A DNA stretch of 33,331 bases from an uncultured Sutterellaceae bacterium (GTDB lineage Bacteria > Pseudomonadota > Gammaproteobacteria > Burkholderiales > Burkholderiaceae_F): the NCBI GenBank assembly GCA_902797695.1, contig CADBTW010000099.1, forward strand, positions 1 to 33,331, read 5' to 3'. Made by a program: the position numbers and the translations under genes. Below are positions 1-33,331 of the stretch, piece after piece; position 1 is the stretch's first letter, and each line of letters starts with the position of its first letter. The notes below the pieces were generated by a model. That model was not told the DNA's origin, ran no database searches, and was given only the letters and a program-made list of their open reading frames with translations.

Positions 1-48
1 GAGAGAAATGGCCATACTCTTCGGTGACAGGCTTACAGCGTATATTGA

Positions 49-243
49 CTAGGGAAGGGGTCAACCCACAAGAATCTTTACACCCTCAAGGCGGTCGCCG
101 CCTGGGCTGACAGCCGGATCTACGACAACAACCACTGGCTCTTCGAAAAGGCGCCTGACGCCCTCAGCACCCTGCACTACGTCGCGGGCGGCCATTTCTA
201 CACGATGGGGAAGCCGATCGACGTCAAAGGATACGACGAGTAA
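49..243 (+). pseudogene. 3' remnant of an unrecognised gene
   Basis: An open frame of 64 codons ends in TAA at 241-243. It has no start codon before a Met late in the frame, and the same frame carries stops at 25-27 and 46-48. Codon use matches local genes (GC-rich third positions), and the protein is rich in aromatic residues and His (for example NNHWLFEK and GGHFYTMGKP), so it reads as the C-terminus of a real protein. A short ATG frame at 8-52 lies in another register, so a frameshift or an old junction near position 50 is possible. I could not assign a family. A strong terminator follows at 276-316, which supports this being the end of a once functional transcription unit. Confidence 0.45.
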
Positions 244-275
244 CCGCTTCGCCGCGATTCCCCTGCCCCTTTGAG

Positions 276-316
276 AATCCCTCCTGCAAGCCTCACAGGT
301 GTCAGGAGGGATTTTT
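276..316 (+). terminator. Rho-independent terminator
   Basis: An 11-bp perfect stem (AATCCCTCCTG at 276-286 with CAGGAGGGATT at 303-313) is followed by a T run at 312-316. It ends the transcript carrying the gene remnant at 49-243 and separates it from the flavoprotein gene. Confidence 0.85.
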
Positions 317-701
317 CATGTGCACGCGCGAGGACCCTCCAGACCTCCATATTGTGCTTCGCCTCCATCTGAGCCTGCCCCTCCTTCCTGCCTTGCCGCC
401 TCTTTCACTGTCTACCCGCAACAGGGACCAGGTTCTTTCGAGCTACCCCTGGACCCGGTTCGGCCTGCCATAGATTTTCCCTTGTTCGCTCAAGGCGCCC
501 AAATGTCGGCCTTTCCGCCGGATACACCTCCCTTCGCGCCCCATGTTGGAATTTTCCCAAACTAGTTCGCAAATACTTTATGGCTAATCCTTTTTGCTGA
601 AGATACATTTGGCGGCAAGTTCATGGCGAGCGCGCCGCCCTGGGCCTGAAACCGAAAGGAAGTCCAAGGGAAAAGAACCCTCGTCACAAGGAGAGAAAGA
701 A
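317..701. other. Intergenic leader of the flavoprotein gene
   Basis: These 385 bases hold no convincing gene; the short frames on both strands are low-complexity and Pro- or Arg-rich. The last 130 bases before the flavoprotein start are the most AT-rich part and probably hold the promoter, but no clear -35/-10 pair could be chosen. The ribosome site AAGGAGAG at about 688-695 belongs to the gene starting at 702. Confidence 0.4.
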
Positions 702-2246
702 ATGACTGATCTCAACCGCCGTTCGTTCCTCGCGGCCTCCGCCGCGCTCGCCGGTGCCGCCGTAGTGCCCTCGGCCGAAGCCGCGACCTACAGCCCCTGC
801 ACCCGCATGCCCCGCAAGTGGAACGAGACCTTCGACGTGATCGTCGTGGGCTCGGGCTTCGCCGGGCTCGCGGCCGCTGCCGAAGCGAAACTTTCCGGCG
901 CGAAACGCGTGGTTGTGCTTGAAAAGATGCCGCTCCCCGGCGGTAACTCGAAGATCAACGGCGGCATTCTCGCCGTTCCGGGAAACCCGGTCCAGAAGGC
1001 GAAGGGGATCCAGGACTCCGCCGCGAAGCTCGCCGAGGACATCATCCGCGAGGGCCAGGGCTACAGCTACCCGGACAAGGTGAAGACAATGACCGAGAAC
1101 GCCTACAGCACCTGGCAGTGGACGAAGGACGTGCTCGGGGTCCAGTGGCGCGACCAGGTCGGTCAGGAAGGCGGCCACTCCGTTCCCCGCCACCTCTTCA
1201 CGATGCACGGGATCGGCGCCGACATCGTCGAGAAGGAACTCTCCTACCTCGAGAAGGAAAAGGTCCCGGTCCGCCTCAAGTGCTACGTGGAGCAGATCCT
1301 CCGCGATTCCGACGGCCGCGTGAAGGGCCTGAAGGTCCGCGAGGGCTACACGTTCCCCAATAAGAACAGCGGCACCGTGAAGTACCTCCGCGCGAAGAAG
1401 GGCGTCGTGCTTTGCCACGGCGGGTTCGGCGCGGACGTCGTCTACCGCATGAAGCAGGATCCGAAGCTCACCGGGAAGTTCCAGACCACGAACCAGCCGG
1501 GCGCCACGTCCGAACTCTGGCGTGAGGCGTCGAGGATCGGCGGCATCATCGTCCAGGCGGACTGGATCCAGTGCGGCCCGTGGAACTCGCCTGAAGAGGA
1601 CGGGATGGGCATCTCCTTCTACTTCTCGCAGAGCGCGGGCGCCGAGCGCGGCGTCTGGGTCGACAACACGGACGGAAAGCGGTTCGTAAACGAGCTCGCG
1701 AACCGCAAGGTCCGCGCCGACGCGATCATGGTCCGCAACAACAAGGGCCACACCTGCCTCGCGATCTCGGACCAGAACGGCGTCGACACCTCGATCAACA
1801 AGATGATCCCGGGGATCCTGCAGAAGGAGCTCGAGAAGAAGGTCGTCCACAAGTTCGACACGCTGGAGGACCTCGCGAAGGCCTACAAGGTCCCGGTCGA
1901 GGCGCTGAAGAAGACGGTCGCCGACTACAACGCGGCGCTTGCGAAGAAGGGCGGGGACGAAATGGGCCGGCCCTTCGCCCCGGGCGCCCTCCCGATGGAG
2001 AAGGCCCCGTGGTACTGCGCCCTCCTCTCCCCGAAGGTCCACCACTGCATGGGCGGCCTCCAGACCGACAACAACGCCCAAGTGCTCGACGTCACGACTG
2101 ACCAGCCGATTCCCGGGCTCTACGCTGCGGGCGAAGCGGTGGGCGGTGTCCACGGCGCGGTGCGGCTCGGCTCCTGCGCGACGCTCGACTGCCTCGTGAA
2201 CGGCCGGATCGCGGGCCGCGCCTGCGCCAAGGTTCGCGAGGGCTAG
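702..2246 (+). CDS. Tat-exported FAD-dependent reductase (fumarate/urocanate reductase-like)
   Basis: A 514-aa flavoprotein of the FAD_binding_2 / flavocytochrome c reductase family, which reduces enoate-type acceptors such as fumarate in anaerobic respiration. I chose ATG 702 over the in-frame ATG at 594 because AAGGAG lies just upstream and the protein then opens with a Tat signal (NRRSFL at residues 5-10, hydrophobic stretch, cleavage after AEA near residue 27). The FAD Rossmann motif GSGFAG is at about 50-55, followed by LPGGNSKINGG. The C-terminus has HHCMGG near 447-452, GLYAAGEAVGG and an Arg near 488 in AVRLGS. His and Arg at these places match the substrate-binding residues of Shewanella fumarate reductase. 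No CxxCH heme motif or FMN-attachment domain is present, so electrons must come from a separate cytochrome not encoded here. The true acceptor is not predictable. Confidence 0.88.
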   Translation: MTDLNRRSFLAASAALAGAAVVPSAEAATYSPCTRMPRKWNETFDVIVVGSGFAGLAAAAEAKLSGAKRVVVLEKMPLPGGNSKINGGILAVPGNPVQKAKGIQDSAAKLAEDIIREGQGYSYPDKVKTMTENAYSTWQWTKDVLGVQWRDQVGQEGGHSVPRHLFTMHGIGADIVEKELSYLEKEKVPVRLKCYVEQILRDSDGRVKGLKVREGYTFPNKNSGTVKYLRAKKGVVLCHGGFGADVVYRMKQDPKLTGKFQTTNQPGATSELWREASRIGGIIVQADWIQCGPWNSPEEDGMGISFYFSQSAGAERGVWVDNTDGKRFVNELANRKVRADAIMVRNNKGHTCLAISDQNGVDTSINKMIPGILQKELEKKVVHKFDTLEDLAKAYKVPVEALKKTVADYNAALAKKGGDEMGRPFAPGALPMEKAPWYCALLSPKVHHCMGGLQTDNNAQVLDVTTDQPIPGLYAAGEAVGGVHGAVRLGSCATLDCLVNGRIAGRACAKVREG

Positions 2247-2276
2247 GGAAGAATCTCTCCTCCTCGAAGAGGAAAG

Positions 2277-2303
2277 CCCCGGATTCCGGCAAGGGGTCCG
2301 GGG
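2277..2303 (+). terminator. Hairpin after flavoprotein gene
   Basis: CCCCGGA (2277-2283) pairs perfectly with TCCGGGG (2297-2303) around a 13-base loop, 31 bases after the stop codon. No T run follows, so it may be a weak terminator or an mRNA-stabilising stem rather than an intrinsic terminator. Confidence 0.35.
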
Positions 2304-2431
2304 CGGTCCCCGGGGAAAAGAGAGCAAGGGAAACATAAAAGCGAAACTGCACAGAACAACAAGCGATTGCAGCAGCCCGGGGCGCCGCGAAGAGCGCCTC
2401 CGGGGTTTCTTAGTTCAACAGGAGAATCAAA

Positions 2432-3514
2432 ATGCGTTTCAGCAAGTCACTCATTGCGGTGGCCATCGGCTTCGCCGCGACGTCTGCCTTTGCCGTGAAC
2501 GTCACGCTCTACGGCGTGATCGAAACCGGCATCGTGGCCCAGAAGGAGAAGCACGAGAACGAAGTCGTCCGCCTCGGCAGCCAGTTCGACCTCGGCTCCC
2601 GGTGGGGCATGAGGGGAGAAGAGGAGCTGAACAACGACTACTCGGTCGGCTTCCGGCTTGAGAACGGCTTCAGCCCGAAGAGCGGCGAAACGACGATCGG
2701 CGGTTCCGGCGCAATGTTCGGCCGCGAATCCGTGGTCTACGTCCGGAAGAAGGGCCTCGGCCGTCTCGGCCTCGGCCGCGCGGGGACGCTCTGGTGCGGG
2801 CTCGGATCCTGGGATATGCAGCTCGGCTACGCCTTCATGGGCGGCTACGGCCTGATCGGCTGGCCGATCGCGCAGAACTTCGCCGGGAACTTCAACCGCG
2901 TTAACAACGCGATCATCGCCGAGACTGACTGGCTCGGGCCCTGGCGCGTTGGCCTGATGTACTCGAACGGCACCACGAAGGACGACTACTCCTGGGGCCG
3001 CAACACGCACTACTACGGCGCCGCGGTGAACTACAAGCAGGGCCGCGTGAAGACGGGCGGCGCGGTCGAGGCGACCGGCGACACCTACACGAACGGCGAG
3101 AAGACCGCTGACGACAAGCTGATCGTGAACTACGGCCTCGAGTACCACCTCGACGGCTGGACCCCGATGTTCGCCTACCGCTACCTCACGCAGGATAACG
3201 GCATCAAGGCCCACTCGTTCGGCCTCTCCGCCCTCGTGCCCTACGGGAACGGCCGCTTCAAGGCCGCTCTCCGCTACACGTTCGGCCGCACGACGAGCGA
3301 AGCCGCGAAGGCTGTCCACAACACCGACAAGATCAAGAACCTCGCGGCCGGCGTCGCCTACGAGTACTCGCTCTCGAAGCGCACCGTCCTGAAGCCCTTC
3401 GTCGGGTACTCCTGGTCTGACGACGCGTGGAAGACCCAGACCCACCTCGCGACCGACGAGAACGCGATCTTCAACGGCTGGCAGGCCTACTTCGGCATCC
3501 ACCACTTCTTCTAG
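2432..3514 (+). CDS. Outer-membrane porin, Gram-negative type
   Basis: A 360-aa porin that would form general diffusion channels in the outer membrane. The start follows AGGAG eight bases upstream. Residues 1-21 are a Sec signal peptide ending in SAFA, and the mature protein begins NVTLYGVIETGIV, the typical first strand of the Neisseria/Burkholderia trimeric porin family (Porin_4). Alternating aromatic strands continue through the protein and it ends in the strand YFGIHHFF with terminal Phe, the BAM recognition signal. Length fits the family (330-400 aa). It lies 185 bases after the flavoprotein gene in the same direction; the hairpin between them leaves co-transcription uncertain. Confidence 0.9.
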   Translation: MRFSKSLIAVAIGFAATSAFAVNVTLYGVIETGIVAQKEKHENEVVRLGSQFDLGSRWGMRGEEELNNDYSVGFRLENGFSPKSGETTIGGSGAMFGRESVVYVRKKGLGRLGLGRAGTLWCGLGSWDMQLGYAFMGGYGLIGWPIAQNFAGNFNRVNNAIIAETDWLGPWRVGLMYSNGTTKDDYSWGRNTHYYGAAVNYKQGRVKTGGAVEATGDTYTNGEKTADDKLIVNYGLEYHLDGWTPMFAYRYLTQDNGIKAHSFGLSALVPYGNGRFKAALRYTFGRTTSEAAKAVHNTDKIKNLAAGVAYEYSLSKRTVLKPFVGYSWSDDAWKTQTHLATDENAIFNGWQAYFGIHHFF

Positions 3515-3693
3515 CCGAAGAAAGGGCGATCCCGGCTTCTCGCCCCTCTTCCGGAACCGCACGGAAGAATGGCGACCTCGGGAAGCCCTGCAGCACCCTG
3601 GAGACCCGGCCGGCCGCGGAGGTGAAAACGAGGTTTCTCTCCTGTTCCACCTCCCTGCCACTTCGCGGCGGCCGTGCTTCCGGCTTTTCCTTG

Positions 3694-3730
3694 ATTCCCG
3701 GCAGGCGCCCTGCGTCTCCGGGAATTTTTT
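3694..3730 (+). terminator. Rho-independent terminator of porin gene
   Basis: ATTCCCGG (3694-3701) pairs with CCGGGAAT (3718-3725), with an inner CAGG/CCTG stem, followed by six T at 3725-3730. It lies 180 bases after the porin stop and no gene intervenes. Confidence 0.85.
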
Positions 3731-3847
3731 GTTCCCGGTTCCTCACCTTATTTCAGAAGGATTCATAAAATCAGGGAAAAGGATCGTTCTGGCAACTGCC
3801 GCATATTCGGTCCCTGCTAATCCCAGGGTTTCTCAGCAGGAGGGAAA

Positions 3848-4492
3848 ATGGAATTCTCAGAACTCATTCGCGCGAGGCACTCGGTCCGGTACTTTGACGA
3901 GAAGAAACCCGTTCCGGAAGAAACGCTCCGCGCAATTGTGCAGGACGCGTCCCGAGCACCGTCCTGCATGAACGCCCAGGAGTGGCGCGTCTGGGTCGCG
4001 ACGGGCGAAGTCCTTGAAAGGATCCGGCGCCGCTACGCCGAGAGCTTCGCAGGGAACGCGAAGGCCGACCCGGGTTTCGGGACCGTCCCGATCCGGCTCT
4101 GGTCCGAGGGGGCGCAAAGGCGGATCGCCGCGTTCCAGAAGTCCCGCGCGGACGCGGGGCTCGCCGAAGTGAAGCTCGCGAGCCAGTCGCAGCTCTTCCA
4201 CGCGCCGGCGGTCGCCTACCTCACGGTTCCGAAGGTGCACGCCGAATGCACGGCGTTCGATATCGGTGGGCTTGAGGTGATGATGATGCTCGCCGCCGCC
4301 GACCGCGGCGTCGGGTCTGTCCCCGCCTACAACCTCGTTAAGTTCCCGGACATCCTCCGCGAGGAGCTCGGGATTCCGGAGACCGAGGTCTTCGCGGTCG
4401 GGATCGCGTTCGGCTACGAGGTCGACTGCCCGCTGAACCGCTTCCGCTCCACCCGGATGCCGCCTGACGACTTCGCCGTGTTCCGGAAATAG
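3848..4492 (+). CDS. Nitroreductase-family FMN oxidoreductase
   Basis: A 214-aa protein of the nitroreductase family: FMN-dependent, usually dimeric and cytoplasmic, using NAD(P)H to reduce nitro groups, quinones or related compounds. Visible family features are the N-terminal RARHSVRYF, where the Arg-x-x-Arg pair binds FMN phosphate, the SRAPSCMNAQEWRV segment near residues 38-51, and the C-terminal half with GLEVMMMLAAADRGVGSVP and an FAVGIAFGYEVD strand. AGGAGGG precedes the ATG. It is a single-gene unit: terminator upstream at 3694-3730 and another directly downstream. The physiological substrate is unknown. Confidence 0.85.
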   Translation: MEFSELIRARHSVRYFDEKKPVPEETLRAIVQDASRAPSCMNAQEWRVWVATGEVLERIRRRYAESFAGNAKADPGFGTVPIRLWSEGAQRRIAAFQKSRADAGLAEVKLASQSQLFHAPAVAYLTVPKVHAECTAFDIGGLEVMMMLAAADRGVGSVPAYNLVKFPDILREELGIPETEVFAVGIAFGYEVDCPLNRFRSTRMPPDDFAVFRK

Positions 4493-4546
4493 GCCCGGCC
4501 CGGGAAAAGGAAGCCGCCCGCGGAAAAACGGCACCTTCCAACATTA

Positions 4547-4597
4547 AACGCCCCGGTGCCGGAGGGTTGACCCCCTTCGGCACCGGGGCGTTTTTCA
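4547..4597 (+). terminator. Strong terminator between convergent genes
   Basis: A 15-bp perfect stem (4547-4561 with 4578-4592) is followed by TTTTT at 4591-4595 on the plus strand. It ends the nitroreductase transcript. On the minus strand the stem lies just beyond the aconitase stop and is followed by TTTAAT, so it may also serve that gene. Confidence 0.9.
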
Positions 4598-4624
4598 ACT
4601 GACGTTCAGTTCGAGAGAACCAGA

Positions 4625-7012
4625 TCAGGCCTTGCGGAACGTGTTGAGCGCGGAACCCGCGCGGAACCACGTGAGCTGCTTCTCGTTATAGCTGTGGGTG
4701 GCCTGGAACTCCTCGGTCTTCCCGTCCTCGTGCTTCAGGCGCACGGTGACGGTCTTCCCCGGAGCGAGCTTGTTGAGGCCGACAAAGGAGAGGCGATCCT
4801 TCTCCTGGATCCTGTCGTAGTCCTTCGGGTTCACAAAGGTGAGGACGAGGATGCCCTGCTTCTTCAGGTTCGACTCGTGGATGCGGGCGAGGCTCTTCGC
4901 GAGGACGACGGAGACGTTGAGGTAGCGCGGCTCCATGGCGGCGTGCTCGCGGGAGGAGCCTTCGCCGTAGTTGTCGTCGCCGACGATCACGGAGTGGATG
5001 CCCTTGTTCTTATAGAGCCTCGCGGTCTTCGCCGGGGTCTCGTAGTCGCTGTTCACGACGTTCCAGACGCTCTGGCTCTTGCCGTTGAAGGCGTTCACCG
5101 CGCGCGTGAGGAGGTTGTCCGAGATACGGTCGATGTTGCCGCGGTAGATCAGCCACTTGCCCCCCGGGCTGATGTGGTCGGTCGTGCACTTGCCGCGGAC
5201 CTTGATGAGGAGCGGAAGGTCGACGAAGTCCTTGCCGTCCCACTTCTCGAACGGCGTGAGGAGGCGGATGCGCTCGGCGTCAGGCGCGACCTTGATCTCG
5301 ACCTTCTTGAAGTCGGGGAGCTCGCAGCCCTTGATGCCCTTCGGGAAGCCCTTCGGAGGAAGCTCCTGCCCAGTCGGGGGAACGAGCTTGAAGCTCTGGC
5401 CGTTCTCGCCGACATAGCTGTTCTTCAGCGGGTTGAACGTCATGTCGCCTGCGGCGCCCATCGCGATCACCATCTCAGGGGAGGCGAGGAAGGCCTGGGT
5501 CTTCTTGCTCCCGTCGTTCCGGCCGGCGAAGTTGCGGTTGAAGGACTCGATGATCGTGTTCACCTGGGTCTTGTCGCCGATCGTGCGGTGCCACTGGCCG
5601 ATGCACGGGCCGCAGGCGGTCGTCATCGTCGTCGCGCCGAGCTTGTCGAAGACCTGGAGGATGCCGTCCCGCTTCAGCGTCTCGCGGATGCGGACGGAGC
5701 CCGGAACCACGATGAGCGGGGTCTTGTACTTGACGCCGTGGTCGACGAGCTGCTTCGCGATCGCGGCAGCGCGGGTGAAGTCCTCGTAGGAGGAGTTCGT
5801 GCAGGAGCCGACGAGCGCGACCTCGATATTGGTCGGAACGCCCTTCGCCTTCACCTTCTCGCCCACTTCGTCGATCTTCATCGCGGCGTCAGGCGTGACC
5901 GGGCCGTTGATGTAGGGGGTGAGTTCCGAGAGGTTGATCTCGACGATGCGGTCGTAGTACTTCTCGGGGTTCGCGAGAACCTCGGGGTCCGCGCGGAGGT
6001 CCTTCGCAACCCCGTCCGCGAGCTTCGCGACCGCGGCACGGTTCGTCGCCTTCAGGTAGCTCTTCATGTGGGAGTCGTACGGGAAGACCGAAGTGGTGGA
6101 GCCCATCTCGGCGCCCATGTTCCCGATCGTCGCCTTGCCGGTCGCGGAAAGGGTGTCGGCGCCGTCGCCGAAGTATTCGACGATGCAGTTCGTCGCGCCC
6201 TTCGTCGTGAGGATGCCGGCGAGCTTCAGGATGACGTCCTTCGGGCTCGCCCAGCCCTGGAGGTGCCCGGTGAGCTTCACGCCGATCAGCTTCGGCATCT
6301 TCAGCTCCCACTCGGTTCCCATCAGCGCGTCGACGAGGTCGGCGCCGCCGACGCCGATCGCGAGCATCCCGAGGCCGCAGGCGGTCGGGGTGTGGCTGTC
6401 GGTGACGAGCATCATGCCGCCCGGGAAGTCGTAGTTCTCGAGGAACACCTGGTGGCAGATCCCGGAGCCCGCGGGCCAGAAGTCAAGCCCGTAGCGGTGG
6501 GAGGCCGCGCGAAGAAAGTCGTACGTTTCCTTGTTGAACTGGTCGGCGACCTTGATGTCCTTCAGGGCGCCGGCGTTCGCGGTGACGAGGTGGTCGCAGA
6601 CCATCGCGGCCGGAAGCGCGATGCGGTCCTTGCCGGAAGCGAGGAACTGGATGATCGCCATCGGGCCGCCGATGTCGTGCGTGCCGGCGCGGTCCGGGCG
6701 GAACTCAGCGTATTCGACGCCGCGCTTGTAGCTCTTCAGCTGCTTCGGGTCGTAGAGATGCGTGTAGAGGATCTTTTCAGAAAGCGTGAGCGGGCGCCCG
6801 AGCTTCGCGCGGACCGCGGCGAGGCGCTTCGGATAGTTCCGGTAGAACGCCTGGATCATGTCGAAGTTGCGGATCTGGGACGCGGAGTCGGCGGAAGCCT
6901 TCTTCTGCTTCGCGGACACTGCGCCCGTAAATCCCATCGTGCTGACACCGGCCGCGCCGATCGCTGTATTCTTGAGAAGCGTGCGGCGGGAAACCTGGAA
7001 TGCCTTTTCCAT
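4625..7012 (-). CDS. Aconitate hydratase with Tat signal peptide
   Basis: A 795-aa aconitase (citrate-isocitrate isomerisation through cis-aconitate, [4Fe-4S] enzyme). The frame stays open further upstream, but ATG at 7012 is chosen because GGGAGAG lies about 10 bases before it. The protein then begins with a Tat signal: SRRTLLK at residues 8-14, a hydrophobic stretch, and AVSA near 31-34. The catalytic domain is intact: DSHTPT near 205-210, Fe-S cysteines at 404 (VGSCTNSS), 467 and 470 (TACGPCIG), and a swivel domain with GDDNYGEGSSREHAA. Aconitases are normally cytoplasmic; a Tat leader implies export of the folded Fe-S protein. The gene is divergent from a sensor-kinase gene. Enzyme family is very sure; export is inferred from the leader alone. 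Confidence 0.9.
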   Translation of the reverse strand: MEKAFQVSRRTLLKNTAIGAAGVSTMGFTGAVSAKQKKASADSASQIRNFDMIQAFYRNYPKRLAAVRAKLGRPLTLSEKILYTHLYDPKQLKSYKRGVEYAEFRPDRAGTHDIGGPMAIIQFLASGKDRIALPAAMVCDHLVTANAGALKDIKVADQFNKETYDFLRAASHRYGLDFWPAGSGICHQVFLENYDFPGGMMLVTDSHTPTACGLGMLAIGVGGADLVDALMGTEWELKMPKLIGVKLTGHLQGWASPKDVILKLAGILTTKGATNCIVEYFGDGADTLSATGKATIGNMGAEMGSTTSVFPYDSHMKSYLKATNRAAVAKLADGVAKDLRADPEVLANPEKYYDRIVEINLSELTPYINGPVTPDAAMKIDEVGEKVKAKGVPTNIEVALVGSCTNSSYEDFTRAAAIAKQLVDHGVKYKTPLIVVPGSVRIRETLKRDGILQVFDKLGATTMTTACGPCIGQWHRTIGDKTQVNTIIESFNRNFAGRNDGSKKTQAFLASPEMVIAMGAAGDMTFNPLKNSYVGENGQSFKLVPPTGQELPPKGFPKGIKGCELPDFKKVEIKVAPDAERIRLLTPFEKWDGKDFVDLPLLIKVRGKCTTDHISPGGKWLIYRGNIDRISDNLLTRAVNAFNGKSQSVWNVVNSDYETPAKTARLYKNKGIHSVIVGDDNYGEGSSREHAAMEPRYLNVSVVLAKSLARIHESNLKKQGILVLTFVNPKDYDRIQEKDRLSFVGLNKLAPGKTVTVRLKHEDGKTEEFQATHSYNEKQLTWFRAGSALNTFRKA

Positions 7013-7239
7013 TTTTCTTTTCTCTCCCGGGGCGAGCGAAGAATTCCAGTGCCTTTTCAGCTGAAAGCATGCCGGGTGGCAGCCCGGACAGGCTTCCGAC
7101 ACTTTCTCCGAAGCCCCTTTTTCAGGTATCTGTGACCCCGGAAACCGGTCGAAGCCCGGCCTTCCGGAACGGAAGGGATTCTTCACCCGCAGCACCACTA
7201 CGTAGTGTGCCGTCAGTCAAAGGAACGGCCTGAATACCC
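7013..7239. promoter_or_regulatory. Divergent promoter region with two palindromes
   Basis: This 227-base region separates the minus-strand aconitase from the plus-strand sensor kinase and must hold both promoters. Two unrelated perfect 12-bp palindromes stand out: TTTCAGCTGAAA at 7055-7066, near the aconitase start, and CACTACGTAGTG at 7196-7207, 32 bases before the kinase ATG. Either could be an operator for the neighbouring response regulator; this is inference. Confidence 0.45.
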
Positions 7240-9123
7240 ATGAAGAGGCAATTCTTTCGCAAAACCGCAGCCGGCATGCTGCTCTCCGCGATCTGCGCGA
7301 TCTGCGCGCTTTCCGCACCCGCCTCACATGCCGCGCCTGTTCGGCCGCTCCCCGCCGAGGCGGGTGACGTAAGGGTCGGGATCGTCGCCTTCACGAGTCC
7401 CTCGCCTTATGAAGAGATCATTCCGCAGACACTCGCCGTGCTCGGGGAGAAGCTTGGGAAATCCCGCATCGTCGTTCGCGAGTACACGCTCGCGGATCTC
7501 GCCGAAGCCGTGCAGGCGGGAAGCGTCGACGTGTTCATCGCGTCGGCGGGCTTCTACCGGAGCATGGTGCCGCACGGGGCGAACCGAATCGCGACCGTTT
7601 TCTCGCGCCTTCACCCGGATCCAAACCACGCGGTCGGGTCGGCGTTCATCGTGCGGGCTGATTCGCGCGCGAAAACCCTTGAGGACACGCGAGGACTGAC
7701 GCTCGGGGCCACTTCTCCCACGGCCTTCACGGGCTACCTGATCGGGCTCGGGGAGGTGGCGGACCGGTTCGGCGATCCGGACAAGTTCTTCGGAGGGACG
7801 AAGTTCTACGGCGGCGGAGCGGGCGCCGAAAAGGCGCTCGACGCGCTCCGGAAGGGCGAAGTCGGGGTCATTTCGCTCAGGAACTGCTGGCTCGAGCGCG
7901 AAGTGGAGACGCATCCGGAAGAGAAAGGCGAATTCCGCGTTCTCGACCCAAGGGGAACGGACGAGCCCTGCGCGCGCTCTACCGACCTCTACCCTTCCTG
8001 GACAATCGGCTCAAGCCCCGGCACCGCGCCCTGGATCTCGAAAGCGGTCACCTCGGCCGTCCTCGCGATGCCGGAGACCGAAGGCGGCTACAGCTGGGGC
8101 ATCGCGACCGACTTCCGGGCGGTGGACGAGCTCTTCAGGAAGCTCCGCGTCGGGCACTACGCCTACCTCCGCGAATGGTCGCTGACGCGATTCCTCGTCG
8201 CCTGGTGGCCCGCGCTCCTCATCGCCCTTCTCGTGGTCCTAGGCTCCGTCGCCCACGCGATCCGGACGGACAGGCTGGTGAAGCGCCGGACCGCCGAGCT
8301 CCGCAACGCGCTCAGGCTGCAGCAGGAGTTCGAGGCCCGGGCCCGCAGGGCGTCCGAAAAGGCGGCTTTCATCGAGAAGCTCGGCATCGTGGGCGAGCTC
8401 TGTTCGGTCTTCGCGCACGAAATGCGGCAGCCCCTCGGCGCGATCACGCTCTACGCTCAAGGGATGCGGAGCCTTATCCGACGGGGAAAGGCTTCCGGCC
8501 CCCAAATGGAGCGGGCGCTCGGGAAACTCGAGGAGCAGGCGGCCCGGGCGAGCGGCATCGTCGACCGGGTCCGAGCCTACGCCCGCGAGAAGGAGTTCGT
8601 GCGGAAGCGCTTCTCCCTCACCGCCACGGTTTCGGACGCGCTCGAAAACTATGAAGCTTCCGCTTCAGTCCGGGCGAAAATCACGCGGCACTTCGCGAAC
8701 GACGCCGTTCTCACGGGAGACCCTGTCGAAATCGGCCTTCTCGTCCACAATCTCGTGAAGAACGCCGCGGAGGCCGTGCAGGGGCGGCCGGACGGGGAAG
8801 TGCAGGTGACGGTCGCCTCAAGCGGCGGAACTGCTCTCCTCTCGGTCTCCGACAACGGCCCCGGGCTCAGCGCCGAAAGGCTCGCGGAACTCGAGTCGCC
8901 GAAAGCCTCGGTGAAGAGCGGCAAGCACGAGGGCCTCGGGCTCGGGCTCCTCATCGTGAAGGCGATCACTGAAAGGGCGGGCGGCCGGATCGAATTCAAG
9001 TCTGACGGCGTGAAAGGGGTCGCGGCTTACGTCTGGCTTCCAGTGCCTGCAGAGGAAGAACCACAGGAAGAATCGGAAACCCCGCAGGAAAGCATTGAAG
9101 AGAAGGAAGGGAAAAATGACTGA
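7240..9123 (+). CDS. TtrS-like sensor histidine kinase with PhnD-like periplasmic domain
   Basis: A 627-aa membrane sensor kinase. Residues 1-32 are a signal peptide. Residues about 43-305 are a PhnD/TtrS-type periplasmic binding domain (DVRVGIVAF, later ISLRNCWLERE and YPSWTIGSSP). One membrane segment spans about 319-340, followed by a short coiled coil and a DHp domain with the phospho-accepting His at 393 in FAHEMRQPLG. The ATPase domain has its N box (HNLVKNAAEA), G1 (DNGPGL) and G2 (GLGLGLLI). AAGGAACG precedes the start. The stop overlaps the response-regulator start by 8 bases, so the pair is translationally coupled. The architecture matches TtrS, the tetrathionate sensor, but no ttrABC genes are nearby, so the ligand is unknown. 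Confidence 0.88.
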   Translation: MKRQFFRKTAAGMLLSAICAICALSAPASHAAPVRPLPAEAGDVRVGIVAFTSPSPYEEIIPQTLAVLGEKLGKSRIVVREYTLADLAEAVQAGSVDVFIASAGFYRSMVPHGANRIATVFSRLHPDPNHAVGSAFIVRADSRAKTLEDTRGLTLGATSPTAFTGYLIGLGEVADRFGDPDKFFGGTKFYGGGAGAEKALDALRKGEVGVISLRNCWLEREVETHPEEKGEFRVLDPRGTDEPCARSTDLYPSWTIGSSPGTAPWISKAVTSAVLAMPETEGGYSWGIATDFRAVDELFRKLRVGHYAYLREWSLTRFLVAWWPALLIALLVVLGSVAHAIRTDRLVKRRTAELRNALRLQQEFEARARRASEKAAFIEKLGIVGELCSVFAHEMRQPLGAITLYAQGMRSLIRRGKASGPQMERALGKLEEQAARASGIVDRVRAYAREKEFVRKRFSLTATVSDALENYEASASVRAKITRHFANDAVLTGDPVEIGLLVHNLVKNAAEAVQGRPDGEVQVTVASSGGTALLSVSDNGPGLSAERLAELESPKASVKSGKHEGLGLGLLIVKAITERAGGRIEFKSDGVKGVAAYVWLPVPAEEEPQEESETPQESIEEKEGKND

Positions 9124-9745
9124 AGCAGCCGGGATTATTCCGGAATCCGTGAAGGAAAAATGCCTCATCCGGGCGGTGGACGACGACCCGGCGATGCGGG
9201 AAGCCCTCCAGTTCATGCTGGAAGCGGAAGGGTGGCGGGTAGATGTGTACCCGGGAGGGCGCGAGTTCCTCGCCGGGGACGCGCCGTCAGTCCCCGGGTG
9301 CGTGATCACCGACGTCCGGATGCCGGGCTTCTCGGGGCTCGAGCTCCAGCACGAGATGAACGTGCGGGGAATTGCCCTTCCCGTGATCTTCCTCACCGGG
9401 CACGGCGACATTGAAATGGCCGTTTCCGCGATGCAGGAGGGAGCGGTCGACTTCGTGCAGAAGCCGGTGAGCCAGGAGCGGCTTCTCGCCGCGATCGGTC
9501 GGGCCGTCCGCCGGAGCCTCGACGAGACCGGCACTGCGGCGACCGAGGCCGAAATGCGGGCGAAGGCTTCCCAGCTTACGGACCGGGAACGGGAAATCGC
9601 GCGGCTCATCGGCTCCGGGCTCACGAACCGGCAGATTTCCGAACGGACAGGAATCACGGTGAGGACGGTCGAAGTGCACCGTGCGGCGATCATCCGGAAG
9701 CTCGGAGTCCGGAAACCCGGCGAAATCGCGAAGTACCTCATCTAG
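9116..9745 (+). CDS. TtrR/FixJ-type LuxR-family response regulator
   Basis: A 209-aa response regulator. The receiver domain covers about residues 15-125, with the acidic pair in VDDDP, the phospho-acceptor Asp at 66 (VITDVRMPG), Thr in FLTGHGD and Lys in VQKPV. A LuxR-type helix-turn-helix fills about 143-209 (LTDREREIARLI, then ISERTGITVRTVEVHRA). The Met at 9116 follows AAGGAAGG and is preferred to an in-frame Met seven codons earlier. It is the cognate partner of the overlapping kinase. Likely targets are its own operon or the divergent aconitase gene; that is inference from position only. Confidence 0.88.
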   Translation: MTEAAGIIPESVKEKCLIRAVDDDPAMREALQFMLEAEGWRVDVYPGGREFLAGDAPSVPGCVITDVRMPGFSGLELQHEMNVRGIALPVIFLTGHGDIEMAVSAMQEGAVDFVQKPVSQERLLAAIGRAVRRSLDETGTAATEAEMRAKASQLTDREREIARLIGSGLTNRQISERTGITVRTVEVHRAAIIRKLGVRKPGEIAKYLI

Positions 9746-10499
9746 GACGGCCAAAGTGCAGGAATTGCCTTGGGCCCCGGATTCCAGCCGCATTCCAAAT
9801 TTGGACGAAGTTCTTAATCACGGTGAGTCCGAAGATTCCCACGATGACGGTAGAACTCGCATTTGCCCGCCCCCTGGACCGAGGGGGACTTCTAGCCTGT
9901 TTCGATATGGCTCGTTTAAAAAAGCGAGTCTTATCTTCCTGAAAGCTCGGGACTGCCGCTCCAAGATGAAAAGCGTGTGGGAGAGGAAACAGCGTCGAAC
10001 CCGCCCGAGCCTGCTGCTATTCCGATGGCAGCCTGACTTCCGGACTTGTCTGAGGCGCGGACCAGCTTCCCGCCCTCCTAGCCGAACTTCTTTTTGACTG
10101 AAGAATTCAATTCTATCAAAGGGTTCGAATGAAAATACTAAACATGTGAAAAAACAGCTTAAAAAGGCGTTAATTTTGTGATCCCATCCGGCAAAAAGTC
10201 ACCCCTCTATCAATAATATTGCATATAATTCAATGCGTTAACTTCATATCTTCATCCGGTCGCGCCCCTGCGCCGCGAAGGACAAGCTTTGAAGGTTTTT
10301 CTTCAGTTAGCTACCTTCATTGCCGTGAAATGGCAGTACGCCTGAGCGAAGCGGTTCAGGCAAGAAACTGATCCGATTGTCCGAAGTCGCTTCAACACCC
10401 TCCGATAGAATTTTCTTGAACGGCCGGCCTTTTGCGGCACAAACGAGGGCGGGGCGGCTACACAGGGAATTCTTTTTTCTCCTCGGACGGACAAGGATC
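9746..10499. other. Gene-free region upstream of phosphoesterase
   Basis: No convincing gene is seen in these 754 bases. A short hairpin CCCCCT/AGGGGG at 9870-9887 may help end the two-component transcript but lacks a T run. From about 10090 to 10260 base composition falls sharply to AT-rich, and 10131-10182 holds one copy of a 52-base block that recurs upstream of the DUF4143 ATPase gene. The last 120 bases are GC-rich again and lead into the phosphoesterase start. Confidence 0.4.
10131..10182 (+). repeat. Diverged 52-bp non-coding block, copy 1
   Basis: This block aligns without gaps to 14013-14064: 41 of 52 positions match by hand count, including an identical 13-base core TTAATTTTGTGAT at 10170-10182. 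Similarity extends weakly upstream (AATTC and ATCAAAG are shared). Here no gene starts shortly downstream; the next begins at 10500. It may be a leftover promoter region of a lost paralogue. Confidence 0.6.
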
Positions 10500-11729
10500 A
10501 TGGCTCTCGGAAGAAGGAAAGTTGTGGCTGGATTCGGTGTCGCCGCGGCGGCAGCCGCAGCGGGAGGGGCGCTCTTCCTGCACAGGAGGGATGAGGGTCG
10601 GATTGAGCGCGTCCGCCAGATCGTGGGGCCTGACAACGGCACTTCGCGCACGATCTGCTGGGAAGGCCCGCAGGGCGCAACGCTCGAGTTACGGTCGCCT
10701 GACGGATCGGTGAAGCGCTTCGCCTCCCGGAGCGTGGCCCACAAGTCGGGGAAGGAGCTCTTCCGCATCAACACGGTGCGGCTTGAAGGGCTTTCCCCCG
10801 CATCTTCCCATGCCTATCGGATCGAAGGCGGGAACCGGGAGTGGACTGAGTTCAGGACCGCCTCGCCCGAGACGCTCGAAGCCCTCGTCTTCCCCGACAG
10901 CCAGTCAACAGACCATTACGCGACCTGGAAACAGCTTTACGAAGGGGCGCTCCGGCGCCACCCAAAAGCCGACTTCACGGCTAACCTCGGGGACCTCGTC
11001 GACTGCGGAGCCTGGACCGGGCACTGGAAGGACTGGTTCGGAGCCGTCTCAGAAGGCATTTCCCGCCTTCCCATTGCCCCTGTCATGGGGAACCACGACA
11101 CTTACGACGAAAATGCCCGGATAGGAATGCCGGAAAACTACCTCGCCGCGTTTCCGGTCCCCGGGAACGGCAGCTCCGGGTGGGACCGCTGGTACTACGC
11201 CTTCGACTCGGGACCCGTGCGCTTTATCGTGCTTTCGACCGAGTGGCTTGAAAGCGACCACTTCCGCCCGGGGCTTCTTCCCGAAATGAAGGCGTGGTTC
11301 AAGGACGCCGCCAGGACCAATAAGCCCTGGAAGGTCGTGATGATGCATAGGAACACCGTGACGAACAACATCCGGGGGCGCCGCCCGTTCGATTCCCCCT
11401 TCTCCGAGATCGGCCGCGAGCTGATGCCGCTCTTCGACGCCGCCCGAGTGGACGCCGTCCTCTCGGGGCATCTCCACACGTACAGGAACCGCGGCCATAT
11501 CCGCGCCTTCATGCGGGATGAGTCGGGTCCCCTTTACATCATGAGCGGGGTCGCGGGGAACATCCGCTACAACAATTTCTGGATAGATTCCGCCTTCGAC
11601 CGCTTCATCGCGCCGCAACCCGAAACCGACAACTACATCGTGCTTTCCGCCAAACGGGATTCTCTTTCCGTTCGTTCGCATCTTCCGGACGGTTCCCTCA
11701 TGGACGAAACCGTGCTTCGGAAGACCTGA
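10500..11729 (+). CDS. Exported metallophosphoesterase (purple acid phosphatase-like)
   Basis: A 409-aa protein of the calcineurin-like phosphoesterase superfamily. The Met at 10500 follows AAGGA and gives an N-terminus with twin Arg (GRRKVV, residues 4-9) and an Ala-rich hydrophobic run, so a Tat or uncleaved membrane anchor is likely; the frame open upstream of it looks unreal. Residues about 38-130 resemble the beta-rich N-terminal domain of purple acid phosphatases. The metal-site motifs follow in order: FPDSQ, NLGDLVDCG, MGNHDT, MMHRNT and SGHLHTYRNRG. The family hydrolyses phosphomonoesters or diesters using a two-metal centre; substrate here is unknown. It stands alone, convergent with the cupin gene downstream. 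Confidence 0.8.
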   Translation: MALGRRKVVAGFGVAAAAAAAGGALFLHRRDEGRIERVRQIVGPDNGTSRTICWEGPQGATLELRSPDGSVKRFASRSVAHKSGKELFRINTVRLEGLSPASSHAYRIEGGNREWTEFRTASPETLEALVFPDSQSTDHYATWKQLYEGALRRHPKADFTANLGDLVDCGAWTGHWKDWFGAVSEGISRLPIAPVMGNHDTYDENARIGMPENYLAAFPVPGNGSSGWDRWYYAFDSGPVRFIVLSTEWLESDHFRPGLLPEMKAWFKDAARTNKPWKVVMMHRNTVTNNIRGRRPFDSPFSEIGRELMPLFDAARVDAVLSGHLHTYRNRGHIRAFMRDESGPLYIMSGVAGNIRYNNFWIDSAFDRFIAPQPETDNYIVLSAKRDSLSVRSHLPDGSLMDETVLRKT

Positions 11730-11865
11730 GGAACAAGTGCGCCGCAACCCGTAAAAGGCACGAAGGACAGGAAGAGGAAACGAAACCGGCGCCCGGCGAG
11801 GGACTGAACTCCCCCGTCCGGACGCCGGCTGGAAAAACAGGGAAGCTTCTCCTTCTCCGAAACCG

Positions 11866-12243
11866 TTAGAGCCAGGGCGCCTTGGCGTCGTTGCAGGGAA
11901 CGCCGTCCGTCATCGTGAAGTGCTCGAGGCTTCCCTTCTTCGTCTGGATGCAGAGGAAGCGAAGGTCGGAGTCAGCCGCGGCGCGGATCGCGCGCTTCGC
12001 GGCCGGATCGACGCGGACGCAGTCGCCGGCGGCAAGCGTGATCACTTCGCCGTCAAGCCAGAATTCGCCCTTCCCCGCGAGGACGATGTAAAGCTCCTCG
12101 TTCTCCTTGTGGCAGTGGACGAACGGAACCGCGGCGCCGGCCGGCAGGTGGTTCGACGAAACCTCGCAGCCGGAAAGCTCGAGCGCGTTGTGAAGCTCGG
12201 AGCGGGGAGCCATGAGGTCGATGGTGGTCTTCTTGAAATTCAT
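11866..12243 (-). CDS. Small cupin-domain protein
   Basis: A 125-aa single-domain cupin. Motif 1 is seen as HCHKENEELYIVLAGKGE near residues 43-60, with metal-binding His-x-His and Glu; motif 2 is weaker (GDCVRVDP followed by a region lacking the usual His), so metal binding may be incomplete. AGGAGAAAA precedes the start. It lies 138 bases downstream of the MarR gene in the same direction and may share its transcript. Small cupins of this kind act as isomerases, dioxygenases or ligand-binding proteins; no specific function can be given. Confidence 0.75.
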   Translation of the reverse strand: MNFKKTTIDLMAPRSELHNALELSGCEVSSNHLPAGAAVPFVHCHKENEELYIVLAGKGEFWLDGEVITLAAGDCVRVDPAAKRAIRAAADSDLRFLCIQTKKGSLEHFTMTDGVPCNDAKAPWL

Positions 12244-12381
12244 TTTTTCTCCTGATAGTCAGTTTTTTTGCTGATTGACACTGCCAGGCGCAGAAAAACG
12301 CGCCGGCAAAGACATTCACCTAGGGGAAAAGAGCTCAGCAAGGCTCGCTTCCCGCTGGAATCCGATTGAAGAGCCGGGGCT

Positions 12382-12849
12382 TCACCCGCCCTTCGTCCTA
12401 CCCGCGCACGGTCCCTCGGAACCTTCTGAAAGGTTTCCGATCATGCGGGCCATGAATTCCTCCACGGCCTCCGCCTCCCACGGCCGGATGTTCTGAAGAA
12501 CCTTCGAGGAAAGGCGCTCCCCGATCTCAATGGCGACATTGCGGTACCGAAGGCCCTTTTCGGTAAGGAAAACGGCGACCGCGCGGGAATCCTTTCCGTT
12601 CGGCCCCTTCCTCACGTAGCCGAGCTTCTCGAGGCGGTCGATCATCACCGAGACCGTCGACTTCGTGCGGCAGGCTGCCCGGGCGATTTCCGAAACGCTC
12701 TGTCCGTCTCGCTCGAAGAGCGGGAGAAGGACATCGGTGTTCCCCGGAGCGATTTCCGAATACCCCTCGCGGACAAGCTCATCGTGCAGATACCGATTCG
12801 CCCGGTCGACGAGGCGTGAGGAGAGCCAGACAATTTTCGTGTTCGTCAT
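12382..12849 (-). CDS. MarR-family transcriptional regulator
   Basis: A 155-aa winged-helix regulator. The DNA-binding core spans about residues 35-100: SVSEIARAACRTKSTVSVMIDRLEKLGYV is the helix-turn-helix and GPNGKDSRAVAVFLTEKG the wing. Flanking helices would form the dimer interface. It begins 54 bases after the oxidoreductase gene in the same direction, so the two very probably form an operon. The two palindromes upstream of that operon (13429-13444, 13579-13594) are good candidates for its own operator, giving autoregulation relieved by a quinone-like or other small ligand; the pairing is inference. Confidence 0.85.
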   Translation of the reverse strand: MTNTKIVWLSSRLVDRANRYLHDELVREGYSEIAPGNTDVLLPLFERDGQSVSEIARAACRTKSTVSVMIDRLEKLGYVRKGPNGKDSRAVAVFLTEKGLRYRNVAIEIGERLSSKVLQNIRPWEAEAVEEFMARMIGNLSEGSEGPCAGRTKGG

Positions 12850-12903
12850 AGAAGCGGCCTGTTCCCTGTCAGGGCGTGGTGTGCGAAGCCATCCCGCTCC
12901 CGG

Positions 12904-13413
12904 TTATTCGGCGAGGAGCCTGCGGTAGGCGGCAGCCCTTTCCTTCAGGGCTTCGTCCGACATCCCGAGTGTGCCGTAGGTGACGAAGGGCTCGGCGTAC
13001 TTCATTCCGGTGTAGCCCGCGCTCGCTTCGAGCGGAAGGAGCAGCGATCGGACGGTCGGGTTCTCGTAGGAAGAAGCCGGGGAACCGGTAGAAACGGCGA
13101 CCTGGAGGATCTTCCCGACAAGCGCCTTTCCCTTGGATCCGTAAGCCCATCCGTAGGTGAGGACGTCGTCCATGAAGTTCTTCAGCATCCCGGGAACGCT
13201 GAACCAAAACATCGGGAACTGGAAAACGATGCGGTCGGCGGCCTCGATCGCCTGCTGCTCTGCCTTAACGTCGATCTTCGAACCGTCACGCCCGTAGAGC
13301 GACTCAAGCTCGCGGACCGTGACATTCGGCAGGTCCTTCACGGCGTCAAGAAGCTCCTTGTTCACGCGGGACTGTCCCGGATAGGAATGGGAAACAATGA
13401 CGAGCGTCTTCAT
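12904..13413 (-). CDS. NAD(P)H-dependent flavodoxin-fold oxidoreductase
   Basis: A 169-aa protein of the NAD(P)H dehydrogenase (quinone) / KefF-MdaB family. It starts MKTLVIVSHSYPGQSRVN, the usual first strand and phosphate-binding loop, and contains the family segment FQFPMFWFSVPGMLKNFMDDVLTYGWAY near residues 63-90, which contacts flavin. Such enzymes are cytoplasmic FMN/FAD-dependent two-electron quinone or electrophile reductases. ATG 13413 has GGAGAA about 6 bases upstream; the longer open frame beyond it runs through the palindromic operator and is rejected. First gene of an operon with the MarR regulator. Confidence 0.85.
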   Translation of the reverse strand: MKTLVIVSHSYPGQSRVNKELLDAVKDLPNVTVRELESLYGRDGSKIDVKAEQQAIEAADRIVFQFPMFWFSVPGMLKNFMDDVLTYGWAYGSKGKALVGKILQVAVSTGSPASSYENPTVRSLLLPLEASAGYTGMKYAEPFVTYGTLGMSDEALKERAAAYRRLLAE

Positions 13414-13428
13414 TTTCGGTTCTCCATA

Positions 13429-13444
13429 TGTTCGAATTCGAACA
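13429..13444. promoter_or_regulatory. Palindromic operator, proximal copy
   Basis: TGTTCGAATTCGAACA is a perfect 16-bp palindrome centred 23 bases upstream of the oxidoreductase start, adjoining its ribosome site. It shares both half-sites (TGTTCG/CGAACA) and flanks with the distal copy at 13579-13594 and differs only in the central four bases. Probable binding site of the MarR regulator encoded downstream. Confidence 0.7.
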
Positions 13445-13574
13445 ATTTTTGTCATCGAATTCAGATAAATTAGAGCATTGTAACTTTTCAGCATCGAATG
13501 ATGAAATTAATTTCAAATCATTCAAATATAAGAAAACATCACCCGCTTGTGCCTGAATTCGTGATGGCATGAAT

Positions 13575-13606
13575 TATATGTTCGTATACGAACAATACGA
13601 ACTGAT
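13575..13606 (-). promoter_or_regulatory. Promoter with palindromic operator in its spacer
   Basis: TGTTCGTATACGAACA (13579-13594) is a second perfect 16-bp palindrome. On the minus strand it is immediately followed by TATAAT (13575-13580), a consensus -10, and the palindrome fills the 17-base spacer behind a weak -35 (TTCGTA). An additional half-site, ACGAAC, lies beside it near 13598-13603. A bound repressor here would block RNA polymerase directly. This promoter would drive the oxidoreductase-marR operon with a leader of about 150 bases. Confidence 0.65.
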
Positions 13607-14012
13607 GGTTACATTTTGAAACCATTAAAGTGAAAACGCCCGGCCGGAGTGGTCAGGATGGAGATCTTCCGCTCAAAACACCTTGCACACTAAAACCACA
13701 ATCACTACATGCGTTAAGCCACAACGAAAACCGTTGACCGAACTGACTGAAATTTCAGAATCCGCATTGGCAGTGAACCACAAAATCCTCGGGACTGAAA
13801 AGAGAAAAGGCGGCGGCGGGACTGAAGTTGCCGTTGGGCGCCTGGCCGATCTGGAATCTCCTTCCTGTGGTCCGGCCAGGCCTGCGGTTGTTCCGAGTCA
13901 GACTGATTTACGGCTTAGTTTGGTGCGCGTATCAGAGTCCGGTTTTCTTCCCGATCTTCTGCGGAATTTCCTTCTCCCTGCAAAAACGTAATTCCAATCA
14001 AAGAGCCAGGCA
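13607..14012. other. Intergenic region with no recognised gene
   Basis: Upstream of the DUF4143 ATPase and divergent from the oxidoreductase operon. Short frames exist on both strands but have no ribosome site, no recognisable domain and atypical composition. I see no gene, terminator or RNA here. Confidence 0.4.
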
Positions 14013-14064
14013 GAAAATATGAAAAATGTGACAGAACGGCATACAAAGATATTAATTTTGTGAT
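14013..14064 (+). repeat. Diverged 52-bp non-coding block, copy 2
   Basis: Matches 10131-10182 without gaps (41 of 52 positions, identical core TTAATTTTGTGAT at 14052-14064). It ends 62 bases before the DUF4143 ATPase start and probably holds that gene's promoter or a regulatory site. Confidence 0.6.
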
Positions 14065-14126
14065 ATGGTCCCCAAAAAACCATCTATTTCTGTGATTCGC
14101 GGCACAACCAATTGAATTAAAACAAC

Positions 14127-15479
14127 ATGTATCTGAACCGAAAATTTGACGATTATTTAGCCAGTTGGAAAAAGGACGAAAGCCGCCTTCCTCTTATCAT
14201 CCGAGGTGCAAGGCAGGTCGGGAAAACTGCTTCGGTCAGGCATTTTGCGAAGGGCCTTTACGAATCCTTCATCGAAATCAACTTCGTTGAAGAACCGCGT
14301 TACAAGCGAATTTTCTCTGACGGCTATGATGCAGCAAGCATCATTCGGAACATTTCATTCATCGATCCCGGGAAAAGATTCATCCCGGGGAAGACACTTA
14401 TTTTCTTCGACGAATTCCAAACCTGTCCTCAGGTTGCCACCTCCCTCAAGTTCTTCAAGGAAGACGGGCGATTTGACGTCATCTGCTCCGGGTCCCTGCT
14501 GGGAATCGGCTATCAGGAAATAGAAAGCGTTAGCGTCGGCCATAAATCCGACGTGGAGCTGAGGCCCTTTGACTTTGAGGAATTTCTTTGGGCAAACGGA
14601 TATGGCAGGGACATTGCGGACATCCTGCTCGAGCAGCTTGTCTCCGGAAAACCATTCACGGAAGCCGCCATGGCATCCCTGACTGAACGGTTCGGGGACT
14701 TCTTCGTCCTTGGAGGGATGCCCGCGGTGGTGAAGCAGTATCTGGAAAGAAAAACCTTTGAGGGTTCCCTTGGCCTTCAGAAGCAGATTCTGCTCGATTA
14801 CGAGGAAGATATCCAAAAATACCTTAATGGCCTTGAACGAACCCGCGTTCTCAGTGTCTTTCGCGCGATCGCGCCACAGCTCGCGAAGGAAAACAAAAAA
14901 TTTCAAATCTCGAAAGTTGCCAGAGGGGCGAGGCTACGGGAGTATTCAGGGTGCGTGGAATGGCTTGAAAAGGCGGGAATCGTCCTCCGCTGCAGTTGCC
15001 TTGATTTTCCCGAACTTCCCATCCGCGGCAATGTGAATCCCGACAAATTCAAACTCTATTTCCTGGATACAGGCCTTCTGATCGCCTCTCTCGACCCAGA
15101 GGCCCAGGATGATCTCAGGGCAAATCGCAACCTTGGCGTATATAAGGGAGCGCTCTACGAAAATTTCGCTGCTTCCGCCCTTGTCGCGCAGGGCCTCCCT
15201 CTCTGCTACTACAGAAAAGAGGATGGGCAGCTCGAAGAAGATTTCTTCGCAAGAACCGCCGACAGCCTTGTTCCAATTGAAGTCAAGGGAGGAAACGGAA
15301 AAGCAGAATCGCTCAGGGTTCTGATCCGCAATCCCCGGTATTCAGACATCCGTTTTGGAATCAAACTTTCCCGAAGGAATGTTGGCTTTGAAAACAATGT
15401 CTACACAATTCCTCTTTTCTGCGCGTTCCTTCTCCGGCGTTTCCTGAAAACCGCAGAAGGCAAGTTCCCCGAAAACTAG
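14127..15479 (+). CDS. ATP-binding protein, AAA + DUF4143 domains
   Basis: A 450-aa protein of the widespread AAA_14/DUF4143 group. Walker A is GARQVGKT at residues 27-34 and Walker B LIFFDEFQ at 91-98. The C-terminal DUF4143 half includes a nuclease-like EEDFFAR ... VPIEVKGG segment near 370-395 that resembles a PD-(D/E)XK core. The role of the family is unproven; it is patchily distributed, often multicopy and often found near mobile or defence genes. No clear Shine-Dalgarno precedes the ATG, but this start matches the usual family N-terminus. The gene is visibly less GC-rich than its neighbours, with many A/T third positions, which suggests recent acquisition. Confidence 0.85.
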   Translation: MYLNRKFDDYLASWKKDESRLPLIIRGARQVGKTASVRHFAKGLYESFIEINFVEEPRYKRIFSDGYDAASIIRNISFIDPGKRFIPGKTLIFFDEFQTCPQVATSLKFFKEDGRFDVICSGSLLGIGYQEIESVSVGHKSDVELRPFDFEEFLWANGYGRDIADILLEQLVSGKPFTEAAMASLTERFGDFFVLGGMPAVVKQYLERKTFEGSLGLQKQILLDYEEDIQKYLNGLERTRVLSVFRAIAPQLAKENKKFQISKVARGARLREYSGCVEWLEKAGIVLRCSCLDFPELPIRGNVNPDKFKLYFLDTGLLIASLDPEAQDDLRANRNLGVYKGALYENFAASALVAQGLPLCYYRKEDGQLEEDFFARTADSLVPIEVKGGNGKAESLRVLIRNPRYSDIRFGIKLSRRNVGFENNVYTIPLFCAFLLRRFLKTAEGKFPEN

Positions 15480-15501
15480 GAAGCGGATCCGTCTTCGCCT
15501 G

Positions 15502-15523
15502 GGCCGCTCAATCATGAGCGGCC
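15502..15523. terminator. Hairpin between convergent genes
   Basis: GGCCGCTCA (15502-15510) pairs perfectly with TGAGCGGCC (15515-15523) around a 4-base loop. It lies midway between the stops of the ATPase (+) and the amidohydrolase (-). No T run is present on either strand, so it may be a bidirectional stem-type terminator or a transcript-protecting structure. Confidence 0.45.
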
Positions 15524-15540
15524 AGCCAGGAAACCAGCGC

Positions 15541-16776
15541 CTACGGAAGTATCGCGTCCGCCGCCCGCACAGCTCGCACCGTGAGCTCTACCGTACGCGC
15601 GACGTCTTCCGCGTCACAGTGTTCCTTCGGGCTGTGGCCGATGCCGGCGTCCCGGACAAAGGCCATCGCGACCGGGTACTTTTCTCCGATCGCCGCAGCG
15701 TCGTGCCCCGCCATGCTGAACATTTCGGGGGGCTCGAACCCCATTTCCCGGACCGAGGACCGGAGGATTTCCTTCAGCGCCTCGCTGCAGGCGACGGCCT
15801 TCGAGGAGTAGTAGCAGTCGCGTTCGAGAGCCACGCTGCGCCTCGCTGCTGAAGCCCTGGAGCGATCGAAAAGCCGGGATAGGAGCTCTTCGAGGTCCTC
15901 GTCCGTTCCGGCCCTCGCGTCGAGCGTAAGCGTGACCGCTTCCGGGATGCAGTTCGTGACGCCCGGAGTGACAACAAGATCCCCGACCGTCGCGACGGCG
16001 CCCCGCCCGATGCGCTTCGCTTCCTCTTCCGCTTCCAGCACGAATTCGGACGCGGCGCAGAGCGCGTCGCGCCGCCCCGCCATCGGCGTCATGCCGGCGT
16101 GGCCGGTTTTCCCCGTGAATGTGACGCGGAAGCGCTTCGCAGCGGCAATCCCGGCGACGATCCCGAACGGAACACCGGAGGCCGCGAGGTTCGGCCCCTG
16201 CTCGATATGGAATTCGAAATAGGCGGCGATCCGGTGCGCCGCCCGGGGGACCGCGTCCGGGTCGAGGCCAAAAGAGCGCATCGCCGAGCGAACGGAAACG
16301 CCCTCGCGGTCCTTCGCCTCATAAAGGTCAGGCGTCCAAGTGCCGGCGATTCCCCGGCTTCCGAGGAACGTGACGCCGAACCGGACGCCCTCCTCCTCGC
16401 CGAATCCCGCGACTTCAAGCGGATGACGGAGCGTGGCGCCTTCCCGGGCGAGCACCCTCGCCGCCTCTACGGCGCAGGCGACACCGAGGCACCCGTCGTA
16501 GGCGCCGGCGTTCACGACCGTGTCGATGTGGGAGCCGAGGAGAATCGGCGGGAGCGACGGATCCGATCCCTCGCGCCGCCCGATGACGGTCCCGGTTTCG
16601 TCAACGCGGGGCTCAAGGCCCGCTTCCTGCATCCAGCCGGAAACGAGCCCGTTCGCCGCGCGGTGCTCAGGCGTGAGGTAGAGCCGCGTGATGCCGGAAG
16701 GGGACGCGGAGCACCGGGCGAGGGCCCGGAGATGCTCCTCGACCCGCAGGGCGGATCCCCTGAAATCAGTGGGCAT
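15541..16776 (-). CDS. allC: Allantoate amidohydrolase-like M20 hydrolase
   Basis: A 411-aa metal-dependent hydrolase of the AllC/hydantoinase-carbamoylase branch of M20. Metal ligands are visible: His83 in GSHIDTV, Asp94 in AYDGCLG, Glu128 in GEEEGVRFG, His190 in FHIEQGP and His381 in GHSPKEH. AllC converts allantoate to ureidoglycine, ammonia and CO2; the same fold also contains N-carbamoyl-amino-acid hydrolases and beta-ureidopropionase. Coupling to a PucG-like gene, whose stop it overlaps by 11 bases, favours allantoate. It is the last gene of a six-gene operon. Family is sure; the allantoate assignment is moderate. Confidence 0.82.
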   Translation of the reverse strand: MPTDFRGSALRVEEHLRALARCSASPSGITRLYLTPEHRAANGLVSGWMQEAGLEPRVDETGTVIGRREGSDPSLPPILLGSHIDTVVNAGAYDGCLGVACAVEAARVLAREGATLRHPLEVAGFGEEEGVRFGVTFLGSRGIAGTWTPDLYEAKDREGVSVRSAMRSFGLDPDAVPRAAHRIAAYFEFHIEQGPNLAASGVPFGIVAGIAAAKRFRVTFTGKTGHAGMTPMAGRRDALCAASEFVLEAEEEAKRIGRGAVATVGDLVVTPGVTNCIPEAVTLTLDARAGTDEDLEELLSRLFDRSRASAARRSVALERDCYYSSKAVACSEALKEILRSSVREMGFEPPEMFSMAGHDAAAIGEKYPVAMAFVRDAGIGHSPKEHCDAEDVARTVELTVRAVRAADAILP

Positions 16777-18001
16777 CGTAGAACGCCCAGGCGGCCTTGA
16801 GCGCCTCGCCCGCCGGGAGCTTCATCCCGAGCCGGAGCAGCACGCCCTCGAGCGCCGCGAGCGTCATGAGGACCGCGTCCCTCCGGGCGTTGTAGCCCAT
16901 CACGCCGAAGCGCCAGATCCTGCCCTTAAGCGGCCCGAAGGAGGAGCCGATCTCGATCCCGAAGTCAGAGAGGAGGATCCTTCTCACCGCCTCCCCGTCG
17001 ATCCCCTCCGGAATCTCGACCCCGACCACGTTGTTCATCCTGTGGGCCTGATCGCCGAAGGGCTTGAGGCCCATCGCCCGGATGCCGGCGAGGAGCGCGT
17101 CCCCGTGCTTCTTGTGGCGCGCGACCGCGTTTCCGATTCCTTCCTCGCAGAGGATCCTCGCCGCCTCGTGGGCGCCGTAGAGCGCGGTTGTCGCCTCGGT
17201 GTGGTGGTTCACTCGCCTCGGGCCCCAGTAGTCCATCAGCATGCAGCCGTCGAAGTAGTTCGAGCTGATGATCGCGCCCGGCCCGTCGACGTCGGACGCT
17301 TCACGCACGCCCTCCTCGACATGGAACCGGCCGCGGACCATTTCGGCGAACCTCGGGCTCATCGTGACAGGGGACGTTCCGGGGGTGCCGGCGAGGCACT
17401 TCTGCATGCCGGAGGCAACGGCGTCGAGCCCCCACTCGTCGACCGCGAGCTCGTTCCCGCCGAAGGTGGCCGTGGCGTCAGTGAAGAAGAAGGCGCCGTA
17501 CCGGCGGCAGAGCTCCCCCACGCCCTCGAGCGGCTGTAGCGCCGTGGTGGAAGTGTCGCCCTGGACCGTGAGGAGAAGCTTCGGAGAGACCTTCTTCAGG
17601 CCCTCCTCGATTTCCTCCAGCGTGAAGACCTCACCCCAAGGGCGGTTGATCTGGTGGACATCGGCCCCGCAGCGCCTCGCGATCTCGCAGAGCAGCTGCC
17701 CGAAGCGCCCCGCGACCGGAATGAGAACCTTGTCCCCGGGTTCGATCGAGGAGCAGAGGAGCATTTCGATCCCCGCGCGCGAAGTGCCGTCGACGAGGAA
17801 CGTCTGTTCGTTCCGGGTCCGGTAGAGCGTCCTGAAGAGCTGCTGCGTTTCCGCCATGAGGCGCGTCATCGCGGGGTCGAACTGCCCGAGGAGCTGCGCG
17901 CTCATCGCGCGGAGCACCCGCGGATCCGCGTTGCAGGGACCGGGGGCCATGAGGAGACGCGCCGGGGGATTCAGTTCGCCAATGTGTTCGAATTCCTGCA
18001 T
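16766..18001 (-). CDS. pucG: Ureidoglycine-glyoxylate aminotransferase-like, PLP enzyme
   Basis: A 411-aa class V aminotransferase. It matches remembered Bacillus PucG ((S)-ureidoglycine-glyoxylate transaminase) along its length: MAPGP ... DPRVLRAMS, ILGQFDPA-like LGQFDPAMTRLMAET, DGTSRAGIE, SNYFDGCMLMDYW, RRVNHHTEATTALYG and FGIEIGSSFGPLKG. The PLP lysine is about residue 201 (MQKCLAG) and the ring-stacking Asp about 175. The frame is open far upstream but those codons lie in the leader; ATG 18001 with AGGA nearby gives the family N-terminus. Downstream allC overlaps its stop. Related alanine- or serine-glyoxylate aminotransferases are the main alternative. Confidence 0.8.
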   Translation of the reverse strand: MQEFEHIGELNPPARLLMAPGPCNADPRVLRAMSAQLLGQFDPAMTRLMAETQQLFRTLYRTRNEQTFLVDGTSRAGIEMLLCSSIEPGDKVLIPVAGRFGQLLCEIARRCGADVHQINRPWGEVFTLEEIEEGLKKVSPKLLLTVQGDTSTTALQPLEGVGELCRRYGAFFFTDATATFGGNELAVDEWGLDAVASGMQKCLAGTPGTSPVTMSPRFAEMVRGRFHVEEGVREASDVDGPGAIISSNYFDGCMLMDYWGPRRVNHHTEATTALYGAHEAARILCEEGIGNAVARHKKHGDALLAGIRAMGLKPFGDQAHRMNNVVGVEIPEGIDGEAVRRILLSDFGIEIGSSFGPLKGRIWRFGVMGYNARRDAVLMTLAALEGVLLRLGMKLPAGEALKAAWAFYDAH

Positions 18002-18033
18002 TTCAACGATTCCTGACAAAAGACGAAAATCTG

Positions 18034-18771
18034 CTAGAGCCCGCCGCGGACCCGGGACACGAACTGCTCGAGCTCCGGGGTCTTCGGGTGGGCGAAGATC
18101 TCCTTCGCGGGCCCTTGCTCGTGGATCTTCCCGTGGTACATGAAGACCACGCGGTCGGCGACGTCGCGGGCGAACGCCATCTCGTGCGTGACGAGGACGA
18201 GGGTCATCCCTTCGGAAGCGAGGTCCGCGACCACCTTCAGCACTTCGCCGACAAGCTCCGGGTCGAGCGCCGAAGTGATCTCGTCGCAGAGGAGCGCCTT
18301 CGGCTTCATCGCGAGGGCCCGCGCGATCGCGACGCGCTGCTGCTGGCCGCCGGAGAGCCCGGAGGGGTAGTAGTCGAGGCGGTCGCCGAGGTGGACCTTC
18401 TCCAGCATTTCGACCGCGAGCTCGCGGCACTCCTTTTCCTTAAGCCCGAGGACGAGCTTCGGCGCGAGCATCACGTTCTCGAGCGCCGTCATGTTGGGGA
18501 AGAGGTTGAACTGCTGGAAGATCATCCCGATCGAACGGCTGATTTCTCGGGCCTGGCGGGGGTTCGACGTGATCGTCATGAACCCGAGCTTCACCGAGCC
18601 CTTCTGGTAGGTCTCGAGCCCGTTCATGCACCGGAGCAGCGTCGACTTCCCCGAGCCCGACTGGCCGATGATCGCGACCACTTCGCCCTGCTCGATATTG
18701 AGGTTGATCCCCTTCAGGACTTCGTTCGTCCCGTAGAACTTGTGGAGGTCCGTAATGGTCAGGAGCGGCAT
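18034..18771 (-). CDS. Polar amino-acid-type ABC transporter ATP-binding protein
   Basis: A 245-aa ATPase of the GlnQ/HisP family that powers import through two membrane permeases. Walker A GQSGSGKST is near residues 36-44, the Q loop is FQQFNLFPN, the signature LSGGQQQR is near 139-146, Walker B is ALLCDEITSALDPE and the switch His lies in LVTHEM. The start overlaps the preceding permease stop by 13 bases; pucG follows after 32 bases. Substrate class is judged from the permeases and operon, not from this subunit. Confidence 0.92.
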   Translation of the reverse strand: MPLLTITDLHKFYGTNEVLKGINLNIEQGEVVAIIGQSGSGKSTLLRCMNGLETYQKGSVKLGFMTITSNPRQAREISRSIGMIFQQFNLFPNMTALENVMLAPKLVLGLKEKECRELAVEMLEKVHLGDRLDYYPSGLSGGQQQRVAIARALAMKPKALLCDEITSALDPELVGEVLKVVADLASEGMTLVLVTHEMAFARDVADRVVFMYHGKIHEQGPAKEIFAHPKTPELEQFVSRVRGGL

Positions 18772-19412
18772 TTCATTTTCCTTTCAATCCGCCTCGCGAG
18801 AAGCGAGAGCGGGAAGCAGATCGCGAAGTAGAGGGCGGCGGTGAGCCCGTAGATCTTGAAGGGCTGGAAGGTCGCGTTGATCATCATCGTCGCGACCTTC
18901 GTCATTTCGGCGAACCCGATGATCGAGGCGAGCGCCGTGTTCTTCTCAACCTGCACGAGGAACCCGACGGTCGGGCCGAGCGCCGTGCGGAAGGCCTGCG
19001 GGAGGATCACCCGGAAGAGCGTCTGCGTGAACGAGAGCCCGAGCACCCGGCACGCCTCCCACTGTCCGCGGGGGAGCGCCGCGATCGCGCCCTGCCAGAT
19101 GTCGAGGAGGAAGGCAGACGCATAGAGCGTGAGGCAGATGCTCGCCGCGACCCAGGGGCTCACTTCGATCCCGATCAGGGGAAAGGCGAAGAAGCAGAGG
19201 AAGAGCTGCATCAGGACCGGCGTCCCCTGGAAGACGTTCACGTAAAAGCGCACCGCCATTTCGGCAGGTCCCCGGATGTAAAGGCGCGCGAAGGTGAGGA
19301 TGAGCGTGAGGAGCCCCCCGCCAACGAACGCCGTGAGGGAGAGGATCACGGTCCAGCGGAGCGCGAGGAGGAGGTTCCGGAGGATGTCCGCGTCAGTGAA
19401 TTCGGAAAACAT
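18759..19412 (-). CDS. ABC transporter permease (HisM/GlnP type)
   Basis: A 217-aa inner-membrane permease of the polar amino-acid uptake family, with about five hydrophobic segments. The EAA loop that docks the ATPase is EACRVLGLSFTQTLFRVILPQA near residues 131-152, and the N-terminal FQGTPVLMQL segment is typical. It starts three bases after the stop of the first permease and overlaps the ATPase gene. It would pair with the first permease to form a heterodimeric channel. Confidence 0.9.
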   Translation of the reverse strand: MFSEFTDADILRNLLLALRWTVILSLTAFVGGGLLTLILTFARLYIRGPAEMAVRFYVNVFQGTPVLMQLFLCFFAFPLIGIEVSPWVAASICLTLYASAFLLDIWQGAIAALPRGQWEACRVLGLSFTQTLFRVILPQAFRTALGPTVGFLVQVEKNTALASIIGFAEMTKVATMMINATFQPFKIYGLTAALYFAICFPLSLLARRIERKMKCRS

Positions 19413-19415
19413 GGC

Positions 19416-20102
19416 CTAGACCCCTCCCCTGAAAAGGAACCGGCCCGCGAAGAGCATCAGGCGGCGCATCACGACCGCGAGCGCGAGATAGAGGATGGTC
19501 GCGACGAGGTAGCACTCGAAGGAGAGGAACGTGAGCGACTGCACCCAGTTCGCGGCGTAGGTAAGGTCCTCGACCGAAATCTGGGAAATGACGGCGGAGC
19601 CGAGCATCACGAGGACGCACTGGCTCACTAGCGCCGGGTAGACGCGGGCGAGCGCGGGCGGGTTCACGACCCGGACATAGGCCTGGGCCCGCGAGAGCCC
19701 AAGCACCCGGCACGCTTCCCACTGGCCCTTCGGCGTCGTCCCGAGCCCGGAGCGGACGATCTCGGTCACGTAGGCCCCGAGGTTGAGGATCAGCGCGGCG
19801 ACCGCGGCGACGTTCGCCGAAAGCTGGAGCCCGAGCTGCGGGAAGCCGAAGAAGATGAAGAAGAGCTGGATGATGAAGGGCGTGTTCCGGATCGCTTCGA
19901 CGTAGCAGGTCCAGAACCCGTAGAGAAGCTTCCTCGGGAGGCTCTCGCCCGGGCCCGCGTAGCGGATCACGCCGCCCGCGATCCCGAGCGCGACGCCCCC
20001 GAGGGTCACGATGGCAGCGGTCACCGCCGTGAGGGCGAGGCCGTGCTCGAACACGGGGACGTATTCGGCGAGCCCCGCGAAGTTGAGGCTGAACGCTGCC
20101 AT
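19416..20102 (-). CDS. ABC transporter permease (HisQ/GlnP type)
   Basis: A 228-aa inner-membrane permease. It has the family IRNTPFIIQLFF segment near residues 71-82 and an EAA loop EACRVLGLSRAQAYVRVVNPPA in which the normally conserved Gln-Ala end is changed. Hydrophobic segments fit five transmembrane helices. It follows the binding-protein gene after 15 bases and precedes the second permease by three bases, so all transporter genes are co-transcribed. Confidence 0.9.
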   Translation of the reverse strand: MAAFSLNFAGLAEYVPVFEHGLALTAVTAAIVTLGGVALGIAGGVIRYAGPGESLPRKLLYGFWTCYVEAIRNTPFIIQLFFIFFGFPQLGLQLSANVAAVAALILNLGAYVTEIVRSGLGTTPKGQWEACRVLGLSRAQAYVRVVNPPALARVYPALVSQCVLVMLGSAVISQISVEDLTYAANWVQSLTFLSFECYLVATILYLALAVVMRRLMLFAGRFLFRGGV

Positions 20103-20117
20103 GCCGGTCTCCGGTTC

Positions 20118-20936
20118 CTAGTACTTGAGAACCTCAGGTTCCTGCTTCAGCATGTCCTTCGGGACAGACTGGTTCATGAACTTCTTGCAGAGCTTGTCCA
20201 TTTCGCCCGAGGTGAACGCCTTCGTGATCGCCTTGTCGACCGCGGCCTTCAGGGCGGGATTCCCCTTCGGGAGGCCGACGAAGCACGGGGACTTGCGGAG
20301 GAGGAACTTGAGCTCGGGCTTCCTCGAGGCCGCCGCGCGGGGAACAAGGGCGCCAGCGATGACGTTCAGCGCGCCGATCAGCTCGACCTGGCCGGAGAGG
20401 TAAGCCTGAGCCGTGACGCTGTTGTCCTCGTAGCGGCGGAGCGTGCCGCCGGAAGGCATGAGGGGCGTGAGCATCTGGTCCTCGAACGCGCCGCGGGTGA
20501 CGCCGAGGGAATGCCCCTTCATGTCGGAGGGCTTCGAGACCTTGACCGAGGCCGGGCCGTAGACGCCGATGAAGGTCGGACCGTAGGCGATCGAGAAGTC
20601 GATCACCTTCTCGCGGGCCGCGTTCTTGCCGAGGGTGGAAATGACGATGTCGGCCTTCCCGGACTGCATGTAGGGGATGCGGTTCGCGCTCGTCGCCGGG
20701 ACGAGCTCGCATTTCACGCCGAGCTCCTTCGCGATCCACTGGGCCATGCTGATGTCGTAGCCCTGGAGCTTCAGGTCAGGGCCGGCGAAGCCGAACGGCG
20801 GATAGTCCTGCGGGACGGCGACGCGAAGGACGCCGGCCTTCTTGATCCGGTCAAGCGCGTCGGCCGCGAAGGACGGGGCCGCGGCGGCCATGCCGGAAGC
20901 GGCGACAAGTGCGAGAAATGCTCTGCGGTTCATCAT
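20118..20936 (-). CDS. ABC transporter periplasmic substrate-binding protein
   Basis: A 272-aa family 3 (SBP_bac_3) solute-binding protein, first gene of the operon. The start at 20936 has AGGGAGAAAC upstream; a second Met follows at once. Residues 1-24 contain NRRAFLALVAASG and end in PSFAA, so export may be by Tat or Sec. The mature protein opens ADALDRIKKAGVLRVAV, the family signature, and contains GYDISMAQWIAKELG and IISTLGKNAAREKVIDFS-like strands. Such proteins bind amino acids or small polar solutes. Because the operon ends with pucG and allC homologues, a ureide such as allantoate is a plausible ligand; this is inference. Confidence 0.9.
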   Translation of the reverse strand: MMNRRAFLALVAASGMAAAAPSFAADALDRIKKAGVLRVAVPQDYPPFGFAGPDLKLQGYDISMAQWIAKELGVKCELVPATSANRIPYMQSGKADIVISTLGKNAAREKVIDFSIAYGPTFIGVYGPASVKVSKPSDMKGHSLGVTRGAFEDQMLTPLMPSGGTLRRYEDNSVTAQAYLSGQVELIGALNVIAGALVPRAAASRKPELKFLLRKSPCFVGLPKGNPALKAAVDKAITKAFTSGEMDKLCKKFMNQSVPKDMLKQEPEVLKY

Positions 20937-21559
20937 TTTTGTTTCTCCCTGATCTTTTTTCCGGGGGCGGATCCGAGTTCCGTCCTGCACCTTGCTCCAA
21001 GCAATAACCGTGCCAGCCTTCTGCCGGCGTTTTCAGGGACAAGCGGCGTCTGAAAGCCAGGCGGAAGGGCCAATTGCCTGATTTGCCAGCCTTTTGGAAA
21101 ATCCGCAGCTTCTCGGCAGAGAGGCCGGCCGGTGAGGAACCCGGCAATTCGGGGCTCGTCATTCCGGTCCTTCCTTCCGCTTTTGCCTAGGGAATTCAGA
21201 CGAGCTTCCGCTTGGCCCCGGATTCCTTCATCCGGAAGCCGCACGGATCCGGTGCAAGATTTCCGCAAGGGGTGCTGTCCGCCAAAAGCAGAAAAAACCC
21301 TTGTTTCAAGGAGGAAGGGCTGGAAACACCACCCTGTCGCGCATATTGGGGCAATGCACCGGAAAGGTGAGCGCGGCCCGAAAGGCGCACTTACGCCGTG
21401 CTTCGCGAATTCCTCCGCCAGACACTCTCGGATACCGTGTTTCCCTTTGTTTCCGGCTGAGTCCCTGCAGCCACATCGCCCTGAGGAAAGTGTCAGGCAT
21501 GAACTTTGCTTTTGTTTTTTGGAAGCCCGACTGCCGGGCACCCGAGGGAGGGAAGGACC
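20937..21559. other. Divergent intergenic region between operon and amidase
   Basis: These 623 bases separate the six-gene operon (-) from the amidase (+) and should hold both promoters. Frames on either strand are short, Arg/Pro-rich and without ribosome sites, so no gene is called. A small CCTTG-TTT-CAAGG stem sits at 21299-21311. No convincing promoter hexamers or long palindromes were identified. Confidence 0.35.
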
Positions 21560-22747
21560 ATGCCTTGCGAACGGGAAAACGCGAACTGCTTCATGACAGA
21601 AGGCCAGACGCCGGAGCTGCCCGCAGACGGGCCGCTCGCCGGGATGCGGCTCGCCGTGAAGGACCTTTTCAACGTGAAGGGGTTTCCGACCGGGGCCGGG
21701 AATCCCGACTTCCTCAGGCTTGCCGCCCCGGCTGAAAGGAACGCGGCCGCCGTGGACCTCCTCCTCGGAGCGGGCGCAGAGTTCGCCGGGAAAACAGTGA
21801 CGGACGAGTTCGCGTACTCGATCTCAGGACGAAACGCCCACTACGGTGCGCCCCTTAACGGTGCGGCTTCGGAAAGGCTCCCCGGGGGATCTTCCTCCGG
21901 ATCCGCTTCCGCCGTTTCCTGCGGCCTCGCGGAAATCGGCCTCGGAACCGACACGGGCGGCTCGACCCGGTGCCCGGCGAGCTCCTGCGGACTCTTCGGA
22001 ATCCGGCCGACTCACGGCCGGGGACCGCTCTCGGGTTGCCTCCCGCTCGCGCCGAGCTTCGACACCTGCGGACTCCTCGCGCGCGACATCGGAACGCTCA
22101 GGGCAGCATCGAACGCGCTTTACGGCGAAGACAAGGGAACAGGCCCCGAAAGACCCCGGATCATCTTCCCCGAGGACGCGCTTGAAGCGCTCGGAGAACA
22201 GGCGGTCGAAACGCTCCGGTGCTCTGCCCTTCTCCTCCGGTCCTTCTTCGGGGGATCGGAATCCGGGCGGCTCGCCCTGGTGCCGCTTGCCGTGACCGCA
22301 GAGGCCTTCCGGAGGCTTCAGGCCGCGGAGGCCTGGGGGAGCTTCGGGGAATTCATCACAAGAGAGCGGCCAAGCCTCGGGCCCGGCGTGAAGGAACGGT
22401 TTGAATTCGCCCGGGAAGCGGCCGGCATGGATCTCGCGGAACCGCGCCGGGTTCGCTCAGGGCTCATCCGTCATCTCGACGGCCTGCTTGGGGATGACGG
22501 CGTGATGGTGCTCCCCACGCTCTCAGGCCCCTCCCCCTCTCGGGACGCGGAGGAGGAGGAGATCGGCCGGTTCCGGACAAGGAACCTTCTCACGCTCTCA
22601 GCCGGGTCGCTCTCCGGGCTCCCCTGGGTGAGCCTGCCGCTCGGGGAATCGGACGGGGCCCCGGTCGGGCTCTCGATGGTGGGGCCGAGGGGGCGGGACG
22701 AGTGGCTTCTCAGTCTTGCGGAAGCCTTCGTGGAAAACTGCTTCTAG
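21560..22747 (+). CDS. Amidase-signature hydrolase (AMI1-like)
   Basis: A 395-aa amidase-signature enzyme that would hydrolyse a small amide to acid and ammonia. The Ser-cisSer-Lys triad is visible: Lys34 in AVKDLFNVKG, cis-Ser about 111 in PGGSSSGSA and nucleophile Ser135 in GTDTGGSTRCPAS. The stretches TGAGNPDFLR, DEFAYSISGRNAHYG and SFDTCGLLARD resemble plant AMI1 and its bacterial relatives, a short branch compared with the 450-500 aa of GatA. ATG 21560 follows GAGGGAGGGAAGG and is preferred over an earlier in-frame start. It is convergent with the 147-aa gene, 15 bases apart. Substrate unknown. Confidence 0.85.
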   Translation: MPCERENANCFMTEGQTPELPADGPLAGMRLAVKDLFNVKGFPTGAGNPDFLRLAAPAERNAAAVDLLLGAGAEFAGKTVTDEFAYSISGRNAHYGAPLNGAASERLPGGSSSGSASAVSCGLAEIGLGTDTGGSTRCPASSCGLFGIRPTHGRGPLSGCLPLAPSFDTCGLLARDIGTLRAASNALYGEDKGTGPERPRIIFPEDALEALGEQAVETLRCSALLLRSFFGGSESGRLALVPLAVTAEAFRRLQAAEAWGSFGEFITRERPSLGPGVKERFEFAREAAGMDLAEPRRVRSGLIRHLDGLLGDDGVMVLPTLSGPSPSRDAEEEEIGRFRTRNLLTLSAGSLSGLPWVSLPLGESDGAPVGLSMVGPRGRDEWLLSLAEAFVENCF

Positions 22748-22762
22748 AGGGGGAAGGAAAAG

Positions 22763-23206
22763 CTAGCCGTGCCAGCCGAAGGGCTTCGGAACGGCATCGG
22801 CGCCGACCGCCGGCACTTCCTCCGCCGGGCCATCCATGTCCTCCCGGCGAATCGAGAGATTCCGCGCTTCGGCGATCACCCGCGACTCCTCGTCGATCAG
22901 GTCGAGGAGGTAGTTCATGTCGGGCTCGCATTTCGCGCTGACCTCGACCTTGAGGCCGACGCTTCCGGGGCTGCAGATGACGGGGAAGCCGGTCGTGCCG
23001 ACCGACATCACGCGGACGCTCGAACCGTATACGTTCCTCGAGGCCGCCTCGATTCTCAGGATAAGGTCCGCCACCCCGCAGAACGCGGCGCTCGGACCGG
23101 AATCGCTCTCCTTCTCCTCGACAATGATCGCGATGTGCCTGAGGTCTTCCGCCTGGCCGTTCTCCGCATAGGAGAAAACATCCTTGAGCTTTGAGAGCAT
23201 TGACAT
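22763..23206 (-). CDS. Uncharacterised 147-aa protein
   Basis: I do not recognise this family. Start 23206 is chosen because GGAGG lies eight bases upstream; the frame runs open well beyond it but into the divergent promoter region. The protein has no signal peptide or membrane segment. It looks like a small alpha/beta domain: LRHIAIIVEEKESD, a Cys in AAFCGVADLILRIEA, GTTGFPVICSPG and KVEVSAKCEPDMNYLLDLIDEE, then a Pro/Ala-rich tail ending PKPFGWHG. Codon use matches neighbours. It is divergent from the M20 hydrolase at 23469, and an inverted repeat lies between them, so the two may be co-regulated. Confidence 0.65.
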   Translation of the reverse strand: MSMLSKLKDVFSYAENGQAEDLRHIAIIVEEKESDSGPSAAFCGVADLILRIEAASRNVYGSSVRVMSVGTTGFPVICSPGSVGLKVEVSAKCEPDMNYLLDLIDEESRVIAEARNLSIRREDMDGPAEEVPAVGADAVPKPFGWHG

Positions 23207-23279
23207 CGCATTCGCCTCCGCGCCACCGCGGCGCATCCCTCCGTATCGGACGGAAAAGGGAGAGCCCGCTGGAACACAC

Positions 23280-23356
23280 TTTACCAATTTACGCCGGCCG
23301 GATGGGGCCGCGGGATAAGGAAACCACCTCAGAAAGAGGTTTTGGCAATTGGTAAA
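23280..23356. promoter_or_regulatory. Inverted pair TTTACCAATT / AATTGGTAAA
   Basis: Two perfect 10-base arms, 23280-23289 and 23347-23356, face each other across 57 bases in the region between the 147-aa gene (-) and the first M20 hydrolase (+). The spacing suits two bound dimers or a repression loop rather than an RNA hairpin. The binding protein is unknown. Confidence 0.5.
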
Positions 23357-23468
23357 TTTCCTTAAACACGCTTTTCCGGAAGCCAAAGCGCGACAATCTC
23401 CTTCCGAAAACAGCGGCCCCCTCACGCGCGCATCCGATAAAGGGAGGGGGAAAGGAAAGGAGAGCGGT

Positions 23469-24668
23469 ATGAACTGGACACTGTCTGAAAAATCGAAGCC
23501 GGAATTCCTCAGCTGGGCGGACGAGCTCGCGGCGTTCCGCCGCGACACGCACGCCGCCCCGGAACTCGGGTTCGATACGGAAGGCACTGTTTCGAGGATC
23601 ACGGACAAACTGAGGAGCTGGGGAATCGAAGCGGACAACAAGGTGTCGCCAGGCGGCTTGATCGCGATCGTCCGGGGGACGCTCCCCGGAGCCTCGGTCG
23701 CGTTCCGGGCCGACATCGACGCGCTTCCAATGGAGGACAGGAGCGGCTCCCCCTGGGCGAGCCGCATTCCGGGCCGCGCCCACGCCTGCGGCCATGACGG
23801 TCACCAGACCTGGCTCCTCGGCGTCCTCCGCTACTTCGCGCTCCATCGGGACTTCCCCGGGACTCTCGTCGGAATCTTCCAGCCCGCTGAGGAGACGGAG
23901 GGCGGTGCGCTCTCCGTCATCCACTCAGGCGTCCTCCGGAAATACGGCGTCCGCGAGATACTCGCGGCCCACGACGACCCCTATCTTCCGAAGGGCGTCT
24001 TCGGGTTCCACCCCGGCCCCTTCATGGCGTCCGCGGACGACTTCCGGATCACGATCCGCGGCAAGGGCACCCACGGCGCGCGCCCCCATCAGGGCGTCGA
24101 CCCGATCCCGGTCGGCTGCACGCTCGTTTCGCTCCTGCAGACCATCGTTAGCCGGAGAACCGATCCGGCCGAGCCCGCCGTGGTGAGCGTCTGCTCCTTC
24201 ACGGCGGGTCGGTTCGAGGCGACGAACGTGATTCCGGACGAGGCCCGCCTCAGCGGGACGATCCGCGCCTTCTCGGACGAGACCCGCGAGATGGCGGGGA
24301 AGGCGCTCGAGGAAATGGCGGACGAGGTCGCCCGGGCCGGGCACTGCGAGGCGGCGGTTGAAATCGGGCACGGGGTCAGGCCGACCGTCAACGACCCGGC
24401 GCTCACCCGTTCGGTGACTGAAGTCGCCCTGTCGCTTTTCGGGCCGGAGCACGTGAACCCCTGCGTTCCGATCATCATGGGGTCAGAAGACTTTTCAGAG
24501 TACGAGCGAATCCTTCCCGGAACGATCTTCCGTGTCGGAATCCGGGACGAGGCGCACAAAGCTCCCCTCCACAGCACGGCCTTCGACTTCAACGACGAAG
24601 TGCTCCCGTCTGCCTGCACGCTGATCACGGAGATGCTCCTCTCGCGTTTCCGCAGACTTGCCGGGTAA
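23469..24668 (+). CDS. M20-family amidohydrolase, first of a tandem pair
   Basis: A 399-aa enzyme of the M20D group (hippurate hydrolase / IAA-amino acid hydrolase / AbgB relatives), which removes acyl or aroyl groups from amino acids. Metal-site features are HACGHDGHQ near residues 105-113, QPAEE near 139-143, AAHDDPYLPKG, and the closing His in PLHSTAFDFND. The dimerisation/lid domain lies between about 185 and 300. ATG 23469 follows AAGGAGAGC; the longer frame crosses the promoter region. The second copy begins 69 bases downstream on the same strand. Cytoplasmic, since no signal is present. Confidence 0.87.
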   Translation: MNWTLSEKSKPEFLSWADELAAFRRDTHAAPELGFDTEGTVSRITDKLRSWGIEADNKVSPGGLIAIVRGTLPGASVAFRADIDALPMEDRSGSPWASRIPGRAHACGHDGHQTWLLGVLRYFALHRDFPGTLVGIFQPAEETEGGALSVIHSGVLRKYGVREILAAHDDPYLPKGVFGFHPGPFMASADDFRITIRGKGTHGARPHQGVDPIPVGCTLVSLLQTIVSRRTDPAEPAVVSVCSFTAGRFEATNVIPDEARLSGTIRAFSDETREMAGKALEEMADEVARAGHCEAAVEIGHGVRPTVNDPALTRSVTEVALSLFGPEHVNPCVPIIMGSEDFSEYERILPGTIFRVGIRDEAHKAPLHSTAFDFNDEVLPSACTLITEMLLSRFRRLAG

Positions 24669-24737
24669 GACGTCTTAGGCATTACCTCCTAGAATGGCTT
24701 CTATTGCGTTCCATGTCATTCCCTGGAGGTTTTCCGC

Positions 24738-25937
24738 ATGCCTTACGTGCTTTCAGACAAGGTGCTCCCCGAATTCGCCGCCTGGGCGGACGAACTCGCA
24801 GCAATCCGCCACGAAGTCCACAAGACCCCGGAGCTCGGCTTTGATACCGAGCGAACGGTCTCCCGCATCCTGAAGCTTCTCGGGGAGTGGGGCGTGGAGA
24901 ACCCCGCCTCGACGACCGTCCCCGGCGGCGTGATCGCCGTGATCGTGGGCGAGCGCCCCGGGGCGACCATCGCGTTCCGAGCTGACATCGACGCGCTCCC
25001 GATGGACGACAAGAGCGGAAAGCCCTGGGCGAGCCTGATTCCGGGCCACGCCCACGCGTGCGGCCACGACGGCCACCAGACCTGGCTCCTCGGAACGGTC
25101 CGCTACCTTTCGCTCCACCGCGACTTCCCGGGCCGCGTCGTCGCGATCTTCCAGCCTGCGGAGGAAAACGTGAAGGGAGCGGACGCCATGATCGCGTCCG
25201 GGATCTTCGAAAAGTACGGCATCCGAGAAATCTATGGGGCGCATGACGAACCGAACCTTCCGAAGGGCGTCTTCGGGTTCCATCCCGGTCCCCTCCAGGC
25301 CTCTTCGGCGAACTTCTGGATCACGGTGAAGGGTGCCGGCACCCACGGCGGCCGCCCGCATCTCGGAACCGACCCGATCCCGGCCGGCGCCCTGCTCGTC
25401 TCGGCGCTCCAGACGATCGTCTCCCGGAAGGTCGATCCGATCGAGCCCGCTGTCCTCAGCATCTGCTCGATCAACGCCGGGCGGTTCGAGGCTCCGAACG
25501 TGATCCCCGGGGAACTCACGCTGAGCGGCACGATCCGCACCTATTCGGACGAGGTCCAGAAGCAGATCATCACGCTGCTTCGCGAGATGTGCGCGGATGT
25601 CGCGAAGAGCGAGGGCTGCACGGTCGATGTGAAGATCGAGAACGGCGCGAAGTCTGTCCTGAACGACCCCGAGCGCACGAAAAAGGCCGCCGCGGTTGCC
25701 GCGAACCTCTTCGGCCCGGAGCATGTCGCCGACCTGAAGCCCTTCATGAGCTCGGAAGACTTCGGAAGCTACCAGAGGATCGTCCCCGGCGTCATGATGC
25801 GGGTCGGAATCCGCGACGAGTCCCACGTGTCCGGCGTCCACAGCCCGAACTTCGACTTCAATGACGAGGTCCTTCCCGCTGCCTGCACGCTGTTCGCGAC
25901 GATCATCCGCACGAGGCTTGAAGAGCTCGCGGGCTAG
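24738..25937 (+). CDS. M20-family amidohydrolase, second of a tandem pair
   Basis: Also 399 aa, with the same domain plan as its upstream neighbour and extensive identity (ELGFDTE, RADIDALPM, HACGHDGHQTWLLG, GVFGFHPGP, DFNDEVLPAACTL). Differences cluster near the active site: HDEPNLPKG instead of HDDPYLPKG, and GVHSPNFDFND instead of PLHSTAFDFND, so the two copies may have different acyl or amino-acid preference. TGGAGG precedes the start. The operon ends at a strong terminator after this gene. Best read as a duplication followed by divergence. Confidence 0.87.
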   Translation: MPYVLSDKVLPEFAAWADELAAIRHEVHKTPELGFDTERTVSRILKLLGEWGVENPASTTVPGGVIAVIVGERPGATIAFRADIDALPMDDKSGKPWASLIPGHAHACGHDGHQTWLLGTVRYLSLHRDFPGRVVAIFQPAEENVKGADAMIASGIFEKYGIREIYGAHDEPNLPKGVFGFHPGPLQASSANFWITVKGAGTHGGRPHLGTDPIPAGALLVSALQTIVSRKVDPIEPAVLSICSINAGRFEAPNVIPGELTLSGTIRTYSDEVQKQIITLLREMCADVAKSEGCTVDVKIENGAKSVLNDPERTKKAAAVAANLFGPEHVADLKPFMSSEDFGSYQRIVPGVMMRVGIRDESHVSGVHSPNFDFNDEVLPAACTLFATIIRTRLEELAG

Positions 25938-25971
25938 AGCATTCCTCCGCTTCTACCCCCTTTTCCCTTTC

Positions 25972-26006
25972 GCCCAGGCTCCTTTCAACGGGAGCCTGGG
26001 CTTTTT
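25972..26006 (+). terminator. Rho-independent terminator of the M20 pair
   Basis: An 11-bp perfect stem (GCCCAGGCTCC at 25972-25982 with GGAGCCTGGGC at 25991-26001) and eight-base loop are followed by TTTTT at 26002-26006. Confidence 0.93.
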
Positions 26007-26026
26007 GCTTTTCCGTGCCGCCTGAT

Positions 26027-26848
26027 GCAACGTCTGCCGTACCCTGCCGCCCTCCCACGGTACGCTTGACGTTATATCAGGAAGCAACACCTGCCAGATG
26101 CTTCAGGGGCTTTCCCACGCCAGTCCGCGCGCATTAAATTTCATTAAAAAAAACAATTAATTAGAAAATTACCCCAGAAGCAACGGATACCGTACCAGAA
26201 CCGTAGCCCGGCCTGTCTCAGCGGGGAAAGAAGGTGCAGCGGAGACCGTACCCCGTGGGACAGATTCCGGCAACCGGATGAACTCGGGCTGGCATTAATA
26301 GATTTGTATATTTTTCCAATAAATTTTAATGAATTTCTATTATTTTTTAAAACATCAGAAAGTGCTCTTTCCCGCAATTTCCTGGGAAAGAAAACCAAGG
26401 CGCCGCTGTGTGCCGGAGTACTGGTGCAACGCGTTCCGTACCTTTGGGATACGCCTGCCGTCCGTGAAGCCGGATTCACTTCTCAATATAAAAACTCCGG
26501 AAAATCAATGGCTTTTAACAAGCGCCGAACGCCTTTCTGGCCATCGGCTGATCATCTGTTGCAACGGGAACCGTACCCGGGATCCCCGTTCCTGACGATT
26601 CCCCTCACGACCGCGGCGCAGTCTTCGGGCCTGGATCCGGCAGATGCAACGTTCACCGTACCCATTAACAGGGAGTACATTGTGAAGGGCCCGGATGAAC
26701 TGATAAATTGATTCTATTAATTTTTACATAGAATCTATTTGTTAATCAGAAGATATCGCGTTGGGCTCCAGATCGCTTTACTTGAATAAAGCCGCCGGAG
26801 GGCAGGGAGAAGATCCGCGAGGCGAGCTGGAATAACGTTTCCCGTACC
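26027..26848 (+). repeat. Cluster of GCAACG-N4-CCGTACC sites
   Basis: Five exact matches to GCAACG-N4-CCGTACC occur at 26027-26043, 26180-26196, 26426-26442, 26561-26577 and 26646-26662, all on the plus strand. Degenerate copies follow the same pattern: 26236-26252 (one mismatch), 26832-26848 (two mismatches) and an inverted copy at 26059-26075 (three mismatches). The base before the core is usually T. Flanks and the four central bases differ in every copy, so these are conserved sites, not duplicated blocks. Spacings (153, 56, 190, 135, 85 and 186 bases) are irregular and not all multiples of three. The core has partial dyad symmetry (ACG-N5-CGT). I saw no copy elsewhere in the window. Confidence 0.85.
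26710..26735. repeat. AT-rich inverted repeat
   Basis: GATTCTAT (26710-26717) and ATAGAATC (26728-26735) form a perfect 8-bp stem around a 10-base loop within the third AT-rich tract of the gene-free region. It could be a cruciform, a protein site or part of a small transcript. Confidence 0.5.
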
Positions 26849-27129
26849 TGAACGCAGAACTTGCCAGTGCCGTGGCCGAAATCCTCCTGCCCCCAAAGCC
26901 GCCATGGACTGGAAGGATTCGCATCGGCCATTCCAGAACGCTCCGGTTCGGACTGACAACAGCCATGCCTGGGAAGGGCATGAGGCCGTGATGCAGCTCG
27001 AAAGCCCTAAGATCCCCGGAAATTCCCTGACGAAGACAGGCAAAAGAGCCAACCGTCCGACCGATGACCTCGCGCAGGACGAGACCCGTTCCTCGTTTTT
27101 CGCACTGGTGCGGATTTCCCGATCACACA

Positions 27130-27169
27130 AACAGAAACCCCACAGGTCCTTTCGGATCCCTGCGGGGTT
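27130..27169 (-). terminator. Terminator of the aspartase gene
   Basis: AACCCCACAGG (27136-27146) pairs with CCTGCGGGGTT (27159-27169) with one A-C mismatch. On the minus strand the stem is followed by a T-rich tail (TTTCTGTTTGTG), about 60 bases after the aspA stop. A T-rich stretch also follows on the plus strand. Confidence 0.75.
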
Positions 27170-27226
27170 CTTTCTCACTCGCGAGCCTTCAGGATCAGAG
27201 ACCCCGAGGGCTGTGCCGAAGCGGAA

Positions 27227-28627
27227 TTACATCTGGAACTTCGGGGCGATGAGGTTCTGGAAGGAGAATACCTGATTCCACTGGTCTTCCGTCATCAGCT
27301 TGCGCTCGTCGACGACGATCTGGTGGAGGGACTTGCCCTGGGTATAGCCTTCCTTCGCCATCTCGGCGCAGAGCATGTAGCCGAAGTGCGGCTTCAGCAG
27401 CGTGACGATGCCGAGGGAGTTCATGACGTAGTTCTTCGTGCGTTCGGCGTTGACCGTGATGCCGTCAACGCACTTCTCGCGAAGGGCGATCATCGCGTTG
27501 GTGACAGCCTTCATCATCGTGAAGACGGCGAAGGAGATCACCGGCTCCATCACGTTCAGCTCGAGCTGGCCGGCGGAAGCAGCAAGCATCACGGTCGTGT
27601 CGAGGCCGATCGCAAGGAAGCAGGCCTGGTTCGTGACTTCCGGCATGACGGGGTTGACCTTGCCCGGCATGATGGAGGAACCCGGCTGGCGCATCGGGAG
27701 GTTAAGTTCGGCAAGGCCGCAGCGCGGGCCGGAGGCGAGCAGACGGATGTCGTTGCAGACCTTGGTCAGCTTGACGGCGAGGCTCTTAACGGCGGAAGAA
27801 ATGGCGACGTAAGCGCCGCAGTCGCTCGTCGCGGCGATCAGGTCGTCGCTGTTGTGGAAGTCAATGCCGGTCTGCTCAGCGAGGTACTTGACAGCCTTCG
27901 CCGGGTAGTCGGGGTGGCAGGTGACCGTCGTGCCGATCGCGGTGCCGCCAAGGTTGATCACGCGGAGATGCTTCTGGGCGTCGCGGATCGTTTCGATTTC
28001 GTCCTCGATCGTGCGGCCCCAGCCGTGGAACTCCTGGCCCATGCTCATCGGGACAGCGTCCTGCAGGTGGGTGCGGCCCATCTTCAGCACGCCCTTGAAC
28101 TCATCCGCCTTCTTGTAGAAGGAAGCAACGAGCTTCTCGAGAGCGGCGACGAGGTCCTCGGACCGGTAGTACATCGCGAGATGCAGGGCGGTCGGATACG
28201 TGTCGTTCGTGGACTGGCCGAAGTTCGCGTGGTCGTTCGGGGAGACCTGCTTCTGGGAACCCTTCGGGAGGCCGAGCTTCTCGCAGGCGATGGAGCAGAT
28301 CACTTCGTTCGTGTTCATGTTGGTCGAAGTGCCGGCACCGCCCTGAAGCCAGTCGGTCACGAACTGGTCACGGTACTTTCCGGCGATCAGCTCATCGCAG
28401 GCGGCGATCAGCGCGTCAGCGACGTTCGCGGGAACCGTTCCGAGTTCCTTGTTCGCACGGGCAGCCGCCTTCTTCACCTGGGCAAAGGCCTTGATGAAGT
28501 ATTCGTCCTCATTCATCGAACGCTCGGTGATGTGGAAATTTTCCTTGCCGCGGAGGCTCTGGACGCCGTAGTAGACGTCATCCGGAATCTCAAGATCGCC
28601 AAGGAAATCGTGCTCGATACGTGACAT
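27227..28627 (-). CDS. aspA: Aspartate ammonia-lyase
   Basis: A 466-aa cytoplasmic enzyme of the aspartase/fumarase superfamily that converts L-aspartate to fumarate and ammonia. The three conserved regions are present: GGAGTSTNMNTNEV (96-109), MGRTHLQDAVPMSMGQEF (183-200) and the mobile SS loop GSSIMPGKVNPVMPE (316-330) with catalytic Ser318. The N-terminus IEHDFLGDLEIPDDVYYGVQ and the LQGGAGTS form are those of aspartases rather than class II fumarases, though a fumarase cannot be wholly excluded. It is divergent from a LysR gene, a common regulator arrangement. Fumarate made here could serve as a respiratory acceptor. Confidence 0.88.
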   Translation of the reverse strand: MSRIEHDFLGDLEIPDDVYYGVQSLRGKENFHITERSMNEDEYFIKAFAQVKKAAARANKELGTVPANVADALIAACDELIAGKYRDQFVTDWLQGGAGTSTNMNTNEVICSIACEKLGLPKGSQKQVSPNDHANFGQSTNDTYPTALHLAMYYRSEDLVAALEKLVASFYKKADEFKGVLKMGRTHLQDAVPMSMGQEFHGWGRTIEDEIETIRDAQKHLRVINLGGTAIGTTVTCHPDYPAKAVKYLAEQTGIDFHNSDDLIAATSDCGAYVAISSAVKSLAVKLTKVCNDIRLLASGPRCGLAELNLPMRQPGSSIMPGKVNPVMPEVTNQACFLAIGLDTTVMLAASAGQLELNVMEPVISFAVFTMMKAVTNAMIALREKCVDGITVNAERTKNYVMNSLGIVTLLKPHFGYMLCAEMAKEGYTQGKSLHQIVVDERKLMTEDQWNQVFSFQNLIAPKFQM

Positions 28628-28763
28628 CAGACAAATCCTCCGAGATTTCTCTCTTTTATCGCAGGGGAGCTGTTTTATCAGTTCCCGGCATCAGATGAAA
28701 ACAAAACTCTTGAAGCAACAGCCGGACGACTGCTAATGCAATCTACCTAGCTGCTTAGGCAAA

Positions 28764-28792
28764 ATTATCTATGTCAAAATTGATGCAGTAAA
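28764..28792 (-). promoter_or_regulatory. Putative aspA promoter
   Basis: On the minus strand TTTACT (28792-28787) and GATAAT (28769-28764) are separated by exactly 17 bases, about 137 bases before the aspA start and within the aspA-LysR intergenic region. A CCTA-N6-TAGG inverted repeat lies just downstream of it near 28746-28759. The LysR regulator could bind here. Confidence 0.5.
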
Positions 28793-28841
28793 GGCTTATC
28801 ATGTTCGCTAGAAAATCATTTTTGATCACAAGAGGCCGATC

Positions 28842-29801
28842 ATGAGAAAGACCGAGAACCTCGACAATCTTCGCGTCTTCTGCACGATCGTGAAATCGGG
28901 AAGCGTGCGCGCGGCAAGCATGCAGCTGAACACCGAGACAAGCAACGCCTTCCGCACGGTGCGGCAGCTGGAGTCCGAGCTTGGCGTGCAGCTTTTCGAC
29001 CGGAAGGCGCGGCCGATGAAGCTCACGCGCCAGGGCGAACAGTTCTACGAATACTCAAGGCGCCTCCTCAAGCTTCACCGGGAAATGCTGTCCGAGATCA
29101 GGGACGACACGGAATCCCTCAGCGGCCGCATCCGGATCTCATCCACCGCAGGGTTCCGTCAGGCCTTCCTCACGCCGGCGCTCGTCGAGTTCCAGATGGA
29201 GAATCCGGACATTGTCCTCGACCTGAAGGAAATGACGACCGGGGTGAGCGATGTGCTCGGAGCGGCGAGCGAGCGCGGAAGCGACATCGCCCTCACCTAT
29301 ATGCCGAAGGACGGCGTGCCAGCCGGGGTGGAAGTGAGGGAATGCGGCGAAATGCCCTTCATCTCCTGCACTTCGTCCGTCTACCTGAAGCGGTACGGCG
29401 CTCCGGCATCCCCTGCCGAGTGCGCGAACCACATCGGCGTCCTCCTCGCGCTCCCGAACCGCAGCTCGGTTTCCTTTCTCTCGAAGGATGGCGTCACCGA
29501 AAAGCTTTCATGGCGCCGGACGATGTCCTTCAACAGCCAGATCAACGCCCGCGACGCGATGCTTCTAGGCGCCGGGATCATTCCCGACCTCGCCTTCTAT
29601 TTCGCAACCAAGGGAATCCGGAATGGCCAGATCGTGCAGGTGATGCCAGGCTGGACAATCCCCACACGAATCGGCTGCCTCTTCGCGACCGAATCCGCCT
29701 ACAGGAAGAAGCGCGTCAGGTTCTTCATGGACTGGCTGGAGAAGCGCTTCACCAAGATCCTTGACGAAACCTGCGCGGCTTACCGGGATTTCATCCGCTA
29801 G
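28842..29801 (+). CDS. LysR-family transcriptional regulator (divergent from aspA)
   Basis: A 319-aa LTTR. The N-terminal helix-turn-helix covers about residues 6-64 (LDNLRVFCTIVKSGSVRAASMQLN, then FRTVRQLESELGVQLFDRKARPMKLT), followed by the linker helix and an effector-binding domain from about residue 92. It is transcribed away from aspA across 214 bases, so aspA regulation by this protein is the first hypothesis. The effector domain shows no signature that identifies the ligand. Its stop overlaps the stop of the convergent transporter gene (shared CTAG at 29798-29801). Confidence 0.88.
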   Translation: MRKTENLDNLRVFCTIVKSGSVRAASMQLNTETSNAFRTVRQLESELGVQLFDRKARPMKLTRQGEQFYEYSRRLLKLHREMLSEIRDDTESLSGRIRISSTAGFRQAFLTPALVEFQMENPDIVLDLKEMTTGVSDVLGAASERGSDIALTYMPKDGVPAGVEVRECGEMPFISCTSSVYLKRYGAPASPAECANHIGVLLALPNRSSVSFLSKDGVTEKLSWRRTMSFNSQINARDAMLLGAGIIPDLAFYFATKGIRNGQIVQVMPGWTIPTRIGCLFATESAYRKKRVRFFMDWLEKRFTKILDETCAAYRDFIR

Positions 29802-30691
29802 GCGCGGGCTTCCCTTTTCGAAAGCGAAACGATCACGGTCATTGCCATGATGAGGAGCGCACCGAGGAGCTCAAGCCCGGTCAGCGCCGTTCCGACGATG
29901 ACCGAGGAGAGCGTGACCGAGGAGAGCGGCTCGCTTACGGAAAGGAGTCCCGCGGTCGAGGCCGGAATCGACCTGAGGCTCGTCATGTAGAAGAAGAAAG
30001 CGGCAGCCGTTCCGACAAGGATCACGAACAGAAGCCCGGAGACTGACGCGGCGGAGAAGACGGCGTTCCCGACCCCGTGAGGAAGCAGCGCGGCTGACGC
30101 CATGCCTCCGATGAGGAGCCCCCAGCCGACGACCAGCACCGGCGGGACCTTCCGGATGAGCCTCCTTGGCTCGATCGAAGTAAGCGCTCCGGCGGCCGCG
30201 GACGCGATTCCGGCGAGAGCCCCGATGTTCGAAAACGAAAGCTTCGACAAGTCCCCGTTCGTCACGAGAAGGAATATCCCGGAAACCGCGAGGACAATGC
30301 CCGAGGTTTCTGCAAATCCCGGTTTCCTCCTTGCCACAAGCGCGTCCAAAAGCACAATGAAGACCGGAATAGCGCCTGAAAGAACCGCGGCGGTTCCCGC
30401 TCCGGCATATGCGACCGAGACGAAGAACGTGTACTGCATCAGGGCGATGAGAAGCCCGTAGGCAAAAGTGTCCCTTGCGTCCCTCGCTTCCCTGAAGACC
30501 GAAAGAACCTTGAAACCCGTCAGGCGAGCGAAAGCGAGGAGCGCGGCTCCGCCTCCGAGAAGCCTCAGGACGGTCAGGTTCTCCGGAGTGAAGCCGTAGC
30601 GGGTAATCAGAACCTGTCCCACCACACCCATTGCGCCCCAGCAAACACCGGCAGCACCCGCAAGAAACATTCCGAGCGTTGAACTCCGCAT
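29798..30691 (-). CDS. EamA/DMT-family transporter
   Basis: A 297-aa inner-membrane protein with about ten hydrophobic segments in two EamA repeats (MFLAGAAGVCWGAMGVVGQVL at the N-terminus; GALAGIASAAAGALTSIEP opening the second half near residue 155). The family exports metabolites, amino acids or drugs. It ends in SKREARA, a positively charged cytoplasmic tail, as usual. The gene is divergent from the second LysR gene, which probably controls it. Substrate unknown. Confidence 0.85.
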   Translation of the reverse strand: MRSSTLGMFLAGAAGVCWGAMGVVGQVLITRYGFTPENLTVLRLLGGGAALLAFARLTGFKVLSVFREARDARDTFAYGLLIALMQYTFFVSVAYAGAGTAAVLSGAIPVFIVLLDALVARRKPGFAETSGIVLAVSGIFLLVTNGDLSKLSFSNIGALAGIASAAAGALTSIEPRRLIRKVPPVLVVGWGLLIGGMASAALLPHGVGNAVFSAASVSGLLFVILVGTAAAFFFYMTSLRSIPASTAGLLSVSEPLSSVTLSSVIVGTALTGLELLGALLIMAMTVIVSLSKREARA

Positions 30692-30862
30692 GATTCCGAA
30701 CCTCTCCCCAGAGCGCCCTTTCCGACGGTCCCAGGATTGGCCAAGGCCGGGAGGTCATGCCGACTAAAAAAGAGGCGCCAAAACGCGGCGCTGAAAGACC
30801 CGCCGCCCGCGTGCCTCCTTTCTGCCGGAAGACTTTACAGGCGAGGCGAGGCGAGGAAAAAT

Positions 30863-30892
30863 AAATTGACTTTTATGTCTTCTTAAATTGAC
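30863..30892 (+). promoter_or_regulatory. Direct repeat AAATTGAC upstream of LysR gene
   Basis: AAATTGAC occurs at 30863-30870 and 30885-30892, 22 bases apart (about two helical turns), just upstream of the LysR start in the region divergent to the DMT transporter. A TTAAATTG/CAATTAA inverted pair (30884-30890 and 30901-30907) overlaps the ribosome site. These may be autoregulatory binding sites. Confidence 0.4.
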
Positions 30893-30906
30893 CATAAGGA
30901 CAATTA

Positions 30907-31869
30907 ATGAACCCGCTAGGCCAAGTCCCCTACTGGAAGCTTTTCCTTGCAGTCGAGGCAACCGGATCCCTCGCCCTGGCCGCGAGCGCCCTGGAAATCG
31001 ACCGCGCCGTAGCTTCGCGCACCATGGCAAGGCTCGAGGCGGCGCTAGGCTACGAGCTCCTCGACCGCAAAAGAAAACCCGTCGCCCTCACCCCACGAGG
31101 CCGGGCGCTTGTTCCGCTTGCGAAGAATCTCTGTTCGGCCTGGGAAGCGCTCGCTGAAGCGTCCCGCCTCCAGTCCCGCGGAGCGATTGGCGGCCGCCGC
31201 CATATTCGCGTCTCCATCCCCTCGAATGCGAGCCGCGGGGCCTTCTTTTCCCTTTTCCGGGACTTCGAGAAGACGCACCCCGGGATCGTGGTCGAAACAG
31301 CGCTCGACGTAGGTGTCGAAGGACTGGTGAACGAACAGGCTGACATCGCGATATTCGGATACGCGCCAGGCCGGGAGGTGTTCTCGATTCCAGCCGGCCG
31401 GAGCACGACGCTTCTGCTCGCCTCAAGCTCCTACATCGAGCGGCACGGTGCGCCTCGGTCACTCGAAGACCTCCGGTCCCGGACGATTCTCCTGAGGAAT
31501 TCCTCAAGCCGGGCGTTCACAACCCGGCTTCAGAACAGCGCGGGAGAATCTTTTTACATCGCGCCAGGTCAGAAGGTCCTGATGGGCGACGCCCTGACTT
31601 GCCGGACGATGCTTCTAGAAGGAAACGGCATCTCGATCGACGTGGACCTCGGCTTCGTCGAGTCGGAGCTTGAAGCCGGCACAGTTGTTCCCGTGCTCAC
31701 TCGCTGGCACAGGGAGCCCTGGAACAATTCGATCGCGTGCCGGGCTGAAGAGTCAGAGCGTCCGCACATACGCGCACTGATGCAACTGATCAGGGCGGAG
31801 TGGGAGAACGTCGCTTCCAGCCTTTGGGTCTACTGGTGCCGTCGCTTTGGCTTGGACCAAAGGCTTTAA
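30907..31869 (+). CDS. LysR-family transcriptional regulator (divergent from DMT transporter)
   Basis: A 320-aa LTTR with AAGGA six bases before its ATG. The winged helix spans about residues 5-62 (WKLFLAVEATGSLALAASALEIDRAVASRTMARLEAALGYELLDRKRKP), followed by an effector domain beginning RHIRVSIPSNASRG near residue 99. The gene lies 215 bases from the divergent DMT transporter, its likely target. It differs clearly from the LysR protein at 28842 and so is not a recent duplicate. Confidence 0.87.
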   Translation: MNPLGQVPYWKLFLAVEATGSLALAASALEIDRAVASRTMARLEAALGYELLDRKRKPVALTPRGRALVPLAKNLCSAWEALAEASRLQSRGAIGGRRHIRVSIPSNASRGAFFSLFRDFEKTHPGIVVETALDVGVEGLVNEQADIAIFGYAPGREVFSIPAGRSTTLLLASSSYIERHGAPRSLEDLRSRTILLRNSSSRAFTTRLQNSAGESFYIAPGQKVLMGDALTCRTMLLEGNGISIDVDLGFVESELEAGTVVPVLTRWHREPWNNSIACRAEESERPHIRALMQLIRAEWENVASSLWVYWCRRFGLDQRL

Positions 31870-32259
31870 TACTTTCAATTATTTTCCACTCATTATTTGT
31901 TTATTTAATATCAGTTTCTATTAAATCAGAGAGCCAAATTTATTGGATGGTTTGGCCAGCTAAAAGTGTTTGCCTTTTAGGATCTAATAGTTTTTAATTG
32001 AGTACTACTATCTTTTCGATATATATTACCGGTATTTTATTAACTGTTTGTTTGAGGATTTTTCCGCCGCTGCCTCCTACCGTGGAGAAAGCCCACGTGC
32101 CGGAAGGGACGGCTGCGAATGCCGCCCAGTTGGAGCAGGGAGACGCAGAATAAGGAGTGGCCCGGTTTCCCGCAGCTTTGAATATCGGGAAGCAGGGATC
32201 CCGCATCCAGTGCCGCAGATCTCTGCGGATGATCCCGAAACGCGTGACGGAGCAACTAT
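31870..32259. other. AT-rich gap before the truncated flavoprotein gene
   Basis: The first 180 bases are strongly AT-rich with no gene; from about 32050 the sequence turns GC-rich. On the plus strand a 51-codon frame from a TTG at 31998 to TAA at 32153 crosses that boundary: a hydrophobic start, then TVEKAHVPEGTAANAAQLEQ with local codon habits. It has no good ribosome site and may be the 3' remnant of a lost gene. No terminator for the LysR gene was seen. Confidence 0.35.
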
Positions 32260-33291
32260 ATGGGCACGAAGTCAGGCAAGAACCAAGCCCCCCTCTCTTC
32301 CCTTTCCGATTTGTGCAGAGCTGGCGGCGAGGAAGACAGTGCGGAAAACTGGGATCAGGAAACCGATGTGCTCGTCATCGGATATGGCGCCGCTGGAGCC
32401 TCTGCAGCAATCGCGGCGCACGATGCGGGAGCTCGCGTCCTTATCGTGGAAAAGATGGAGGAGCCAGGTGGTAATACCCGTTCGGCAGGCGGCGGTTTCA
32501 TCATTCCCGAGGATGCAGGCAAGGCATACGAATACCTCTCGATGACTTTCGCCTTCGCTGACGATGAAATGGACGAGGACCTGGTAAGAACGTTCTGCCA
32601 GGGCGCCTCAAGGCTTCGGGGGTGGTTTGAACGAATCGCCCCGGAAGCGCGGCTTGAAATCCTTGGTCACGCGAACTTCCCAAACCTTCCATTTGCGGAG
32701 ACCATCACGAAGTATCGGATCGCGGGAAAACGGAACGGCGGACAGGAACTGATGGCAACGCTCAGGCGTGCGGTAGAAGAGAAGAGGCAGATCCCGGTCT
32801 GGCTCAGGAGTCCCGCGCTCGAGCTACTCCAGGAGGGAAAGCGGGTCGCGGGAGCCATTGTGAGGCACGCGGGGAAAGAGCTTCGCATCAGGGCGCGGCG
32901 CGGCGTAATCCTCGCACGCGGCGGGTATGAATTCGACCGTGAGTCCTTGAGAACCTTCTGCCCGGGGAAGGAAATCCTCGCTCTCGGAAACCCGGGGAAC
33001 ACCGGGGATGGCCTTCGGATGGCGGCGTCGATGGGCGCTCGCATGTGGCACATGACCTCATACTCGAGTCCGTTGGGCGTGAAGGTTCCCGGCTGCCGTG
33101 CTGCGGTCTTTATTTCCATGCAGTCGCCGAACTACTTCGTCGTGAATCAGAGCGGGGTCCGATTCTTCAACGAAGCCGGCGTCGATTTCCACGGCTTTCT
33201 CTATGCCGTGAATCATTTTGATCCAGAGAAACGGCGCTATCCCTTGCCAGGCGCAACGATAAAGTACCCTACAGGGCGCAATGAGAACTGA
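32260..33291 (+). pseudogene. Truncated FAD-dependent fumarate reductase-like flavoprotein
   Basis: A 343-aa frame of the FAD_binding_2 family. The Rossmann motif is VIGYGAAGASAAIAA near residues 39-53, followed by EKMEEPGGNTRSAGGG and, later, GVILARGGYEF, GNTGDGLRMAASMGA and RFFNEAGVDFHGF. Relatives run to about 470-560 aa; everything after the HFDPEKRRYP segment is missing, including the C-terminal substrate-binding His and Arg and the closing GLYAAGE dinucleotide motif. The last ~15 residues (TIKYPTGRNEN end) do not resemble the family. The TGA stop is the first three bases of an inverted repeat resembling an insertion-sequence end. No signal peptide is seen. As it stands, it should not be a functional reductase. 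Confidence 0.7.
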
Positions 33292-33331
33292 TCCCCCCTA
33301 GTCAAGAAACAAGGGGATCACCAAATGCACC
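33289..33331 (+). mobile_element. Possible left end of an insertion sequence
   Basis: From 33289 the sequence begins TGATCCCC and carries the inverse GGGGATCA at 33313-33320. AAGGGG is followed nine bases later by an ATG at 33325, at the window edge. Many IS3-type elements start with TGA and a C-rich end and place orfA within 40-50 bases. This is resemblance only; no transposase sequence is inside the window. Confidence 0.4.

Follow-up and report, generated by a model that had tools for sequence, protein, structure and literature searches.

A cluster of near-exact sites between two convergent genes

Which protein reads a dense cluster of short sites lying in a gap between two convergent genes? 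The cluster belongs to a stretch of 33,331 nucleotides, called the window throughout, from the genome of an uncultured Sutterellaceae bacterium of the genus Mesosutterella. Between positions 26027 and 26848, GCAACG-N4-CCGTACC occurs as five exact and two degenerate forward copies and one inverted copy, all recovered where a preliminary description, made from the letters of the window alone, had placed them. We scored the sites with a matrix whose 45 training sites came from two relatives and none from the window. The exact copies are site 1 (26027 to 26043, GCAACGTCTGCCGTACC, 23.7 bits), site 3 (26180 to 26196, GCAACGGATACCGTACC, 23.5 bits, with an AT-rich tract just before it), site 5 (26426 to 26442, GCAACGCGTTCCGTACC, 15.7 bits), site 6 (26561 to 26577, GCAACGGGAACCGTACC, 21.4 bits), and site 7 (26646 to 26662, GCAACGTTCACCGTACC, 24.6 bits). 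These lie on the forward strand, as do the degenerate site 4 (26236 to 26252, GCAGCGGAGACCGTACC, one mismatch, 14.1 bits) and site 8 (26832 to 26848, ATAACGTTTCCCGTACC). Site 8 has two mismatches to the GCAACG form, carries the window's top score (24.9 bits), and is identical to the commonest form at the relatives' origins. The inverted site 2 (26059 to 26075, reverse strand, ATAACGTCAAGCGTACC), with three mismatches to GCAACG-N4-CCGTACC, had been called weak, which it is not, because it reaches 22.7 bits with the relatives' matrix. Three AT-rich tracts are interspersed, at 26127 to 26180 (45-bp segments of at least 80% A+T), 26289 to 26370 (80 to 91%), and 26694 to 26757 (80 to 84%).

Across the entire window, the relatives' matrix returned seven sites that reach 15 bits, plus the one of 14.1 bits, all within 26023 to 26851, and no site above 10 bits outside the array. 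Dinucleotide shuffles of the array region gave a mean of 0.0005 hits of 15 bits (maximum of 1 in 2,000 shuffles), and shuffles of the whole window gave a mean of 0.03 (maximum of 1 in 100). The signal resides in clustered exact and near-exact copies, since the count at up to three mismatches over the whole window (15, against a shuffle mean of 11.3) shows no excess, while every exact copy and the single-mismatch copy fall within 26027 to 26848. Start-to-start spacing is irregular (33 to 190 bp), and a repeat search found no longer unit shared between sites beyond 27 bp at 67 to 81% identity, which bears out the earlier remark that the copies are irregularly spaced and do not share their flanks. 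Their description as dyad-like holds in part: a dyad is present, but it is weak (ACG-N5-CGT).

The gap is bounded on the left by a gene for an M20-family peptidase (24738 to 25937, forward strand, PF01546 and PF07687) and on the right by one for a fumarase/aspartase-type lyase (27227 to 28627, reverse strand, PF00206 and PF10415). Each neighbor had been credited with a terminator. That of the upstream gene is an intrinsic terminator at 25972 to 26001 on the forward strand (a 12-pair stem with a T-run), whereas the downstream one was recognized by visual inspection and is absent from the list produced by the terminator scan. The gap does look gene-free, as had been proposed: eight open reading frames of 61 to 147 amino acids from the gap, of which the final two extend into the lyase gene, had no Pfam match at an E value of 0.01, and those of at least 100 amino acids gave no tblastn hit at 1e-20 on the contigs of two relatives. 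An Rfam scan of the window returned no match at gathering scores, so the suggestion that the sites act on a small RNA finds no backing from a known RNA. Promoter control by the array was rejected, with two overlapping promoter-like matches at 26323 to 26351 against 0.8 expected.

The motif in the rest of the genome

The assembly that contains the window is a 2.31-Mb draft of 104 contigs, 94% complete. It holds the exact motif 12 times: five times in the window, four times in a repeat on contig C34, and three times elsewhere. Of 18 copies of the core AACG-N4-CCGTAC, the window holds six and the C34 repeat four, and the other eight are scattered; a reversed control occurs seven times, so that the scattered single motifs are near background. 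Among six scattered places that were checked (C9, C34:9849, C52, C70, C84, and C102), five lie within open reading frames and one, C70:19311, lies between divergent frames. A matrix scan of other loci in this genome cannot serve as a control, as these loci were picked for having a match. Since the scattered copies are single and five of the six are within frames, the window holds the sole intergenic array found in the assembly. The four exact copies at C34 17266 to 17873 are 180 to 231 bp apart in repetitive, coding-looking sequence and are coincidental or independent occurrences. A coding repeat, rejected as an explanation of the window array, may apply to these C34 copies.

Motif arrays surround a Rep_3 gene in Mesosutterella

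We compared the window with four relatives forming two pairs, G002 with G003 (M. multiformis) and G001 with G004 (M. porci). In a scan of the five genomes of the genus, including the window's own, clustered exact copies of the GCAACG form were found in two of the four relatives; in the four taken together, the motif mostly reads ATAACG-N4-CCGTACC. One cluster comprises about 20 copies of related sequence, and an initiator-like gene follows it directly. A Rep3_N gene is present once in each relative, and motif arrays surround it in all four. The shorter form TAACG-N4-CCGTACC occurs 8, 32, 34, and 6 times in the four genomes, always on the contig that carries this rep gene, and at most once per genome outside the genus (62 of 67 family genomes). 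The window's genome has four copies of it, one of which is site 8. Six other Sutterellaceae Rep_3 loci have repeats that, where present, differ from the Mesosutterella motif. The first two bases diverge: GC stands there in six of the eight window sites, AT in most of the relatives' iterons. In G003, 8 of the 48 sites have the GCAACG form, with four of these at the core and two in satellites, and G001 shows it at none of its 12. The preliminary description had held that a tight cluster near an origin, in this genome or in related Sutterellaceae, would support a structural role, and the relatives have such clusters. Its broader view of the copies as selected protein-binding sites stands insofar as the relatives point to a replication protein, which was one of the options it named; that this protein is likely a Rep_3 initiator, and the second replicon, had escaped it.

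Both Rep proteins that were scanned matched PF01051 (Rep3_N, WH1) and PF21205 (Rep3_C, WH2) above the cut-off. A profile of the four Rep sequences matched solved plasmid initiators (best E value, 4.5e-10), such as F RepE, R6K pi, and pPS10 RepA. Among the matches listed, RepM proteins of Acinetobacter and Psychrobacter plasmids share about 28 to 30% identity with the G004 protein. A structure prediction for Rep had low confidence (mean pLDDT, 54.3), and no reading given here rests on it. A viral origin of Rep was rejected, as two peptide patterns from the Rep alignment retrieved no IMG/VR relative; a further IMG/VR pattern scan was uninformative, as the 80 rows listed, of at least 120, had one match each.

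Origin layout and a probable second replicon in the relatives

DnaA boxes of the sequence TTATCCACA lie at the array in all four relatives. The 232-kb contig C2 of G001 has two copies, both at the origin array; contig C2 of G003 (702 kb) has five, two of them at the array; and G002 and G004 have two each at theirs. A four-iteron layout was established for G001, G002, and G003. The G001 core runs from TTATCCACA through an AT-rich stretch to four iteron-like repeats 22 to 23 bp apart, of which two are degenerate. G003 has this unit of TTATCCACA, AT-rich stretch, and four iterons twice, about 300 bp apart, and the first iteron of each set has the GCAACG form; G002 likewise has an AT-rich tract followed by four iterons 22 to 23 bp apart, present twice. 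The relatives' origins resemble those of Rep_3 iteron plasmids such as F (RepE), R6K (pi), pPS10 (RepA), and the RepM plasmids of Acinetobacter: a WH1-WH2 initiator (Rep3_N plus Rep3_C), direct tandem iterons of about 22 bp, DnaA boxes, and an AT-rich tract. They differ in scale: the replicon measures 232 to about 659 kb, and in G003 the sites occupy a field of some 13 kb, with satellites 20 to 60 kb away. The window cluster differs further in having no rep gene.

On C2 of G001, the cumulative GC skew reaches its minimum 3.4 kb from rep (block-shuffle P = 0.007). On C2 of G003, the minimum is 22 kb from rep, none of 5,000 shuffles reached the observed range, and a second, shallower minimum is found near 540 kb. 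In all four relatives, the best DnaA match (dnaA) is on a contig other than the rep contig. This separation is most telling for G001 and G003, which have three and two contigs, and weak for G002 and G004, which are drafts of 7 and 30 contigs. A parA gene lies beside rep in all four; that of the M. porci second replicon (G004:C23 120376 to 121044) has one internal TGA and is perhaps a broken gene or the product of a sequencing error. On C2 of G003 (701,885 bp), positions 1 to 28320 recur at 659006 to 687321 with 99.6% identity, 3 mismatches, and 103 gap openings, which suggests that a circle of about 659 kb was assembled from long reads and left untrimmed; we consider a genuine duplication less likely. 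No end overlap was found in C2 of G001. There are no tRNA genes on C2 of G003 and one on C2 of G001. A plasmid-type rep and parA on these two large contigs, apart from dnaA, is one of the marks of a chromid. The M. multiformis genome announcement reports two contigs and does not call the second a replicon, and the accessible part of the M. faecium genome paper describes a single circular chromosome of 2,606,253 bp.

Arrays flanking Rep_3, DnaA boxes, parA, a contig distinct from that of dnaA, the GC-skew minima of two contigs, and the circular appearance of one make it most likely that the motif serves as iteron for a second replicon of plasmid type in Mesosutterella. Two further features of these contigs were noted. 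The iteron field on C2 of G003 contains a transposase gene, assigned by Pfam to the Mutator family, in two copies at 113954 to 115222 and 119417 to 120685; one of them lies between rep and parA. Contigs C1 and C2 of G001 contain, besides dnaA, eleven weaker DnaA-domain matches in frames of 183 to 287 amino acids, which are probably transposon helper ATPases present in several copies.

Conserved iteron positions and satellite clusters

To compare the iterons with their surroundings, we defined the fixed iteron positions in one species of each pair and read them in its sister, over five stretches (four from G002/G003 and one from G001/G004; one stretch is the better of two BLAST blocks, covering 822 of 1,468 bases). 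Iteron positions were identical in the sister at 109 of 110, 109 of 110, 79 of 80, 20 of 20, and 89 of 90 bases (98.8 to 100%), compared with 86.5, 77.0, 82.2, 83.1, and 75.3% in the rest of the same stretches, respectively. The difference was significant in four of the five stretches (Fisher P < 1e-4) and had a P value of 0.059 in the satellite stretch.

Iterons are also found away from the origin. Of 48 sites of at least 15 bits in G003, 36 lie at 108 to 121 kb (31 of these on the rep strand) and 12 elsewhere, with origin-external clusters at 63 to 65 kb and at 133 kb. The latter satellite (132965 to 133404) occupies a convergent gap, between genes for a nitrate reductase gamma subunit and an AraC regulator, as the window array does. 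G002 has motif copies at distances similar to those in G003. Because all 12 sites of at least 15 bits in G001 are at the origin and none is outside it, satellites are known from one close pair, G002 and G003. At the place in G003 that corresponds to the window, there is no array, and one site lies inside a gene at 161916.

Replicon assignment of the window

Window positions 4625 to 9745 (aconitase, sensor kinase, and regulator) have their best match in each of the four relatives on the rep contig; the aconitase is 80 to 82% identical to the rep-contig copies, and the counterpart segment on C2 of G003 is at 167 to 173 kb, about 55 to 60 kb from rep. The M20 gene has its best match on the rep contig in three of the four (G001, G003, and G004; 68 to 71%), with extra copies on other contigs in G001 and G004. 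The gene at 10377 to 11729 has matches on non-rep contigs in G001 and G004. The lyase is 92% identical at the amino acid level on C2 of G003, and its DNA is 85 to 87% identical to non-rep-contig copies in all four relatives, compared with 78 to 79% for the rep-contig copies that G002 and G003 also have. The right half of the window therefore maps ambiguously between replicons. On balance, these matches favor a window that would be part of the second replicon. Genes that moved from one replicon to the other, or replicons that fused in the window's species, are a possible explanation of the mixed mapping.

Two other observations concern gene content. In G002 and G003, the rep contig carries the pair formed by the lyase and a LysR gene (27227 to 29801), whereas in G001 and G004 the pair resides on another contig; with the closest lyase off the rep contig, this distribution hints at exchange between replicons. 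At 14127 to 15479, a gene for an AAA_14/DUF4143 ATPase lies in a low-GC stretch (about 50%, in a window of mostly 60 to 65% GC) and was possibly acquired.

A putative satellite cluster for a Rep_3 initiator

We give somewhat more credence than doubt to the reading that the window array is a satellite iteron cluster for a Rep_3 initiator, which would restrain a plasmid-derived second replicon by titration or handcuffing. The array is associated with Rep_3 by way of the relatives only, because the assembly of the window's genome has no Rep3_N gene and no second parA; a chromosomal ParA is retained on contig C79, where dnaA lies about 8 kb away. The missing pair fits the absence of an origin contig and also a lost origin. 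A repeat-rich origin contig could be missing from a draft of 104 contigs.

In this species, the candidate initiator would bind the eight window sites. The array itself would not fire: there is no DnaA box, no set of iterons phased at 22 bp, and no rep gene, and with these other origin parts missing, firing at the array is unlikely. By keeping the initiator off the origin, the array would lower initiation (titration), and it may also pair with the origin iterons through Rep (handcuffing); by analogy with chromosome II of Vibrio cholerae, described below, it should do both. Passage of the replication fork would double the sites and could help prevent a second round, in the manner of datA. A wider scheme, which we put forward tentatively and regard as doubtful in its full form, is that Mesosutterella counts its initiator in a distributed way, with an origin field and intergenic satellites acting as a sink that is doubled by the fork and permits firing once per cycle, the window array being one such counter. 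Tens of iterons are available for counting of this kind, for instance 48 in G003.

Relation to known replication systems

The closest parallel is chromosome II of Vibrio cholerae. There, five iterons and a 39-mer occupy a 74-kb stretch at a distance of about 40 kb from the origin (PMC3937223); that paper and PMC6090056 describe the distant iterons as binding and titrating RctB and inhibiting replication, without origin activity. A cloned fragment of the origin-external sites had no origin function, and a strain deleted for one of these sites grew without a phenotype (PMC3937223), so that the effects of satellites may be subtle. The likeness consists in sites that are external to the origin, on a second replicon, and homologous to the origin iterons. 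The differences are a Rep_3 initiator in place of RctB, a 17-bp site without GATC, and a higher density, with eight sites in 0.8 kb in the window and 48 sites of at least 15 bits in G003. Escherichia coli datA, as portrayed in PMC3937223, is likewise a titration-type cluster of initiator sites off the origin; unlike the predicted window array, datA binds DnaA and promotes ATP hydrolysis, an activity not known for the array.

Among the papers listed by a literature search, in a coverage that most subscription papers fall outside, none is on a second replicon in Sutterella or Mesosutterella by its title, and none, by title or the start of the abstract, on chromosome-scale Rep_3 control of the satellite-counting kind. 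The components belong to known types, and what differs here is the initiator family, the host group, and the site density. What emerges is a second replicon that gut bacteria of this genus likely share, not described as such in the accessible text of two Mesosutterella genome papers. A Rep_3 system would offer independent ground for the idea, studied in Vibrio, that satellite sites tame the plasmid origin of a large replicon, and the motif provides a sequence tag for spotting the second replicon in draft genomes.

Alternative explanations of the array

Among the alternatives, the one that survives best, although we consider it unlikely, is that the second replicon has been lost or fused, that rep and parA are gone, and that the array is a decaying piece of the old origin field. 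It would account for the missing rep and second parA in an assembly that is 94% complete, for a window that mixes genes found on rep and non-rep contigs in the relatives, and for the unphased sites. Decay sits poorly with five sites that keep all 13 fixed bases amid unrepeated intervening sequence, and the fragmented draft could simply have missed the origin contig.

Less probable again is a centromere of type Ib partition, in which the sites would be read by a small ribbon-helix-helix (RHH) partner of ParA that segregates the second replicon. The motif is found upstream of parA as well, which makes a partition role possible: all 12 G001 sites, and many in G003, are between rep and parA. In G001 and G003, one from each lineage, parA is followed by a gene for a small RHH-like protein; the two proteins are 33% identical over 66 residues, and their Pfam matches are weak and below the cut-off. 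RHH partition proteins usually bind shorter subsites, whereas the site here is 17 bp and nearly nonpalindromic, and its arrangement in fours at 22 to 23 bp with DnaA boxes, an AT-rich tract, and rep is that of iterons.

We see little probability that the array is the working origin of the species' second replicon, with rep encoded elsewhere. Its eight sites, three AT-rich tracts, and a local change in the sign of the GC skew would suit an origin, but the window has no TTATNCACA box (one TTTTTCACA is found at 10145), the contig has no rep gene over 26 kb to the left and 6.5 kb to the right of the array, the sites form no 22-bp phased set, and the cumulative skew of the window has no clear minimum there. 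Least probable of all is that the sites belong to an unrelated regulator or arose by chance and resemble iterons by accident, as might be argued from a GC form that is two bases off most of the relatives' iterons, since the window contains seven sites of at least 15 bits where 0.03 is expected.
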